Assembly (NCBI RefSeq): GCF_002067135.1
Contig: NZ_CP020105.1
Location: 2,356,001-2,420,000 of the forward strand
Length of the DNA: 64,000 nucleotides
Direction of reading: 5' to 3'
DNA from: Spirosoma rigui
GTDB taxonomy: Bacteria; Bacteroidota; Bacteroidia; Cytophagales; Spirosomataceae
The notes under the pieces: model-generated
The model's input: the letters and a program-made list of their open reading frames with translations, nothing else
The model's database searches: none
What the model was told of the DNA's origin: nothing
Part shown: one piece after another, positions 1-64,000 of the stretch
Layout: each line of letters starts with the position of its first letter
Numbering within the stretch: position 1 is the first letter of the stretch
Made by a program: the position numbers and the translations under genes

Positions 1-688
1 GTGGGTTGACTTTCACCAGCTGCAACTCGCTGAACTCAAGATTGTAGTCGAAATCCGGCATCTGCTTGAGCAGGTTCATATTGGCCGAAAAATTCATCTT
101 GCCGCCATAGCCCGGCACGTCGCCCGACGCCACAACGGGGGAGGGTAGCTTGTTGTCTTTATCCTCTACATTGCGGATGTTGTGAATGTCGGCCTGGAAG
201 TTTTGCAGCGATAAGTCCGCGCGTGGCTGCGTTACCAGACTGGTCAGATTGACTTTGCCGTTGACGACCGAGAATCGGTTGATGCTGATGGGAAGGAGTT
301 TCTTGAGGTACTCGGTCCAGTCTACTTCGGCTCCGGTCTGGTTGGAAGCTTCGTCGTCACTAAAGGCAAAGTTCAACACTGGTTCGTAGGCCTCGACTTC
401 GCTCACGAGTTTGCCCTTAAAGAGCGATTTCCACTCGATCGACAGGTCTGTTTTGGGCATGTACAGGAATGGTTCTTTGATTTTGCCATTCACTTTGCGG
501 ATGCGAAGTCCGTCGATCTGGTAAGCACCCCGGATGAGTTGAATGTCGATATCGTCGACGTGGCCGGTGTAACTTCCCATGTCGGCCAGGGTTTTGTTCA
601 CGTACCGAAGCACGAAATAGGGTAGCAGGAGCCGTGCCACAATCAACAACACGAGCAGGGCAACGAGAATTTTTGTGGTACGTTTCAA
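1..688 (-). CDS. AsmA/DUF748-like inner-membrane protein, partial (C-terminus outside the window)
   Basis: The reading frame is open on the minus strand from a TTG at 686-688 and runs off the left edge, so about 229 N-terminal codons are visible. A single hydrophobic segment lies near residues 7-26 (ILVALLVLLIVARLLLPYF), followed by a periplasmic-type region beginning NKTLADMGSYTGHVDDI. A short helix followed by beta-rich repeats describing layers of a groove is characteristic of AsmA/DUF748 proteins, which are thought to help lipid or envelope traffic between the membranes. The family call is inference from this N-terminal pattern only. The start is uncertain: the frame stays open for about 20 codons upstream with no ATG and no obvious ribosome binding site, so TTG is simply the nearest usable codon before the membrane helix. 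Confidence 0.55.
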   Translation of the reverse strand, partial: MKRTTKILVALLVLLIVARLLLPYFVLRYVNKTLADMGSYTGHVDDIDIQLIRGAYQIDGLRIRKVNGKIKEPFLYMPKTDLSIEWKSLFKGKLVSEVEAYEPVLNFAFSDDEASNQTGAEVDWTEYLKKLLPISINRFSVVNGKVNLTSLVTQPRADLSLQNFQADIHNIRNVEDKDNKLPSPVVASGDVPGYGGKMNFSANMNLLKQMPDFDYNLEFSELQLVKVNP

Positions 689-872
689 GGCAGTACGTTG
701 AATGATGGATCCTATGGATAACGCGAAAAAGAAGATGGAGGTTAGATAATGGCCTTTACCTCAGTTCAATCGACCCATTGTTCATCCTGACCGTTGGCTG
801 CCTGGGCATGGTCATTGGTGCCCCGGCATACTCCTCTGACCAGTACTACCCGGAATAAGTCCGCGTGTAAAC

Positions 873-909
873 GAATCGCCCCGGAAGAGGTACTCTCCCG
901 GGGCGATTC
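873..909. terminator. Hairpin, possible terminator of the pentapeptide-repeat gene
   Basis: A stem of about 16 bp with one mismatch (left arm GAATCGCCCCGG..., right arm ...CCGGGGCGATTC) lies just beyond the stop of the minus-strand gene at 927. The eight-T run on that strand comes before the hairpin, not after it, so this is not a textbook intrinsic terminator. Confidence 0.45.
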
Positions 910-926
910 TGAAAAAAAAGAATTGT

Positions 927-1706
927 TTAGCGGCTGGATGGGGCAAACTTACGCCCGTCGAGGGTCGTGTATTTGAAGTCGGTAGACCCATCGAACCGGG
1001 TATTGTCGAAGCTGGTACCGCGCGGAAATCGGGTGTATTTGAAATCGGCCGTGCTAGCAAAGCGGGCCTGGCTAAAATTCACGCCTTCATCGAATTTAGT
1101 GTATTTGAAGTCGGCGTAGCGCTCGAACGTTACGTTCCCGAAGGCCGACGACTCATCGAATTTGGTGTACTTGAAATCGGCGTAGTCCCCGAACGACGAA
1201 CCGCTGAAGTCGGCCGCGCTACGAAACTGTGCATACTTGAACAGGGCACCATCCCGGAACGTATTGCCCGTAAAAATAGCCTGTTGCTTAAAGGTCGAGT
1301 ATTTAAAGGCAGCGTCCTTTTCAAATACGCAGTTTTCCACGGTTACGGCTTCGGTAAAGTCGGTGTTGTACACTTTGTTGCTTATTTTCAGCAACCGGCG
1401 CTCATTCTCTTCATCGGTTCGATAAGCAAGGAATTTACCGGTAAATGTGCAGTTTGTGAACGATATGGGTGCTTTCACGACGCTCAGAAACTCCTGCGAT
1501 TCACCCTTCCAGCTTCCCTCCCGGATTTCTTTCCGGTTGGCCAGGCTGGTTAGATCAAGATCACCGGTGACGGTCACATCACGGTAGGAAACAGATTCGT
1601 TGCGGTTAATTCTGTCGATGATCTCGCTGGCACGTACTGTTTTCTGAGCCAGTGTGGGAGCTACACCGATGAATACTAAAAGCAGGGAAGTAAGCAGCGT
1701 TTTCAT
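927..1706 (-). CDS. Exported pentapeptide-like repeat protein
   Basis: A 259-residue protein of unknown role. ATG at 1706 is chosen because it begins a clean Sec signal peptide (MKTLLTSLLLVFIGVAPTLAQ) that a longer frame starting at 1805 would bury. A globular part follows (about residues 22-110), then a repeat region to the C-terminus in which FKYTKF-like blocks recur. The phenylalanines are spaced 5, 6, 5, 6 residues, giving a 22-residue period rather than the strict five-residue period of classical pentapeptide repeats. Such regions form right-handed beta-helices; an extracytoplasmic scaffold or surface role is inference. The gene appears monocistronic, with a hairpin downstream. Confidence 0.8.
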   Translation of the reverse strand: MKTLLTSLLLVFIGVAPTLAQKTVRASEIIDRINRNESVSYRDVTVTGDLDLTSLANRKEIREGSWKGESQEFLSVVKAPISFTNCTFTGKFLAYRTDEENERRLLKISNKVYNTDFTEAVTVENCVFEKDAAFKYSTFKQQAIFTGNTFRDGALFKYAQFRSAADFSGSSFGDYADFKYTKFDESSAFGNVTFERYADFKYTKFDEGVNFSQARFASTADFKYTRFPRGTSFDNTRFDGSTDFKYTTLDGRKFAPSSR

Positions 1707-1775
1707 AAGCGGACGTCGGGGTTGTTTTCGTAATGATGTAAACCCGCGCCCGAAGGTTGCCTGCAGCCTAAAATA

Positions 1776-1808
1776 AAAATGGCGACCCAGTCTGAGGTTC
1801 GCCATTTT
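1776..1808 (-). terminator. Intrinsic terminator after the CHU_C-like lipoprotein gene
   Basis: Stem AAAATGGCGA / TCGCCATTTT with a short loop; read on the minus strand it is followed by TTTTTATTTT. It lies about 107 nt past the stop codon of the gene at 1915. Confidence 0.6.
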
Positions 1809-1914
1809 CTGTAGGTGATGGTTTACAAAATACCCTTCTTCATCGTGTCAACGGTGGGGTTCATTTTCGTGTGAACCTGTGGTCTGGCTTTAAGCAGGAT
1901 AGCGGAGAGGAAAA

Positions 1915-2493
1915 TTATTTCACGCAGTCTTTTTCTCCAGCGGCAAGCGAACGGTCTAGCAGGCCCAGTTTGTCATTCGCTCCGGCTTGACTGGGGAAAA
2001 AGCAACTCGTCTTTTCTTTTAGTTCTTTCGTTCCCGGTTCGCAAAGGACGCTACAGGCTTCACCTTCTACGAAGCGTAACAGACCGTCCTTGCTGACAAT
2101 GCGCATGCCATACTTGAACCGCCCCCGGTATCGCGTGCTGAAGGTTGAACCGTTATTCCGATAGCCATTCCAGGCATAATTCCTCAAGTCATTGTAGACA
2201 AGGGTGGGGCGCTGAAACAATACCGTATCACCCTCCGCACTAAAAATTGTAAAGCCCTGCACCTCACTAATCCCGTCACTGACGAACGGATAAAAATAGT
2301 CATTAACTCCGTCGTTATTGGGTGTAAATACGTTTGGCACGTATATCGAGTGCTTACCCAGGTTGAAGTCAACTGGCTGCACCCCGCAGCAGGATTCATA
2401 TTCTACAGGAAGGGGTGTTTGAGGGGAATTTTCCTTTGGAGTGCAGCTTTGCAGGCAGGTCATGCCCAGTAAAAAAAGCAGTAACTGATTCAT
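1915..2493 (-). CDS. Small lipoprotein with a CHU_C / type B sorting-domain-like fold
   Basis: A 192-residue protein with a lipoprotein signal (LLFLLGMTCLQSC; lipobox cysteine at residue 16). From about residue 50 it carries VPNVFTPNNDGVNDYF, the hallmark start of the gliding-motility-associated C-terminal (CHU_C, type B T9SS) domain, followed by the domain's usual order of a beta strand (FTIFSAEGDTVLF), a WNG turn and GRFKYGMRIV. In normal cargo this domain sits at the end of a large secreted protein; here it forms nearly the whole mature protein and is followed by a cysteine-containing tail of about 40 residues (CSVLCEP...SCFF...DC). A role in envelope or T9SS-related functions is inference. 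Its own promoter box lies at 2602-2609 and a hairpin terminator at 1776-1808. Confidence 0.75.
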   Translation of the reverse strand: MNQLLLFLLGMTCLQSCTPKENSPQTPLPVEYESCCGVQPVDFNLGKHSIYVPNVFTPNNDGVNDYFYPFVSDGISEVQGFTIFSAEGDTVLFQRPTLVYNDLRNYAWNGYRNNGSTFSTRYRGRFKYGMRIVSKDGLLRFVEGEACSVLCEPGTKELKEKTSCFFPSQAGANDKLGLLDRSLAAGEKDCVK

Positions 2494-2601
2494 GGTTCTA
2501 TTTAGTGTTACGTAGTGGGTTCTCGATTGCCACGCTGACGGTGTTTAGCAGCGGATTACCACTGGTTTAGTCAACGTTTTCTGCGTGAGCAGGACAACGC
2601 T

Positions 2602-2609
2602 CAAAGGTA
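2602..2609 (-). promoter_or_regulatory. Bacteroidota -7 box (TACCTTTG)
   Basis: The minus strand reads TACCTTTG, an exact match to TAnnTTTG, about 110 nt upstream of the start at 2493. No convincing -33 TTG element is seen at the expected distance. Confidence 0.4.
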
Positions 2610-2632
2610 GGTGGTCAGCGCTGTTATGAAAA

Positions 2633-2661
2633 ATGCCGAACCTGATAGTCAGGTTCGGCAT
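2633..2661 (-). terminator. Hairpin terminator closing the RecE-like operon
   Basis: Perfect 13-bp stem ATGCCGAACCTGA / TCAGGTTCGGCAT with a 3-nt loop; on the minus strand it runs into ATTTTTC. It lies 24 nt beyond the stop of the gene at 2685. The plus strand also has CGTTTT, so it may work both ways. Confidence 0.8.
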
Positions 2662-2684
2662 CGTTTTCAATTAAAAAAATAGAC

Positions 2685-3032
2685 CTAATCCAGCCACATG
2701 ACTTTATCATAGGCCACCTCGTAATCCATTTCCTGGAGGGGCAGCAAGCCCGCGAAGTGACCGGTCTGGTCGGTCTGGACGGCGTTCCAGAGGCCCGATG
2801 CGTCGCGCAGGAGCAGCCGGTAGCCATAGAGCGGATGGAGCGTATCACTGTCGGTACGGTGATCCCAGCCGGTTTGTAATTCTATGGCAAACGCAATCCG
2901 GTCCATGACCTCATCCATCTGGCTGGCCAGGCTCCCGGCTCCGTCGAGTTCTTCGATCCACAGGACCAGCCCGTCGGTTCCCCAATCGAAGTGAAGCTGG
3001 TCGGGCGTTAAGGTGATAATAGAAGCGTTCAT
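2685..3032 (-). CDS. Conserved-looking hypothetical protein, last gene of the RecE-like operon
   Basis: A 115-residue acidic soluble protein without signal peptide or membrane segment; I do not recognise a family. It has an aromatic-rich first half (TPDQLHFDWGTDGLVLWIEE) and ends in a WLD motif. It starts 31 nt after the nuclease gene on the same strand and is followed directly by a perfect hairpin terminator, so it is probably the third gene of one transcript with the two genes upstream. The position suggests an accessory role to the nuclease, but nothing in the sequence proves it. Confidence 0.7.
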   Translation of the reverse strand: MNASIITLTPDQLHFDWGTDGLVLWIEELDGAGSLASQMDEVMDRIAFAIELQTGWDHRTDSDTLHPLYGYRLLLRDASGLWNAVQTDQTGHFAGLLPLQEMDYEVAYDKVMWLD

Positions 3033-3063
3033 TGGAGATAGTTTAGGGTAACAATGGGCCGTG

Positions 3064-3855
3064 TCAGGCAGTCATCGGCCAGATGGCCGGTGCCTGGGTC
3101 GTACCGACGCCCATCGACTGTTCTTCGCGCCACTTGCGCAGCCAGAAACGATATTTTTTACGTCCATACTCGATGAAGTTCGGAATCGACGTAGCATCGA
3201 CGGCGAACAGCCGGTGCGGACGCTGTTTCATCACGCCAATGAAGACGAACCGGAACTGCCGGGTCATGGCCCACTCGTGCCCGTCGGCATTGCGCAGGCT
3301 GTCGATGTAAAATGCCGCCTGGCGGTCGTAATCATACGTATAGCACGACTCCAGAAACTGAGCCTGCGTCCGGGCCGACGTTGTCTTTACATCGATAATG
3401 AGCGCATTACGCCGTTTGGGACTCGTGTAGACCATATCCAGCCGGGCTTTGCAGGCAATACCCGTCGTTGGGTCGGTAGAGAGCACCACCCGCTCCCGCT
3501 CCGACTGCCGGAGGTAACGCCGGCAAAACGTGTCCTGCCGGATTATCTTCATCAATTCGTTCAGCTTGTCCATCTGCTCCGGGGCCATGGTGTCGGCGCC
3601 GGGTGTCAAATCGGGCAGCAGTTGCTGGAGCACCGTACCGATCGTTTCGGGTTCGAGCAGGTGCTGGTGAAAAGTCCGGCCGAATACTTTGGCTTTGTCG
3701 AGGTTGAACCGTGCCGGACCGCTGCCCATGCCGTAGCCCAGGTGCTCTTCCTTGAGCCGGGTTAGGTCCGAGTTAGAGACGCGCGGTAGAGAGCGGTACT
3801 CGTCGGACGAACTGATGAGAGACGGATAAACGGGGGTCGAAAGGGGGAGTAACAT
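3064..3855 (-). CDS. RecE-like PD-(D/E)XK nuclease
   Basis: A 263-residue cytoplasmic protein resembling the nuclease domain of exodeoxyribonuclease VIII/RecE (DUF3799 type), which degrades the 5' strand of double-stranded DNA during phage-type recombination. The N-terminus has SNSDLTRLKEEH followed by FGRTFHQHLLEPE, the conserved helix with the active-site histidine. The catalytic core is visible as RLDMVY then IIDVKTT (D...DxK) and the RecE-typical YDYDRQAAFYID. All key residues are present, so the enzyme should be active. ATG at 3855 is chosen; a GTG three codons upstream is possible. It sits 86 nt after an unknown gene and 31 nt before another, with no RecT-type annealing protein recognisable, which is unusual for a phage recombination pair. 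Confidence 0.8.
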   Translation of the reverse strand: MLLPLSTPVYPSLISSSDEYRSLPRVSNSDLTRLKEEHLGYGMGSGPARFNLDKAKVFGRTFHQHLLEPETIGTVLQQLLPDLTPGADTMAPEQMDKLNELMKIIRQDTFCRRYLRQSERERVVLSTDPTTGIACKARLDMVYTSPKRRNALIIDVKTTSARTQAQFLESCYTYDYDRQAAFYIDSLRNADGHEWAMTRQFRFVFIGVMKQRPHRLFAVDATSIPNFIEYGRKKYRFWLRKWREEQSMGVGTTQAPAIWPMTA

Positions 3856-3941
3856 ACAGCGCACGTTTGGGATGAATACAGTTACCTGCGGGCATTCGCT
3901 GGGAATGCCCGTATAACAAGGTGGAACCTAACCCGCCTGCC

Positions 3942-4595
3942 TTAACCCGCCGGCAGCAGCGCTGCTTCTTCGGCAACGTTGGCAAACGGATTGTAGTAGT
4001 TCATCGCAGTTTTGATGTTGGCGATGTCGGTGAGGGTTTCCTGGCGGAAGATTTTGGCTTCCTGAGCAAACTGCTTCAGTTCGTCGGTCTGTTTTACATC
4101 GGCCATCTTGTAGGTGAAGTTGGCAATGTAATAGACTCCTTTCGGGTGAACCTTCGTATTCTCTTTCTTCTCGGCAATGGCCGTGATCACTACGTCGGCC
4201 AGCGTCAGGTCGTCGTAGTAGAGGGGCTCAATGAGCCGGAATATATTATCGACCGAATAGCCGTGGAACAGTACCGCTGACACGCAGTTTTTTTCGTCGA
4301 TGAAAAAAATCTCCGCCCAGTTCTTGGTCCCCATGTTCAGGATGTTATCCGTGAAGATGCGCCAGGCAATGGGTTGAAAGGTCAGGGTGCGGCCCAGTTT
4401 GTCGGCCCCATTGATGTTGAATACGCCTTCTTTGGCGTCGAAACGGTACTGGCGGGGGTGGCCTTCCAGGTATTTAAACCGCCGGGCAATACCACTTCCG
4501 GCTACCGCGGCCGCTACCGGCTGGACGTTTTGATACGACTCCGGGGCGTTTTCGCTTTGAATTGTCTCGATTTGGCCGTTGTTTTGCGTGTTCAT
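3942..4595 (-). CDS. Unknown protein, first gene of the RecE-like operon
   Basis: A 217-residue soluble protein starting at ATG 4595 (a TTG start eight codons earlier is less likely). The first 40 residues are polar and low in complexity (NTQNNGQIETIQSENAPES), then a folded domain follows with aromatic-rich motifs such as RRFKYLEGHPRQYRFDA, WRIFTDNIL and NWAEIFFIDEKNCVS. I do not recognise the family. Its place ahead of a RecE-like nuclease would fit a single-strand annealing or DNA-binding partner, but the sequence does not look like RecT or Erf to me, so that is only a hypothesis. It is transcribed away from an XRE regulator across a palindrome at 4730-4759. Confidence 0.7.
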   Translation of the reverse strand: MNTQNNGQIETIQSENAPESYQNVQPVAAAVAGSGIARRFKYLEGHPRQYRFDAKEGVFNINGADKLGRTLTFQPIAWRIFTDNILNMGTKNWAEIFFIDEKNCVSAVLFHGYSVDNIFRLIEPLYYDDLTLADVVITAIAEKKENTKVHPKGVYYIANFTYKMADVKQTDELKQFAQEAKIFRQETLTDIANIKTAMNYYNPFANVAEEAALLPAG

Positions 4596-4729
4596 TAGTA
4601 TTTGTTGTTTACTGTTCAAGCAGGGGACCCGTTTTGCGGTCCCTTTTGCCTTTTATAGGGGTGCTGTTTACTGATTTAAAATTACATAGTTTCGCGTAAA
4701 AATCAAACCCGTTTCGGCGATTTATCCCG

Positions 4730-4759
4730 CTTATTTTACAGTTTTGTGTGTAAAATAAG
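4730..4759. promoter_or_regulatory. Perfect palindrome, probable XRE repressor operator
   Basis: CTTATTTTACA at 4730-4740 and TGTAAAATAAG at 4749-4759 form a perfect 11-bp inverted repeat with an 8-nt spacer, in the region between the XRE regulator gene and the oppositely directed nuclease operon. The shape is that of a dimeric repressor site. Confidence 0.6.
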
Positions 4760-4851
4760 GGTGCCCGCCCAATGCGTTGTCTACGGGCATAAAAACGCCC
4801 CTGTATCCGGGTTGAGACACCCTTTCTGACCCACCTTGCCGCCCTTTTGCC

Positions 4852-5229
4852 ATGATTGAAACCCGTCTCCAGCAGTTGATTGATGCCCTTAATGTCAGTG
4901 TTCTAGAATTTGCCCGCCAGCTGGGCGAACGGCGGGGCGAAAAAGTGTACCACATCCTTCACGGTCGGCTCAAGCCCCGCTACGATACGCTCGAGAAGAT
5001 TCTGGCAGCCTACCCACAGGTCAACGGCGACTGGCTGTTGCGGGGTGAGGGACTCATGTTTAGGCAACTCAATTCCCCGTCGGCAGCCATCACCACGGAA
5101 GAGCGACTGCGAAATATGGAGTTCCTTCTTTTTCAGCTCAACGAACGGATGGCTCTGTTGCAAGCCACCAACGACCAGCTTCGGGCCGACGTAGCGCTGC
5201 TTGGCCATAACAAGCAATATGATTTATAG
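4852..5229 (+). CDS. XRE-family helix-turn-helix regulator (phage-repressor-like)
   Basis: A 125-residue protein. The N-terminal 65 residues form an XRE-type DNA-binding domain: LQQLIDALNVSVLEFARQLG, then KVYHILHGRLKPRYDTLEKILAAYP, ending in the VNGDWLLRGEG motif common in Bacteroidota phage-type regulators. The C-terminal part (about residues 85-120) is leucine-rich and heptad-like (MEFLLFQLNERMALLQATN), probably a coiled coil for dimerisation. It lies divergent to the RecE-like operon with a perfect palindrome between them, which suggests it represses that operon and itself. No peptidase domain is present, so SOS-type self-cleavage is unlikely; the inducer is unknown. Confidence 0.85.
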   Translation: MIETRLQQLIDALNVSVLEFARQLGERRGEKVYHILHGRLKPRYDTLEKILAAYPQVNGDWLLRGEGLMFRQLNSPSAAITTEERLRNMEFLLFQLNERMALLQATNDQLRADVALLGHNKQYDL

Positions 5230-5415
5230 AGTATATATACTTAATATATTGATCAGCTTGTTGTATTTTTTTTAGTCCGGTGCCCGTTTAATAATTGGTA
5301 AAATGTAATTATGCTAACATTTTATGCAATTATCTTGTCGTATTATGGGGAAATTACTTATTTGGCATCCGTATAATTGCTTATAAATAGTTAACCTAAA
5401 TTAGTACGATCATTT

Positions 5416-8400
5416 ATGAGGAACATCTTCTGTTCAACAGCACGGCTGTGGCTGCTTATGAGCCTATTGCTCATAGGACCCCTGGTGTTTGGGCAAGGTA
5501 CCGCCCGAACGGGTAAAGTTACAGGCCAGGGCGAGGGCAGCCCCATTCCCGGAGCCAACGTATCGGTTAAAGGGACCACACGCGGAGTAACGACCAATGC
5601 AAACGGAGAATACAGCATCCAGGCCGACAACGGTGCGGTCCTGGTATTCTCGTTTATTGGTTATAAAGCGCAGGAAATAACCGTTGGTAATCAAACCAGC
5701 ATTAACGTCACGCTGGCCGAAGATGTATCGACCCTCAATGAAGTTGTCGTGACGGGGTATAGTGCTCAGTCCCGGCGCGACATTACGGGGGCCGTTGCCA
5801 CGGTGAACACGAAGGAACTGCTCTCGATTCCCGCTACCGACGTGTCGCAGCAACTGCAGGGCCGGGTAGCGGGGGTAACCGTAACATCCGATGCCACGCC
5901 GGGCGGTAGCGCTACGGTACGGATCCGGGGCTTCGGCACCATCGGTAACAACGATCCGCTCTACATCATCGACGGCGTACCAACCCAAAACCTGGGCACG
6001 ATCAACCCGAACGATATTGAAACGTTCCAGGTGTTGAAAGACGCATCGGCATCGTCGATCTACGGGTCGCGGGCTGCCAACGGCGTTATCATCATCACCA
6101 CCAAGAAAGGAAAAGCCGGAGTGTCGCAGATTACCGTTAACTCCTACTACGGGTCGCAACAGTGGGCGCAGAAGGGCGAAGTGTTGAACTCCGAAGAACT
6201 GGGCCGGTACCTGTATCTAGCTGATCTGGGTGCGGGAAAGACCCCCTCACATGGCCAGTATACCTACGGCGCAAACGGCCAGGTGACGATCCCTGACTAC
6301 GTGTTCCCGAGCGCCGGCAAGGAGGGAACGCCGGGCGTAAATCCCAGCCTGTACTCCCTGACACCGAGCAACATTTACCCAATCACCAAATCGGCCAACA
6401 CCAACTGGTTCGATGAGGTGTCCCAATCAGCACCCATCCAGAACTACCAGATTGGTGCCACGGGTGGCTCAGAAACGGGTCGTTATGCCTTGACGGTCAA
6501 CTACTTCAATCAGCAGGGAACCGTTAAGTACATCGGATTTGACCGCTACTCGATTCGGGCCAACACCGAATTTAACGTTAAAAAGCGCATTCGTATCGGC
6601 GAAAATCTGACGGTGGCCTACAGCAGCCGGAAAGGGGGTTTTAACAATAACGAGGAGCAAAATGCCGTCTCGGGCGCGTACAAGCACCACCCGCTGCTAC
6701 CCGTTTATGACATTGCCGGTAACTTTGCCGGTAGCCGGGGTCTCAATCTGGGTAACAACGAAAATCCGGTTGCTACGCTCTACCGCCAGCGCGACAATCG
6801 GTACAACAGCCTCCGCGTATTCGGTAACGCCTACGCTGAAGTTGATTTGCCCGCCGGTTTCTCCGCCCGTTCTTCTATTGGTATTGATGCTAACGGCGAC
6901 CGCGCCAAATACCTGCGCCGGGCCAATCCCGAGTACATTGAGGGTAATTTCAACCTGGAACTGACCGACCAGAACCGGTACAACTACCAGTGGGTCTGGA
7001 CCAACACGCTGAGTTACACCAAGACCCTCAACACCGTTCACAAGTTCGATGCGTTCGTGGGTACCGAAGCCATCCGGCAGTACCAGGAGTTTTTTGGAGC
7101 CTTCCGTAGTGGTTTCTTCAACGATCAGTTGTCGATTCAGAGCTACCTCGATTTGGGTAACCGTTCCTCGTCGAGCAACGAGGGGCGCATTGAACAGGAT
7201 TACTCGTTGTTTTCGCTGTTCGGCAAGGTCAACTATGCGTATGGCGACAAGTACCTGATTCAGGGTATTCTGCGGCAGGATAAATCGTCACGTTTCCTCT
7301 CGGCCTCCAACAGTGCCCTGTTCCCGGCCGTGAGTGCGGGCTGGCGTATTTCGGAGGAGAGCTTCTTCAAGAACAACGTATCGTTCATCAATGACCTGAA
7401 ACTGCGGGCTGGTTTCGGTATCACGGGTAACCAGGCAATCGGGGATTACAACTCCTACACGACCTACCGATCTGATACGTTCCACAACGGCTATCCGATC
7501 GATGGCAGCACCAGTACGGCAACGATTGGTTTCAGCCCCCAGCGTTTTGGTAACCCCAACGCCAAATGGGAGTCGACCGCGTCGACCAACCTGGGTCTTG
7601 ACCTGTCCTTGCTGGCCAGCAAACTGGAGATCAACTTCGACGTGTGGAGCCGCAAAACGACGGATATGCTCTTCACCACACCCTTCACGTTTACCGCCGG
7701 TGACGCCGACATTCCTTCCTACAACGTGGGTAGTATGCAAAACCGCGGTATCGACCTGGCCATCAGCTACCGCAACCAGGCGGGTGCGCTTCGGTACAGC
7801 ATAACCGGTAACGTAGCTACCTATCGCAACAAAGTACTGAAACTCGATGAGAGTGAGAACACCCGTTATTTCGGATACAGCTCACGCGTTCCGGGCGGTG
7901 GCGTAACGCTTACCCAGGCTGGCCTGCCCATCTCATCGTTCTTCGGGTATAAGGTACTGGGCATCTTCCAGTCCGACGAAGAGGCCAAAGCGTGGCCGCA
8001 GTTTGGTACCAGCGCCTACAACAAGGCGGGTAAGTTCAAGTTTGCCGATGTCAACGGCGACGGAGTCATTACAGATGCTGACCGGACCGTGATTGGTAAC
8101 CCGCACCCTGATTTCACCTACGGCCTGAACATCAACCTGGGCTACAAAGCGTTTGACCTGACCGTATTTGGCAGTGGTTCGCAGGGGAACGACATCTTCA
8201 ACTACACCCGCTATTTCACGGATTTCAATACGTTCCAGGGCAACCGGTCGCGCCGGGCGCTGTATGAAGCCTGGTCGCCAACCAATAAGGGAGGTACATC
8301 GCCTATTCCGGATGCCAACGACCAGACGAGTAGCCTGCCTTCTACTTATTTTATCGAGAATGGCTCGTACTTCCGGCTCAAGAACGTGCAGTTGGGCTAT

Positions 8401-8619
8401 ACAATTCCTAAAACGGTACTGTCCCGCCTGGGACTCGGCAGCTGCCAGGTATACGTACAGGGACAGAACCTGCTGACGATTACCAAGTATACCGGGCTGA
8501 ACCCGGAGATCAGTATCTCGAACAACTCCAGCTCGGACCGCAACCGGAACCTTGGCTTCGACGGCGGCTACCTGCCTGTGTCACGCTCCCTGCTGGTTGG
8601 TCTGAACCTGGCATTCTAA
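5416..8619 (+). CDS. SusC/RagA-type TonB-dependent outer-membrane transporter (pair 1)
   Basis: A 1067-residue outer-membrane protein that, with its SusD partner, imports oligosaccharides or other large nutrients using TonB energy. The order is: Sec signal peptide (residues 1-26, LLIGPLVFGQ), a carboxypeptidase-D-regulatory-like domain (about 32-112; PIPGANVSVKGTTRGV), the LNEVVVTGY segment, a plug domain (about 125-235; GRVAGVTV, IRIRGFGTIGNNDPLYIIDG-type motif, YGSRAANGVIIITTKKGK) and a 22-strand barrel ending in phenylalanine, as outer-membrane barrels do. The susD gene follows 30 nt later. No ECF sigma or anti-sigma gene lies nearby, so control is likely by another route. The substrate cannot be read from the sequence. 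Confidence 0.95.
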   Translation: MRNIFCSTARLWLLMSLLLIGPLVFGQGTARTGKVTGQGEGSPIPGANVSVKGTTRGVTTNANGEYSIQADNGAVLVFSFIGYKAQEITVGNQTSINVTLAEDVSTLNEVVVTGYSAQSRRDITGAVATVNTKELLSIPATDVSQQLQGRVAGVTVTSDATPGGSATVRIRGFGTIGNNDPLYIIDGVPTQNLGTINPNDIETFQVLKDASASSIYGSRAANGVIIITTKKGKAGVSQITVNSYYGSQQWAQKGEVLNSEELGRYLYLADLGAGKTPSHGQYTYGANGQVTIPDYVFPSAGKEGTPGVNPSLYSLTPSNIYPITKSANTNWFDEVSQSAPIQNYQIGATGGSETGRYALTVNYFNQQGTVKYIGFDRYSIRANTEFNVKKRIRIGENLTVAYSSRKGGFNNNEEQNAVSGAYKHHPLLPVYDIAGNFAGSRGLNLGNNENPVATLYRQRDNRYNSLRVFGNAYAEVDLPAGFSARSSIGIDANGDRAKYLRRANPEYIEGNFNLELTDQNRYNYQWVWTNTLSYTKTLNTVHKFDAFVGTEAIRQYQEFFGAFRSGFFNDQLSIQSYLDLGNRSSSSNEGRIEQDYSLFSLFGKVNYAYGDKYLIQGILRQDKSSRFLSASNSALFPAVSAGWRISEESFFKNNVSFINDLKLRAGFGITGNQAIGDYNSYTTYRSDTFHNGYPIDGSTSTATIGFSPQRFGNPNAKWESTASTNLGLDLSLLASKLEINFDVWSRKTTDMLFTTPFTFTAGDADIPSYNVGSMQNRGIDLAISYRNQAGALRYSITGNVATYRNKVLKLDESENTRYFGYSSRVPGGGVTLTQAGLPISSFFGYKVLGIFQSDEEAKAWPQFGTSAYNKAGKFKFADVNGDGVITDADRTVIGNPHPDFTYGLNINLGYKAFDLTVFGSGSQGNDIFNYTRYFTDFNTFQGNRSRRALYEAWSPTNKGGTSPIPDANDQTSSLPSTYFIENGSYFRLKNVQLGYTIPKTVLSRLGLGSCQVYVQGQNLLTITKYTGLNPEISISNNSSSDRNRNLGFDGGYLPVSRSLLVGLNLAF

Positions 8620-8649
8620 ATAAACTCATTAAAACAACTCGCATAGATT

Positions 8650-10443
8650 ATGCAACTGTTTCATAAAAAAATCGCGGTGTCGGCGCTAGCCCTTAGTGGC
8701 CTGCTGATGCTGGATGCGTGCAGCAACGACTTCCTGACCCGGCCCCCGCAGGGGCAGTATAGCCCCAATTCGCTGGCGAACGGCCAGGGTATCGAGGGCA
8801 TACTGATCGGGGCCTACGGTATGCTCGACGGGCAGGGGATCGACGGTCAGAATGCTTGGGAGAATGAAGTGCAGAACTGGGTGTTTGGCGGAATCACCTC
8901 CGACGACGCCTACAAAGGCACCGACTCGGGCGACCAGCCGGAACAGTCGTTCCTGGAACGGTATGATTTCCAGCCTACCAATGGCCACATCCGCAACAAG
9001 TGGCGTGGCTTGTATGAGGGGGTAGCCCGCACCAACAACGTGCTCGATAACCTGGCTAGTGCCAAGGATATATCCGACACGCGCCGGAAGCAGATTGAGG
9101 CCGAAGCCCGGTTCCTGCGGGGGTACTACCATTTTGAAGCCCGCAAGATTTTCCGCTACGTACCCTATATCGACGAGAAAATCTACGACGTAGCTGATCC
9201 AAACTCGACTAAAATTCCGAACGACAAAGAGATCTGGCCCAATATCGAAGCCGATTTTCAGGCGGCAGCCGCTGGCCTCCCCGAGACGCAGGCCCAACCG
9301 GGTCGCCCAACGAAATGGGCTGCACTGGCACACCTGGGTAAAACGTACATGTTCCAGGGGTTTGACATCGCAACCGGTGCGCCCAACGCGGCCAAATTAC
9401 AAGCCGCCAAAGCCGTATTTGACCAGATTGTCAACAGCGGTAAGTTTACCCTGATGAGCAACTTCTCGCAGAATTTTGATTCGGATACGCGAAACAATGC
9501 CGAGTCGATCTTCGAGGTGCAATATGCCAAGTCGGCTTCTGATGACGGTGCGGCAACGGCGGGTATGGGTCTGGCTCACCCTTACGCATCGCCCTGGGGA
9601 TGCTGCGGCTTTTACCAGCCGTCGCAAAACTTGGTTAACGCCTATAAGACCGATGCTACGGGTCTGCCGCTGCTTGATACGTTCAACGATAGCGACGTGA
9701 AAAATGACCAGGGCGTTGCGCTGGATGCGCCGTTCACGCCGTATACCGGACCGCTGGACCCTCGTCTGGACTGGACGGTTGGTCGCCGGGGAATCCTCTA
9801 CAAGGATTTCAAAATCCACAACAGCGACTTTATCCGGGATCAGACCTACGCCGGGCCATACTCGCCCAAGAAGCACGTTGCTTCCAAGAAAAATACGCTT
9901 TTGGGCGTTGGCTGGCAGAACCTGACGGCCAACAACTACCGACTGATCCGCTACGCCCACGTACTGCTGTGGCTGGCCGAAGCCGAGATAGAAGTAGGAA
10001 GCCTGAGCCGGGCCCGTGAACTGGTTAACCTGGTTCGGAAGCGGGCCGCTAATCCAGCCGACTTCGTTCGGAAGGCGCTTCCCGGCGATACCCGCGATGC
10101 GTATACGGAACTGGCTGAACCAGCGGCCAACTACGTCATTGCTGAATACGGAGCTGCTTCGCCCGTTTTTGCTACCAAAGAGTCGGCCCGGAAGGCGGTT
10201 CGGTTTGAAACCCGTCTGGAGTTTGCGATGGAAGGGCACCGCTTCTTCGATCTGGTTCGCTGGGGTATTGCCGACCAGACGCTCAATGCCTACCTAACCA
10301 AAGAGGGCGAAAAACGTACGTATCTGAAAGCCGGCCGCTTCACGAAAGGAAAGAACGAATATTTCCCGGTGCCCCAGCAGGCCATTGATAACGCCTTTAA
10401 AAACGGCGCCCCAACGCTGATTCAGAATCCGGCTTATAAGTAG
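8650..10443 (+). CDS. SusD/RagB-type surface lipoprotein (pair 1)
   Basis: A 597-residue nutrient-binding lipoprotein that caps the SusC barrel. A lipoprotein signal is clear (LSGLLMLDAC, cysteine near residue 24, followed by SND). The N-terminal tetratricopeptide-like helices (EAEARFLRGYYHFEARKIF) and the C-terminal RFETRLEFAMEGHRFFDLVRWG motif are standard for the family. A CCGFYQPSQNLVNA segment near the middle is shared almost exactly with the second SusD at 14142, showing that the two pairs are paralogues. The gene is co-transcribed with the upstream susC gene and ends in a strong intrinsic terminator. Confidence 0.95.
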   Translation: MQLFHKKIAVSALALSGLLMLDACSNDFLTRPPQGQYSPNSLANGQGIEGILIGAYGMLDGQGIDGQNAWENEVQNWVFGGITSDDAYKGTDSGDQPEQSFLERYDFQPTNGHIRNKWRGLYEGVARTNNVLDNLASAKDISDTRRKQIEAEARFLRGYYHFEARKIFRYVPYIDEKIYDVADPNSTKIPNDKEIWPNIEADFQAAAAGLPETQAQPGRPTKWAALAHLGKTYMFQGFDIATGAPNAAKLQAAKAVFDQIVNSGKFTLMSNFSQNFDSDTRNNAESIFEVQYAKSASDDGAATAGMGLAHPYASPWGCCGFYQPSQNLVNAYKTDATGLPLLDTFNDSDVKNDQGVALDAPFTPYTGPLDPRLDWTVGRRGILYKDFKIHNSDFIRDQTYAGPYSPKKHVASKKNTLLGVGWQNLTANNYRLIRYAHVLLWLAEAEIEVGSLSRARELVNLVRKRAANPADFVRKALPGDTRDAYTELAEPAANYVIAEYGAASPVFATKESARKAVRFETRLEFAMEGHRFFDLVRWGIADQTLNAYLTKEGEKRTYLKAGRFTKGKNEYFPVPQQAIDNAFKNGAPTLIQNPAYK

Positions 10444-10475
10444 TTTTGCTAGCTGGCTGACCAGCTTGTTTTGGA

Positions 10476-10508
10476 AGCCCTCTCCGCCCGGAGAGGGCTT
10501 TTTTTTTG
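10476..10508 (+). terminator. Intrinsic terminator after SusCD pair 1
   Basis: Stem AGCCCTCTCC / GGAGAGGGCT with a 4-nt loop followed by nine T residues, 32 nt past the SusD stop codon. Confidence 0.9.
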
Positions 10509-10719
10509 GTTGCAAACCCGGACTTGTCAGCTTTGATCTGAATCGACCGAGTTTCGGAAAATCAGTATAGAGAAATAGGACTATACGATCGTTTTTATTC
10601 ACTTTATCTAGTAAGGTTTTTGCAAACTTATTGTACTATTTAGGAATAAAGTATAAGTTGGTTTAGGTGATTTAGTGTACTTAAGTATTTATACATTAAC
10701 CATTTAAACCGCTTACTCA

Positions 10720-13700
10720 ATGAAAAACTTCTTAGAAGTTAACGTTGCTGTCTGGCTTTGCCTGGGTATTGCTGTAAGTAGCTTACAGGCATTCGGACAG
10801 ACTACACCAACCGGCCAGCCGGGCAGCACCACTCCCGGGCAACCTGCTCCTGGTCAGCCCCCGGCATCGGCGGTGCCCTCGCCAGCCAGCACAGCCGCCG
10901 ATGCCTCGCAGCCGGGGCAGGGCGGCAACCGGACGGGGAAAGTAACGGACCGCACAACGGGTACCGGTTTGCCGGGGGTGAATGTCTCGATCAAGGGAAC
11001 AACCCGTGGGGTATCGACGGATGCTGACGGGAACTTCCGTATCCAGGCCGACAACAACGCAACCCTGGTGTTTTCATTCATTGGCTACCAGCCGCAGGAG
11101 ATTACGGCCGGTGGACAAACGACCATCAACGTAACCTTGTCCGAGGACGTATCAACGCTGAACGAGGTAGTAGTAACGGGCTATGCCTCGCAGCAGAAAA
11201 AAGATCTGACCAGCGCCGTTGCCGTTGTCAATCCCAAAGAACTGTTGTCTGTACCGGCCGCCAACTTCGGCCAGCAACTGCAGGGTCGGGTGGCGGGTGT
11301 AACGGTCAACCAGGACAACTCGCCGGGTGGCGGTACGTCGATCCGGATTCGGGGCTACGGAACCCTGGGCAACAACGACCCGCTCTACATCATCGATGGC
11401 GTCCCAACGCAGGAGAATCTGAATAACCTAAACCAGAACGACATTGAGAGTATCCAGATTTTGAAAGATGCAACGTCGGCATCGGTCTATGGGTCGCGGG
11501 CGTCCAACGGGGTTGTTATCATCACCACCAAGAAAGGAAAAACCGGGGAGCCGAAACTGTCTTTCGACGCTTACTACGGTTCCCAGACGCCCCGCAAATT
11601 CTTCGACGTACTCAATACGCAGCAGTACGGCGATTACCTCTGGCAGAGTAAAAAGAACGCGGGTGTTGTGAACCCGGCCAACGGTAATCCGTCGCAGGCG
11701 CAGTACGGTAACGGACCAACGCCGGTCATACCCGATTATATCGTGCCGGACGGTGCCATGGCCGGTGACCCGCGGGCCAACCCCAGTAACTACAGCATTG
11801 CCCGGTTTACGGACCCGAATTTCGGCAAAACGGTATTCCAGATCACGCCCGCCAATAAAGAGGGGACCGACTGGCAGCGGGAGATCATCAAAGCAGCTCC
11901 CATCCAGAATTATAATCTGGGCGTAACGGGCGGGAGCAATACGGGTCGTTACGCGTTCTCGCTGGGATATTACGACCAGAAATCGCTGATTGAGTACAAC
12001 AGCTTCAACAAGTACAGCCTGCGGGCTAATACCGAGTTTACGATCAGGAAACGCTTCCGCATCGGCGAAAACATACAGCTGTTGCTGAGTCAGCGGAAGG
12101 GGGCCTTCCGGAATGAAGATACGGAAGGCAACGCCATCTTCATGGCGCTGCGCATGCAGCCTATCGTGCCCGTATACGACATCGCCGGCAACTTTGCCGG
12201 AACGCTGGGCAGCAACCTGGGCAACGCGAAAAACCCGGTAGCCGCCCTGTACCGCGGTAAAGACAATGGGTACCGCGACTACCGGGTGTTTGGCAATACC
12301 TACGCCGAGCTCGACATTATCGATGGCTTGACGGCCCGGACCAGCTTTGGTCTGGATGCTACCGTGGCGCGGGGGTCCTACGCCGGTTTTCCCGAGCCGG
12401 AAGCGTCGGAGCCGGGCCGGACCTACAACCTGTCGCAGGACTTTCAGTACCGGTACTCCTGGACGTGGACCAACACGCTGACCTACAAACGGGTGATCAA
12501 CAAAGATCACAGCCTCAATGCCTACGTGGGGGTCGAAGCAATTAAGTCGTTCGGGGAGTTGCAAAGCGGTTACCGCAACAACTACTACAGTGGCGACCCG
12601 TCGCTGCGTTACCTCACGACGGGCGATCCGCAGACGCAGCAGAACAACGGGTATGCTTTCCAGGATTTTACCCTGTTCTCCTACTTTGGTCAGGTTGGTT
12701 ATTCGTTCAAGGATAAGTACATCTTTCAGGCAACCCTGCGGCAGGATGCGTCGTCGCGCTTTCAGGCCGCCAGCCAGAGCGCCGTTTTCCCCGCCGTATC
12801 GGGCGGGTGGCGGATTTCGGAGGAGCCCTTCATGCGGGGTATCAAAATCTTCAGCGATCTGAAACTGCGGGCGGGCTGGGGCCAGACTGGCAACCAGAAT
12901 ATTGGCGATTACAACGCCTACACGACCTACACTTCGGATCTTTACCAGGCGGGCTACAGCCTGAATGGTAATCCCAATGGCTACAACCAGGGTTTCGCCA
13001 TTCAGCGGTTTGGTAATCCCAACGCCAAGTGGGAGACCAATACGTCGACCAACTTCGGGCTGGATGTGGGTTTGTTCAACGGGGCGCTGGAGCTGAACGT
13101 TGATGTCTGGAATCGAAAAACGACCGACCTGCTCTACACCCGCGCCCGGCCTTTTACGGGTGGACAGGGCGATTTGCCCGCCGAGAACGTAGCATCGCTG
13201 CAAAATCGCGGGATCGACCTGCAATTGAGCTACCAGGGCACAACGCTGGGTAACCAGCTCCGCTACTCGGTGAGTGGTAACATCTCGACGTATCGCAACA
13301 AGGTACTTCAACTGGACCCAACCTCGCCCGACCAGCCACTGCTTGGCTTTGGTACCCGCCTGCCGCCCATCACGCGTTCGGTTGTGGGGCAGCCCATCTC
13401 ACTGTTCTACGGCTACGTCATCGACGGTATTTTTCAGACGGCTGAGGAAGCGGCTGCGGCCCCCCAGCTGGCCGGTTATACCGATGCGCCCGTGTACATC
13501 AACGGTCAGGCGGTGAAAGGAGTCGGGAAGTTCAAGTACCGCGACGTCAACAACGACGGCCGGATCGACGCCAATGACCAGACGTTCATTGGTAATCCGC
13601 ACCCGGATTTCACCTACGGCCTGAACCTTAACCTGGGTTACAAAGCGTTCGACCTGACGCTGTTCGGGCAGGGCGTATCGGGAAATGACATCTTCAACTA

Positions 13701-14112
13701 TACCCGTTACTGGACCGACTTCAACACCTTTCAGGGGAACCGCAGCATTCGGGTACTGAACGATTCCTGGACACCCACAAACCCCACTGCTCAGTTGCCC
13801 ATCCTGGATGAGAATGACGCTCTGAGTTCACAGGCATCGACCTATTTTGTGGAAAAAGGGTCGTATTTCCGGCTCAAAAACGTGCAGCTTACCTACACCC
13901 TGCCGGCTCCGCTCACAAAACGCATTGGCCTGGGAACGGCGCGGGTATACGTCCAGTCGACCAACCTCGTCACCATCACCAAATACACGGGACTCGACCC
14001 GGAGGTGAACACCCGTGGCTACGGATCAGGGCAGGACTCGCAACTTGGCGTGGATGAAGGACGGTACCCGGCTCCGCGCAATTTCATCGTTGGTATCAAC
14101 CTCGGTTTCTAA
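10720..14112 (+). CDS. SusC/RagA-type TonB-dependent outer-membrane transporter (pair 2)
   Basis: A 1130-residue paralogue of the SusC gene at 5416, with the same order: signal peptide (residues 1-26, ending LQAFGQ), carboxypeptidase-D-regulatory-like domain (GLPGVNVSIKGTTRGV), LNEVVVTGYAS, plug (IRIRGYGTLGNNDPLYIIDG-type motif; YGSRASNGVVIITTKKGK) and a barrel ending in GINLGF. It differs by about 45 extra residues just after the signal peptide, rich in proline, glycine, threonine and glutamine (TTPGQPAPGQPPASAVPSP), which look like a flexible linker. The upstream gap of about 210 nt after the terminator holds an AT-rich stretch and probably a separate promoter. The substrate is unknown. Confidence 0.95.
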   Translation: MKNFLEVNVAVWLCLGIAVSSLQAFGQTTPTGQPGSTTPGQPAPGQPPASAVPSPASTAADASQPGQGGNRTGKVTDRTTGTGLPGVNVSIKGTTRGVSTDADGNFRIQADNNATLVFSFIGYQPQEITAGGQTTINVTLSEDVSTLNEVVVTGYASQQKKDLTSAVAVVNPKELLSVPAANFGQQLQGRVAGVTVNQDNSPGGGTSIRIRGYGTLGNNDPLYIIDGVPTQENLNNLNQNDIESIQILKDATSASVYGSRASNGVVIITTKKGKTGEPKLSFDAYYGSQTPRKFFDVLNTQQYGDYLWQSKKNAGVVNPANGNPSQAQYGNGPTPVIPDYIVPDGAMAGDPRANPSNYSIARFTDPNFGKTVFQITPANKEGTDWQREIIKAAPIQNYNLGVTGGSNTGRYAFSLGYYDQKSLIEYNSFNKYSLRANTEFTIRKRFRIGENIQLLLSQRKGAFRNEDTEGNAIFMALRMQPIVPVYDIAGNFAGTLGSNLGNAKNPVAALYRGKDNGYRDYRVFGNTYAELDIIDGLTARTSFGLDATVARGSYAGFPEPEASEPGRTYNLSQDFQYRYSWTWTNTLTYKRVINKDHSLNAYVGVEAIKSFGELQSGYRNNYYSGDPSLRYLTTGDPQTQQNNGYAFQDFTLFSYFGQVGYSFKDKYIFQATLRQDASSRFQAASQSAVFPAVSGGWRISEEPFMRGIKIFSDLKLRAGWGQTGNQNIGDYNAYTTYTSDLYQAGYSLNGNPNGYNQGFAIQRFGNPNAKWETNTSTNFGLDVGLFNGALELNVDVWNRKTTDLLYTRARPFTGGQGDLPAENVASLQNRGIDLQLSYQGTTLGNQLRYSVSGNISTYRNKVLQLDPTSPDQPLLGFGTRLPPITRSVVGQPISLFYGYVIDGIFQTAEEAAAAPQLAGYTDAPVYINGQAVKGVGKFKYRDVNNDGRIDANDQTFIGNPHPDFTYGLNLNLGYKAFDLTLFGQGVSGNDIFNYTRYWTDFNTFQGNRSIRVLNDSWTPTNPTAQLPILDENDALSSQASTYFVEKGSYFRLKNVQLTYTLPAPLTKRIGLGTARVYVQSTNLVTITKYTGLDPEVNTRGYGSGQDSQLGVDEGRYPAPRNFIVGINLGF

Positions 14113-14141
14113 GCTCCACCTACTGACGGATACAGGTATTT

Positions 14142-15893
14142 ATGAAAAAGTTACTTATTGCAACAACCATTACACTGACGGCTTCGGGCTTCCTGAGCGG
14201 CTGTAGTGATCAGTTTTTAGTGCGGGTGCCCCTGGGTACCTATAACCCGGCGGCTACCCAGAATGCCCAGGGGGTTGAATCCCTGCTGACGGGTGCTTAC
14301 GGGCAACTGGATGGCATACCCGTGCCGGGCAGCGAATGGCAGGGGGCCGTATCGAACTGGGTATTTGGTGGTATCACGTCCGACGATGCCTACAAAGGTA
14401 CCGACGCGGGCGATCAGCCGGAGCAAACAGCTTTGGAGCGGTACGTGTGGGTGACAACGAATCAGCACGTTCGGGGCAAATGGGGCGCTCTTTACAACGG
14501 GGTGGCCCGCGCCAATAGCGTACTGCAGGCGTTGGCACAAGCCCCCGACGTGCCCGCAGCCCGTCGGTCGCAGATTGCGGCAGAAGCCCGGCTGCTCCGC
14601 GGTTTCTTTCACCTGGAAGCGAAGAAGATGTGGAACAACATTCCGTATATCGATGACAAGACCTACAACGCCCAGGATGGGAACAGCACGAAAGTGCCGA
14701 ATACCGACAATGCCTGGCCGAAGATCGAAGCTGATTTTCAGGCGGCTATCGACTCCTTACCCGAGCAGTTTTCGGGTGAGCCGGGGCGGGCTACCAAATG
14801 GTCGGCCATTGGTATGTTAGCCAAAGCGAAGATGTTTCAGGCTTTCGATCCCTACACCGGCGCTCCCAATACGGCCGCTCTCCAGGCGGCCAAAGTGCTG
14901 CTCGACCGGATCATTGCCAGTGGCCGGTTTTCGCTGGTCGATCAGTACGGTTACAACTTCTCGGCGGCTCCGGCCAACCGCAATAACCGGGAATCTATTT
15001 TTGAGGTGCAGTACTCGGTGACGGCTGCGGCCGATGGCGGAGGTGGCGCGGGCGACGACCTGGCCTGGCCCTACAACTCCGGGCCGGGCGGGTGCTGTGG
15101 CTTCTACCAGCCGTCGCAGAACCTGGTCAACGCCTTCAAGACCAATGCCAACGGCCTGCCGCTCATTACTACGTTCAACGAGGTAGACGTAACCAACGAT
15201 GAGGGCATTGCGTCCAACCAGCCTTTCACGCCTTATCCGGGTACGCTCGATCCGCGGCTGGATCATACCGTTGGCCGGCGGGGTATTCCCTACAAGGATT
15301 GGGGTATCCACGCGGGTAAAGACTGGATTCGGGATCAGGCGTACGCCGGGCCTTACTCGCCCATCAAGCACATCCCGGAAAAAGCCTACTCCGGAACGTC
15401 GGCGGGCAACATCAAGCGCAGCGGCAACAACTACCGCTACCTGCGCTACGACCACGTGTTGCTTTGGGCTGCGGAGGTAGAAACGGAAATCGGGAGTCTG
15501 GAGAAAGCCCGCGACTACGTGAACCAGGTTCGGAAACGGGCCGCTAACCCGGCGGGATTTGTCAAGACGAGCGATGGCAAGGCCGCTGCCAACTACGTGA
15601 TCGGCCTGTATACCGCCCCCTGGACCGATAAAGCCACGGCCCGTAGCGCGGTGCGGTTTGAGGAGCGGCTGGAGTTTGGCATGGAGGGTACGCGTTTCTT
15701 CGATCTGGTTCGCTGGGGCATTGCCGAGCCGACGCTCAATACGTATCTCGCCAAAGAACGCTTGAAGCGTACGTTCCTGAACGGGGCTCAGTTCAAGAAA
15801 AACCAGAACGAGTATTACCCGATTCCGCAGCAGGAAATTATCAACAGCACGGCCAACGGGCAGTTTACCCTGACCCAGAATCCAGGTTACTAA
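14142..15893 (+). CDS. SusD/RagB-type surface lipoprotein (pair 2)
   Basis: A 583-residue lipoprotein partner of the preceding SusC, starting 29 nt after it. Lipobox FLSGC near residue 21. Family motifs include IAAEARLLRGFFHLEAKKMW and the C-terminal RFEERLEFGMEGTRFFDLVRWG. It shares long stretches with the first SusD (SNWVFGGITSDDAYKGTD, CCGFYQPSQNLVNAFKT), pointing to duplication of a whole SusCD pair followed by moderate divergence. A long stem-loop follows the stop codon. Confidence 0.95.
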   Translation: MKKLLIATTITLTASGFLSGCSDQFLVRVPLGTYNPAATQNAQGVESLLTGAYGQLDGIPVPGSEWQGAVSNWVFGGITSDDAYKGTDAGDQPEQTALERYVWVTTNQHVRGKWGALYNGVARANSVLQALAQAPDVPAARRSQIAAEARLLRGFFHLEAKKMWNNIPYIDDKTYNAQDGNSTKVPNTDNAWPKIEADFQAAIDSLPEQFSGEPGRATKWSAIGMLAKAKMFQAFDPYTGAPNTAALQAAKVLLDRIIASGRFSLVDQYGYNFSAAPANRNNRESIFEVQYSVTAAADGGGGAGDDLAWPYNSGPGGCCGFYQPSQNLVNAFKTNANGLPLITTFNEVDVTNDEGIASNQPFTPYPGTLDPRLDHTVGRRGIPYKDWGIHAGKDWIRDQAYAGPYSPIKHIPEKAYSGTSAGNIKRSGNNYRYLRYDHVLLWAAEVETEIGSLEKARDYVNQVRKRAANPAGFVKTSDGKAAANYVIGLYTAPWTDKATARSAVRFEERLEFGMEGTRFFDLVRWGIAEPTLNTYLAKERLKRTFLNGAQFKKNQNEYYPIPQQEIINSTANGQFTLTQNPGY

Positions 15894-15908
15894 AGCAGGA
15901 ATGGCTTG

Positions 15909-15985
15909 TGCGCGGGGTGTTCATCATTGGAATATTCGGTCGGCCGGGGGACTGAAATCACTTCCAATGATGGACATCCCGCGTA
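15909..15985 (+). other. Long stem-loop downstream of SusCD pair 2
   Basis: Arms 15909-15932 and 15962-15985 pair over 24 positions, three of them G-U wobbles and the rest Watson-Crick. A second 6-bp stem (TCGGTC 15936-15941 with GACTGA 15950-15955) sits in the loop. No T-run follows, so it is not a standard terminator; an mRNA 3' stabiliser or processing element is possible. Confidence 0.7.
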
Positions 15986-16046
15986 CTATTCAAAAACAAC
16001 CCTCTTCCTTTTTGGGTTATAGTTCGTAAAAAAACCACTTAACGGC

Positions 16047-16523
16047 ATGGCTACTACATCACCATTCGATCCAGATAAAGTAGATCCTGAGTTTTATTCA
16101 CAGGACCCCAACCAACACGGCGATTCAGACTACGGTCGTGAGTCGGAAGGCGTTGGTACCAATGCATACAAAGATTCAACGTCGGGCATGGACATGGAAG
16201 CCGGTAACCGGGACGCGACAGCCGATAGCCGCGAGGTCAATAAAAATGTGGGAAAACCCGACCTGCCCGTTGGCGAGCAGTACGGTACTACCCAGGCGTG
16301 GGACGTTGACGCCGATTCGGTCAACGACTCGGGCGAACCCAAAGGACACATGATGAGCGACCAGGCCGCCAAAAAGCTGGACGAGGTAGCCGAAAACCCA
16401 TCAGATGATGCTCTTTTTCACCGGGGCGACGCCACTTACCTTGAGGATGGCGACAACCCGAACGAAGGGTACGATCCGCACAACAAAGGGTATGACGGGA
16501 AAAACAAAGTTGATTCTCAATAG
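16047..16523 (+). CDS. Acidic, disordered hypothetical protein
   Basis: A 158-residue protein with no signal peptide, membrane segment or recognisable domain. It is rich in Asp, Glu, Asn, Gly and Ser and nearly free of hydrophobic clusters (for example DPNQHGDSDYGRESEG and EDGDNPNEGYDPHNKGYDGK), so it is probably intrinsically disordered. Composition resembles stress-related hydrophilins, but no family can be named. Codon use looks like that of the neighbours and a clean intrinsic terminator follows, which supports a real monocistronic gene. Confidence 0.75.
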   Translation: MATTSPFDPDKVDPEFYSQDPNQHGDSDYGRESEGVGTNAYKDSTSGMDMEAGNRDATADSREVNKNVGKPDLPVGEQYGTTQAWDVDADSVNDSGEPKGHMMSDQAAKKLDEVAENPSDDALFHRGDATYLEDGDNPNEGYDPHNKGYDGKNKVDSQ

Positions 16524-16559
16524 TGAAATAACGAGTGTAGAGTAATAATGGAGCAATGG

Positions 16560-16593
16560 AGCGGCCGGACCTTAGGGACCGGTCGCTTTTTTT
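16560..16593 (+). terminator. Intrinsic terminator after the acidic protein gene
   Basis: Stem AGCGGCCGG / CCGGTCGCT with one G-U pair, followed by seven T residues. Confidence 0.85.
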
Positions 16594-16699
16594 ATGGGTA
16601 GCAGAGAGGGCGAGTCCGTCTTTGTTTCGTAAACTTGTCCGGCGGTATAGCCCGCTTTGTTGACCCCATTGTTCACGAACCGCTCTACGTTTCTTTACT

Positions 16700-17695
16700 T
16701 TGCTTATCGAAACCCGTGCCTATGCCCGGGCGGGCCTGCTCGGCAACCCGTCTGATGGCTTCTTCGGCAAAACAATTGCCATCACCGTGCGTAACTTTGG
16801 CGCGTCGGTGACCCTGTATCCGTCGCCTGAACTGCACATCGAGCCCCAGCCGCAGGACACCAACGTGTTCCGGAGCCTGCACCACCTGCGCGATGCGGTG
16901 AGTACGCTGGGTTACCACGGCGGAGTGCCGCTGCTGAAAGCCGCCATCAAGAAATTTGCCGAGTACTGCGAAACGGAACACATTCGGCTGCCCAACCAGA
17001 ACTTTTCCATCCGCTACAGCACGTCCATTCCGAGGCAGGTAGGTTTGTCGGGGTCGAGCGCCATTATTGTAGCTACGTTCCGGGCGCTGATGCAGTTCTA
17101 CAACGTAGAGATTCCCCTGCCCATCCTGCCAAATCTGGTGCTGGCTACCGAAGCCGAAGAACTGGGTATCACAGCCGGGTTGCAGGATCGTGTGATTCAG
17201 TGCTACGAAGGCTGTGTGTACATGGACTTTGACCGCACAACGATGGAGCAGCAGGGATACGGGCAGTATGAGCCACTTGATCCGCACCTGCTCCCCAAAC
17301 TCTACATTGCCTACAACACCGACCTCGGCAAACAGTCGGGACGGGTGCATAACGACGTGCGGGCACGCTGGCTCAAAGGCGAAGAACTTGTGGTCGATAC
17401 CATGAACGGAATTGCCAACGTAGCACGGGAAGGGCGGGAAGCCCTGATGCGCCAGGATACGAAAGCACTCAACGAACTCATTAATCAAAACTTCGATCTC
17501 CGCGCCCGGATCTATTCGATCAGCGACCGCAACCGAAGCCTGATTGATACCGCCCGTGCCTGTGGAGCGTCGGCCTCGTTTACCGGATCGGGGGGCTCCA
17601 TCATTGGCCTATACCGCGACGATGCCATGCTGAACCGCCTGTTTGTTGGACTCAAGAAAATAAACGCCCGAGTTATAAAGCCCTATATTGTTTAA
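16700..17695 (+). CDS. GHMP-family sugar kinase, glucuronokinase-like
   Basis: A 331-residue cytoplasmic kinase. The N-terminus RAYARAGLLGNPSDGFFGKT resembles plant glucuronokinases, which phosphorylate D-glucuronate at C1 with ATP. The GHMP ATP-binding motif PRQVGLSGSSAI is near residue 111, and the C-terminal glycine-rich GHMP motif ASFTGSGGSIIG near residue 295. galU-like uridylyltransferase follows 95 nt later on the same strand, which would complete a kinase-plus-pyrophosphorylase route to a UDP-sugar. The substrate is inferred; other GHMP sugar 1-kinases cannot be excluded. The only plausible start is TTG at 16700, as an upstream in-frame TGA (16661-16663) leaves no ATG before the conserved region. 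Confidence 0.8.
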   Translation: MLIETRAYARAGLLGNPSDGFFGKTIAITVRNFGASVTLYPSPELHIEPQPQDTNVFRSLHHLRDAVSTLGYHGGVPLLKAAIKKFAEYCETEHIRLPNQNFSIRYSTSIPRQVGLSGSSAIIVATFRALMQFYNVEIPLPILPNLVLATEAEELGITAGLQDRVIQCYEGCVYMDFDRTTMEQQGYGQYEPLDPHLLPKLYIAYNTDLGKQSGRVHNDVRARWLKGEELVVDTMNGIANVAREGREALMRQDTKALNELINQNFDLRARIYSISDRNRSLIDTARACGASASFTGSGGSIIGLYRDDAMLNRLFVGLKKINARVIKPYIV

Positions 17696-17790
17696 AAGAG
17701 GAGGATGGAGGAAGGGGAGTACAGGCGGAAGAACACTACGTGATTCAGCCCTATATTATCCCTTTCCTTTGCCTTCTGCATGCTATAGTT

Positions 17791-18657
17791 ATGATCAAAA
17801 AAGCCGTTATCCCCGCTGCCGGACTTGGAACCCGGTTTCTGCCTGCCACCAAGGCCCAACCCAAAGAAATGCTGCCCATTATCGACCGCCCTACTATTCA
17901 GTATGTAGTGCAGGAAGCCGTTGATTCGGGGATTGAAGATATCCTGATCATTACCGGTAAAGGCAAGCGGGCTATCGAAGATCATTTCGACCGCAACTAC
18001 GAACTCGAAACCCGGCTCGAGGAAAAAGAAGACCAACTCCTGCTGGACGAGATGCGCCGGTTGTCTGACATGGCGAATCTGCACTACGTTCGGCAGCGGG
18101 AACTAAATGGCCTGGGCGATGCCATTCGCTACGCACGTCATCACGTTGGAAACGAGCCGTTTGCGGTGCTGCTGGGCGACACAATCATGGATTCGGTCAT
18201 TCCCGTTACGCAGCAGCTCATCGATACCTACGCCCAGTATGGCGGGTCGGTGATTGCCGTGGAAGAGGTACCGCACGACAAAGTAAACCGCTACGGGATT
18301 GTGGGGGGAAGGTCCATCAGCGACCGGATTCTGGAGCTGGATACGTTGGTTGAGAAACCCGCCCTCGCCGATGCGCCCTCCAACCTGGCCATTGCGGGCC
18401 GGTACATTCTGACACCCGATATTTTCGATATGCTGGAGCAGACACCGGTAGGTAAAAACAACGAAATTCAGCTGACCGATGCCATGCTGCTGCTGCTCAA
18501 GCGGGAGAATTTATACGCCCACCGTATTGAAGGCAAGCGGCACGACATCGGCAACAAACTGGATTTTCTGAAGACAACGGTCGAGTTTGCGCTCAAGCGC
18601 AGCGAGTTTGCCGCGCCCTTCCGGGCCTTCCTGGAAGAGATTCTTGCCGCTAAGTGA
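17791..18657 (+). CDS. galU: UTP--glucose-1-phosphate uridylyltransferase
   Basis: A 288-residue enzyme making UDP-glucose and pyrophosphate from UTP and glucose 1-phosphate, a precursor for polysaccharide and lipid glycosylation. ATG 17791 gives the canonical start MIKKAVIPAAGLGTRFLPATK, containing the nucleotide-binding motif; an earlier in-frame start at 17740 only adds unrelated residues. Family motifs QPKEMLPI, GLGDAIRYA, LLGDTI, VEKP and NEIQLTDA are all present, and length is normal. It lies downstream of the GHMP kinase, so it or a sibling activity may process the kinase product. Confidence 0.93.
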   Translation: MIKKAVIPAAGLGTRFLPATKAQPKEMLPIIDRPTIQYVVQEAVDSGIEDILIITGKGKRAIEDHFDRNYELETRLEEKEDQLLLDEMRRLSDMANLHYVRQRELNGLGDAIRYARHHVGNEPFAVLLGDTIMDSVIPVTQQLIDTYAQYGGSVIAVEEVPHDKVNRYGIVGGRSISDRILELDTLVEKPALADAPSNLAIAGRYILTPDIFDMLEQTPVGKNNEIQLTDAMLLLLKRENLYAHRIEGKRHDIGNKLDFLKTTVEFALKRSEFAAPFRAFLEEILAAK

Positions 18658-18762
18658 GGTATGTTTCGGACGCTTTCGTCTTTATTGTCTCGGGAGGTAG
18701 ACCAGACGGTTTTCTCCCACGTTTTATCAAAAATAGTACGCGTAAACTTAACAATCTCAACC

Positions 18763-19503
18763 ATGAATTACCTGCGTTTATCGGCTGTGGCACTCCTGGC
18801 CCTCGCCCTTATTGCTCCCAATACCAATACGGTTGTGGCCGGGCCCAACCCCATCAAGTCGGGTGAGCCAACTGCCAAAAAAGGCAAGTGGGAAACCCTA
18901 TTCGATGGTAAAACGCTTACCGGCTGGCATATTTACCTCAAGCCGGGTCAGCCCGTTTCGGACAAATGGGTTGTTGACGACAACGCGATTCACCTCACCC
19001 AAGGTGGGGCGGGTGACCTCGTTACCGACAAAGAGTATGGTGATTTCGAGCTGGAGATGGAGTGGAAAATTGCCGAAGGGGGCAACAGCGGTATTATTTA
19101 CCACGTTCACGAGGATCCCAAGTTCAAAGCGACTTACCAGACCGGCCCCGAAATGCAGGTGCTGGATAACGAGCGTCACCCCGACGCCAAGCAGGGCCGC
19201 GATGGAAACCGTACCGCCGGTTCGCTCTACGATCTGCAAAAGCCCGTTACGCCCATGGCTGCCAAGCCCGCCGGTGAGTGGAACAAAGCCAAGCTGATCA
19301 TCAGCAAAGGCAAAGCCGAGCAATACCTGAACGGCAAGAAAACGGCCGAATACCAGACCAGCGGCCCCGAGTGGGACAAAATGGTTGCCGAAAGCAAGTT
19401 CAAAGGCTGGGAAGGCTTCGGTAAGTACAGCACCGGCCACCTGGCGTTGCAGGACCATGGCAACAAAGTATGGTTCCGTAATATCCGGATTCGCGAATTA
19501 TAA
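18763..19503 (+). CDS. Exported DUF1080 protein (3-keto-disaccharide hydrolase family)
   Basis: A 246-residue exported protein. ATG 18763 begins a Sec signal peptide (MNYLRLSAVALLALALIAP); a longer frame from 18661 adds non-signal sequence. The mature part is one DUF1080 jelly-roll domain: WETLFDGKTLTGWH, DFELEMEWKIAEGGNSGIIYHV, GPEMQVLDNERHPDA, and the closing GHLALQDHGNKVWFRNIRI. Relatives cleave 3-keto-glycosides made by oxidoreductases. The next gene, 42 nt downstream, is a sugar isomerase-like protein, a frequent companion, suggesting one periplasmic sugar pathway. Confidence 0.88.
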   Translation: MNYLRLSAVALLALALIAPNTNTVVAGPNPIKSGEPTAKKGKWETLFDGKTLTGWHIYLKPGQPVSDKWVVDDNAIHLTQGGAGDLVTDKEYGDFELEMEWKIAEGGNSGIIYHVHEDPKFKATYQTGPEMQVLDNERHPDAKQGRDGNRTAGSLYDLQKPVTPMAAKPAGEWNKAKLIISKGKAEQYLNGKKTAEYQTSGPEWDKMVAESKFKGWEGFGKYSTGHLALQDHGNKVWFRNIRIREL

Positions 19504-19545
19504 TGGTACAGGCGCGCCCACCGCGTTACACAAACCAAAACGAGA

Positions 19546-20421
19546 ATGAACTCCTCCCGCCGAACGGCCCTCAAAAATCTGACTGGCAGCGCCCTCGCCC
19601 TGTCACTGACCAACACCGTTGCTACTGCCATGACCCAATCTGAAGCGGCTGCCCCACTCCTGAAAGGGCGTATTAACCACTCGGTATGCCGGTGGTGCTA
19701 CAGCAAAATCCCGCTGGACGAACTGTGTAAAGCAGCCAAAGAAATGGGGATCAAATCCATTGATCTGACGGGCCCCGAAGAGTGGCCTACGCTGAAAAAA
19801 TACGGCCTTACGTCGGCGCTGCCGCAGGGTGCCGGAAAAGGCATTGGTGACGGCTTTAATGACCCAAAGTTTCACGATGAACTGGTAGCCAGTTACGAAG
19901 CAATCTTTCCAAAACTGAAAGAAGCCGGCTTAACTACTGTGATCTGTTTCTCGGGTAATCGCCGGGGTATGAGCGACGAGCAGGGCGCGGCCAACTGTGC
20001 CGTGGGGCTGAAGCGGTTGATGCCCAGCGCCGAGAAGTACGGTATAACCATGATCATGGAACTGCTCAACAGCAAGGTGGATCACAAGGATTACATGTGC
20101 GATCATACCGCCTGGGGCGCGGACCTCTGCAAGCGTGTGGGGTCGAACAACTTCAAGCTGCTGTATGATATCTACCACATGCAGATCATGGAAGGTGACA
20201 TCATCCGGACCATTCGCCAGTATCATCAGTACATTGGGCACTACCATACGGGCGGTAACCCCGGTCGGAACGAGATCGACGAGTCGCAGGAGATCTACTA
20301 TCCGGCGGTGATGAAAGCCATTATCGATACCGGCTTCAAAGGCTACGTAGCGCAGGAGTTCATCCCTAAGCGGGACCCGCTGACGAGTCTGAAAGAAGCC
20401 GTGCTTCTCTGTGACGTGTAG
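19546..20421 (+). CDS. Tat-exported sugar isomerase/epimerase (hydroxypyruvate isomerase-like)
   Basis: A 291-residue xylose-isomerase-like TIM barrel. The N-terminus MNSSRRTALKNLTGSALAL carries a twin-arginine signal, so the folded protein is probably sent to the periplasm. Motifs ITMIMELLNSK, LLYDIYHMQIMEGD and YVAQEFIPK supply the metal-binding Glu, Asp and His residues of the family. It is probably co-transcribed with the DUF1080 gene and is closed by a clear terminator. Its exact substrate is unknown; 3-keto sugars are plausible from the context. Confidence 0.85.
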   Translation: MNSSRRTALKNLTGSALALSLTNTVATAMTQSEAAAPLLKGRINHSVCRWCYSKIPLDELCKAAKEMGIKSIDLTGPEEWPTLKKYGLTSALPQGAGKGIGDGFNDPKFHDELVASYEAIFPKLKEAGLTTVICFSGNRRGMSDEQGAANCAVGLKRLMPSAEKYGITMIMELLNSKVDHKDYMCDHTAWGADLCKRVGSNNFKLLYDIYHMQIMEGDIIRTIRQYHQYIGHYHTGGNPGRNEIDESQEIYYPAVMKAIIDTGFKGYVAQEFIPKRDPLTSLKEAVLLCDV

Positions 20422-20445
20422 CAAACAGACCATAGCAACAAAAGG

Positions 20446-20475
20446 AAGGCAGGCCAACAGGGTCTGCCTTTTTTT
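20446..20475 (+). terminator. Intrinsic terminator after the sugar isomerase gene
   Basis: Ten-pair stem (AAGGCAGGCC / GGTCTGCCTT with one G-U) and a run of seven T residues. Confidence 0.9.
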
Positions 20476-20675
20476 GTGCCCTCACCGGCGGGTACAGCAG
20501 GACCGCTTGTTAACAACAGCTACGCGAATGAATGGCTCAAAACCTACCGGTAGATTAATTAGCGGGGAAAGGTGTACCGTCTGGTATATAATGGAGATAC
20601 CTGTACAGTCTTTGTCTTACATATGTGCACTAGTAACCCAGAATGGGTATCAATTCACTATTTACGATCAATTTT

Positions 20676-23615
20676 ATGAAAGACAAGTACTTGATAAGGG
20701 CTACCCGGTGGTGGTTAGCAACAGTATGCTGGTTGAGTTTAACCCTGGCAGCGCAAGCCCAAAGTACGCAGCCGCCCAGTATTAAGTGGCAGCGGGTGGT
20801 TGAAGCCAGTGGTACGTCTGGTCCTGTTAATGGGAGGCCTGTAGTCACTAAAACTAATGAGGGGGGCTACGCTGTTCTGACTGGTGATAAACGACTTCTC
20901 TATTTGACGTCTTCCGGCGATATTGTTGTTGATAGAGCAATTTTACCGGTAAATTCTGGCGGAGATGCAGGCTCTACCAGCACAGTTGGCATAGTGGCTG
21001 CAACAGACGGCGGAGTAATTATATCCCTTCAGGATACCCGAGGTTCCTGGCTGCAGAAAAGAAACGTGAACGGAGACGTTACGTGGGAGTATCCTCTGTG
21101 GTCTAATCAGGACGGGTATCAATACTCAATCGGTACTATTCTAAATTCGGTGGATGGGGGATTTGTTATGTTTGCAAACTACCAGGACAACAAGAGCACC
21201 GTTACGAAAGCCTATGTTGTAGCTAATAAATTTACCAGTAGTGGAGCAGTTGAGTGGAGTCGGATTATTGACTATCCTGGTGCCGCCAGTACTAGAGTCG
21301 CTCAGGCCACACGTACGAATGGCTCAAGCAACGGTGGTTATATGTTAGCTGGATCAACCTATGCCAATTATGATGGTAATACATTTTTCCGTGGCTGGAC
21401 AGCTAGACTTGATGAATAGGGTAATGTAATTCGGCAAACTCGATACGACAGTATTAATGGGCTTAATGGAATTACTGTTTACCAGAACTCCGGGGATAGA
21501 TACATAATAAACGGACCGAGCTTTACTAACCCAACTGGTAACTACACGTCTTCCTCATTTTTAATTGATGACTTGGGAACACTAGACCGTAGTCTTCCAG
21601 TAGCGATGGCTCCATTCCCGTCTTATAATTCAGCGGCAACTATTGTTAATGTTCCGGTGGCTAAAACACTTTCTAGTTATGTTGTTGCTAATGAGACACC
21701 AGTAGATCAAAACGGTGGCGATATTCGATTGACGGGTTTCTCCAATCTGGGAACGGTTGCCTGGACGAAGACGCTGGGCGGTTCAGGGAGGGAGTACGGG
21801 TATCAACCATCGGTCGTTGCCATCGACAACGGATATGTTGTTGTTGGTATAACTGAGTCAACAGATGGCGACGTATTGGGAAAACAGACAAAAAGCCCAG
21901 CTACTTGGATTGTCAAGCTACAGAGTCCTGATAAAACGTTGACGTTAGCACAGCCTGGCTATAACTGCACGACTGGTCTGATCACCTTTATCAGCTCAGG
22001 GGGCGACGGTTCTCCCATTACATATAACGCACCGGGTGTCAGTCGCTCTTCACCAACAAGCAATCAGGGTGTTGTTGAACAGGGTCTACGGAATGATCCA
22101 AAACCCATTTTGATCACGGCAACACAGAGTGGGGAAACCGCTATTTATAGTTTTGACTTTGGTGCCTTCTGCAGTTCAACTCCACGGCTGCCAGTTATAG
22201 ATAACCCCATTCCTAGCTTGACTTTGTCTGTTGGGATCGGATTAACTACGCCCATAAGTAACTATTTTCAGCAGAGTTCGGGATATTATCTGACGTTTAG
22301 AGCGATTGGACTGCCGCCGGGGTTACACTTTTTTGAAGAGTTGGCTGTGAGAACCGCTTACATAACAGGTGTACCAACAATGCCCGGCGTATATCCTGTG
22401 ACGGTTACGGCTACCAATCCACTGTTACCTTCACCAGACAATTCGGTGTCTGCAACCTTTACCATTACGGTGTTACCTACCTTTGGTACTGACCCACCGA
22501 CCCCGCCCTCTACCGGTGGCTCGCTCGTGCTGACCCCGCCCACTTACAATTGCACTACGGGTGCTATTACCTTCAATACCACCGGGGGAGACGGTACGCC
22601 GATTACCTACAGTGCACCGGGCATCAGCCGTTCGTCACTTAGCAGTGCTACGGGCATCATTGAGCAGGGCCTGCGAAATGATCCTAAGCCGATCACGATC
22701 ATAGCCACCCAGAGCGGCAACTCAAATCAGTACGTGTTTGACTTCCTGTCGTACTGCACGACAGGTATGCCGCCAGTGATTCTTTCGCCCATTCCGAACT
22801 ATACATTTAGCGTGGGACAAAATGTGTTTGAGTATGTCAATCAATATTTTAGCCGGCGACCAGCCAACCCGGTCACGTTTACGGCATCGAGTCTGCCCAA
22901 AGGATTGTCATTTACCAATATCCCCAGCGTAAACGAAGGTCTTTTAGCGGGCGTACCAAGTGTTCCGGGTGTGTATACGGTAACGGTAACCGCTACCGAT
23001 CCGCTCATGACTCCACCGGCCAACGCCGTTTCGTCAACGTTTACAATTACCATTATTGACAAGCCCACAGCCCCGCCAACGGGGAGTACGTTTACGTTGC
23101 TGGCTCCTGTCTACGACTGCGCAACGGGTGCCATCACCTTTCAAACGAGTGGCGGAAATGGCTCTTCCATTGAGTACGCAGCTGCGGGCATCACGGGCTG
23201 GACCACCAACCCAAATCAATTCGTAGATCGGGATAGCCGGACGGCCAACGATGTACAACCGTTTATACTGATGGCCCGCCAGAACGGCGTAACGGTCCAG
23301 TACGAATGGAATCTGAAAGCCGCCTGTGGCCGGGCGCGGGTGGGAACTGTCGAACCCGAGGCCGAACTGAGTTTGACGGTAATGGGCAACCCGGCTACCG
23401 ATCGGGTACGGGTTCGCGTGGGGGGTGTTAATGGCCGATCAGTTCGGCTGGTGCTTAGCGACGCCGGCGGCCGGATGCTGGAAGGCCGGATTGTCGACGG
23501 AGCTGAAGGAAATGGAGAGCAGGTGTTTGACGTTCAGCGTTCATTGCCTGGTTTGTTGTTGCTGCGGGCTACGACCGCTACGCAGACCAAAGCTGTAAAA
23601 ATCCTGAAACAGTAA
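20676..23615 (+). pseudogene. T9SS-secreted Ig-like repeat protein interrupted by an in-frame TAG
   Basis: One frame encodes a secreted protein of about 979 codons, but codon 248 (21417-21419) is TAG. The frame is open on both sides and the protein reads through smoothly: ...TARLDE then stop then GNVIRQTRYDS, where CAG (Gln) is the natural ancestor. Signal peptide at residues 12-30 (CWLSLTLAAQAQ). The first 410 residues contain a repeated-observation domain; then three modules beginning YNCTTG or YDCATG alternate with two He_PIG-type Ig domains (ITGVPTMPGVYPVTVTAT). It ends with a type A T9SS sorting domain (GNPATDRVRVRV...LLRATTATQTKAVKILKQ). The 5' half is more AT-rich than the 3' half. It could be a recent pseudogene, a sequencing error, or a suppressed codon. 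Confidence 0.8.
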
Positions 23616-23620
23616 CCAGA

Positions 23621-23682
23621 GTCATTTAAACGCCATCGGCCAGCCGTTACTGATTACGGCTGGCCGATGGCGTTTAAATGAC
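23621..23682. terminator. Bidirectional terminator with a 27-bp perfect stem
   Basis: Arms 23621-23647 and 23656-23682 are perfect reverse complements (GTCATTTAAACGCCATCGGC...) with an 8-nt loop. It lies between convergent genes and overlaps the last codon and stop of the glycosyltransferase gene. Confidence 0.85.
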
Positions 23683-24552
23683 CTTGTAGTTTTTGTATTC
23701 CCCAATGCGCCAGCCCGTCATCTTCTCAACGAAAGCCAGAAAGCGAAGGCGGGGTGTCTTGTAATTTTTTCGGCGCGTGTCGAAATTGAACGACCAGTTC
23801 AGCCGGTCCACGCGGGCCTGCATTACGGCGGGGTGCGAACCGGTGAAGGGCAGGAGCGAGTCGGCCTGGTTGTAGTCGAAGTCCGGGGCTTTTTCGGGTT
23901 CTTTTACGAGTTCTGTACCATCGTTGTGGTAGAACCGGTGCATGCTCTGCAGCCGAATGTGCTGCGTTTTCGGGGGTTTCACCCAGCCGTAGTGGTAGAT
24001 ATAGGCGTCAACCAGTTTGACGTGCAATTTCCGGTTGTCGCGGCTGCGGAACCCCTGCGCGTCTTTGTACGAAACGACCTGACCTGTGTTCCGGATCACC
24101 CGTATTTCACGCCGGTACCAGCGTCGGGAGTTACCCACGTAGCTGTAAGAACCGTAGAAATGCAGGTATTTAAACAAAAGCCCCTCAACGCTGGTGTCGG
24201 TGAGGTAGGTTTCCATGGCCTGCCGAACGGCTGGAATCGACTGCTCGTGCAGCACCTCGTCGCCCTGGATGTAGAAGGCCCAGTCGACATCGGGTGACAC
24301 GGCGGCCAGCGCTTTGTTGGTTTCCTGCGCCAGCACCTGGCCACCCGCCCGGGCCGACTGATCCCAGACGGTATGGATGACCCTGATTTTATCGGAGGGG
24401 ATGGCGTTGATCAGCGCCAGCGTGTCGTCGTCCGAGTCCCCAACGGCAATAACAAACTCATCGCAAAGAGGCAGCACCGACGTGATGGCTTCAACAATCG
24501 GGTAGTCGAACTGAACAGCATTACGTATAAACGTGAAACCGGCAACTTTCAT
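23674..24552 (-). CDS. Family 2 glycosyltransferase
   Basis: A 292-residue cytoplasmic glycosyltransferase. The GT2 fold is visible from VAGFTFIRNAV and DEFVIAVGDSDDDT to WAFYIQGDEVLHE, which supplies the acidic metal-binding residues; the C-terminal part includes several HY/RFYH motifs. No membrane segments are predicted. It stands alone, with the stop codon inside a bidirectional terminator, so it is probably monocistronic from the promoter box at 24591. The donor and acceptor are unknown; transfer to cell-surface glycans is usual for the family. Confidence 0.87.
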   Translation of the reverse strand: MKVAGFTFIRNAVQFDYPIVEAITSVLPLCDEFVIAVGDSDDDTLALINAIPSDKIRVIHTVWDQSARAGGQVLAQETNKALAAVSPDVDWAFYIQGDEVLHEQSIPAVRQAMETYLTDTSVEGLLFKYLHFYGSYSYVGNSRRWYRREIRVIRNTGQVVSYKDAQGFRSRDNRKLHVKLVDAYIYHYGWVKPPKTQHIRLQSMHRFYHNDGTELVKEPEKAPDFDYNQADSLLPFTGSHPAVMQARVDRLNWSFNFDTRRKNYKTPRLRFLAFVEKMTGWRIGEYKNYKVI

Positions 24553-24590
24553 TGGTTAAGCGGAGCTTGTAAGTAGGGTCCAAAGGTACC

Positions 24591-24598
24591 GTTTCCCG
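24591..24598 (-). promoter_or_regulatory. Bacteroidota -7 box (TACCTTTG) for the glycosyltransferase
   Basis: The minus strand reads TACCTTTG, 39 nt upstream of the start at 24552. No clear -33 element is seen. Confidence 0.45.
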
Positions 24599-24679
24599 GC
24601 CCTTCTGACAAAAGAGCGGAGGGAGGGGGACCACGTTTACCAGCATCAGACCGCCGTTTACGTACGAATCGGGGCAACT

Positions 24680-24696
24680 TGCACACATCGTGTGCA
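24680..24696. promoter_or_regulatory. Inverted repeat, candidate operator before the esterase gene
   Basis: TGCACAC-ATC-GTGTGCA is a perfect 7+3+7 inverted repeat in the divergent intergenic region. A near-match to the -7 box (CATCTTTG, 24716-24723) lies 19 nt downstream on the plus strand, so a factor bound here would sit just upstream of RNA polymerase. Confidence 0.4.
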
Positions 24697-24808
24697 TTAG
24701 CATTCTAAATTGCTCCATCTTTGGGTACATATCGGGCGTAGTGCAATCTGCTCTTACGGCCAGACGCTATTTTTAGCCTGTTTCCTCACTATACAACCTG
24801 CTGCTGTT

Positions 24809-26020
24809 ATGCGCCCAACTTCTCCCGCTTCACTGGTTCGTTTGCTCTGGATTGTCTGGATTGTTGCCGTTTCGTCCTGTAGCCAGACCGACACCCCGCC
24901 AACGCCCGCCGACCAGGACAAATACCTGGTGGGCAGTACCCAACTGGCCCAGCTGACCAAAGACCAGACGCTGGCCCAGCTTACGCAGTCGGCGGCCCTG
25001 TTTGGTGGGGTATCGCCCAGCCTGTTTGTGCAGAATGGCTGCACCGTCTATCGGCTCACGTATCGGACCAAGAACGTCGATGGTAGTGATGTTACGGCGT
25101 CAGGAGCCTTGCTGGTACCCATAAAAACGGGACCGCTGCCCTTGATGAGCATCCAGCACGGTACCATCTTTACGGAACAGGAAGCCCCATCCAACTACGC
25201 TCCCGGAACCGAATCCTACACGGTGGGGACGCTGGCTGCCGCGCTCGGCTACATCGTAGCTTATCCTGATTACCTTGGTTATGGAGAGAGTAAACAGATA
25301 CCGCATCCCTACGAACACAGCAAAACACTGGCCTCCGCCAGCTACGACATGCTCCAGGCTGTTCGGGAGTTCTGCAAACAGAAGTCTATCAGCTGGAATA
25401 ACAACCTGTACCTGTCCGGCTATTCCCAGGGTGGGGGCGCTACGATGAGCCTGCAGCAAAAGATAGAAAGTGAAACCCCCATGGCGTTTACGCTGAAGGC
25501 GGTCAGCTGCGGGGCGGGTGCCTACGACAAAACCAATTTTACGAAGTTTCTGCTCGGTAACCCGTCGTCGGGCTTGCCACTGGCCAATAGCCAGTACATC
25601 TGGGTGATGCAGACCTATAACCGGATTTACGGCTTTAACCGCCCGCTGACGTTTTACCTGAAAGAACCGTATGCCGGTCGGGTGCAGAGCCAGGGTACAT
25701 CGGCCGTGGTCGACGTTAGTTTGAACCTGGCCCTTACCGATGAGTTCCGCAACGGTATTCTTAACGGCACCGACACCGACTACCTGAAGGCGCTGAAAGA
25801 AAACGATACGTACAACTTTGTTCCTAAAACACCAACATTGCTTATTCACGGAACCGATGACCAGCAGGTGTATTTCCTGAACAGTCAGAATGCCTACGAT
25901 GCCATGAAAAAGCTGGGCGCTACTAACGTGCAACTGGTACCCATCGTGGGGAAAACGCACCCAAGCACCATTCCCGACTACCTTCTCCGAACGGTACAGT
26001 TCTTTTCGACGCTGCAGTAA
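24809..26020 (+). CDS. Lipoprotein alpha/beta hydrolase (secretory-lipase-like)
   Basis: A 403-residue lipoprotein. ATG 24809 begins the signal peptide (LVRLLWIVWIVAVSSC, lipobox cysteine near residue 23). The hydrolase core has ALGYIVAYPDYLGYGESK, the nucleophile elbow LSGYSQGG with the catalytic serine, and near the C-terminus LLIHGTDDQQV (acid) and GKTHPST (histidine). The lid-type insert and lipid anchor suggest an esterase or lipase acting at the cell surface. It stands alone downstream of a palindrome at 24680. Confidence 0.85.
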   Translation: MRPTSPASLVRLLWIVWIVAVSSCSQTDTPPTPADQDKYLVGSTQLAQLTKDQTLAQLTQSAALFGGVSPSLFVQNGCTVYRLTYRTKNVDGSDVTASGALLVPIKTGPLPLMSIQHGTIFTEQEAPSNYAPGTESYTVGTLAAALGYIVAYPDYLGYGESKQIPHPYEHSKTLASASYDMLQAVREFCKQKSISWNNNLYLSGYSQGGGATMSLQQKIESETPMAFTLKAVSCGAGAYDKTNFTKFLLGNPSSGLPLANSQYIWVMQTYNRIYGFNRPLTFYLKEPYAGRVQSQGTSAVVDVSLNLALTDEFRNGILNGTDTDYLKALKENDTYNFVPKTPTLLIHGTDDQQVYFLNSQNAYDAMKKLGATNVQLVPIVGKTHPSTIPDYLLRTVQFFSTLQ

Positions 26021-26324
26021 ACGGGAGTAAATGCCGGTACGTCATTGGTACGGGTATTCGTCTTCATATCGGTAGTTCGACCATTACGTCTACCTGTACC
26101 GTTAGCACTGGTATCCAGGATAGCCAGGCCGGTCATAGCGTTTATGTGGGACGAATTTATAATAATACCTCATTGGGATATAATTATTCCGTTGAAAGGC
26201 CGGGTGGTATGCCGAGGCACTATAGTACATGAGTTTTTGTTAGATTTGCGTAACCAGAACGAAGGAGCCATTTAAACAGGCTTCTTGTTCCGGTCCAATC
26301 GAACCAGTAGCCTCTACGCCGACT
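26021..26324. other. Intergenic region before arsR, no gene
   Basis: This 304-nt stretch has no convincing gene; a 76-codon frame at 26045 has no ribosome site and an unlikely composition. The only recognised signal is the -7 box at 26241. The central part is AT-rich. Confidence 0.5.
26241..26248 (+). promoter_or_regulatory. Bacteroidota -7 box (TAGATTTG) before arsR
   Basis: Exact TAnnTTTG match, 77 nt upstream of the ArsR start codon; transcription would begin near 26255. The -33 box is not evident. Confidence 0.45.
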
Positions 26325-26594
26325 ATGGAACATCGCTTTGTTGAGAAAGCTACCGGGGCCATCTCCGACAAATACCGGCTGTCTATTTTGATGGAACTCT
26401 CACGCCGGGGAAACCTGACCTGCACCGAAGTCCAGGAACTGACGGGACTCTCGCAGCCCTGCGTGTCGCACCACGTCAAACTACTCACCGAAAGTGGGCT
26501 GGTCAATGCGCAGAAAGAAGGGCGAAATCTTAACCTGACGCTCAATAAGACATCCTTGCAGCAGTTATCCGGTTTTCTGGAAAAGCTCGTCTAA
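26325..26594 (+). CDS. ArsR-family regulator, possible electrophile sensor
   Basis: An 89-residue single-domain winged helix-turn-helix protein, the usual size for ArsR. The recognition region reads LSQPCVSHHVKLLTESGLV. Classical metal-site motifs (CVC) are absent. There are exactly two cysteines, Cys33 (NLTCTEV) and Cys46 (QPCVSHH); Cys46 replaces the threonine often found at that place in the recognition helix. The next gene, 92 nt downstream, is an Old Yellow Enzyme, and a dyad lies between them. By analogy with the NemR/NemA pair, though NemR is a TetR protein, thiol-based sensing of quinones or other electrophiles is plausible but unproven. Confidence 0.88.
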   Translation: MEHRFVEKATGAISDKYRLSILMELSRRGNLTCTEVQELTGLSQPCVSHHVKLLTESGLVNAQKEGRNLNLTLNKTSLQQLSGFLEKLV

Positions 26595-26612
26595 TTTTTT
26601 GCGCCAAAACAT

Positions 26613-26632
26613 TCAAACTTTTAAATGTTTGA
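26613..26632. promoter_or_regulatory. Dyad between arsR and the flavin reductase gene, candidate operator
   Basis: TCAAAC (26613-26618) and GTTTGA (26627-26632) form a 6+8+6 inverted repeat, overlapped by a second pair AAACATT/AATGTTT. ArsR proteins often bind such imperfect AT-rich dyads. Confidence 0.4.
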
Positions 26633-26686
26633 GCGTGTTTACCCCCTGTATTTAATCCAACGAACCGTTTATAACGGTCTGAACGT

Positions 26687-27781
26687 ATGGCAAAAGAACT
26701 GTTTAGCGAAGCAAAACTTGGAGGCTTAACGCTTCAAAATCACGTTGTAATGGCGCCCATGACTCGTAACCGGGCCACAACGGACCACGACGTTACCCCC
26801 ATCATGACAACCTACTATGCCCAACGGGCAACGGCTGGTCTGATCATCACCGAAGGAATTGCCCCCTCACCCAATGGCAATGGCTACGCCCGTGTACCGG
26901 GCTTGTACACGCCATCGCAGGTGACGGGCTGGAAAGCAGTTACCGATGCGGTACACAGACAGGGCGGTCATATTTTCGCTCAGCTGATGCACTCCGGTCG
27001 TATTGGCCATCCCGTGAATATGCACGAGGGCGGTGAAGTTATCGCTCCATCGGCGGTGGCGGCTGCCGGCCAGATCTACACCGATACCGAAGGAATGCTG
27101 GATCACCCAACGCCCCGCGCCCTCACAACGGAGGAAGTGAAAGCCACGATTCAGGAATTTGTGACGGCGGCCAAAAATGCGATCAATGCCGGCTTCGACG
27201 GTGTTGAACTGCACGGCGCGAACGGCTATTTGATTGAGCAGTTCATCAGCCCTGATGTCAATAAACGCACCGATGAATACGGTGGTAGCGTGGAGAACCG
27301 CAGCCGCTTCCTGCTCGAAACGGCCGCAGCCGTTGGTGAGGCCATTGGTCTTGATCAAGTGGGCGTTCGGTTGTCGCCCTACGGAGCGTTCAACGACATT
27401 ACGGCATTTGACGGAGTCGATGAAACGTATCAGTACATTGCCGAGCAACTGAATGAAATTGGTGTGGTCTACGTCCACCTCGTCGACCACCAGTCGATGG
27501 GTGCGCCCGCCGTACCGGGAAAAATAACCAAGAGCATCCGTAAAGCCTTTACGGGATCGCTGATTCTGAGCGGTGGTTACGATGCGGACCGGGCTGAGTC
27601 CGATCTGGAAAGTGACAAAGGGGATTTGATCGCTTTTGGTCGTCCGTTTATTGCTAACCCGGATCTGGTTAAGCGGCTGAGAACAGGTGCCGAATTGAAC
27701 CAGCCTGATTACGATACGTTCTATACCCCCGGCGAGAAAGGGTACACCGATTACCCGGTGCTGGAAACGGAGAAGGTATAA
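26687..27781 (+). CDS. nemA: Old Yellow Enzyme-family alkene reductase
   Basis: A 364-residue FMN-dependent NAD(P)H oxidoreductase that reduces activated C=C bonds of quinones, maleimides and similar electrophiles. The start is canonical (LFSEAKLGGLTLQNHVVMAPMTRNRAT). The substrate-activating pair His176 and Asn179 is in VELHGANGYLIEQFISP, followed by RTDEYGGSVENR; the phosphate-binding loop is SGGYDADRAE and LIAFGRPFIANPDLV. Length is normal for the family. It follows an ArsR gene with a cysteine in the recognition helix and a dyad between, suggesting substrate-induced expression. The symbol is used for family level only. Confidence 0.9.
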   Translation: MAKELFSEAKLGGLTLQNHVVMAPMTRNRATTDHDVTPIMTTYYAQRATAGLIITEGIAPSPNGNGYARVPGLYTPSQVTGWKAVTDAVHRQGGHIFAQLMHSGRIGHPVNMHEGGEVIAPSAVAAAGQIYTDTEGMLDHPTPRALTTEEVKATIQEFVTAAKNAINAGFDGVELHGANGYLIEQFISPDVNKRTDEYGGSVENRSRFLLETAAAVGEAIGLDQVGVRLSPYGAFNDITAFDGVDETYQYIAEQLNEIGVVYVHLVDHQSMGAPAVPGKITKSIRKAFTGSLILSGGYDADRAESDLESDKGDLIAFGRPFIANPDLVKRLRTGAELNQPDYDTFYTPGEKGYTDYPVLETEKV

Positions 27782-27798
27782 GAAAAGGAATACAAGAA

Positions 27799-27862
27799 AG
27801 AGGGGTCGGAACGGGAAAAAGGGTTGCACACTGGCATTCCTGTTTCCCGCTCCGACCCCTCT
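27799..27862. terminator. Bidirectional terminator between the reductase gene and purQ
   Basis: A 20-bp stem with one mismatch (27799-27818 with 27843-27862; AGAGGGGTCGGA...TCCGACCCCTCT) around a 24-nt loop, between two convergent genes. Confidence 0.7.
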
Positions 27863-27877
27863 TCTCTTTACTGCTTA

Positions 27878-28564
27878 TTAGGCAAGTACCGTTTTCAGGA
27901 TCTGGTCGAGGATCAGGCGGCCGTCCATATTGCCCAGGGCAGGGTCGGCGGCTCGCTCAGGGTGGGGCATCATGCCAAAGACGTTTTTGCCTTTGTTGGT
28001 CACACCCGCAATATTTTCCAGACTACCATTGGGGTTGGCCGCTTCAGTGATCGCGCCGGTTTCATCGCAATAGCGGAACAGCACCTGGCCGTTGTCGTTG
28101 AGTGATTTGAGGGTATCGGCATCGGCAAAGAAGCGCCCTTCGCCGTGAGCCATCGGGATTTTATACGCCGGACGGTCCAGGCCCGCCGTCAGCAAGGCAT
28201 CGGGCGACTGGGGCGATAGGTAGATATTTTTGCAGATATACTGCTGGTTCGCGTTCCGAAGCAGCACACCCGGTACGAGCCGTGCTTCGGCGAGCACCTG
28301 AAATCCGTTGCAGATACCCATCAGGTAACCACCCCGGTTGGCGTGGGCAATAACTTCGTTCATGATGGGCGAGAACCGCGCTACAGAACCCGTGCGCAGG
28401 TAGTCGCCGTACGAGAAACCACCGGGCAGGATAATGAAATCGCATCCCTGCAGGTCGTGGTCTTTATGCCAGAGTTTTACAACTTCCTGGTCCATCAATT
28501 CCAGCGTGTCGACTGCGTCCTGATCGCAGTTAGAGCCGGGGAATACTACAACGCCAAATTTCAT
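27878..28564 (-). CDS. purQ: Phosphoribosylformylglycinamidine synthase, glutaminase subunit
   Basis: A 228-residue class I glutamine amidotransferase subunit of purine synthesis that releases ammonia from glutamine for FGAM formation. The start MKFGVVVFPGSNCDQD is typical. The nucleophile loop is GICNGFQVL with the catalytic cysteine, and the His/Glu pair is MMPHPER. It should act with PurL and PurS, not in this window. The promoter box at 28631 lies within a few bases of the neighbouring gene's end, giving purQ an independent transcript. Confidence 0.93.
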   Translation of the reverse strand: MKFGVVVFPGSNCDQDAVDTLELMDQEVVKLWHKDHDLQGCDFIILPGGFSYGDYLRTGSVARFSPIMNEVIAHANRGGYLMGICNGFQVLAEARLVPGVLLRNANQQYICKNIYLSPQSPDALLTAGLDRPAYKIPMAHGEGRFFADADTLKSLNDNGQVLFRYCDETGAITEAANPNGSLENIAGVTNKGKNVFGMMPHPERAADPALGNMDGRLILDQILKTVLA

Positions 28565-28630
28565 GGGCGAACGATTGAATTAGTGAAAGAGCAACAGAGA
28601 CGCAGAGCATAACCCCTCATTCCCTGCCTG

Positions 28631-28638
28631 CAAAGGTA
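28631..28638 (-). promoter_or_regulatory. Bacteroidota -7 box (TACCTTTG) for purQ
   Basis: The minus strand reads TACCTTTG, 67 nt upstream of the purQ start and just past the stop codon of the upstream nucleotidase gene at 28645. Confidence 0.45.
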
Positions 28639-28644
28639 CAAAGT

Positions 28645-29568
28645 TTATTTAACCTCTACCGACTGACCGGCCATTGATGCGTTGCCGCGCTCGAATGTCA
28701 GATCGATCCGGCCAAGGTTGATACCCGCAAAACCTACCTGATTGATCCAGATCGGCTGGCCATCGGCGTTGCTGACGGTGACCGGCGCGTCCAGAAACGT
28801 GTGGGTATGGCCGCCAATGATTCCGTCGATATTTCGGGTTTTAGCCGCCAGCACGTTGTCCGATACGGTAGGTCCGTCGTATTTATAACCAAGGTGCGAC
28901 AAACAGATAACGTAATCGCACTTCTGTTCGGTTCGAAGCCGGGCTGCCGTGTCATTACCGATTTCGATGGGGTCGAGGTATTTGGTTTCCCTGTAGGCAT
29001 CCTTCGGGATGAGTCCTTCCGGTTTAATCCCCAGTCCGAATACGCCTACTTTGATGCCGTCTTTGGTAAACACTTTATACGGCATGGTCTTGCCATCGAG
29101 CACGGTATTTTTAAAGTCGTAGTTGGCAATGAGCAGCGGGAAACTGGCCTTGCCGAACTGCGTAACCATGTTGTCGATACCGCCGTCGAAATCATGGTTG
29201 CCAATCGTGCCGGCATCGTAGCCAAGCTGGTTCATCGCCAGGATCTCGGGCTCCCCTTTGTAGACATTGAAGTAAGGCGTTCCCTGGAAAATATCCCCGG
29301 CGTCGAACAGCAGCACATTTTTCTGCTCCTGCCGAATTTGCCGGATCAGGGTGGCCCGGCGGGCTACTCCCCCGCGCCCGGCGTTGCGGCTTCCATCCAT
29401 CGGGAAAGGGTCCAGGCGGCTGTGCACATCGTTGGTATGCAAAATCGTCAGCACGGTTGCTCTGGATCTGGCGCTGCCAGCCATGATATCGGGCGCTACG
29501 GAGCCGACAACAGCGGCTGTGCCCAGCAATTTGAGAAACTGGCGTCTAGTTGAGGCTGATGCGTCCAT
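28645..29568 (-). CDS. Tat-exported metallophosphatase, 5'-nucleotidase catalytic half
   Basis: A 307-residue calcineurin-type phosphoesterase. The N-terminus STRRQFLKLLGTAAVVG is a twin-arginine signal. The dinuclear metal motifs are all present: ILHTNDVHSR, FDAGDIFQGTP, TIGNHDFDGG, CLSHLGY and GGHTHTF. These match the N-terminal domain of 5'-nucleotidase/UshA, but the usual C-terminal substrate-binding domain is absent. That domain is encoded by the preceding gene, whose 3' end overlaps this start by 23 nt. It probably hydrolyses nucleotides in the periplasm; substrate is inferred. Confidence 0.9.
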   Translation of the reverse strand: MDASASTRRQFLKLLGTAAVVGSVAPDIMAGSARSRATVLTILHTNDVHSRLDPFPMDGSRNAGRGGVARRATLIRQIRQEQKNVLLFDAGDIFQGTPYFNVYKGEPEILAMNQLGYDAGTIGNHDFDGGIDNMVTQFGKASFPLLIANYDFKNTVLDGKTMPYKVFTKDGIKVGVFGLGIKPEGLIPKDAYRETKYLDPIEIGNDTAARLRTEQKCDYVICLSHLGYKYDGPTVSDNVLAAKTRNIDGIIGGHTHTFLDAPVTVSNADGQPIWINQVGFAGINLGRIDLTFERGNASMAGQSVEVK

Positions 29569-30289
29569 CGGAAGTTGGCATAAGAGGTTGACCGGACTTG
29601 CCCTGCTGCCGAAAATAATCGATCAGGGCGTCGCGCATGAGGTAATTGAGGGTTTCACGCTTCACCGCGTTTTTCAGGAAGTTGGCGCTGTCGCCCCCGT
29701 CGGCAATGTAATCGCTCGTGACAATTGTATAGGTCTCCGTTGGCTGGAGCGTCCGGCCGTTGGCGAATGTCACCGACTGGACTTTGCCGTCATGAATAGT
29801 GGCCCGCATACCACCCACCACGAGTTTGTTGCCGTTGGCAAAATGATCCAGCAACTGTTGCAGCATAGTTCCCGTGAGCGTCAGCACGACGAGTTGATTA
29901 TCGAACGGCATCACTTCGAAGATGGACCCGGTGGTGATGTTACCCTCGGGCAGATTATTACGGATACCACCGTAGTTGAGGTGCGAGCAGTCGATGGGTT
30001 TGCCGTAGCGCTGGGTAGCCTGCTGGAGCAGCGCATCGGTCAGGATGTCGTTGAGCGGTCCGTCGGGCTGGCCTTTCTCGATACGGGCGGTCGAACGGGT
30101 TAGCACCTCACTCATGGTTTTCTCCAACCCCTGCCGGTAGGGGGTCAGGAAGCGGGCAACGCTGGCATCGGCCGGGGCCGTTACCGAATCAACACCAATC
30201 CGGCTGGCGGTCCGGTTTGTGAGGTGATAGCCGCCAGGGGTACAGGAAGCCAGGCCAGCCAGAGCCAGCCATAGAATGAGCTTTTTCAT
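29546..30289 (-). CDS. 5'-nucleotidase C-terminal domain lipoprotein
   Basis: A 247-residue protein. ATG 30289 starts a lipoprotein signal (MKKLILWLALAGLASC, lipobox cysteine near residue 16). The mature part matches the 5'-nucleotidase C-terminal, substrate-binding domain: LNDILTDALL, LNYGGIRNNLPEGNITTGSIF, and TIVTSDYIADGGDSANFL. It lacks the metallophosphatase domain, which is the next gene and overlaps its 3' end. Thus the two halves are separate polypeptides that would reach the periplasm by Sec (this one) and Tat (the other). Confidence 0.88.
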   Translation of the reverse strand: MKKLILWLALAGLASCTPGGYHLTNRTASRIGVDSVTAPADASVARFLTPYRQGLEKTMSEVLTRSTARIEKGQPDGPLNDILTDALLQQATQRYGKPIDCSHLNYGGIRNNLPEGNITTGSIFEVMPFDNQLVVLTLTGTMLQQLLDHFANGNKLVVGGMRATIHDGKVQSVTFANGRTLQPTETYTIVTSDYIADGGDSANFLKNAVKRETLNYLMRDALIDYFRQQGKSGQPLMPTSDGRISLN

Positions 30290-30490
30290 AATAGCCTGCA
30301 AGTTCGTAAACTCTACGCAATGTCGCTACAGAAGATACCCGCAGACAGTAGGTGAGTATCTTTAACTAGTTTATAATAGACTTACCGGCTGATGCCCTAG
30401 TTCTATACCCGACGGCTAAACCAATACCCGAACAGGGGGTTACAGAACTAGCAGCAACCACGTAATCGTATCCTCGAATCAGAAACTACT

Positions 30491-33040
30491 ATGGAAAAGA
30501 CACCGAATTCCGATGAGCATAAGCCGGTCGTTCCCGCCGACCAGGGGGCAACTGGTCCCCATAGTGGCGACCGGCCCGACCAGGGGGCGCTGCCAGCGAA
30601 CGATCACTACGATCCGCAGGGGAAACCTGATGCCGACAAGCGGGTCTTTCCGGCTCCCGATAACGTACGCGCGAAAAACAGGAACCCGGTTCTGGCCCAG
30701 CCCCCCGAAGCGTTTACCGGTTTGACGCTCGGTAAACCCGCTACGGTAGCGGCCGGTGTTAAAGCCGTGCTGAAATCGATGGAATTCTCGTGGAGCGAAG
30801 CGGGGGTTAGCCGGGGTACGCACGCGCTTCTGAAGCTGAATCAGAAGGATGGTTTCGACTGCTCTTCCTGCGCCTGGCCCGATCCCGACGAACATCGGTC
30901 GGTCGCGGAGTTTTGCGAGAACGGCGCTAAAGCCACCGCTTCCGACGCTGATACGCGCCGGGCCGATCCGGATTTTTTTGCCAGGCATAGCCTGGTCGCC
31001 CTGTCGCACATGACCGACCGTGACCTCAACAATGCTGGTCGGCTCACGCACCCGATGGTGCTGCGTCCTGGCGATACACACTACCGCCAGATTTCGTGGC
31101 CCGATGCATTTCAGCTCGTAGCCGACGAACTGAACGCGCTGAAATCGCCCGACGAGGCTATTTTTTATACTTCGGGGAAAGTACCCAACGAGCCCGCCTT
31201 TCTGTATCAGCTATTTGTCCGGCAGTTTGGTACCAATAACCTGCCCGACTGTTCGAATATGTGCCATGAGAGTTCGGGTTCTGCGCTAAGCCCAACCCTG
31301 GGTCTGGGAAAGGGCTCGGTAACGCTCAATGATATTCACGAAGCGGAGGTAATCCTGATCATGGGGCAAAACCCCGGGACCAATCACCCGCGGATGCTGA
31401 CAGCCCTGCAGATGGCCAAGCGCAACGGGGCGAAAATAATCGCTGTCAATCCGTTGCATGAAGCCGGGCTGAGTCATTTTAAAAACCCACAGGATTTCAT
31501 GAACCCGATCAAAGCGATCGGTACGTTGTTCAGCAACGGTACGCCCATCACTGATCTGTTTCTGCAGGTCCGGATCAACGGCGATATGGCCGTGCTGCGG
31601 GGCATCATGAAACACCTGCTGGCGGCCGACGAAGCTGCGCCGGGCACGGTCGTTGACCATGACTTTATCCGGGAGTACACAACGACATACGACGATTTTG
31701 TGGAAACCATCCGCAATACATCGTGGGAGGATATTGAGGAAATGAGCGGCCTGACGCGGGCGCAGTTGAAGGAAGCCGCCGATATAATCGGGCCGAAGCA
31801 GAAGATTGTTACCTGCTGGGCCATGGGGCTGACACAGCAGAAGAATGGCGTCATGAGCATTCAGGAAATCGTGAACCTGCATCTGCTGAAAGGGGCCGTT
31901 GGTAAACCCGGTGCGGGGACCTGCCCCGTCCGCGGCCACTCTAACGTACAGGGTGACCGAACCATGGGTATCTGGGAGCGGCCCCACGCAGAATTTCTGG
32001 ATGCGCTCAAGAAGGAGTTTAACTTTGAACCGCCCCGCGAACACGGTTTCGATACGGTTGAATCGATCAAAGCCATGTACGAAGGAAAAACGGGCGTTTT
32101 CATTAGTCTGGGCGGTAACTTCCTGTCGGCCTCGCCCGATACGGAGTTTGTCGCCGAAGCCCTCCGGAAACAGCGTCTGACCGCGTTTGTCAGTACCAAA
32201 CTCAACCGGGGGCATCTCGTTACGGGGCGCACATCCCTGATACTACCCTGCCTGACGCACGTGGACATCGACATGCAGAAGTCAGGGCATCAGTTTACGT
32301 CTTGTGAGAACTCGATGGGTGTGGTAAGCCAGAACAAAGGTATTCTACGGCCGCTGGAAGGCGAGATGCTCAGCGAAGTGGCGATCATTTCAGGCATTGC
32401 TATCGCAACACTCGGCGATAAAAACACCACCGACTGGGTTGGCTTTACCGAGAATTACGACACCATCCGGGACGCCGTTGACCGGGTCATTCCGGGCTTC
32501 GAGAAGTTCAACGAGAAAATTCGTCAACCGGGCGGGTTCTACCTCCCCAACGGCCCCCGTGAGCGCAACTTCACCACCGAAAACGGGAAGGCTAACTTTA
32601 CCGTAACGGATATGGTTCGGCACGACATTGCCCCCGACCAACTCGTGCTGATGACCATTCGGAGCCACGACCAGTTCAACACAACGATCTATGATTACAA
32701 CGACCGGTACCGGGGCGTGTATAACGAACGGCGGGTAATATTCATGAACGCCAGCGACATGGCCGATCGCGGTATTGCCGAGCGGCAACTGGTCGACATT
32801 ACCAGCCACTTTGAAGGGCAGACGCGGAAACTGGAGAAATTCATTGCCATTCCGTACAACATTCCACGCGGTAATACGGCGGCCTATTACCCCGAAGCAA
32901 ATCCCCTTGTGCCGGTCGCCAGCGTGGCCTATATCAGCAATACTCCAACGTCTAAGTTTGTGGTCATAACGGTGGAACCCGTTACCGAGCTGGTTGCCAC
33001 CGGAAACGGGATGGGTGAGCGCGTGGCGGTAACGGCGTAA
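30491..33040 (+). CDS. ydeP: FdhF/YdeP-family molybdopterin oxidoreductase
   Basis: An 849-residue member of the bis-MGD molybdoenzyme superfamily, close to E. coli YdeP, implicated in acid resistance. After about 90 polar, proline-rich residues unlike YdeP, the homology begins around EFSWSEAG. Family landmarks are DGFDCSSCAWPDP, FYTSGKVPNEPAFLYQLF, LPDCSNMCHESSG, ILIMGQNPGTNHPRMLTAL, GICPLRGHSNVQGDR-like (GTCPVRGHSNVQGDR), and IRSHDQFNTTIYDYNDRYRGV. The extended N-terminus is a difference from YdeP. No signal peptide, so cytoplasmic. The true reaction is unknown. Confidence 0.9.
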   Translation: MEKTPNSDEHKPVVPADQGATGPHSGDRPDQGALPANDHYDPQGKPDADKRVFPAPDNVRAKNRNPVLAQPPEAFTGLTLGKPATVAAGVKAVLKSMEFSWSEAGVSRGTHALLKLNQKDGFDCSSCAWPDPDEHRSVAEFCENGAKATASDADTRRADPDFFARHSLVALSHMTDRDLNNAGRLTHPMVLRPGDTHYRQISWPDAFQLVADELNALKSPDEAIFYTSGKVPNEPAFLYQLFVRQFGTNNLPDCSNMCHESSGSALSPTLGLGKGSVTLNDIHEAEVILIMGQNPGTNHPRMLTALQMAKRNGAKIIAVNPLHEAGLSHFKNPQDFMNPIKAIGTLFSNGTPITDLFLQVRINGDMAVLRGIMKHLLAADEAAPGTVVDHDFIREYTTTYDDFVETIRNTSWEDIEEMSGLTRAQLKEAADIIGPKQKIVTCWAMGLTQQKNGVMSIQEIVNLHLLKGAVGKPGAGTCPVRGHSNVQGDRTMGIWERPHAEFLDALKKEFNFEPPREHGFDTVESIKAMYEGKTGVFISLGGNFLSASPDTEFVAEALRKQRLTAFVSTKLNRGHLVTGRTSLILPCLTHVDIDMQKSGHQFTSCENSMGVVSQNKGILRPLEGEMLSEVAIISGIAIATLGDKNTTDWVGFTENYDTIRDAVDRVIPGFEKFNEKIRQPGGFYLPNGPRERNFTTENGKANFTVTDMVRHDIAPDQLVLMTIRSHDQFNTTIYDYNDRYRGVYNERRVIFMNASDMADRGIAERQLVDITSHFEGQTRKLEKFIAIPYNIPRGNTAAYYPEANPLVPVASVAYISNTPTSKFVVITVEPVTELVATGNGMGERVAVTA

Positions 33041-33107
33041 AGGGTACCTGGCACTTCGCCAGAGTTTATGGATGTAACAAAGCGATCGGAACCCGTCAGC
33101 TGCGGTC

Positions 33108-33140
33108 ATGAATACCCTATCTCGTAGATAGGGCATTCAT
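33108..33140. terminator. Hairpin between convergent genes
   Basis: Arms 33108-33122 and 33126-33140 (ATGAATACCCTATCT / AGATAGGGCATTCAT) pair with one mismatch around a 3-nt loop; only a weak T-tract follows. Confidence 0.5.
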
Positions 33141-33147
33141 TTGCTTG

Positions 33148-34836
33148 TTATTCGCCGGTTGAGGTAAGCACGTTAAAGAGTCCATTCCGACTGTTTACCG
33201 ATAGCCCGGCTACGGGCATCCCTGAAAGTTTAACCGTTTTCCAGTCCCGCGTCGGACGGATGGTCTGCCAGGTACCGGCGCCGGCCCGAACCTGAACGGG
33301 CAGGTTGAAGCGCCGTTCATCGGCTACCCATCGGTAATGAACGGTGCTGCCCGTAGCAGAAGGGCCGTCGACGTAGTATTCCAGCGTTGGGAGGTCGGCA
33401 TGGCGCAGGTACTGGGCGGCAATAGGCCGCAGATCGAAACCCGTGTGCTGGCTGAGCAGGTTGATTACATCGTCGGTAGTGACGATGGACAGTTTTTTCT
33501 CGGTCGTCAGCGCTTTCAGGGCGGCAAACCATTTGGTATCGTCATTGACGGCGTGGCGCATGGTATGCAGCATCCAGGCGCCCTTGTAGTAAATGTCAGT
33601 ATCCAGCTGATCGGCATTGACACCCGGAGGGCCCAGCATGGGATATTGGTTCCGGATGACCCGGCGCTGGGTGTTCAGGTACTCGATTGCCCGTTCTTCC
33701 CCCTGCGTACATTCCACGAACAGCGTCTCGGCATAGGTCGTAAACGACTCGTGAATCCACATCTCGGCCTGATCGGCGCAGCTCAGGCTGTTGCCAAAAT
33801 ACTCATGGGCACTTTCATGAATGATGATGAAGTCGAACCCAAAGGAGTTATTCTCGTACCGGTTTCCGTAGGCAATAGCGCTCTGGTGCTCCATGCCCCA
33901 GTATGGCGTCTCGACCAGCTTGTAGCCATCCCGCCAAAACGGGTACTTGCCGAAGTATGTTTCATAACAGGCCAGCATCGTTTTCACCTGCTCGAAGTGG
34001 GTCTTCGCTTTGGCTACGTTGCCGGGCAATATGTAATAATCCAGCCGTAGTGACTCACCGTCACGGGCGACGTACGTATCCGTCAGGTGTGCGTAGTCGG
34101 TGATGTTGAGGGTAACGTTGTAGTTATTGATGGGGTAATGGACAAACCACGTCCACTCCGTCTGGCGTCCGTCCGGGCCGGGCCGCTGACCGACGAGCTG
34201 GCCGTTTGCCACGCAGGTCAGCCCCCTGGGTACCCGGCACCGGATGCGCATGGAGTCGGGCTCGTCGGAAAGGTGGTCTTTGCAGGGCCACCATAAACTG
34301 GCTCCCGTTCCCTCGCAGGCTACGGTTACCCAATCGGCCTGTCTGGTTGTTGATGTGTCGGTTTGCCACACAAATCCGCCATCCCAGGGCGCGTTGCGTG
34401 CTACGTGTGGGCTGCCGGAATAGGCAATGGTCAGCTCCCCAATCTGCCCCACCACCTGCGGGTGAGTCATGGAAATAAAAATGGCGTTGCCATCGCGCAC
34501 GTAGGCCAGGGTATCTGGTTTGCCGGTAGGCCCCGTCTGGGTGATGGATTGCACCGTCATGTTGGCAAACAGATCGACCTGCATTCGCTGAAAGGGCCGG
34601 ACTACTTTATACCGGATGACGTTATAGCCATCGATAAATTTTCGGGCCGGGTCGACGCTCAGGCTAAGATCATAAAATAATACGTCGTAACCGGTACGTT
34701 CGGGGCGCAGACCACCGCGCAAGGAGTCGGCATGAGCAAACCGATGGCTGTAGGTATCGAGTGACTGAGCGTTGCCCAGGAGGGTGGAAACGGTGAGGAG
34801 CAGGAAGCAAAGAGCCCAGTTGCCGGGTGCCTTCAT
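33148..34836 (-). CDS. M1-family metallopeptidase
   Basis: A 562-residue zinc aminopeptidase with a signal peptide (ALCFLLLTVSTLLGNAQS). ATG 34836 is chosen as it directly begins the signal; a longer start at 34887 overlaps the upstream gene. The substrate-binding motif appears as YWGMEHQ, and the zinc site as His340-Glu341-xx-His344 (HESAH) with Glu363, the HExxH-x18-E pattern. It probably trims peptides in the periplasm or outside the cell. The preceding gene ends 47 nt upstream on the same strand, so the two are probably co-transcribed. Confidence 0.9.
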   Translation of the reverse strand: MKAPGNWALCFLLLTVSTLLGNAQSLDTYSHRFAHADSLRGGLRPERTGYDVLFYDLSLSVDPARKFIDGYNVIRYKVVRPFQRMQVDLFANMTVQSITQTGPTGKPDTLAYVRDGNAIFISMTHPQVVGQIGELTIAYSGSPHVARNAPWDGGFVWQTDTSTTRQADWVTVACEGTGASLWWPCKDHLSDEPDSMRIRCRVPRGLTCVANGQLVGQRPGPDGRQTEWTWFVHYPINNYNVTLNITDYAHLTDTYVARDGESLRLDYYILPGNVAKAKTHFEQVKTMLACYETYFGKYPFWRDGYKLVETPYWGMEHQSAIAYGNRYENNSFGFDFIIIHESAHEYFGNSLSCADQAEMWIHESFTTYAETLFVECTQGEERAIEYLNTQRRVIRNQYPMLGPPGVNADQLDTDIYYKGAWMLHTMRHAVNDDTKWFAALKALTTEKKLSIVTTDDVINLLSQHTGFDLRPIAAQYLRHADLPTLEYYVDGPSATGSTVHYRWVADERRFNLPVQVRAGAGTWQTIRPTRDWKTVKLSGMPVAGLSVNSRNGLFNVLTSTGE

Positions 34837-34883
34837 GAACGACTTTTCAGCTACAACGACGCAGCTCCGACAAACGTGCGCGT

Positions 34884-36035
34884 TCATAATGCCCCGCCTG
34901 GCAGCATAATGGTGGTGCGGTCAGGCTTGTAGGTTACTTTTCGGGGTCGTCCAAAACCGCCGAGGCTAAGCTGAAGGTTGAGTAGGCCACCCGATAGGTA
35001 TTTGGGAGCCAGCACGGGACTGATGGACAGTTTTGTCCGCAAAAACCAGAAGTGATCCTCTACCCGGTCGGGGTGGTCGGCGTTGCTGCCAAACTTAATA
35101 TCCCAGATCAGTCCGGCAGTGGGCATATGACTGAGTAACGAAAAACCCTGATACCGATTGTCTTTCCGGTCGCGGGGCGACATGCTCAGCAGTCGGTAGC
35201 CAACGAAAGGAATGAGCCGGGTGCGCGCCCCATCGTGCAACGTATGACCAAGACCGGCATCGAGGAGCACGGGTCTTACCCGCATCCCTTCCTGCCATTC
35301 CTGATTCTGGTCGGTAAAGCCTTTGCTGATGGTAGCATCGTGGAGCGCCAGATGAAGCAGAACTACTGTTCGACCAAGGGCTACATCGAGCCCGTAGAGC
35401 ATGCCTACCGGCGTATCCAGTGTTTTCGTGAGTGCTCCCGTCGGCACCAGAACGCTGCCGCCTACCTGAATGCCCACACCCACCCGGGCGGGCTGGAAGG
35501 TGGTTACCATATCGGGTACATCGAAAAGCCGCTGCACTACCTGCTGCTGCCAGCGCCGGAGTACATCCACGTCATCGCCCCCGCCGGTCTCTGATCGGAA
35601 GCGGTTCACTTCGGCTCCCAGTTCGGCATTGGTGAGGTACTCGATTTGTTTGGCCTGTTGTTTGAACCGGCGGTCGGCTTTGAGGGCAATGAGTTTGGCT
35701 TTCATCTGCCGGGCGTGAATCTCAACCAGGTCGAACAGAACCTGGTTATACGCCAGCGTGCGTTCGTTGCGAGCCGTCTCGGACACCCACGAGAGGTTCC
35801 GGAACATCAGGCAGTAGGCATCAATAGCGGGTGATGTTCCAATGACCGTAGGCCGGACATCGTAACCCAGCTGGTAGTAGAATTCGGAACCACCCAGACC
35901 GGGCTGCCGGGGCGCGTGGAAATCGGAAAGCTGTAGCCGGCGGGTGGCGCTCCAGTGCAACGTGTCAATCGCTGGCTGCTGGGCGTAGCCGAGCAGGGGC
36001 GCTGAAACGAGGAGTAAGAGCAGAAACCGGTTCAT
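34884..36035 (-). CDS. Exported hypothetical protein
   Basis: A 383-residue exported protein. ATG 36035 starts a strong signal peptide (MNRFLLLLLVSAPLLGYAQQ), whereas a longer frame from 36215 runs into ahcY. The N-terminal part (LHWSATRRLQLSDFHAP, FRNLSWV, LAYNQVLFDLVEIHARQMKAKL) faintly resembles DUF922-type protease-like domains without an HExxH motif. The C-terminal half is beta-rich (RVGVGIQVGGSVLVPTG, TRLIPFVGYRLLSM), suggesting a small barrel or sheet. Not recognised with confidence. It precedes the M1 peptidase gene. Confidence 0.7.
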   Translation of the reverse strand: MNRFLLLLLVSAPLLGYAQQPAIDTLHWSATRRLQLSDFHAPRQPGLGGSEFYYQLGYDVRPTVIGTSPAIDAYCLMFRNLSWVSETARNERTLAYNQVLFDLVEIHARQMKAKLIALKADRRFKQQAKQIEYLTNAELGAEVNRFRSETGGGDDVDVLRRWQQQVVQRLFDVPDMVTTFQPARVGVGIQVGGSVLVPTGALTKTLDTPVGMLYGLDVALGRTVVLLHLALHDATISKGFTDQNQEWQEGMRVRPVLLDAGLGHTLHDGARTRLIPFVGYRLLSMSPRDRKDNRYQGFSLLSHMPTAGLIWDIKFGSNADHPDRVEDHFWFLRTKLSISPVLAPKYLSGGLLNLQLSLGGFGRPRKVTYKPDRTTIMLPGGAL

Positions 36036-36092
36036 AGTAGCCAGAAAATCAGGGATATGCTGGTGGACAAACACCCCCTGCTGTTCACCTGT

Positions 36093-36100
36093 CAAACGTA
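36093..36100 (-). promoter_or_regulatory. Bacteroidota -7 box (TACGTTTG) for the 383-residue protein gene
   Basis: The minus strand reads TACGTTTG, 58 nt upstream of the start at 36035, between the ahcY terminator and the gene. Confidence 0.5.
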
Positions 36101-36113
36101 GTAAATTTAATGC

Positions 36114-36148
36114 AAAAAAGCGCGGCCCCGTCTCCGAAGCCGCGCTTT
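36114..36148 (-). terminator. Intrinsic terminator of ahcY
   Basis: Stem AAAGCGCGGC / GCCGCGCTTT around a 12-nt loop; on the minus strand it is followed by six T residues. It lies 30 nt beyond the ahcY stop. Confidence 0.85.
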
Positions 36149-36177
36149 GTAAGGATGTACGATTAAGGATCGTTGGC

Positions 36178-37488
36178 TTAATACCGGTACATTTCCGACT
36201 TGAACGGACCCTCAACGGTTACACCGATGTAGTCGGCCTGTTCCTGCTCCAGCGGTTCGAGCCGGGCGCCTACGTGGGCCAGGTGCATGGCTGCTACTTT
36301 CTCGTCCAGTTTCTTGGGCAGAACATAAACTTTGTTCTCGTACTTGTCCGAGTTAGCCCATAGCTCAAGCTGTGCCAGGGTCTGATTGGCAAACGAGCAC
36401 GACATCACGAACGATGGGTGGCCCATGGCGCAGCCCAGGTTCACGAGACGGCCTTCGGCCAGTACGATAATCTCTTTGCCATCGATCTCATACATATCGA
36501 CCTGTGGCTTGATCTGGCTCTTGCTGTGTCCGTAGTTCTCGTTCAGCCACGCCATATCGATCTCGTTATCGAAGTGACCGATGTTGCAGACGATAGCCTT
36601 GTCTTTCATGGCTTTGAAGTGCCGGTCTTTGATGATCCGGACGTTACCCGTAGCGGTAACGAAGATCTGGGCGCGCAGTACCGCTTCATCCATCGGAATT
36701 ACTTCGTAGCCATCCATGGCAGCCTGCAACGCGCAGATAGGATCAATTTCGGTGACCAGCACGCGGCAACCAGCGCCCCGCAGCGACTCGGCTGAGCCTT
36801 TGCCTACGTCACCGTAACCGGCAACAACGGCCACTTTACCAGCCAGCATCAGATCCGTTGCCCGGCGGATCGCGTCGACCAGCGACTCGCGGCAGCCGTA
36901 TTTATTGTCAAATTTCGACTTCGTTACCGAATCGTTGACGTTGATGGCGGGCAGGTGGAGCGTACCATTCTTCATCCGCTCATACAGGCGGTGAACACCG
37001 GTTGTCGTCTCTTCGGACAGCCCTTTGATGCCCTGGATTAACTCGGGATAGACGTCGAAAACCATGTTGGTCAGGTCGCCACCGTCGTCGAGGATCATGT
37101 TGAGGGGCTGGCGCTCTTCGCCGAAGAACAGCGTTTGCTCAATGCACCAGTTAAACTCTTCTTCCGTCATACCTTTCCAGGCATAAACTGGAATACCGGC
37201 GGCCGCAATGGCAGCCGCTGCGTGGTCCTGCGTCGAGAAGATATTGCACGACGACCAGGTAACATCGGCACCCAGTGCAACGAGCGTTTCGATAAGAACA
37301 GCCGTTTGGATGGTCATGTGCAGACAGCCGGCAACACGGGCCCCTTTCAGGGGCTGCGATGGGCCAAACTCTTCGCGCAGGGCCATCAAACCCGGCATTT
37401 CGGCTTCGGCGAGCCGGATTTCCTTGCGGCCCCACTCTGCGAGGGCTATGTCTTTAACCTTGTAGGGGACGTACGTGGACGTTTGCAT
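36178..37488 (-). CDS. ahcY: Adenosylhomocysteinase (S-adenosylhomocysteine hydrolase)
   Basis: A 436-residue NAD-dependent enzyme that splits S-adenosylhomocysteine into adenosine and homocysteine, recycling the product of methyltransferases. Family signatures are [37 protein letters not shown], the NAD-binding [18 protein letters not shown], and the C-terminal SGKLDEKVAxxHL-type segment ([12 protein letters not shown]). Length is normal. It is monocistronic with its own terminator. A divergent MarR gene starts 191 nt upstream, and half-sites of the presumed MarR dyad occur near the ahcY promoter. Confidence 0.95.
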
Positions 37489-37559
37489 TGCGTATTTGAG
37501 AAGTGCGACCTGTATCTGTAAAAGAATGTAAGTCAGCAGATTGGATTCTTACTAAAGTA

Positions 37560-37567
37560 CAAAAATA
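37560..37567 (-). promoter_or_regulatory. Bacteroidota -7 box (TATTTTTG) for ahcY
   Basis: The minus strand reads TATTTTTG, 71 nt upstream of the ahcY start. GTAAG (37528-37532) and CTTAC (37548-37552) lie just downstream of it. Confidence 0.4.
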
Positions 37568-37649
37568 AGGGCCATCGGGCAGAAAGTCTAACGGTTTATT
37601 ATTTTAAAGCCGCTCGTGCTTGACATCTAGTCATAAAATTCCTAATTAT

Positions 37650-37661
37650 GTAAGAACTTAC
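37650..37661. promoter_or_regulatory. Palindrome GTAAGAACTTAC, candidate MarR operator
   Basis: A perfect 5+2+5 dyad ahead of the marR-like gene. A sigma70-like TTGACA (37620-37625), 17-nt spacer and TAATTA (37643-37648) precede it, so the dyad would cover the start of transcription. The sigma70-like pair may be chance in this phylum. Confidence 0.4.
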
Positions 37662-37679
37662 GTAGTTAATTACCTACTT

Positions 37680-38165
37680 ATGGATTTTATGGCTGACATG
37701 GCCGAACTGGCACTCGCCAGTCGGCTCCGACGACTGAGTGATACCTATTGGCAGGGCGTTACGGCAACGTACCGGCAGTTTGGGGTGGATTTCGATGTGC
37801 GCTGGGCAACGATTTTTGTCCTCATTGCCCGGAAGGGACCGGTGGCGGTTATGGAAATCGCCGATCAGCTCGGCATCTCGCACCCAGCCGTGATTCAAGT
37901 GATCAATGAGCTGGAAAAACGCGAACTGATTGTCTCGGCGAAGTCGGAGCAGGACGGTCGGAAACGTCTGCTCACGCTGAGCGAGTCGGGTCAGGCCATG
38001 CTGCCCCGGGTACAGCCACTCTGGGATGCGTTCGTGGTTGTCAATCGTGAGATGATGGCCCGCCAAACCCATAACCTGCTGCTGTCGCTGGGTGAGATGG
38101 AAGCACAACTCGCCGACCGCAGCTTTTTTGACCGTGTTCAGGATCAGTTAACAAAACAAAAATGA
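37680..38165 (+). CDS. MarR-family transcriptional regulator
   Basis: A 161-residue winged helix-turn-helix protein. ATG 37680 is preferred over a distant TTG because the regulatory palindrome would otherwise lie inside the gene. The DNA-binding part is VAVMEIADQLGISHPAVIQVINELEKRELI, followed by the wing SAKSEQDGRKRLLTLSESG. The C-terminal helices are dimerisation elements. Its stop overlaps the next start (ATGA), so it is translationally coupled to an acetyltransferase. The ligand is unknown. Confidence 0.88.
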   Translation: MDFMADMAELALASRLRRLSDTYWQGVTATYRQFGVDFDVRWATIFVLIARKGPVAVMEIADQLGISHPAVIQVINELEKRELIVSAKSEQDGRKRLLTLSESGQAMLPRVQPLWDAFVVVNREMMARQTHNLLLSLGEMEAQLADRSFFDRVQDQLTKQK

Positions 38166-38629
38166 CCATGACAAACATCGCCATCATTCCCTATGAAGCC
38201 CGGTACCAGTCCGATTTCAAACGCCTGAACATTGCCTGGATCGAGCAGTACTTTGCCGTTGAACCCCATGACCTGGAACAACTTGAGCACCCCGAGGAGC
38301 ATGTGTTGCCCAACGGCGGTCAGATTTTCTTTGCCTTATCTGAAAACGAAGTTGTAGGCTGCGTGGCCGTTGTCAATACGGGCGAAACGGGTTTTGAGAT
38401 GGCAAAGATGGCCGTGTCACCAACGGTGCAGGGCAGGGGCATCGGGAAGAAACTGTGTCTGGCCGCCATCGACTATGCCCGTCAGCTTGGCATCGGGACG
38501 CTCTGGCTCGAATCGAACCGGAAGCTGACGCCCGCGCTGACGTTATACCGCAGTGCCGGTTTCAACGAAGTACCCAGCGTGCCAACGCCCTACGCCCGCG
38601 CCGACATCCGAATGGAAATCACGCTGTGA
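38162..38629 (+). CDS. GNAT-family N-acetyltransferase
   Basis: A 155-residue acetyl-CoA-dependent acetyltransferase. The acetyl-CoA-binding loop is visible as MAVSPTVQGRGIGKKLCLAAI (Q/R-x-x-G-x-G/A motif), followed by LWLESNRKLTPALTLYRSAGF, the typical B-motif. It overlaps the marR stop by 4 nt, suggesting that the regulator controls its own operon. The substrate could be a small amine or amino acid; such MarR/GNAT pairs are frequent. Confidence 0.88.
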   Translation: MTMTNIAIIPYEARYQSDFKRLNIAWIEQYFAVEPHDLEQLEHPEEHVLPNGGQIFFALSENEVVGCVAVVNTGETGFEMAKMAVSPTVQGRGIGKKLCLAAIDYARQLGIGTLWLESNRKLTPALTLYRSAGFNEVPSVPTPYARADIRMEITL

Positions 38630-38646
38630 TAACTTGACCATACTCC

Positions 38647-39918
38647 TTATTCCTCCAGATAGTCCAGGTCTTTGCCGTGGGTTTCGGGAATGGTGAGGAT
38701 GGCGTAGAAGCCGATGATAAAAGCCGCCAGCCCGACGACGGCACCAGCGTTAATGGTATTAATCAGGGGTTTGAGCGCCTGGTAGGAGAGGGTCATGGGA
38801 ATAACCAGTCCGCGAACCATATTGGGCACCGTGGTAGCGGCTGTGGCCCGGAGGTTAGTACCAAACTGCTCGGCACCGATGGTTACAAACATGGCCCAGT
38901 ACCCAATACCGAAACCCATGGCGAGGCAAAGCCCATATAGCATAGTCGCGCTGGAAATACCGACAAAAAGGTAAATTAGGCTGAATACCAGGGCAATACC
39001 CATGAGCAGGGCAACGCCTTTTTTGCGCGATTCGAGCCGGTGGCTGATGAAGCCGCTGGAAAGATCGCCAATGGCTAGTCCCACGTAACACCACATAATG
39101 GCCAGCCCCGGCTGAATCTCTTCGCTGATGCCGAGCGCTTTACCAAACTCGTTGCTGAACGTCGCTAGAATACCGATTACGAACCAGGTAGGCAAACCAA
39201 TGCCGATGCATTTGAGGTAGCGGCTGAACCGGTCTGCGTTGGTGAAGAACGAGAAAAAGTCGCCCCGGGTAACGCCCGATTGCTCCGTCACGTTTTTGAA
39301 CATACCCGATTCGACCACGCCTACCCGTAGCAACAGCAGGCCGAATCCCAGTCCACCACCAACGAAAAAGGCCGTCTGCCAATCGAACAGCTTGACCGTA
39401 AAATAGGCCACGACGGCACCAAACAGCCCGACACCCGCCACCAGCGAGGTACCGATGGCCCGCTTTTCTTTCGGCAGTACTTCACTCACGAGGGTAATAC
39501 CCGCACCCAGTTCGCCCGCCAGCCCAATACCGGCCACAAACCGCATGAGGGCGTAGTAGGTTGTTGGGTCCATGAACGTAACGTGGCTGACAAATCCGCA
39601 GGCAATATTAGCGATTGAATACGTGATGATGCTGCCAAACAGTACTGAGAGCCGGCCCCGTTTGTCGCCCAGCACACCCCAGAGCACCCCGCCAATGAGC
39701 AGGCCACCCATCTGCCAGTTCATAATGGCCGTACCCACGGTCGAGATTTGATCGGGGGAGAGACCGAGATCTTTCAGGCTCGGGACACGAACGATACCAA
39801 ACAGCAGCAGGTCGTAAATATCGACGAAGTAACCCAGCGCGGCTACAATGACCGGTAAGCTAAACAGACCAGGGGCCTTTGCTTGTTGTTCAGAAGAGGA
39901 TAGGGTAGGAACAGCCAT
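38647..39918 (-). CDS. MFS transporter (metabolite:H+ symporter type)
   Basis: A 423-residue inner-membrane carrier with about twelve helices. ATG 39918 gives a short soluble tail before the first helix (VIVAALGYFVDIYDLLLFG), which carries the YFxDxYD signature of the sugar and metabolite:proton symporter branch. The loop between helices 2 and 3 reads GVLWGVLGDKRGRLSVLFGS, the classic GxxxDxxGRR-like motif. The family moves organic acids or sugars with protons; the substrate is not readable. It is convergent with the GNAT gene and has no linked enzyme gene to hint at a substrate. Confidence 0.9.
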   Translation of the reverse strand: MAVPTLSSSEQQAKAPGLFSLPVIVAALGYFVDIYDLLLFGIVRVPSLKDLGLSPDQISTVGTAIMNWQMGGLLIGGVLWGVLGDKRGRLSVLFGSIITYSIANIACGFVSHVTFMDPTTYYALMRFVAGIGLAGELGAGITLVSEVLPKEKRAIGTSLVAGVGLFGAVVAYFTVKLFDWQTAFFVGGGLGFGLLLLRVGVVESGMFKNVTEQSGVTRGDFFSFFTNADRFSRYLKCIGIGLPTWFVIGILATFSNEFGKALGISEEIQPGLAIMWCYVGLAIGDLSSGFISHRLESRKKGVALLMGIALVFSLIYLFVGISSATMLYGLCLAMGFGIGYWAMFVTIGAEQFGTNLRATAATTVPNMVRGLVIPMTLSYQALKPLINTINAGAVVGLAAFIIGFYAILTIPETHGKDLDYLEE

Positions 39919-40070
39919 ACGGCAAAATCGAAGTATTGAAACGAAATGATTCTGCAATAATACGAAACGGCCGAAGAAGATTGGGACACTCGGCTGAGTG
40001 TGGGGTAAATTTGACGGTATGCAGGGGTAAGCTTTGCGAAACGGATACTAGCCTACATCAACACACCTGT

Positions 40071-41039
40071 TTAGACGTCGGTTGGGCCGGGATGATCTTC
40101 GCTGGCCAGGGGGGATTGTTGTGTATAAACGGGCTCTTCAACGGGAGCCGGTGACATAATGGGTACGGGTTTAGGCAGTGTCGTATAGATCGCTGTAGCC
40201 GCTGCCAGCGACCATACCTTCAGACCGGTACGGGCAAACACCAGTGTCTGCTGAATAACGCCCATGAGCAGGATGGTGAGCCAGCCCGTCATGGTAATCA
40301 GGTCGTCGAGCAGAAAGTAAACGCCGAACAGAAGTGTACCCAGCATGATCAGCAGCCAATAGATACCGTAAGTTTTTACCGGATTGCGCAGTACCAGCCG
40401 CCCCGCCCGGCCATAGGCCCGGAAGGCACCCCGTTCGTTCTCCCGAAACATGATTACTTTGGCGTAGTCGCCGATGCAGAGGAGCAACGTAGCCGTCAGA
40501 AAAAACAGGACGAAGAAGGTAAATCCAATCCAGAATAGACCCCGCTCGGTAAAGCTGTCGTTCAAAGCCATGCTCACGAGCGTACCCAGAACGAGCCAGA
40601 TGCCTCCGCCAACGAGAGCAAACAAGACTGTCACGCCAAACAGTCGCATGAACCGCCCGACGTACTGGCTGCAGGCCGACAAAAACGAGCTGACCCGGAA
40701 AGGCTCGTCCGGCTGTGCGTGGGCCCGCTGCGACACCCGCCACAGAATACCGCCCGCAAAGAACACGCTGAGAAACACATAGAGGACACCCAGCCACCGG
40801 CCTACGCTCATGAGCGGGCTGAGGACCCGGGCACTGCGGTGCATGAAATCCGAGAAAACGGTGTAATCGAACCCGTCCAGCAGGTTCAAAAACGCTAGTG
40901 AGTTCTGATCTTCGACTTTTAGGGTGTTGTAGAAAGGAAGCGCGACCAGCAGGCCCAGTACCAGCGTAAGCCCATAAAGCAAACCGATGAGCCGGAGCGA
41001 ACCGAGGGTTTGTCGAAAGGAAGCAGACAGGGCATTCAT
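40071..41039 (-). CDS. Multi-pass membrane protein of unknown function
   Basis: A 322-residue integral membrane protein with about five to six helices (for example LIGLLYGLTLVLGLLVALPF, LFGVTVLFALVGGGIWLVLG and FFVLFFLTATLLLCIGDYA). The C-terminal tail is proline-rich and cytoplasmic or periplasmic (PKPVPIMSPAPVEEPVY). No known domain recognised. Its start codon overlaps the nuoB stop by one base (TGATG arrangement), so it is translated from the nuo transcript, but it is not a recognised complex I subunit. Confidence 0.75.
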   Translation of the reverse strand: MNALSASFRQTLGSLRLIGLLYGLTLVLGLLVALPFYNTLKVEDQNSLAFLNLLDGFDYTVFSDFMHRSARVLSPLMSVGRWLGVLYVFLSVFFAGGILWRVSQRAHAQPDEPFRVSSFLSACSQYVGRFMRLFGVTVLFALVGGGIWLVLGTLVSMALNDSFTERGLFWIGFTFFVLFFLTATLLLCIGDYAKVIMFRENERGAFRAYGRAGRLVLRNPVKTYGIYWLLIMLGTLLFGVYFLLDDLITMTGWLTILLMGVIQQTLVFARTGLKVWSLAAATAIYTTLPKPVPIMSPAPVEEPVYTQQSPLASEDHPGPTDV

Positions 41040-41593
41040 CAGGCGGGTAACGAACCGTTGTCAGAGTCGGGGCGGTCGTCGGCCGAAGATACAACTTGGT
41101 TGGTTCCCAGCAACGGGTGCTCGGTTCTGATTTTTTCCTGCAGCTTCAAAAAGCCATCGATCAGCGCTTCGGGGCGGGGCGGACAACCCGGCACGTACAC
41201 ATCGACGGGAATGATCCGGTCAACGCCCTTTACGACGTGGTAGCCGTGCTGCCAATAGGGTCCTCCGCAGTTGGAACAGGATCCCATCGAGATCACGTAG
41301 CGCGGTTCGGGCATTTGCTCGTACAGGCGCCGGATGCGGTCGGCCATCTTGAACGTCACCGTACCCGATACAATCATAATGTCCGACTGGCGGGGGGAAG
41401 GGCGCGGGAAAATACCGAAGCGCTCCAGGTCGTAGTTGGCCGCAAAAGCCTGCATCATTTCGATAGCGCAGCAGGCCAGCCCGAAACTCATAGGCCATAG
41501 CGATTTCTCCCGGGACCAGTTCAGGAGTTCTTCAGAGTGCATGAGAATAACGCTGGCCTCACCGGATTTATCGGACGTACTAACGGAGTTCAT
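41039..41593 (-). CDS. nuoB: NADH-quinone oxidoreductase subunit B
   Basis: A 184-residue peripheral subunit of respiratory complex I that carries iron-sulfur cluster N2. The cluster cysteines are seen in [24 protein letters not shown] and [10 protein letters not shown]. It transfers electrons to quinone at the junction with the membrane arm. nuoA lies upstream on the same strand, separated by an unrelated gene; nuoC and later subunits do not follow, so the complex I genes are scattered or split here. Confidence 0.95.
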
Positions 41594-41626
41594 GGGGCTG
41601 GGGGAGACTATATTGGGTTAAACGTT

Positions 41627-42169
41627 TCACCGCGGTATGCGGTTCAGTACATCGCTCTGGTAAGTATAGGTAAACGGCTCTAGCTGTCGACGCAGCTGCT
41701 CGACCGATTGCTCAGTCGTTTGCCCGAACGGTCGAATCGTTTTTCGGGTGCGGGGGCCAATAGCGCTGCCAAGGAGTGCGCCCCCGGCTGCTCCGACAGC
41801 GGTTGAGGCCACCAGATTTATACCAAACAGAATTGGACTTCGGAACGGGTTTTTCTGACTGGACCGAACCGTGACAAACGCAAGAACACCACCACCCACA
41901 ATGGCCCCTTCGATGGTGCTTGCGCGCCGTTTGAAGCGAATCACTACTTTACGAATGGCCCTGAGCGGAATCTTCTGCAGGCGGTAGGAAAGCCGTGGGC
42001 CCGTTGGTTCAACGTATAGATACTCGTTCGATACGTCATTCAGCGTACCACGCAAATGATTTCCGCCAGTCGTGATGATATGCGCCCGAACGTTTTCGAT
42101 AGAACGTGGCTGACCGCTTAGCGGGGTAAACCGGTACAGCAAGGCCGTAAAAATAAATAGCCATTTCAT
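41627..42169 (-). CDS. Exported hypothetical protein inserted between nuoA and nuoB
   Basis: A 180-residue protein with an N-terminal signal (MKWLFIFTALLYRFTPLSGQ) and a Gly/Ala-rich hydrophobic segment (STAVGAAGGALLGSAIGP) typical of glycine-zipper membrane insertions. The first third (IENVRAHIITTGGNHLRGTL..EYLYVEP) looks like a small beta domain. No known complex I subunit or assembly factor is recognised. It is encoded 80 nt after nuoA and 34 nt before nuoB on the same strand, so it is probably co-transcribed. Confidence 0.75.
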   Translation of the reverse strand: MKWLFIFTALLYRFTPLSGQPRSIENVRAHIITTGGNHLRGTLNDVSNEYLYVEPTGPRLSYRLQKIPLRAIRKVVIRFKRRASTIEGAIVGGGVLAFVTVRSSQKNPFRSPILFGINLVASTAVGAAGGALLGSAIGPRTRKTIRPFGQTTEQSVEQLRRQLEPFTYTYQSDVLNRIPR

Positions 42170-42249
42170 CGGACTCTGCTACGCCGGTTTAAGTGATGCT
42201 GCTACTTCGGTCGTGTACTCGGGTAGACCACGAGTTAACCCCTTTCGCT

Positions 42250-42729
42250 TTAGTCCGATTTGCGGGATTGGTATTTTTGGTTGACCTGCTGATACAAATT
42301 CGGCGGCACCTTCGAGTCCATCGTGGGAACCCTGGGCTGCGGTTTTACCCAGTCAAGATAGCCTTTGGCCCAGACATAGGCTAGTCCCAGTCCGAGAATA
42401 CCAACAAACAGAAACGCTTCGGTGAGGGCAAACCAGCCCCAAAGTCCATTGGTTTCGCGAATGAGCCGCTCCTGCCCGAACACCGTAGCCCAGGGAAAGA
42501 GAAACACCAACTCGACATCGAACAGCACGAACACCAGCGCTACGACGTAAAATCGGATGTTGAACTGGATATTGGCGTTACCCACCGGCTCCTCCCCCGA
42601 TTCGTAGGTGCTGTTTTTCTCCACGTTCGGCCGGTTGGGTCGCAATAGTTTCGCCACAAACAATACTGTTCCAATGAACGCAAATGCGGCCAGTATGAAC
42701 AGGAGTATGATGCCGAAGTGCGAGAGCAT
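42250..42729 (-). CDS. nuoA: NADH-quinone oxidoreductase subunit A
   Basis: A 159-residue complex I membrane subunit with three helices (FGIILLFILAAFAFIGTVLF, YVVALVFVLFDVELVFLFPW, and LTEAFLFVGILGLGLAYVW). The conserved YESGEEPVGNANIQFNIRFYV loop and FDVELVFLFPWA are family hallmarks. It starts the cluster followed by the unknown gene and nuoB. Confidence 0.95.
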   Translation of the reverse strand: MLSHFGIILLFILAAFAFIGTVLFVAKLLRPNRPNVEKNSTYESGEEPVGNANIQFNIRFYVVALVFVLFDVELVFLFPWATVFGQERLIRETNGLWGWFALTEAFLFVGILGLGLAYVWAKGYLDWVKPQPRVPTMDSKVPPNLYQQVNQKYQSRKSD

Positions 42730-42802
42730 GGATTCCGTTGGTCAGTTTGTGAGTACGCTGGTCAGTTGGTCAGGAGCCTGGCGTCAGGCCTGATTAATTG
42801 AC

Positions 42803-43423
42803 TTACCGACTGACCGGCTTTTTTTTCGGGTACAGGTTATACACGATCGACACCTGGAATGAACGGTTTTTATAAACGGCCAGTGGCTCCGGCGATACGT
42901 TGTTCAATCCGTATACATAGCGGATGTGCAGACTGAACTTGTCGAGCATATCCAGAAAGTCGTAGTGAACACCGGCTACGATACCAAGGTCGTTTTTGCT
43001 GCCGGGTCCGTTGGTAGAACCTGAATTGAGCGCGTAGCTGAACTCGGGACCCGCCTGTAGCGTAACACCCTCGGTGGGAATGTAGCCCAGTAATACTGGT
43101 ACACTGGCGTAGTAGTACTTGTTCGTTTTGGTGTCCCGTCCCGCTGCCCCGATGCGGATGGTCTGGAAGTTTCCGCCCTTCTCGGCGAGAATCAGTTCGG
43201 GCTGGATGACGAACTTCTGTAACCGGTACCGATACATAACCCCCAGGTTAGGGGCTAATGACTGTTTAGGAATATTGGGTGTAATTCCGGATACGTTCAA
43301 TCGGTTCAGGGATGCCCCGACTTTGACACCAAAATGGCCACCGGTGGGTTTGTTGCTTTGCGCTCCCGCCAGCAGGGGCGAGGTCAGTAATAAGGTGAAG
43401 AGGAGTAATCGGTACGTGTGCAT
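42803..43423 (-). CDS. PorT-family outer-membrane beta-barrel protein
   Basis: A 206-residue outer-membrane protein. ATG 43423 starts the signal peptide (LLLFTLLLTSPLLAGAQS). The mature protein has the pattern of small Bacteroidota barrels (GGHFGVKVGASLNRL, YYASVPVLLGYIP, LHIRYVYGLNNVSP) and ends VYNLYP before a basic tail. Such barrels may serve T9SS, as PorT does, or be general OmpW/X-like proteins. Which applies is not clear from sequence. Confidence 0.8.
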   Translation of the reverse strand: MHTYRLLLFTLLLTSPLLAGAQSNKPTGGHFGVKVGASLNRLNVSGITPNIPKQSLAPNLGVMYRYRLQKFVIQPELILAEKGGNFQTIRIGAAGRDTKTNKYYYASVPVLLGYIPTEGVTLQAGPEFSYALNSGSTNGPGSKNDLGIVAGVHYDFLDMLDKFSLHIRYVYGLNNVSPEPLAVYKNRSFQVSIVYNLYPKKKPVSR

Positions 43424-43546
43424 ACGGAAACGGATGGTGAAAGAAGATGACCACCCTATAACGGCTGATTCATTATTCGACAACGCCGAATTATCCGCAA
43501 AATTGGTTAAAAAAAGTTAACAAGTGATGTTCCCTGCCCCGGCCCG

Positions 43547-44107
43547 TCAATTCAGGCGGGGGTCGAGCGGGTAGTGGGCAATGGATTTATACTCACCACC
43601 CATCCGTTTCAACACCCCGCGCCAGAACGCGTTGGCGGGCGTATCGAAGAGGAAATTAGCATCTGTCGTGCTGATGATCCAGGCTTTCTGGGTAAGTTCT
43701 TCGGCTAGTTGCCCCTCGCTCCAGCCCGAATAACCAATGAAAAAACGGGCGTCGCGGTCGGTCAGGGTACCCACGTTGACGGCTTCTTTGATCTGCTCAA
43801 AATCGCCACTCCAGTACAGCCCGTCGAGCACCCGGATGGAGTTGTCGATCAGGTCGGGACGGCGGTGAATGAAGTGCAGGGTATTCTGCTGCACGGGGCC
43901 GCCTACGAAGAGGGGTAAGTCGGCATTGATCTCGTCAATGACATCACAGAGGTGAATATCGGTCAGCTGGTTCAGGACCAGGCCAAATGTGCCGGCGTCG
44001 CTGTGTTCGCACACCAGCACAACACTACGTTCGAAATTGGTATCGCCCAGGAAAGGCTCGGCAATCAGCAGGTTACCCCTGGTAACGGATGGCGGGTTTG
44101 CGTTCAT
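43547..44107 (-). CDS. YqgE/AlgH family protein
   Basis: A 186-residue soluble protein. ATG 44107 is used, as the open frame beyond it (to 44272) is not conserved in character. The family pattern is clear: TRGNLLIAEPFLGDTNFERSVVLVCEH, GLVLNQ, LFVGGPVQ, and FFIGYSGWSEGQL. Members occur in most bacteria, and AlgH affects expression of surface factors in Pseudomonas, but the mechanism is unknown. Confidence 0.92.
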   Translation of the reverse strand: MNANPPSVTRGNLLIAEPFLGDTNFERSVVLVCEHSDAGTFGLVLNQLTDIHLCDVIDEINADLPLFVGGPVQQNTLHFIHRRPDLIDNSIRVLDGLYWSGDFEQIKEAVNVGTLTDRDARFFIGYSGWSEGQLAEELTQKAWIISTTDANFLFDTPANAFWRGVLKRMGGEYKSIAHYPLDPRLN

Positions 44108-44249
44108 GAGCGTTGCGTAGTAAATACAGATGTAGTAAAAACGACGGACGGAAGGCGATGTTACCAAAAAAGGGTCAAAATTGATACTACGGCAGTTTTT
44201 TGTTTGTAAACGGGCGTCGAATCGGCTGGCTGTTACCGGGGCCGGGTAA

Positions 44250-44861
44250 TTACTCCTGAAAAACAAGGCCAACGGGCCGGCCCGAAATTTTGGCTAACAG
44301 GGGCTTCAGCATCCGGTCGGCGTTTTGGCGGGTCTGCTGAAGAATACCGCCGTTCAGGGCCGACTGCCTGATCTGGCGCTCGGCCTGGCGGTAGGCATCG
44401 CTGACCAGCTGCGAATCGTCGAGGAACGAAAAGCGGGTGTCGTATACCCGGGAACGGTCGTGGTTGATTTTCCAGCTGCAGAGTTCAGGCTTGGGCAGCC
44501 GGATCGTGATTGAGTCGGCCGACGTTGTGATGTCGTTGAGGGAAATTTTCGCGAGGTCGATGCACCCTGTTGCTTCACCTTCCACAATAAGGACTGCGTT
44601 GGCGTTGGGCAGAAACGTATTTAACTGCTCGTGTTCAACAATATCCTTGAAGGTGTACCGAACCAGTTCCAGCTTTCCCAGGGCCGTTATTTCTTTCAGG
44701 ACTACGGTCTGGACGGTATGATCATCGCGTCGGAAACGGCTCAGCGCGTTGCTGCCGCGAATCTGCTCCCACAGGGCAATGAGCCCCACAACCAGCAGGA
44801 CAAGGATAACTAATCGAACGAACGTAGTGACGAGTCGGGACATGGGCCGAAGGGGAGTCAT
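44250..44861 (-). CDS. DUF4230 membrane-anchored protein
   Basis: A 203-residue protein with one N-terminal membrane segment (LVTTFVRLVILVLLVVGLIALW) and a periplasmic DUF4230-type domain (VQTVVLKEITALGKLELVRYTFKDIVEH). The domain has a conserved acidic core and a C-terminal amphipathic helix (ERQIRQSALNGGILQQTRQNA). Function unknown. ATG 44861 is used; ATG 44843 is an equally possible start. Confidence 0.7.
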   Translation of the reverse strand: MTPLRPMSRLVTTFVRLVILVLLVVGLIALWEQIRGSNALSRFRRDDHTVQTVVLKEITALGKLELVRYTFKDIVEHEQLNTFLPNANAVLIVEGEATGCIDLAKISLNDITTSADSITIRLPKPELCSWKINHDRSRVYDTRFSFLDDSQLVSDAYRQAERQIRQSALNGGILQQTRQNADRMLKPLLAKISGRPVGLVFQE

Positions 44862-45066
44862 CGTCTGGCTCCGGTGCCTGATCGATGGTTGACATGGCTG
44901 TAAAGGCAACGCTCGACGGAGCTGTAAACGTATTTTATGCGTCTCTTTTATGGAATTTATGCTCTATTTTACTCTAGCTATCAGACTGTTATGCCGTATG
45001 AAAAATATGCTACTATATTTTTAGTTAAAATACGTTAACAGTAGAATTAATGCTGTCTTAATGGCT

Positions 45067-45074
45067 TAGTTTTG
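45067..45074 (+). promoter_or_regulatory. Bacteroidota -7 box (TAGTTTTG) before the TonB receptor
   Basis: Exact TAnnTTTG match, 39 nt upstream of the start at 45113, in an AT-rich intergenic region of about 250 nt. Confidence 0.45.
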
Positions 45075-45112
45075 CCTGCAGTACAGTTGCCACCCTCAAC
45101 CTTTCCTTTTTT

Positions 45113-47992
45113 ATGAAAAACCTTTTCCTGCTGGCCGCACTATGCTTTTTCGCGGTCAGGCTGCACGGGCAAAATGCGCCCAATCCAACCCGTATTACCA
45201 TTCAGGGGCGCTCCGTCGATTCGTCATCTGCCCCCCTGGCGTCCTCCACCGTCATGCTGCTCAGTCCCAAAGACTCGTCGCTCGTCAATTTTATGCGGGC
45301 CGACGAAAAAGGGGCCTTTACGTTCAAAAATGTGAAAGCCGGGACGTATATCCTGAAGATATCTTTCGTTGGCTACATTCCGTACAATACGATGGTGAAG
45401 TCAGCCAGCGACGCGGTCATCGATCTGGGTCCGCTCGTGCTCAAGCCCATCACGCGCGAGCTGATGGAAGTGGTGGTGCGAACGGCTAAAGCACCACTGA
45501 CCATTAAGGGCGATACCATCGAGTATAACGCCAGTTCGTTTAAAGTACCCCCCGGCTCAACGGTCGAAGATCTGCTCCGGAAACTGCCTGGTGTGCAGGT
45601 CGATCAGGACGGCAACATCCGGGCCCAGGGGCAAACGGTTGAAAAAGTGACGGTCGATGGAAAAAGCTTTTTTGGCCGTGACCCTAAACTCGCTACAAAA
45701 AACCTCCAGGCCGAGTCGATCTCCAAAGTACAGGTCTATAACGATAAAACAGAGCAGTCGAAGCTGACGGGCGTTGAAGACGGTAAAAAGGAAAAAACCG
45801 TGAACCTCGAACTGAAAGAAGAATTCAAAAAAGGTGGTTTTGGCAAGGTAACGGCGGGTGCCGGACCGGCCAGCAACGATTTACCGGCGCGGGCCGAAGT
45901 CAAAGCCAACTACAACAAGTTTGATTCCAAGCAGCAGTTTTCCGTCATCGGTCTGGGTAACAACACCAACCAGCAGGGGTTGTCCTTCAACGATTATCAG
46001 GACTTCAGGGGAAGCAACTCGTTTAACTGGAACGACAACGCTGATTTTGGATTCAACGGCAGCGGACGCGGGTTTTACTTTGGCGGAGATGATGACGAGT
46101 CGCTGGGCATTCCAATAAACGGGGGTGGGGGCCGGGGCTTCTCCAACAACGCGGCCGGTGGTGTCAATTACAACTACGATACCAAGAAGACTAAACTTAG
46201 CACCAGCTATTACTACAACCAGAGCCGTATTGAACTCAATGCCCTGCGTAACCGCGAAAATTTCCTCCAGAGCAGTTCGTTTCTGACGCAGGAAGCCAGC
46301 AATCAGATTAACTTCAACGGGAATCACCGGGTGAGTCTGCGGTATGAGAAAGCGCTTGATTCCATGCAAACGCTCATTCTTATTAATAACACGCGGCTCA
46401 ACAACGGCAACGCTTTTCTATTCCGGCGTCAGGCACTATCCCGTAGTGAAGGCCTAGCCCCTGTAGGTACCTTGCCTGACTACCTGCCATCGACGCTGGA
46501 TTCGTCAACCAACCGGAGTAATACCCAGCAGTTTGGGTCGGCAAGTACGGCGTTATACCGGCTGAAGTTTAAAAAGAAAGGCCGCAGTTTTGCCGCCAGT
46601 GCTACGTATCAGGTCAACACCAGCGACGGAAATCTGGACCTGGCCTCGCAAACGCAGTTTTTTCAGGCTACGAGCGCCAACGAAGCCCTGCGGGTGATCC
46701 GGCAGGCACAGACCACCAACAGCCTGCGGAACGAGTACAAGGCCAGCCTGCTCTACGTGGAGCCGTTCGCCAAGAAGTTCTTCTGGGAAACGTTCTACAA
46801 TTTCAGCCTGCGGTATGACGAGGTTGACCGCGATGTGCTCAACGTGGGTGACGTGGGCCGGGTCCGAAACGACTCCCTAAGCCGCTATTACAAGAACAAT
46901 TATCTGTTTAACCGGATCGGGTCCGGTGTTCGGTATTCGTTCAAGGGGCTGAACCTGTCGGCAGGGCTGGCGGGACAGCAGTTTTCGCTCAACGGCCGTT
47001 ACGCGCCCGACCAGACAGCACTGGTGGACAGCCTCATCAACCGGACATTTACAACCGTCGTGCCAAACCTGTCGCTCAACTACGATCTGAAAAACAACAA
47101 GTATGTCTACGGGGGCTACGACGTGAACGTCCGCATACCCTCATCGCGTGATCTACAGCCTATTATCAACAACAGCAACCCGCTGTTTATCAACCAGGGT
47201 AATCCCGACCTGTTGCCCGAGTTGCAGCACAACGTGAACAGTGGCTTTAGTTACTTCAATCCCGGGAGCTTCACCAACCTGTTCGTTAACGTGTACGGCA
47301 CGTACTACGTCAACCAGATTGTTTACAGCCAGCTGGTCAACACCGAAACGCTCGTTACCACAACCTTTCCGGAGAACATAACGGGCGGTAAAAATCTTGG
47401 CTCCTACATGAGTTTCGGCTTCCCGCTTAAGAAAACAAAGGCAACGCTGAACATCAATACGCAGCTTAACTTTGGCAACAACCTGACGAATATCAACCGG
47501 ATTCGGAACCAGACCGAGAACCGGAACTACACCATTGGTACCCGGCTCGACCTGACGCCTACCGACTGGCTCACGTTTTATGGCAACGCCAGCATTGGCC
47601 GCACCAACACGCGCTACTCAGTCAGTTCGGGTCAGAACCAGCAGATTACCAATAACAGCTTTAACGGTGATCTGAATCTGAAACTGCCGGGTGGGTTTTA
47701 CGTGAACACCAACCTGAATTACCGGGTGTTCAAAAATTCGCAGTCTGGTTTCAACCAGCGTATTCCCATCTGGAATGCATCGGTGTACCATATTCTGGGC
47801 AAGGCTAAAAAAGCGGAAGTTCGGCTGTCGTCGGTCGATTTGCTGAACCGCAACGTATCGATCACTCAGTATGCCGGTCAGAATTATCGGCAGGACGAAC
47901 AGGTGAACACACTGGCGCGCTACTTTTTGCTGAGCTTCACCTACAACATGCGGGGTGTCCAGGCTAACATTCGCCGAAACGGAGGCTTCTAA
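45113..47992 (+). CDS. TonB-dependent outer-membrane receptor
   Basis: A 959-residue outer-membrane transporter of the outer-membrane beta-barrel family (not SusC type). Signal peptide residues 1-20 (FLLAALCFFAVRLHGQ), a carboxypeptidase-regulatory-like domain (ITIQGRSVDSSSAPLASSTV, GTYILKISFVGYIPY), a plug (TVEDLLRKLPGVQVDQDGNI, VEKVTVDGKSFFGRDPK), and a barrel. The next gene is a GLPGLI protein, a common partner in Bacteroidota. Substrate unknown; no iron- or cobalamin-related genes nearby. Confidence 0.9.
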   Translation: MKNLFLLAALCFFAVRLHGQNAPNPTRITIQGRSVDSSSAPLASSTVMLLSPKDSSLVNFMRADEKGAFTFKNVKAGTYILKISFVGYIPYNTMVKSASDAVIDLGPLVLKPITRELMEVVVRTAKAPLTIKGDTIEYNASSFKVPPGSTVEDLLRKLPGVQVDQDGNIRAQGQTVEKVTVDGKSFFGRDPKLATKNLQAESISKVQVYNDKTEQSKLTGVEDGKKEKTVNLELKEEFKKGGFGKVTAGAGPASNDLPARAEVKANYNKFDSKQQFSVIGLGNNTNQQGLSFNDYQDFRGSNSFNWNDNADFGFNGSGRGFYFGGDDDESLGIPINGGGGRGFSNNAAGGVNYNYDTKKTKLSTSYYYNQSRIELNALRNRENFLQSSSFLTQEASNQINFNGNHRVSLRYEKALDSMQTLILINNTRLNNGNAFLFRRQALSRSEGLAPVGTLPDYLPSTLDSSTNRSNTQQFGSASTALYRLKFKKKGRSFAASATYQVNTSDGNLDLASQTQFFQATSANEALRVIRQAQTTNSLRNEYKASLLYVEPFAKKFFWETFYNFSLRYDEVDRDVLNVGDVGRVRNDSLSRYYKNNYLFNRIGSGVRYSFKGLNLSAGLAGQQFSLNGRYAPDQTALVDSLINRTFTTVVPNLSLNYDLKNNKYVYGGYDVNVRIPSSRDLQPIINNSNPLFINQGNPDLLPELQHNVNSGFSYFNPGSFTNLFVNVYGTYYVNQIVYSQLVNTETLVTTTFPENITGGKNLGSYMSFGFPLKKTKATLNINTQLNFGNNLTNINRIRNQTENRNYTIGTRLDLTPTDWLTFYGNASIGRTNTRYSVSSGQNQQITNNSFNGDLNLKLPGGFYVNTNLNYRVFKNSQSGFNQRIPIWNASVYHILGKAKKAEVRLSSVDLLNRNVSITQYAGQNYRQDEQVNTLARYFLLSFTYNMRGVQANIRRNGGF

Positions 47993-48021
47993 AACTACTG
48001 ACTCATAAAAAAACACAGGTT

Positions 48022-48771
48022 ATGCATCGTTTTATCAACTTATTCCTGTTCGCACTGATCACTACTGCATCGCTGGGACAGAAAACAGAGGGCGTCGTGA
48101 ACTACGAACGCCGATCATCCTGGATCAAAATCATCAGCCGGATGAGTTTCCTGAGCCAGGAAGAGAAAGACCGGGCGGCACAGACCTGGAAAAACGACGA
48201 TGAGTTCAAAGAGAAGATGAAACTGGTCTTCAACGCCAACGAAAGTCTTTACACCTATGCCAGCGAGCAGGGCGAAACCGAAGATGGGAATTACTCCTGG
48301 CGTAACTCCGAACTTAAACTATACCGCAACTTTGAGAAAGAGCGAAAAACGGAAATGATCGAGATGTTAGGCAAAACCTATATTGTCGAGGATTCTCTGC
48401 ACACGCCCGTCTGGAAAATTGGCAACCAGATCAAGGATATTGCGGGCTATATCTGCATGCGGGCCGATACCGAAGATCCCATTAAGAAACAGAAAATCAC
48501 CGCCTGGTTCGCGCAGGATATTCCCGTGCCGGGTGGCCCAGAGCGGTACAGCGGGTTGCCGGGTATGATTCTCGAACTGAGTCTCAACGATGGCGATGTC
48601 GTGATCGAAGCCAAGAGTGTTACCTTCCGCACCGTCACCGCCGATGAACTGAAGCTTCCCAAACTGAAAGGAAAGAAAATTGACGATACGGCGTATGACG
48701 CCATTATTCGTCAGCACATTGCCGAAAGCATAGTCGCTCACCGTAATCCGTACTGGTCGATACGGTACTGA
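48022..48771 (+). CDS. GLPGLI-family protein
   Basis: A 249-residue exported protein starting 30 nt after the TonB receptor gene. Signal peptide MHRFINLFLFALITTASLGQ. It carries the family-naming motif in slightly altered form as YSGLPGMILELSLNDG, preceded by ITAWFAQDIPVPGGPERYS and a K-x-C pattern (IAGYICMRA). Family function is unknown; the pairing with TonB receptors implies a role in the same uptake step. Confidence 0.9.
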   Translation: MHRFINLFLFALITTASLGQKTEGVVNYERRSSWIKIISRMSFLSQEEKDRAAQTWKNDDEFKEKMKLVFNANESLYTYASEQGETEDGNYSWRNSELKLYRNFEKERKTEMIEMLGKTYIVEDSLHTPVWKIGNQIKDIAGYICMRADTEDPIKKQKITAWFAQDIPVPGGPERYSGLPGMILELSLNDGDVVIEAKSVTFRTVTADELKLPKLKGKKIDDTAYDAIIRQHIAESIVAHRNPYWSIRY

Positions 48772-48878
48772 TCGAACGTAGTATTTTACGTTAAATGCGT
48801 CGGGCTGGAACACAAGTTGCCGAAATTTGATTTTATCAGCAGCGTACTGGCAACTGAATTGCAACTACCGACGAGTCG

Positions 48879-49544
48879 ATGAGAGGACGTGAGTTAGACC
48901 TATGCCTGAGTATGGGGTATTTCCGGATGCAGCAGGATGTGTTCACCTGTCGGTTTGTTCCCTTTGAAGACAAGCTTTGTCCCGTTCACTGGCTGCGGCT
49001 TGTGCTGGCGAACGTAACGTTCGGGAAAGAACAACTCCGGCTGCTGCGGATCAATGAGAAGTTTTCGGTAACCGTGAAGCCGTTTCGCTTTACCGACGAA
49101 ATCAATGCGTTGTATGCCCTTTATCGGGATGCCATTACGTTCGATGCACCCGAGTCGGTCGAGTCTTGCCTGACGGACGGAACGCCCTACACGGCTTTCG
49201 ATACCTACGCGATTGAGGTGCGCGATGGTGATACGCTCATTGCCGTCGGCATTTTTGACAACGGTGCCGTGAGTATTGCCGGCATCATGAATTTTTACCA
49301 CCCAGCCTATCGTAAATACAGTCTGGGGAAATACCTGATGCTGCAAAAGATCAACTTTGCCCGTCAGCAGCAGAAAGCCTATTACTACCCCGGTTACCTG
49401 GTGAGCAACTACCCCAAATTTGATTACAAATTGTTTGCCTGCGAAGCCGCCACTGAAGTGTTCGACGCCAACCGGGGCCGGTGGTACCCGTTCTCCTGGC
49501 CAACCGTAACGTTTCTTTCGGCCGATCTGCTGGAGGGGAATTAG
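48879..49544 (+). CDS. Arginyl-tRNA--protein transferase-like protein
   Basis: A 221-residue protein resembling Ate1/Bpt aminoacyl-tRNA:protein transferases, which add an amino acid to N-terminal acidic residues and mark proteins for degradation by the N-end rule. The C-terminal GNAT-like part is clear: IMNFYHPAYRKYSLGKYLML and AYYYPGYLVSNYPKFDYK. The N-terminal cysteine cluster of the family is only partly present. It is clearly shorter than the usual 230-260 residues, so it may be a diverged branch. Confidence 0.7.
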   Translation: MRGRELDLCLSMGYFRMQQDVFTCRFVPFEDKLCPVHWLRLVLANVTFGKEQLRLLRINEKFSVTVKPFRFTDEINALYALYRDAITFDAPESVESCLTDGTPYTAFDTYAIEVRDGDTLIAVGIFDNGAVSIAGIMNFYHPAYRKYSLGKYLMLQKINFARQQQKAYYYPGYLVSNYPKFDYKLFACEAATEVFDANRGRWYPFSWPTVTFLSADLLEGN

Positions 49545-49567
49545 TCGGGCCCTTATTTTGCATAACC

Positions 49568-49618
49568 AGCTCCCCGCCCAACTGCCGTGATGAGTACGGC
49601 AGTTGGGCGGGGAGTTTT
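49568..49618. terminator. Strong bidirectional terminator
   Basis: Perfect 19-bp stem (CTCCCCGCCCAACTGCCGT / ACGGCAGTTGGGCGGGGAG) with a 7-nt loop, followed by TTTT on the plus strand. It lies between the convergent transferase and acyltransferase genes. Confidence 0.85.
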
Positions 49619-49658
49619 ATTGAATCGAGTGGGCAGACACGCGGCTGGCTCGGTACGT

Positions 49659-50657
49659 TTATCCGGGCTTTCTCACCAGCCGGGGCTGACTGAAATCGCC
49701 ATTCAAGATGCGAAATAAGGGCGGAGCAAATTTGTCTACGCCAATGAGTAAGAGGAGCATCGTGGCAAGAGCAAGCAAGGGACTCATCCAGTAAATAATA
49801 GCGCCGAGCGTGCTGGTTTTATAGGCTTCGTAGAGGAAATAGTTGACGACGGGATGATACAGGTAGAGCGAGAACGAATAGCGTCGGCCGTAGTAGCTGA
49901 GCCAGTTTTGGTTGGCCATTGATACCTGCAGCGACAGCAGGAACATGCCTGCGGAAAGCAGCAGGGTTCCGCCCAGAAAATTTACTTTCAGCGGATCACT
50001 GCCGTGACTGGCAAGCCATCGGCTTTCCGCGATCTGGATACCAATACCAACACCGATCAGCAGCCACGAGACAGCCGTTGACACGGTGGTGTCCAGGGCA
50101 TGCCTGGCGATCAGGAAACCAATGCATAAAAACGGTATCGACAACAGCGATCGGGCATACATAGGGTGGGGACTCAGGCCGAATAATGTATTGTAGGGTG
50201 CTAAACTGAGAATGAGCAGCAGGAAAACGGCTGCAACGTTTGGCATGAGCCGCTCCAGGCCAAACGTCAGTAAAAACCACAGGACGATGTACCCCAGCAT
50301 CATGGATGTTAGAAACCAGAGGTGGAAATAAGTCCCTACCAAGAGCGTAAAGTGGTTGGCAATCGTCACCAGCGACCCCTCAACGAGACCAATAAAAGCC
50401 AGGTAAAACAGGTTGACAAACAGGGTAACAGCCAGCAGGCCCTTCGCAATCTTGCTGAAAGCGTATCGGGGCTGGCGCGTATAACTTTTCTGGAAATAGT
50501 AGCCACTGACCAGAAAAAAGAACGGAATAATCCACCGGCCCAGCAACCCAAGCAGCGTCAGGAGCGACGCCTGGCTGGTGTAAATACTATGACAGAAGAA
50601 AACCAAGCAGGCGGCTAATAATCGAAACGCATCAACGCTTGCACTACGGTGATCCAT
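49659..50657 (-). CDS. Acyltransferase-3 family membrane protein
   Basis: A 332-residue integral membrane protein with about ten helices. The start MDHRSASVDAFRLLAACLVFFCHS is typical of acyltransferase-3 proteins (OafA/NolX type), where the histidine in the first helix acts in catalysis. The FFFLVSGYYFQKS motif follows. Such enzymes O-acetylate polysaccharides or lipids at the cell surface. It stands alone, so the acceptor is unknown. Confidence 0.88.
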   Translation of the reverse strand: MDHRSASVDAFRLLAACLVFFCHSIYTSQASLLTLLGLLGRWIIPFFFLVSGYYFQKSYTRQPRYAFSKIAKGLLAVTLFVNLFYLAFIGLVEGSLVTIANHFTLLVGTYFHLWFLTSMMLGYIVLWFLLTFGLERLMPNVAAVFLLLILSLAPYNTLFGLSPHPMYARSLLSIPFLCIGFLIARHALDTTVSTAVSWLLIGVGIGIQIAESRWLASHGSDPLKVNFLGGTLLLSAGMFLLSLQVSMANQNWLSYYGRRYSFSLYLYHPVVNYFLYEAYKTSTLGAIIYWMSPLLALATMLLLLIGVDKFAPPLFRILNGDFSQPRLVRKPG

Positions 50658-51058
50658 CGCGGGAATGGGTTAGGTGGCGAAAAGGATGGCTAAATCGTAT
50701 CGGCTGTTTGAGGGTTCGATCAATCTGCACGTCGCTTTAGCAAGTCAGCGACGCATAGCGGTAGGTTATACAGGATAATATGTTGTGAAAATAATTGAAG
50801 AAGTTAACTATTAAAATATTTTTGTTATAAAAATAAATAAGTTGTTTTTGTGAGATCAATTGTGGGTAACATAACTACTTTGTCTTGTAATGGAAGAGGT
50901 TGTCAACGATCTGTTGGACGGCCTTAACGGTATTTACGATTGTGGCAGGCGAATGCGGACTCAGTTGACCGTTGGAGGGAGAGAAGCGTTGGGGAGTAGA
51001 ATAGCCTACCGGCGTGGCGGCTGACAGTGATTGGTTGAATACCGAACGGGCTAAACGC
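50658..51058. other. Intergenic region before tRNA-Asp, no gene assigned
   Basis: About 400 nt with an AT-rich core (50780-50880). A 61-codon minus-strand frame (50875-51060) starts at TTG inside the tRNA terminator and has no convincing features. Nothing else is recognised. Confidence 0.5.
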
Positions 51059-51087
51059 AAAAAAGCCTCACAATACTGTGAGGCTTT
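51059..51087 (-). terminator. Intrinsic terminator of tRNA-Asp
   Basis: Stem AAAGCCTCACA / TGTGAGGCTTT (51062-51072 with 51077-51087) and, on the minus strand, a six-T run. It starts a few bases past the tRNA 3' end. Confidence 0.85.
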
Positions 51088-51095
51088 CAGGTTGT

Positions 51096-51172
51096 TGGCG
51101 GTCCGGACGGGGCTCGAACCCGCGACCCCCTGCGTGACAGGCAGGTATTCTAACCAACTGAACTACCGAACC
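51096..51172 (-). tRNA. tRNA-Asp (GUC)
   Basis: 77 nt with an encoded CCA. The acceptor stem pairs GGTTCGG with CCGGACC (one G-U), the anticodon stem-loop is CCTGC-CTGTCAC-GCAGG with anticodon GTC, and the T-arm has GGTTCGAGCCC. It is a single gene with its own terminator. Confidence 0.95.
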
Positions 51173-51432
51173 ATTTCAACTGTCAGTCAATCGTTGCCGT
51201 TGACCTTGATTGTGGCACAAAAGTAGAGCGTTTAACCTGTCAATGCAAGTGTGATCCGTAAAAAAGTTTGCTGATAGGTTCGTTTCAATCGTACAGAGGT
51301 TGTGAATCAGTCGCTTCGGGACGAAAAAAAATTTAACGAGGTTACGCTTTCGTGAAATCGATCCCGCCAATTTGGAATTGCCAGCCGCAACCGGTACTTT
51401 TCGTGAGTTACCAAATCCGCCCTGAAGAAGCT

Positions 51433-51972
51433 ATGCTGTCATCTGAGTCATATGTTGAGTTAATCAAAAGCGGATACAGTCGGTCGCAGCAGGACGGCAA
51501 TCGGCCGTATCCCGTTGCCTGTTACGAAATTTTCATGCTTAGTCAGGCGCAGGAACGCGCTAAACGGCAGGAAGCCGGACTCTTCGAGCAACTCAGTACT
51601 ATTTTCGACTGGGATATGAGCCGTAAAAGACGCAGTGTGTACCTGAAGAAACTCCGCACGGGTTCAACCCTTGTACTGACTGATTTGACAAAAACTATTT
51701 TGTGGACGAGTCAGAGTTTTCTGACCATGACGGGCTTTACCCGGGCCGAATCCATTGGGCAGACGCCCGCTTTTCTGCAGGGGCCCGGAACCGACCGCAC
51801 TACGCTGACAACGGTTCGGGATGCCCTTCGCCGGGCCGATCCGGTGAAAGCCGAACTGCTGAACTACCGCAAAAATGGCGAAACGTACCTGTGCCAGGTG
51901 GCTATCGATCCGCTGTTCAATAATCTGGGTGAACTCACTCATTTCCTGGCTGTCGAGCACGAAATCAAATAA
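51433..51972 (+). CDS. PAS/LOV-like sensor domain protein lacking the photoactive cysteine
   Basis: A 179-residue single-domain PAS protein with a helical N-terminal lead. ATG 51433 follows a GAAGAAG ribosome-type sequence; a GTG at 51352 is also open. The PAS core (residues about 80-179) matches the LOV consensus except at the key place: GQTPAFLQGPGTD (109-121) instead of GxNCRFLQ, so the cysteine that bonds to flavin is absent. LLNYRKNGETY (142-152) and the end HFLAVEHEIK match LOV. No output domain follows, so it could bind FMN and sense redox or act as a short protein-protein switch. Confidence 0.8.
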   Translation: MLSSESYVELIKSGYSRSQQDGNRPYPVACYEIFMLSQAQERAKRQEAGLFEQLSTIFDWDMSRKRRSVYLKKLRTGSTLVLTDLTKTILWTSQSFLTMTGFTRAESIGQTPAFLQGPGTDRTTLTTVRDALRRADPVKAELLNYRKNGETYLCQVAIDPLFNNLGELTHFLAVEHEIK

Positions 51973-51983
51973 GTACTGATCAG

Positions 51984-52050
51984 AAAAAGGGGCTTTGCAC
52001 ACCAGCGCGGGCAATTTGCCCAATCGCCGGATGGACAAAGCCCCTTTTTT
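51984..52050. terminator. Bidirectional terminator
   Basis: AAAAAGGGGCTTTG (51984-51997) pairs with CAAAGCCCCTTTTT (52036-52049) around a 38-nt loop, between the convergent PAS gene and the small acidic gene; T-runs occur on both strands. Confidence 0.75.
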
Positions 52051-52057
52051 GTGTCCG

Positions 52058-52246
52058 TTAATTTTCGTCGTCGCTTAGCTCATTTGCGTCATCGGGAGTC
52101 ATCTTCTCGGCATCATTAGCCTGTAAGCCGGCCAGCGTTTCCTGCCGGGTTACTTCGTCGAGGTCGGTATCAGCGGGATTGTTCCGGTTTGGACTGTCGA
52201 GGTCGATGGAACTGACCTGTGCGGGTGCATCTGCATGTTCGTTCAT
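52058..52246 (-). CDS. Small acidic hypothetical protein
   Basis: A 62-residue protein, very rich in Asp, Glu, Asn, Ala and free of cysteine and aromatic residues (SPNRNNPADTDLDEVT, AEKMTPDDANELSDDE). It is probably disordered. It begins at an ATG and has a terminator downstream, divergent to the hydrolase gene. Similar in composition to the acidic protein at 16047, but no family is recognised. Confidence 0.6.
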   Translation of the reverse strand: MNEHADAPAQVSSIDLDSPNRNNPADTDLDEVTRQETLAGLQANDAEKMTPDDANELSDDEN

Positions 52247-52330
52247 AGAATTGCTGGATTTGTTGTTGAGTTAAAACCGCCCATCCTGACCAACTGTTTA
52301 CCGAAAAAGTTGGCTTTCCACTGCTTCCCA

Positions 52331-52379
52331 AAACCTTTGGCCGAAGGTTTGCGGTTATACCTGTACACTTTACAGGTAT
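52331..52379 (+). promoter_or_regulatory. Two consecutive inverted repeats in the hydrolase 5' leader
   Basis: AAACCTT-TGGCCG-AAGGTTT (52331-52350) and ATACCTGTA-CACTT-TACAGGTAT (52357-52379). The second is a perfect 9-bp stem whose right arm includes the first two bases of the ATG start at 52378, so folding could hide the start codon; alternatively it is an operator. Confidence 0.5.
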
Positions 52380-53319
52380 GCAAACATTTCTTCGCGTCCT
52401 TCGCTGGACTTTGTTGACACTGGTCGTATTGGCAGTTGGTACGGTGATCGTTGCCTGGTTCGTAGATCAGCGTCAGTCTGATGAGCAGTTAGTGAACGAA
52501 TTCCGGGACCAGCGTATCCGCCCGTCCATCCACCGCTACCGGGTAGCCGATCCGAGTGGTGAGTCGGAGCCGCGCACCATTCGTTTTATGGAAACAAACG
52601 CGCCGGGCGATTCTGCCCTGCCCGTGGTGCTGTTTGTGCACGGAGCACCCAGCTCGCTGTCGTTTTTTAACGCCTTTTTCAAGGACACGGCTTTGTTGAG
52701 CCGGGCGCGGCTGGTGGCCGTTGACCGGCCGGGGTATGGTTATTCCGACTTTGGCTGGGTTGAACGCTCGATCGTACGGCAGGCCAAGTTTCTGCAGCCG
52801 CTGATCGACCGCTACCGGAAAGCGCCCTTCCTGATGGTTGTCGGCTCTTCCTACGGCGGGTCGGTATCGGCGCGGCTGGCCATGAACAACCCCGACCGAG
52901 TGAACCACGTTGTTTTTGTTTCGTCGGCGCTTGGCCCCGGTCTGGAGCGTACCTACCCGATCAGTTATTTCGCCGATAGCCCGTTGGTCCGGTGGGGTGT
53001 TCCTACGTTGCTGCGTTTAGCGAACGACGAAAAGTTAGCCCACCGGAAAGCGCTGGAAGCCATTCTGCCCGATTGGTACCGGATTAAAGCAAACATCACC
53101 ATGCTGCATGGCCAGCGCGACGAACTGGTGTACCCTACTAACGTATCCTTTGCCCGCAAACAGCTCGTCAACGCCCGCGTGAAGCAGTTTCTCTTGCCCG
53201 AAAACCGTCATGATATCGTATTCAACAAGCGGCAGTATATGACCGACATACTGCTCAACATCCTCAATAACTACCACCTCAAGGAAACATCGACCATCAA
53301 GTCGATAGCGGAGCGGTAG
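52378..53319 (+). CDS. Membrane-anchored alpha/beta hydrolase
   Basis: A 313-residue hydrolase with an N-terminal membrane anchor (TLLTLVVLAVGTVIVAWFV). Oxyanion region LFVHGAPSS, then DRPGYGYSDF, the nucleophile elbow VVGSSYGGS (catalytic serine), a distal acid in LHGQRDELVYPTN and the histidine in ENRHDIVF. Fold is that of esterases and epoxide-hydrolase-like enzymes. The substrate is unknown. Its start codon lies within a perfect inverted repeat. Confidence 0.87.
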   Translation: MQTFLRVLRWTLLTLVVLAVGTVIVAWFVDQRQSDEQLVNEFRDQRIRPSIHRYRVADPSGESEPRTIRFMETNAPGDSALPVVLFVHGAPSSLSFFNAFFKDTALLSRARLVAVDRPGYGYSDFGWVERSIVRQAKFLQPLIDRYRKAPFLMVVGSSYGGSVSARLAMNNPDRVNHVVFVSSALGPGLERTYPISYFADSPLVRWGVPTLLRLANDEKLAHRKALEAILPDWYRIKANITMLHGQRDELVYPTNVSFARKQLVNARVKQFLLPENRHDIVFNKRQYMTDILLNILNNYHLKETSTIKSIAER

Positions 53320-53370
53320 AAGGGCTGGCGCAGGCATGGTCTTCTCGCTTTTTCTACCATTCTCCTTTTT

Positions 53371-54213
53371 CTACAGCACCAGGGCCGGAAACCAGAAGAC
53401 GCCATCGCCGAGCCAGCGGTATCGTTCGTGCTTAAGAAAATAGGCCGGGTAGCGTTGGATGCCGTAGAGGGTCAGGCTCATCAGGGCCATCATGATAGCC
53501 GAGCGCTGGGCAAAGCGATCGTCGGTGAAAAAACATAGGGCGAAGCCAGCGGCTATGATGGTGAGGGCGAGCCAGCGCAGCAGTATTGCGCAGCGTTCCT
53601 CACCCCACTCCGTAGCCAAGGAAAAAGGTGGTTTTCGGGTTTCGCCCGCAGCGGTCATCTCTTTCTTCTCCATCACATCAAACAGGATCAGGTTCTGAAA
53701 GGCGATACCCAGGAACATGAGTGCCTCGGCTAGTTCGATTGAGCGTACGGTCGGTCGCTGCACCCACACGCTCCCCCAGATTCCGGCCGAATAGAGAATG
53801 GCAACCAGCGGTTCTTTTAGCAGCAGCGCCGGATGCCGGGATGGTAGCCGGTAAACAGCGCTCACGTAGGCCACGCAGACCCCACCCAGCACCAGACCAA
53901 ATTTGATGATGGCAGGGGGCAGAAAAAACGTGAGAACAAGGCCAAGCCCCGCGGCTCCTGCTACCACTCGCCAGAGCAGATCAGCGTGCCGATGGTGAAA
54001 CCGATGCCGGGCCGTGGGGGGCCGGTCGGGTCGGCGAATATCCAGAAGTCGGTCCGCGGTATAAATGATGAACACCACCAGTGCCAGCACAATGGGGGTA
54101 GCCCAGTGGACAGGTACTACGTCGGACAGCCGCGCGGCTATACGGTTGGAGAGAACAGCCCCCATGACAACGGGGAAACTCAAATAATAGACGTTTCGGA
54201 CAGATGTAAGCAA
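53371..54213 (-). CDS. UbiA-like multi-pass membrane protein
   Basis: A 280-residue protein with about seven to eight helices. The segment FIIYTADRLLDIRR and the later LLKEPLVAILYSAGIWG resemble UbiA prenyltransferase-type proteins, although the canonical NDxxD motif is modified to YTADRxxD. This could be an altered or inactive member. TTG at 54213 is the only start near the first helix. Function is unknown. Confidence 0.5.
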   Translation of the reverse strand: MLTSVRNVYYLSFPVVMGAVLSNRIAARLSDVVPVHWATPIVLALVVFIIYTADRLLDIRRPDRPPTARHRFHHRHADLLWRVVAGAAGLGLVLTFFLPPAIIKFGLVLGGVCVAYVSAVYRLPSRHPALLLKEPLVAILYSAGIWGSVWVQRPTVRSIELAEALMFLGIAFQNLILFDVMEKKEMTAAGETRKPPFSLATEWGEERCAILLRWLALTIIAAGFALCFFTDDRFAQRSAIMMALMSLTLYGIQRYPAYFLKHERYRWLGDGVFWFPALVL

Positions 54214-54244
54214 AATTGGTGCGTAACGAAAAATGTCAACGGAT

Positions 54245-54269
54245 CAGTTAGGGTGTGAACACCTAACTG
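54245..54269. promoter_or_regulatory. Imperfect inverted repeat upstream of the UbiA-like gene
   Basis: CAGTTAGG...CCTAACTG is an 8+9+8 inverted repeat 31 nt upstream of the UbiA-like start on the minus strand. It may be an operator or a hairpin. Confidence 0.3.
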
Positions 54270-54345
54270 CGATTGGTGAGTGGTGTTTGCGCCTGCGCTG
54301 GGTTGAGCAGGCAAAAGGCGTGAACGGTACCCGGTCCTGTTGTAG

Positions 54346-54388
54346 CCACGCTGGGCGCATGCCAACGTAAAGCCCAATAACAGCGTGG
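54346..54388 (-). terminator. Hairpin directly after the MOSC gene
   Basis: CCACGCTG (54346-54353) pairs with CAGCGTGG (54381-54388), with an inner GGGC/GCCC stem. It touches the MOSC stop codon but lacks a T-run. Confidence 0.4.
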
Positions 54389-55270
54389 TTAAACCAGTTT
54401 GGGTGGAGACAGCCAGGGAGTAACCCGGCTAATAACCGTTACCGGATCACCAACGCGCAGTATACCCCCTGCAGCTGAACCGGGCAGCACATTTTGACCA
54501 AACAGGATTTTATGTTTCCACCGGCGATAGGTAGCCAGCGTATGCAGTGGTTCACGCCCCTGCTGGCCCGTGGCCGGATCAATAGTTGTCAACACGCAGC
54601 GAGCGCAGGGCTTGACGCCGTAGAACGACATCGCGCCAATCGTGAACGTCTGCCAGGCATCTTCGTCGTAAGGTGTACTGCCGCTAACGATGATATTGGG
54701 CCGAAACCGAAGCATCTCAATGGGGGCTGCCAGGCGCTGGTTGAGGTCATCGAGGGAGGACTGGCCAATGAGCAAATATGGGTATCCATCGGCAAAACTC
54801 ACCACCGATGGACGCCCCTGGTCGTCGTGACGCGCGTAGTCAGGGTCAACAGTCCGGCGGGTCGTGTCGGGCATGAACACCAGTCGGCAGGGTTTGTCCA
54901 GCGCCCGCGAAAACCACGCGTCGGCGTCGGGGCTAACAAGCGTTGCCGGCACGTCTTCACTGTCCCAGATCGTTACGGACATCGTTTCGCCATACGCTTC
55001 GGGTGCTACGGTCAGTGGGAGGGACAGCACATCGTCGGGCCGGTGCCGATGCCATACCCGCAGACCGGCCTCCGGCTCGCCGGGCCGATCGATCGCTACG
55101 TCGATCAGCGCCATGTGGTGGTTGGTACGCTGGGTAATAAACGTACCGGACGGAGTCACGAGCATGAATCGCCGGTCGTAGCGAAAACCTTTTTCATCGA
55201 CTACGGCTTCGGTCACCGAGATGCCGCCCAGCGATTTGATGGGATACAGACGAAGGTCGGAGAGGGTCAT
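54389..55270 (-). CDS. MOSC-domain protein (YcbX-like)
   Basis: A 293-residue protein. ATG 55270 is preferred over a TTG three codons upstream. The MOSC_N domain starts TLSDLRLYPIKSLGGISV, then YDRRFML; the MOSC domain has RFRPNIIVSG, YGVKPCARCVLTTIDP with the cofactor cysteines and GILRVGDPV near the end. MOSC proteins carry or transfer sulfur on a molybdenum cofactor; YcbX-type proteins reduce N-hydroxylated compounds. No redox partner lies adjacent. Confidence 0.88.
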   Translation of the reverse strand: MTLSDLRLYPIKSLGGISVTEAVVDEKGFRYDRRFMLVTPSGTFITQRTNHHMALIDVAIDRPGEPEAGLRVWHRHRPDDVLSLPLTVAPEAYGETMSVTIWDSEDVPATLVSPDADAWFSRALDKPCRLVFMPDTTRRTVDPDYARHDDQGRPSVVSFADGYPYLLIGQSSLDDLNQRLAAPIEMLRFRPNIIVSGSTPYDEDAWQTFTIGAMSFYGVKPCARCVLTTIDPATGQQGREPLHTLATYRRWKHKILFGQNVLPGSAAGGILRVGDPVTVISRVTPWLSPPKLV

Positions 55271-55396
55271 AACAGTCAATCAGTCGGTTGGTGAGTCGGT
55301 GAGTTAGCGGGTTGGTCGGTTAATGAACGATTGGGCCAGAGTGCGGTTACGGATAGACTATTGACCGATTCCCTAACGCATGAACGGGCCAACGGC

Positions 55397-56395
55397 TTAA
55401 AAGCTCATTCTCGGAATGGGGCTGACGGTTTGCGGGGTGAAATCGCCCTGTTCATACTTGAATTGCGCAGCCATCGCAATCATGGCAGCATTGTCGGTAC
55501 AATACTCAAAGCGTGGTACGTACACGTTCCAGTCCAGTTCAGTACCCATCCGGGTCAGCGCGCTGCGAAGGCCGCTGTTGGCCGATACGCCCCCGGCAAT
55601 GGCAATGTCGCGGATACCCGTTTCGCGGGCTGCTTTCTTTAGTTTAGTCAGAAGCATCTGTACCAGCGTGTGCTGAATACTGGCGCAGATGTCGGGCAGG
55701 TGCTGCGCAACAAAGTCGGGGTTTACCTTCGTGTTGTCGCGCAGGAAGTAGAGAATGGCTGTTTTGATGCCACTGAACGAAAAATTCAGCTCCGGCATGT
55801 CACCCATCGGGAAGCGGTAGGCCAGCGGATTGCCGTCTTTGGCGTATTTGTCGATAAGGGGCCCGCCGGGGTAGGGCAGGCCCAGCAGTTTCGCCGACTT
55901 GTCGAACGCTTCGCCCACGGCATCGTCCTGCGTCTGACCAATGACGGCCATGTCGAGCGGCCCGTCGACGCGCACGATCTGGGTATGACCTCCGCTTACG
56001 GTAAGGCACAAAAACGGGAAGGCCGGTTTGGGGTCTTCAATGAAATGAGCCAGTACGTGGGCCTGCATGTGATTGACCTCAATAAGCGGAATGTTGAGGC
56101 CCAGCGCCATGGCTTTGGCAAACGATGTACCCACCAGCAGTGAACCCAGCAAGCCCGGTCCCCGGGTGAAAGCAATCGCCGATAGGTCCGTTTTTCCTAC
56201 CTTTGCGTCGGCCAGGGCCCGCTCTACAACGGGTAAAATGTGCTGCTGATGCGCCCGTGAGGCCAGTTCAGGCACCACACCCCCATACTGTTCGTGAATC
56301 AACTGAGTGGCAATGATGTTCGACAACATCCGGCCGTCGCGTAGAATAGCGGCTGATGTTTCGTCGCAGGAAGATTCAATGGCTAAAATAGTCAC
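55397..56395 (-). CDS. tsaD: tRNA N6-threonylcarbamoyladenosine synthase catalytic subunit
   Basis: A 332-residue metal-binding enzyme that puts threonylcarbamoyl on A37 of ANN-decoding tRNAs. Start GTG gives TILAIESSCDETSAAI, the usual start. Other motifs: VVPELASRAHQQH, LVGTSFAKAMAL, VNHMQAHVLAHF, SGGHTQI, GGVSANSGLR. A -7 promoter box ends five bases upstream of the GTG, suggesting a nearly leaderless message. It is divergent to tamB, as commonly seen in Bacteroidota. Confidence 0.93.
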   Translation of the reverse strand: MTILAIESSCDETSAAILRDGRMLSNIIATQLIHEQYGGVVPELASRAHQQHILPVVERALADAKVGKTDLSAIAFTRGPGLLGSLLVGTSFAKAMALGLNIPLIEVNHMQAHVLAHFIEDPKPAFPFLCLTVSGGHTQIVRVDGPLDMAVIGQTQDDAVGEAFDKSAKLLGLPYPGGPLIDKYAKDGNPLAYRFPMGDMPELNFSFSGIKTAILYFLRDNTKVNPDFVAQHLPDICASIQHTLVQMLLTKLKKAARETGIRDIAIAGGVSANSGLRSALTRMGTELDWNVYVPRFEYCTDNAAMIAMAAQFKYEQGDFTPQTVSPIPRMSF

Positions 56396-56400
56396 CCTAC

Positions 56401-56408
56401 CAAAACTA
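56401..56408 (-). promoter_or_regulatory. Bacteroidota -7 box (TAGTTTTG) for tsaD
   Basis: The minus strand reads TAGTTTTG immediately upstream of the GTG start. If used, the transcript would start at or within a few bases of the start codon. Confidence 0.3.
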
Positions 56409-56528
56409 ATAAATAAGGAAATCTGTACGGTATATAATGGAACCCGTTGCTAAACCGTTCCCTCTGTTAGTAGTCTAAATTGCGATTCTTTTCCAGTAAA
56501 CGTAGTAATTTAGGCATTTCCACCCTGG

Positions 56529-59500
56529 ATGCGTCAGTTTTTTTCCATATTTCTCAAAACGCTGCTCTACCTGCTCATGACGGTAGTTGTGCTGACGCTG
56601 GGCGTACTGCTGGGGCTCCAGATCCCGGCCGTACAGACGCGTATTGCGCAGGAAGTGGCGAAACGGGTATCGGATAAACTGCTGTTTCCGGTAAGTATCG
56701 ATGGCGTATCCATCAAGTGGTTCGACTCGTTAACCCTCGAAGGAGTCCGGATTCAGGACCGGGAGGGGCGGCCCATGATTACCGTCGGGCGGCTCGATGC
56801 CGATTACAACCTCCGGAATTTAATTGACTCATCGGCCCATAACCTGCATCTGGATGAGGTGGTGCTCTACCGGCCCGATGTTCGGATGATAAAAAATCCC
56901 AAAACCGGCGATACCAACCTCGATGAGTTCATTGCCCGAATCGAGGAACTGACATCGGACCCCACAAAACCCAGTGTACCCAATCAGAACGTTCCGTTTA
57001 CGGTAGCGCGTGTCACCCTGGCCGAAGGATCCTACACGCTCGAAGATCCGCGCGAGCCGCGCCTGTATGGTAAAGGAACTACAGTCAGAAACCGCTTCGA
57101 CTACAACCACTTTACCCTGCAAAACCTCAACGGTAGTGTGCGCAATCTGCTCATTCTGGGCGACACCATTGCGCTCGATATCAAAGGCTTATCGGGTGTG
57201 GACCGCGACTCGCGGCTTAAGATCCGGCAGTTGGATACCGACTTCCTGTACTGCGCGACGAAGATGAAACTGGGTAAACTCTATGCCCACATTGGTAATT
57301 CGGTCATTCGCCACGAGCTGACATTTTTCTACGATCGTCCGTCGGCGTTCAGTGACTTCAACAGGCGCGTGGTAATGCGGGCGATGTTCCGCGACAGCGA
57401 AGTGCGCTCGAAAGACCTCGGCTATTTCTCCGACTACCTGCGGGGGTTGAACGAGACCTGGCTGCTGAGCGGCATTTTTACCGGCACCGTCAACGACTTC
57501 AAATTGCGTAATACCGACCTGCGGTTCGGTACCAACGGCCGTAGTCGGCTAACGGGCGATCTGGCCTGGAAGGGACTGCCCGATATGGACCGGACGACGG
57601 TTGCGTTTGCGTTTACGCCCTCGCAGGTGAACATGGCCGACATCCGGCAATACTATCCCGATACGTCGTTCAATCATACGATTCAGAAGCTGGGTGTAGT
57701 CGCGTTCAACGCTACGTTTGCGGGCGCATTCGATGATTTCAAGACGAAGGGTACGTTCAAAACAAGCATTGGTACCGTAACGGGCGATCTGGCGCTTAAG
57801 CTCGCTGACCAGTCCGACCAGACAACCTACGCGGCTAATCTGCGGGGCGAAAACCTGGATCTGGGCCAGCTCATCGATCAGCCCGATCAGTTTGGTAAGC
57901 TCGACGGAGAAGGCCGTATTGTTGGGCGGGGTACCGATCTGGCACGGGCCAGTGTCGACGTGAATGGCCGGCTGGGACGGTTTGGCTGGCAGGGCTACGA
58001 CTACCGCGCCGTTACGCTTGAAGGTAACTTGCAAAAAGCGTTTTTTCACGGTCAGCTGGCGCTCGATGATCCGAATCTGGCCTTCGCCCTCGACGGGGAG
58101 TTTGACCTGCGCGGCCCCCGCAATCGCTTCGACCTGCGCGGGGCGGTGCGTCACGCTGACCTGCGGGCACTGGGTTACCTGACCGATTCGCTCGCCATCC
58201 GTACCCGGCTCGATGTACAGCTCGAAGGCAATAAGGTCGACGATATTGTGGGCAACGCCCATTTCAGCAATGCCACACTCAGCCTGAACGGGCGCAATTT
58301 GCTCATCGACACGTTATCGCTGGTTTCGTCAATCGAGGGCCGGACTACGGTTGCCGGTCTGACGCCCCAGGCCGACTCTATTGGAACGCAGCGTTACTTC
58401 GATCTCGACTCTGATTTCCTTACCGCCCGGCTTCAGGGTAATTTTCAGCCCCAGCGGACCGTCGATGACCTCACCCGGCTCCTGAAAGAATACCGGTTAT
58501 TTTTCGACGGCGATGCTGCGGCAATGACGGGTTACTACGCGCAGAAACGCCAGCGGAACCGCGGAGACGTACTGCGCTACGGGGTCGATTACCAGTTTAT
58601 TGCCAAGGAGATCACCCCCTTGATGACGTTCCTGAGTCCAACGGTCTTTATCTCGCCCCGGACGCGGGTAGAGGGCCGCTTTACTGCCGATAATATCCAA
58701 TTCCTGACTGCTACCGTTAAAACCGACTCGGTGCGGTTCGGTAAACTCGGCTTCGGCCCGAGCGATCTGGATTTGACGACGTCTAAACTCACCTACGGCG
58801 AAGAGGTACTGGCGTCGGCTATTCTGTCGTCGCAGCGGCAGATGCTGAACGCTCTGGTTCCGACGCGAAACCTGCAGGCTGAAGCCTCGTGGGATGTGGA
58901 CCATATTTCGTTCACGAGCAGCATCGAACAGGCCGATAGCCCCAACCACGCCGACCTGAACGGGGAGCTGCGGTTTAAAGGCGATGCCATTGACCTGACT
59001 TTCCACCGGTCTGACCTGCGGGTGCTGGATGGCGACTGGGTACTCAACCCACAGAGCCTGATCCGCAAGGTGGGGAATGAATATACGATCCGTAACCTGT
59101 CGGTGCTGAATCAGAACCAGGTGATCCTGGCCTCGGGTAAGCTCTCGCCCGACTCGGTAGAGAGTCTCAATCTCGAAGCCCGCAATTTCCTGCTCGAATC
59201 GCTGAACCCGGTTCTGAATACGACTCTGGGCGGAACGCTGAATGGGAAACTGTCGATCCGCGATGTGTACCAGACGCCCATCATAGAAAGTGAACTGTTG
59301 TTGCGGGAGCTATCTTACCAGAAAACGCTGATTGGCGACGTGCGGGGGCGGGGCGAATGGGACCAGACAACCCAGCGACTCAACGTCAACGCCAACGTAA
59401 ACCGTAACGGGGCCGACATCGTGACGCTGACGGGTAACTACATCCCCCAGCGCAAAGGGAATCCGCTGGATCTGAAAGCGAACTTCGACAATGCCGAACT

Positions 59501-61241
59501 GAAGACACTGGAGCCTTTCACAACGGGTCTTTTCTCTAACATTGGTGGTACGGCAACGGGAACGGTGGCCATATCGGGCGTACCGTCGGCTCCAATCCTT
59601 GTTGGTGAAGTAGCGGTGCGGGGCGGTCACGGCCGGTTCGACTACCTCAAAGCCGACTTTTCGTTTGACGACAAGGTCTACTTCGGCGAAAACGAGATTA
59701 TCACCCGGCGACTGGTCCTGCGCGATCCGGAAGGCAATACGGCCCAGCTGCGCGGAGGGGTTTACCACGACGGGTTCCGGTATTTCACGATGGGCTTCGA
59801 CGCCGATTTCAAGAATTTTCGCATCCTCAACACCACGGCCAAAGACAATGAGCTGTTCTACGGACAGGCGGTCGTGACGGGCAAGGCCGAGTTATATGGC
59901 CCGGTCGACAACCTGGTGATTCGGGCCAACGTTGCCAGTAACAAGGGAACGAAAATCTATATCCCCCTCGACGGTGCTACGTCGGTGGCTTCCGATGACC
60001 AGATCCGGTTCGTGAGCCGTAACAACCGACCCACCAGTCAGACCACGACGGCCAACCGCGTTGGTACCGATCCGGATGCCAGGCCGGCGGGTGGTGAGAT
60101 CGACCTGTCGCGGATTCAGATGGACTTCAATTTTGATATCACCCCGGATGCGTACTGCGAAATCCAGCTGGACCGCCAGACCGGCGACATCATTAAAGCC
60201 TACGGTCAGGGACGGCTGGGTATGAAAGTTGACACAAAGGGTGATTTCTCGATGACGGGTAACTACGAGATCCAGAAAGGAGACTATACCTTCACGTTTC
60301 AGAACATCATCAACAAACGATTCCAGATTCAGCCCAACAGCCGTATCACCTGGACCGGCGATCCCTACGGTGCCCTGCTCGACGTAACGGCGGCCTACAC
60401 CCAATACACCTCGCTGGCTCCACTGGTGGTAACCAATACCAACTCGGCTCTGACCCGTAATACGGACCAGACGCGTCGGTACCCGGTCAATTTGCTGATC
60501 AAGCTGAACGGTGATCTGGGTTCGCCCACCATCAGCTACGATCTGGACGTCAAAGAATACCCTGCTTCGTCCGATTTCCGGCAGGCCGTAACCGCCTTTG
60601 AAGCCCGTATCCAGAGCAACGAGCAGGAACTGACCCGGCAGGTAAGCAGCGTGCTGCTGTTCAACCAGCTGCTGCCCGAAGGAACGAGCCTCTTCGATCA
60701 GGGTCAGGTGAATACGGGGGTGGCCAACAGCGTGAGCGAGCTTCTGTCGAACCAGATTAGCCGGCTGGCCTCGAACCTGAACGAAAATCTGGACATTGGT
60801 GTCTCCATAGGCGGCTTCACCTCGGGAATCACCCAGAACGAAAATCTGCTCAATAACCTCCAGCTCCGGTTCTCATACCGGCTACTCAACGATCGGTTGC
60901 GCATCAGCCGCGATGGTGGTTTCACGTACGGGCAGAGCCAGACCAATGCCGCCAGCTTGCTGGGCGAGTGGACGCTGGAGTACTTCATCACGCCCGACGG
61001 ACGGCTGCGGGCGAAGGTCTACAACCGGAATCAGCAGAGTGCATTAACCCAGGGTAGCCTCAACAGTACGATATCGACGGGTGGTGGCCTGAGCTTCCTG
61101 TATACCCGCTCATTCAATCGCCTGTTGGGTAGCAAGCGCAACAGCCCGGGGCTGACGCCGGTCAAACCGGATGAGCCGGCACCCGTTTCTACCTCACCTG
61201 TTACAACGTTCACTACGGGGCGCGCCGATTACCAGCGGTAG
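56529..61241 (+). CDS. tamB: Translocation and assembly module component TamB
   Basis: A 1570-residue inner-membrane-anchored protein with an N-terminal helix (LLYLLMTVVVLTLGVLLGLQIP) and a long beta-strand taco reaching across the periplasm. It helps move lipids or outer-membrane proteins between membranes, usually with TamA or an Omp85 relative. The repeated short beta motifs, and the C-terminal TamB/DUF490 domain (SISYDLDVKEYPASSDFRQAV-type region, LLFNQLLPEGTSLFDQ, VSELLSNQISRLAS), support it. Length is normal for Bacteroidota forms. It is divergent to tsaD. Confidence 0.9.
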   Translation: MRQFFSIFLKTLLYLLMTVVVLTLGVLLGLQIPAVQTRIAQEVAKRVSDKLLFPVSIDGVSIKWFDSLTLEGVRIQDREGRPMITVGRLDADYNLRNLIDSSAHNLHLDEVVLYRPDVRMIKNPKTGDTNLDEFIARIEELTSDPTKPSVPNQNVPFTVARVTLAEGSYTLEDPREPRLYGKGTTVRNRFDYNHFTLQNLNGSVRNLLILGDTIALDIKGLSGVDRDSRLKIRQLDTDFLYCATKMKLGKLYAHIGNSVIRHELTFFYDRPSAFSDFNRRVVMRAMFRDSEVRSKDLGYFSDYLRGLNETWLLSGIFTGTVNDFKLRNTDLRFGTNGRSRLTGDLAWKGLPDMDRTTVAFAFTPSQVNMADIRQYYPDTSFNHTIQKLGVVAFNATFAGAFDDFKTKGTFKTSIGTVTGDLALKLADQSDQTTYAANLRGENLDLGQLIDQPDQFGKLDGEGRIVGRGTDLARASVDVNGRLGRFGWQGYDYRAVTLEGNLQKAFFHGQLALDDPNLAFALDGEFDLRGPRNRFDLRGAVRHADLRALGYLTDSLAIRTRLDVQLEGNKVDDIVGNAHFSNATLSLNGRNLLIDTLSLVSSIEGRTTVAGLTPQADSIGTQRYFDLDSDFLTARLQGNFQPQRTVDDLTRLLKEYRLFFDGDAAAMTGYYAQKRQRNRGDVLRYGVDYQFIAKEITPLMTFLSPTVFISPRTRVEGRFTADNIQFLTATVKTDSVRFGKLGFGPSDLDLTTSKLTYGEEVLASAILSSQRQMLNALVPTRNLQAEASWDVDHISFTSSIEQADSPNHADLNGELRFKGDAIDLTFHRSDLRVLDGDWVLNPQSLIRKVGNEYTIRNLSVLNQNQVILASGKLSPDSVESLNLEARNFLLESLNPVLNTTLGGTLNGKLSIRDVYQTPIIESELLLRELSYQKTLIGDVRGRGEWDQTTQRLNVNANVNRNGADIVTLTGNYIPQRKGNPLDLKANFDNAELKTLEPFTTGLFSNIGGTATGTVAISGVPSAPILVGEVAVRGGHGRFDYLKADFSFDDKVYFGENEIITRRLVLRDPEGNTAQLRGGVYHDGFRYFTMGFDADFKNFRILNTTAKDNELFYGQAVVTGKAELYGPVDNLVIRANVASNKGTKIYIPLDGATSVASDDQIRFVSRNNRPTSQTTTANRVGTDPDARPAGGEIDLSRIQMDFNFDITPDAYCEIQLDRQTGDIIKAYGQGRLGMKVDTKGDFSMTGNYEIQKGDYTFTFQNIINKRFQIQPNSRITWTGDPYGALLDVTAAYTQYTSLAPLVVTNTNSALTRNTDQTRRYPVNLLIKLNGDLGSPTISYDLDVKEYPASSDFRQAVTAFEARIQSNEQELTRQVSSVLLFNQLLPEGTSLFDQGQVNTGVANSVSELLSNQISRLASNLNENLDIGVSIGGFTSGITQNENLLNNLQLRFSYRLLNDRLRISRDGGFTYGQSQTNAASLLGEWTLEYFITPDGRLRAKVYNRNQQSALTQGSLNSTISTGGGLSFLYTRSFNRLLGSKRNSPGLTPVKPDEPAPVSTSPVTTFTTGRADYQR

Positions 61242-61581
61242 CCGCATTGATCTGTATGCCGCATCATCGGGGGATAAATAACGCCCGTTCTGCCTTTTAC
61301 CAAAAAGAGCCTGTTCGTATGCTTTCAAATCGCCCGCCCGGATAAGCGTTTGTGCTGGCTGTGCCGTGCTCGGCTGCCAGCTATAACCTATTTCTGTCCA
61401 ATCTGCTGTACGCAGGATCCAGCCCCGCCAGGTGAATCGCCAACCGGTGGTTCACCCCACTTAACCCCAGTCAAGTGCCCGTTTGCCGGAACGCTCAGTC
61501 AACATCAGAGAGACCCCCTGTTCGCTATTGCCCTGTTCCGGTAAGCGATGAGAATTAATCCTATTCCTACTTCCTTTATCT
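61242..61581. other. Intergenic region before the GH43 gene, no gene assigned
   Basis: About 340 nt. A 64-codon plus-strand frame (61350-61544) has four cysteines but no start signal and no recognised domain. No promoter box is clear. Confidence 0.5.
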
Positions 61582-62646
61582 ATGACACTCTTTCCCTACA
61601 TGAGACGTATTGGCGGGTTCTGCCTGCTGTTCTGCCTGCACATGATGCCGCTTCTGGCGCAGCGCACATTTACGAATCCGATAAAGCCGTCGGGTCCCGA
61701 CCCGTGGGTGTTGCAAAAGGATGGCTGGTACTACTACATGAATACGACCGGCCGGGATCTGACCCTCTGGAAAACCCGCAACATTGCGGACCTGGCAACG
61801 GCCGAGCGGAAAGTGATCTACACCCCCCCGGCCGGGCAGCCCTATTCGCGGGAGTTGTGGGCACCCGAAATTCATTCGTTGAACGGGAAATGGTACATCT
61901 ATTTCTCCGCCGACTCGCTTAATAACCTAAGCCACCGGGTATGGGTCATTGAAAATGCGTCGCCCGACCCCATGCAGGGCGAGTGGACAATGAAAGGCAA
62001 AGTAGGCGACAGTGCCGATCACTGGGAAATTGATATGTCGGTTATGGAATACAACGGCCAGCTTTACGCAGCCTGGTCGGGTTGGGAGGGACCCACCAAC
62101 GGTCGGCAGGATATTTACATCGCCAAACTCAAAAACCCGTGGACGATCGACGGCGACCGGGTAAAGATCTCACAACCTGACCTGCCCTGGGAGATGCACG
62201 GCGACGTACCGCAGGAATGGCAGAAAAACGGCGAGGTACCCAAAATTTACGTGAACGAAGGGCCCGAATTTCTGAGCCATGATAACAGGCTTTTTATTGT
62301 CTACTCGGCTAACGCCTGCTGGCTCGACTACTGCATGGGCCTGCTTACGTATAACGGCACCGGTGACCTGACCGACCCGAAAAGCTGGACGAAAAGCCCT
62401 CAACCCGTTTTTGTGCAGGCCCCCGAGAATGGGATCTGGGCACCCGGCCACGGGGGCTTTTTTCGTACGACCGACCGCGCCGGGACGGCGCAGGACTGGA
62501 TGATCTACCATGCCAACCCCTCGGCAACGGATGGCTGCGGTAACAAGCGTGCTCCGCATATCCAGCCGTTTACGTGGAACGCTGATGGTACGCCCAACTT
62601 CGGTAAGCCCGCCCCGAAAAAGCCCATGCCGGTGCCGGGTGAGTAA
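61582..62646 (+). CDS. Glycoside hydrolase family 43 protein
   Basis: A 354-residue exported glycosidase. Signal peptide residues 1-27 (FCLLFCLHMMPLLAQ). The five-bladed propeller's catalytic acids are visible: SGPDPWVL (Asp, general base), WEIDMSVMEY (Asp, pKa modulator) and VNEGPEFLSH (Glu, general acid). These enzymes release arabinose or xylose from plant polysaccharides. The following gene is a lipoprotein aldose 1-epimerase on the same strand, consistent with sugar handling. ATG 61600 is an alternative start. Confidence 0.9.
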   Translation: MTLFPYMRRIGGFCLLFCLHMMPLLAQRTFTNPIKPSGPDPWVLQKDGWYYYMNTTGRDLTLWKTRNIADLATAERKVIYTPPAGQPYSRELWAPEIHSLNGKWYIYFSADSLNNLSHRVWVIENASPDPMQGEWTMKGKVGDSADHWEIDMSVMEYNGQLYAAWSGWEGPTNGRQDIYIAKLKNPWTIDGDRVKISQPDLPWEMHGDVPQEWQKNGEVPKIYVNEGPEFLSHDNRLFIVYSANACWLDYCMGLLTYNGTGDLTDPKSWTKSPQPVFVQAPENGIWAPGHGGFFRTTDRAGTAQDWMIYHANPSATDGCGNKRAPHIQPFTWNADGTPNFGKPAPKKPMPVPGE

Positions 62647-62692
62647 AAGCCGGTCCAACATCGTTTTCTTTACAGATACAATCCTAACGCAT

Positions 62693-63883
62693 ATGTACAA
62701 ACTCGTTCTGCCGATCTTCGTAGCGGCCATGGTTACCTTCAATAGTTGCGGACCAACCAACAAAACCGAACAGAAAGCAACTGACTCGCTGGCCGTTGCC
62801 ACCGGTGATACAACCGCTATGCTCGACGCCAAACTGCCTGACCCCGCTACGTTTGGGGGCGAGGTGAATGGGAAGAAGGTGAGTCTGTTCATCCTGAAGA
62901 ACAAAAACGTGCAGGTGGCCATCACCAACTACGGGGCCCGGATTGTGGGCCTGCTGGTGCCCGACAAGATGGGTCGGCAAACCGACGTAGCGCCCGGCTT
63001 TTCGGACCTTGCTGCGTATCAAAAAGCCAATGAGCCGTTTTTCGGACCCATTGTGGGTCGATTCGGTAACCGCATAGGGAAGGGTAACTTCACGCTTGAT
63101 GGCAAGACCTATCAGACGGAACTTAATAACAACGGCAATACGCTCCACAGCGGACCGAGTGGGTTTCATACGCACGTCTGGGACGCTAAGCAGAACGGGG
63201 ACAAATCCGTTGAGCTAACCTACGTATCGAAGGACGGCGAGGGCGGATTTCCCGGTACGGTAACGACGAAAGTTACGTACACCCTTACCGACGATAACGG
63301 GCTGAAAATTGACTACAACGCCACCACCGACAAGGCGACGCCCTACAACCCGACGAGCCACGGCTTTTTTAACCTCAACGGCGAAGCCAGCGGTACCATC
63401 ACGAACCATGTCCTGATGATCGATGCTGACCGGTACTCGCTCGTGAACAAAGGGCTGATTCCACAGGGTGAACCCGCATCGGTGGCCGGTACGCCGTTCG
63501 ATTTTCGGAAGCCAACGGTCATTGGTGCCCGGATCAACGACAAGAATGAACAGCTTACCTTTGGCGGTGGCTACGACCACAACTGGGTACTCAACCGGAA
63601 AGGAACGGGACTGGAAAAGGTCGTCGAGATTACAGGCGATAAATCGGGTATCAAAATGGACGTGCTGACCACTGAACCGGCCATGCAGTTTTATAGCGGT
63701 AACTTTTTCAAAGGTGCCGACACGGGTAAGTATGGTAAACCCATCAACTACCGCGAAGCCTTCGCGCTCGAAGCCCAGCACTACCCCGATTCACCCAACC
63801 ACCCAACCTACCCCAGTACGATCCTGAAGCCGGGTCAGACCTACAAGCAAACGACAGAATACCGGTTCTCGGTGGTTAAATAA
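62693..63883 (+). CDS. galM: Lipoprotein aldose 1-epimerase
   Basis: A 396-residue mutarotase that interconverts alpha and beta anomers of aldoses. ATG 62693 starts a lipoprotein signal (LVLPIFVAAMVTFNSC, lipobox cysteine at residue 18); an upstream frame from 62510 is only shadow sequence. Catalytic residues are in NTLHSGPSGFH, YNPTSHGFFNL (His) and FALEAQHYPDSPNH (Glu). The lipid anchor places it in the periplasm or at the cell surface, where it would serve sugars released by the GH43 enzyme 46 nt upstream. Confidence 0.92.
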   Translation: MYKLVLPIFVAAMVTFNSCGPTNKTEQKATDSLAVATGDTTAMLDAKLPDPATFGGEVNGKKVSLFILKNKNVQVAITNYGARIVGLLVPDKMGRQTDVAPGFSDLAAYQKANEPFFGPIVGRFGNRIGKGNFTLDGKTYQTELNNNGNTLHSGPSGFHTHVWDAKQNGDKSVELTYVSKDGEGGFPGTVTTKVTYTLTDDNGLKIDYNATTDKATPYNPTSHGFFNLNGEASGTITNHVLMIDADRYSLVNKGLIPQGEPASVAGTPFDFRKPTVIGARINDKNEQLTFGGGYDHNWVLNRKGTGLEKVVEITGDKSGIKMDVLTTEPAMQFYSGNFFKGADTGKYGKPINYREAFALEAQHYPDSPNHPTYPSTILKPGQTYKQTTEYRFSVVK

Positions 63884-63894
63884 CTCATTACGGG

Positions 63895-63940
63895 CAGGGT
63901 TAATGGGTTGTGCTTTGATGAGCACCTACCATTAACCCTG
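63895..63940. terminator. Hairpin near the right edge
   Basis: CAGGGTTAATGG (63895-63906) pairs with CCATTAACCCTG (63929-63940), with an inner GTGCT/AGCAC stem. On the plus strand it is followed by TTAAAAAAA rather than T residues, so terminator function for galM is uncertain. Confidence 0.45.
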
Positions 63941-64000
63941 TTAAAAAAATAATCGCATCGGAGGCCCAATCGGCTCCCTGTTCGCCTTTACTTTATAAAC

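Follow-up and report, generated by a model that had tools for sequence, protein, structure and literature searches.

Phage recombination pairs are usually encountered in prophages and mobile elements. Here, a RecE-like nuclease gene lies, facing a gene for an XRE-type regulator, in a short operon of the Spirosoma rigui chromosome. A preliminary description of the 64-kb stretch of DNA analyzed here (the window, taken at its full length) had reported a three-gene operon opposite an XRE gene, a perfect palindrome between them, and a hairpin closing the operon, and the coordinates and strands that we obtained confirmed all three. On the minus strand, the order is p217 (a 217-aa protein, positions 3942 to 4595), the nuclease (266 aa, 3064 to 3864, with a putative GTG start), and p115 (a 115-aa protein, 2685 to 3032). 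The regulator (125 aa, with a helix-turn-helix at its N terminus) is encoded divergently on the plus strand (4852 to 5229) and was assigned by its regulator-profile matches and its position. The hairpin (2633 to 2661, minus strand) has perfect 13-bp arms and a T run on the strand of the operon, and by inspection of the sequence it is likely an intrinsic terminator. The palindrome, putative operator 1, is a perfect 11+8+11 dyad at 4730 to 4759. In the window, only six perfect dyads have arms of at least 11 and spacers of 3 to 12, and this operon is flanked by two of the six. Two further large perfect inverted repeats, with arms of 27 and 19 bp, lie at 23621 to 23682 and 49570 to 49614.

Of the five window neighbors that were profile-scanned, two correspond to SusC and SusD, one to a pentapeptide-repeat protein, and one to DUF748, and the fifth matched a type IX secretion signal below the cut-off; as had been noted, no phage structural gene, integrase, or RecT adjoins the module among them. 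Together with five neighbors of a second locus (L057), ten genes were scanned, including sugar-kinase-type, nucleotidyltransferase, pentapeptide, and DUF748 genes, and none was a phage gene. A prophage identity of the locus was rejected, since structural, packaging, and integrase genes are absent from both sets of neighbors.

By its sequence, the nuclease is a RecE/exonuclease VIII-type PD-(D/E)XK enzyme. It matched PF12684 (DUF3799; E = 2.9e-15, 57.1 bits, cut-off 26) and PF12705 (PDDEXK_1; E = 8.8e-7, 29.5 bits, cut-off 22) in Pfam, exonuclease VIII in PHROGs (phrog_412, E = 1.7e-30), and exodeoxyribonuclease 8 among solved structures (PDB 3h4r, E = 0.0022). Residues D143, D158, and K160 align on D, D, and K of 3h4r, and the corresponding columns, together with Q182 and Y186, were invariant in 18 of 18 aligned rows, while the H66 column was kept in at least 90% of the rows. 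The catalytic D...DxK and the QxxxY are motifs of RecE/exonuclease VIII, and the core described earlier as intact is so. Family membership suggests that the enzyme would act as an exonuclease on double-stranded DNA ends.

Neither p217 nor p115 gave anything above noise in Pfam, PHROGs, NCBIfam, or PADLOC. The profile search that had been proposed for RecT, Erf, and Sak folds produced no Pfam or PHROG match to the RecT, Red-beta, Erf, or Sak annealing families for either protein, and p217 had no match among 50,697 phage records. In a search of 5.8 billion proteins, restricted to relatives with short exact words in common, residues 38 to 205 of p217 recovered 488 relatives, and the named ones among the 120 matches listed are hypothetical. 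p115 recovered 91 relatives (52 to 94% identical), the named ones being hypothetical proteins of Spirosoma, Fibrisoma, Nibrella, Rudanella, Larkinella, Fibrella, and Tellurirhabdus. Judged by sequence, p217 and p115 represent two families named only hypothetical in the sources examined, and the suspicion that the partner proteins might be new was borne out.

The structural model of p217 had T4/RB69 gp32 and bacterial SSB among its best neighbors, with 122 residues aligned, 7% identity, and a modest Z score. A match to the phiC31 gp3 recombination directionality factor tied with gp32 (difference of less than 1), but no integrase was found at this locus. p217 is predicted to be an OB-fold, gp32-like single-stranded DNA (ssDNA)-binding protein, on structural scores that are modest.

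The module is not isolated but core in its clade. When the four proteins were compared by tblastn with the 30 best loci, all four were found in one order in 30/30, the XRE match of L007 being split over two frames. Beyond Spirosoma, the four-gene set occurs in Larkinella, Rudanella, Fibrisoma, and, as inferred, Tellurirhabdus. Relatives of p217 were present in 86 of 222 family genomes (non-core copies included) and in all 36 Spirosoma genomes, often with extra copies; its profile matched 4 of 395 genomes sampled across the phylum. p115 was found in 57 of the 222 family genomes, again including 36/36 Spirosoma, and in 6 of 36 genera, and the 27 positive genomes among 390 sampled from the order all belong to the same 6 genera. 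Since the gene set does recur in other genomes of the Spirosomataceae, the finding stands.

For locus comparisons, a single scan of genome contigs was used, in which 80 of 122 relatives were kept as named loci, and a core locus (n = 36) was defined by a nuclease more than 50% identical and a full p217. p115 is present in 34 of these core loci and missing from L095 and L105. By contrast, it was missing from all 20 loci L032 to L051, from the 43 non-core named rows, and from the 8 viral loci; so far as sequence searches go, p115 is an orphan confined to the core set. Flanks were compared in 19 core loci from hand-chosen genomes (15 to 20 kb each), with upstream GHMP-kinase-type c5 and c6 and nucleotidyltransferase c8, and downstream pentapeptide c7 and DUF748 c4, as markers. 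In 17 of the 19, flanking markers were found somewhere in the stretch; L062 and L065 have 0/5. On the XRE side, where other loci have the kinase side, the window has a SusC/SusD pair. The four-gene set is a chromosomal core of this clade of soil and water bacteria, mostly at one fixed place. One core module (L096) comes from an assembly named Flavobacterium sp. SUN052, but its p217 groups with Rudanella at 99/97 support, so that either the record is misnamed or the assembly faulty, perhaps.

The regulator matched HTH_19 in Pfam below the cut-off (E = 0.0026) and PHROG regulators at E = 2e-5; a peptidase or protease domain was looked for and not found. The window locus and 31 of 36 named core loci have an adjacent and divergent XRE gene, a count that excludes L126, where a contig end cuts it. 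It is absent from L089, L091, L093, L094, and L098, representing about two lineages; Fibrella loci have the core module without an adjacent XRE, and in L089 and L091 an XRE match of 48% identity lies further along. In Spirosoma telluris (L007/L077), the XRE match spans two reading frames, so that the regulator may be broken in a locus that retains the operon.

The perfect operator described earlier is present in the window, but among 31 intergenic regions (L086, with overlapping frames, omitted) the perfect 11+8+11 dyad occurs in only one, L096 having a 9+8+9 form of the same motif; what is conserved is the looser TAC-N10-GTA, often in several copies. Indeed, the alignment of 30 regions (without L077) revealed a common motif in up to three copies, with partly conserved promoter columns. 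TAC-N10-GTA, picked after the alignment had been viewed, occurred 59 times, at least once in each of the 31 XRE loci, versus 2.2 times in single-base shuffles (n = 200, largest 8), and the stricter TTAC-N10-GTAA 29 times in 21 loci versus 0.2 times in shuffles. In the window, its TTTTAC-N10-GTAAAA core lies at 4734 to 4755 within operator 1. The copy nearest p217, putative operator 2 (TTTTACGCGAAACTATGTAA, minus strand, 4682 to 4701), has no other exact copy in the genome. It sits in the spacer of a predicted promoter on the minus strand (4679 to 4707), between TTTG (4704 to 4707) and TAATTT (4679 to 4684), which are 19 apart; TTTG-N19-TAATTT is presumably a promoter of the Bacteroidota consensus type. 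None of the five loci without an adjacent XRE has TAC-N10-GTA at the promoter, L094 having one unlike match further up. Because XRE and motif are retained or lost together, which is the best evidence here, comparison supports TAC-N10-GTA as the operator motif of the module, bound by the XRE regulator.

The region before p217 is also conserved. The 24-nt A-rich leader that ends with the p217 ATG (4593 to 4616, minus strand) is invariant across the clade. All 28 core loci that were aligned have the same 24 bases, and an exact copy is present in 34 of 36 Spirosoma genomes, the other two being incomplete, with the p217 piece cut by a contig end. This invariance supports the ATG at 4595 as the p217 start. 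Furthermore, the 30 bases upstream of the start had a mean identity of 88% between core loci for p217, versus 27 to 29% for the other three genes. A 5'-leader hairpin of the p217 mRNA is predicted just upstream (4618 to 4651, minus strand) from folding (z = -1.83) and from pairing in the aligned core loci (92.4% of cells paired), and two pairs changed on both sides lend it modest support. Among 43 non-core p217 genes, the best match to the leader was 16/24; L119, L122, and L123 have the block CAGTAAACAAC in common.

The S. rigui genome contains a second leader copy, one base different, directly before a pPIWI_RE_Z gene (PF18155, E = 1.8e-17). This copy lies at G000:C1:1925742-1925765, the 153-aa pPIWI_RE_Z gene at L197:7284-7745 on the minus strand, with a paralogue beside it (L197:7882-8310) and, at 8490-9506, a regulator of WYL type as judged by eye. 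Six other Spirosoma genomes each have one extra copy with at most two mismatches (the reversed control gave 0), and these precede unrelated long frames, either right at the start codon or 2 bases upstream. The frames (L227, L228, L229, L230, L231, and L232) encode, by eye, a 270-aa protein in three cases and metalloprotease-like (992 aa), lipoprotein-like (239 aa), and ankyrin-like (212 aa) proteins. The gp32 message has a structured leader that gives way to an A-rich, unpaired start region, and gp32 regulates its own translation. p217, its structural neighbor, likewise has a predicted structured leader and then an A-rich start region predicted to be unpaired; unlike gp32 and SSB in sequence, it is only 7% identical, with a modest Z score and no sequence match. 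Translational autoregulation by p217 of its own copy is a testable idea suggested by this analogy.

Relatives of p217 also occur on mobile elements. The prophage L032, with a non-core p217, carries a terminase and NinB/Orf, and L038 carries terminase large and small subunits, portal, and major head protein. In L038, an XRE gene is divergent from p217 and the nuclease as in the core layout, plus two small extra frames. Non-core p217 genes lie near conjugation-type genes in L035 (coupling-protein domains and toprim) and L037 (topoisomerase), and relatives were found in 8 viral contigs and on 15 plasmid records, always annotated as hypothetical protein. In four annotated plasmid regions, a PD-(D/E)XK nuclease adjoins p217 in Flammeovirga and is one gene away in Emticicia; no gene so named is near p217 in those of Spirosoma oryzicola and Haliscomenobacter. 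The 57 non-core loci compared, of which 56 are distinct and some are truncated at a contig end, count as mobile only in the sense that no nuclease more than 50% identical is there. The p217 cluster turned up in 53 of them, and 40 have a nuclease relative in the same stretch; the next commonest neighbor cluster was a DUF3846 protein (22 of 57). A DUF932 protein, which may be a further partner, separates p217 from the nuclease in some non-core loci (L193:6665-7480, L045:10655-11482). The prophage relatives of the pair bear on its origin, not on the prophage status of this locus.

In a tree of 80 p217 proteins (37 core, window included, and 43 other, without two short rows and seven viral loci; root arbitrary), the core copies cluster by genus in Larkinella, Rudanella, Fibrella, and Fibrisoma and form several small unresolved groups in Spirosoma. 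Twenty non-core rows form one supported clade and nine Hymenobacter rows another. A few non-core rows lie beside host copies from their own genus (Fibrella L100 and Fibrivirga L108; Arsenicibacter L107; and, unsurely, Spirosoma L117). As the core/other label needs five changes on this tree (three forced by well-supported branches, versus about 27 in shuffles) and some non-core rows sit with host copies, host and other p217 copies were probably exchanged. Nuclease identity to the window copy is 54 to 82% for core loci and 28 to 48% for others, where values above 41% are short pieces. Nei-Gojobori dN/dS was 0.008 to 0.097 in 27 of 27 gene comparisons from seven genome pairs, ratios that are rough in some comparisons because dS exceeds 1. 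All four genes are under purifying selection, and the core module appears to have been inherited mainly vertically.

RecET of the Rac prophage and lambda Red combine a RecE-type or analogous exonuclease with an ssDNA-handling protein encoded next to it, in an early operon that a phage-type repressor controls. The present module resembles them in pairing a RecE-type nuclease gene with that of a predicted ssDNA-handling protein in a repressor-controlled operon. It differs in that no RecT, Red-beta, Erf, or Sak match was found, the partner is a predicted OB-fold protein, and the set is host core with an orphan third protein. It would work like RecET/Red but is not filed as a member, for want of an annealing-family match. 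A phage module of Gp2.5 (DUF2815), a DUF2800 nuclease, and polA, as described in PMC8093625, likewise pairs an annealing protein of OB fold with a PD-(D/E)XK-like nuclease and has no separate ssb gene. Compared with that phage module, ours has the same arrangement with a predicted OB-fold protein, but PF10991 (Gp2.5) was matched by 0 of 57 p217 family members at E <= 1, the nuclease is DUF3799 rather than DUF2800, no polA adjoins, and the set is chromosomal core.

We favor, with moderate confidence, a domesticated end-resection module of phage or plasmid type that is passed on vertically and, with an inferred activity, would now serve the host under its own repression. Of the two options originally offered, a domesticated recombination system is the likeliest, the set being core, vertical, and under selection, and the reading as a free-standing, repressor-controlled DNA-processing module is supported too. 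The module probably processes broken DNA ends for the host. The RecE-type exonuclease would resect double-stranded ends, p217 would coat the exposed strand and perhaps anneal it, an activity known for T7 gp2.5, and p115 may be a clade-specific accessory subunit or regulator. The divergent XRE would repress the promoters via TAC-N10-GTA operators, so that the module would normally be low and rise once repression lapses. The nuclease and p217 are the pair that prophages and plasmids of these bacteria use, and the host copy, with p115, became fixed on the chromosome.

The other option, an anti-phage or anti-plasmid module in which infection lifts the repressor and the nuclease and p217 attack or sequester invading DNA ends, would fit the XRE control, the p217-nuclease pairs riding on the very elements it would meet, and the leader common to a pPIWI_RE_Z gene, a family linked to genome conflicts in PMC3702460. 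It is nevertheless unlikely, as is a defense island: PADLOC recognized 0 of 4 proteins, the scanned neighbors are ordinary, and the module is not patchy, being in 36/36 Spirosoma genomes with flanks common to 17 of 19 loci. The nearly unique operator makes the XRE look dedicated, and this, with the matching layout of prophage L038, could point to a relic of superinfection immunity, the XRE being kept to silence incoming elements that share its operator, with the operon as a by-product. We consider this very improbable in view of the strong purifying selection on all three operon genes, the five named loci that retain the operon without an adjacent XRE or promoter operator, and the XRE-p217 region of L038, where no inverted repeat with arms of at least 7 was found. 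Similarly doubtful is a specialized role in preparing transforming or conjugated linear DNA for integration; an exonuclease and an ssDNA-binding protein would be a fitting toolkit and the L035 pair lies near a conjugation coupling-protein gene, but competence and conjugation genes are absent among the neighbors scanned.

Within the domestication reading, we tentatively propose an exonuclease-annealase system of a further kind, in which a DUF3799 nuclease and a gp32-like OB-fold p217 would serve prophages and plasmids of Cytophagales and their kin, and one clade may have made it a core host recombination pathway by adding the p115 subunit to direct or restrain it. If domestication is correct, a clade-wide fixed copy that has a repressor of its own and has gained a subunit would show a viral DNA-processing kit becoming host physiology, and the nuclease and p217 would be a possible recombineering pair native to Cytophagales.
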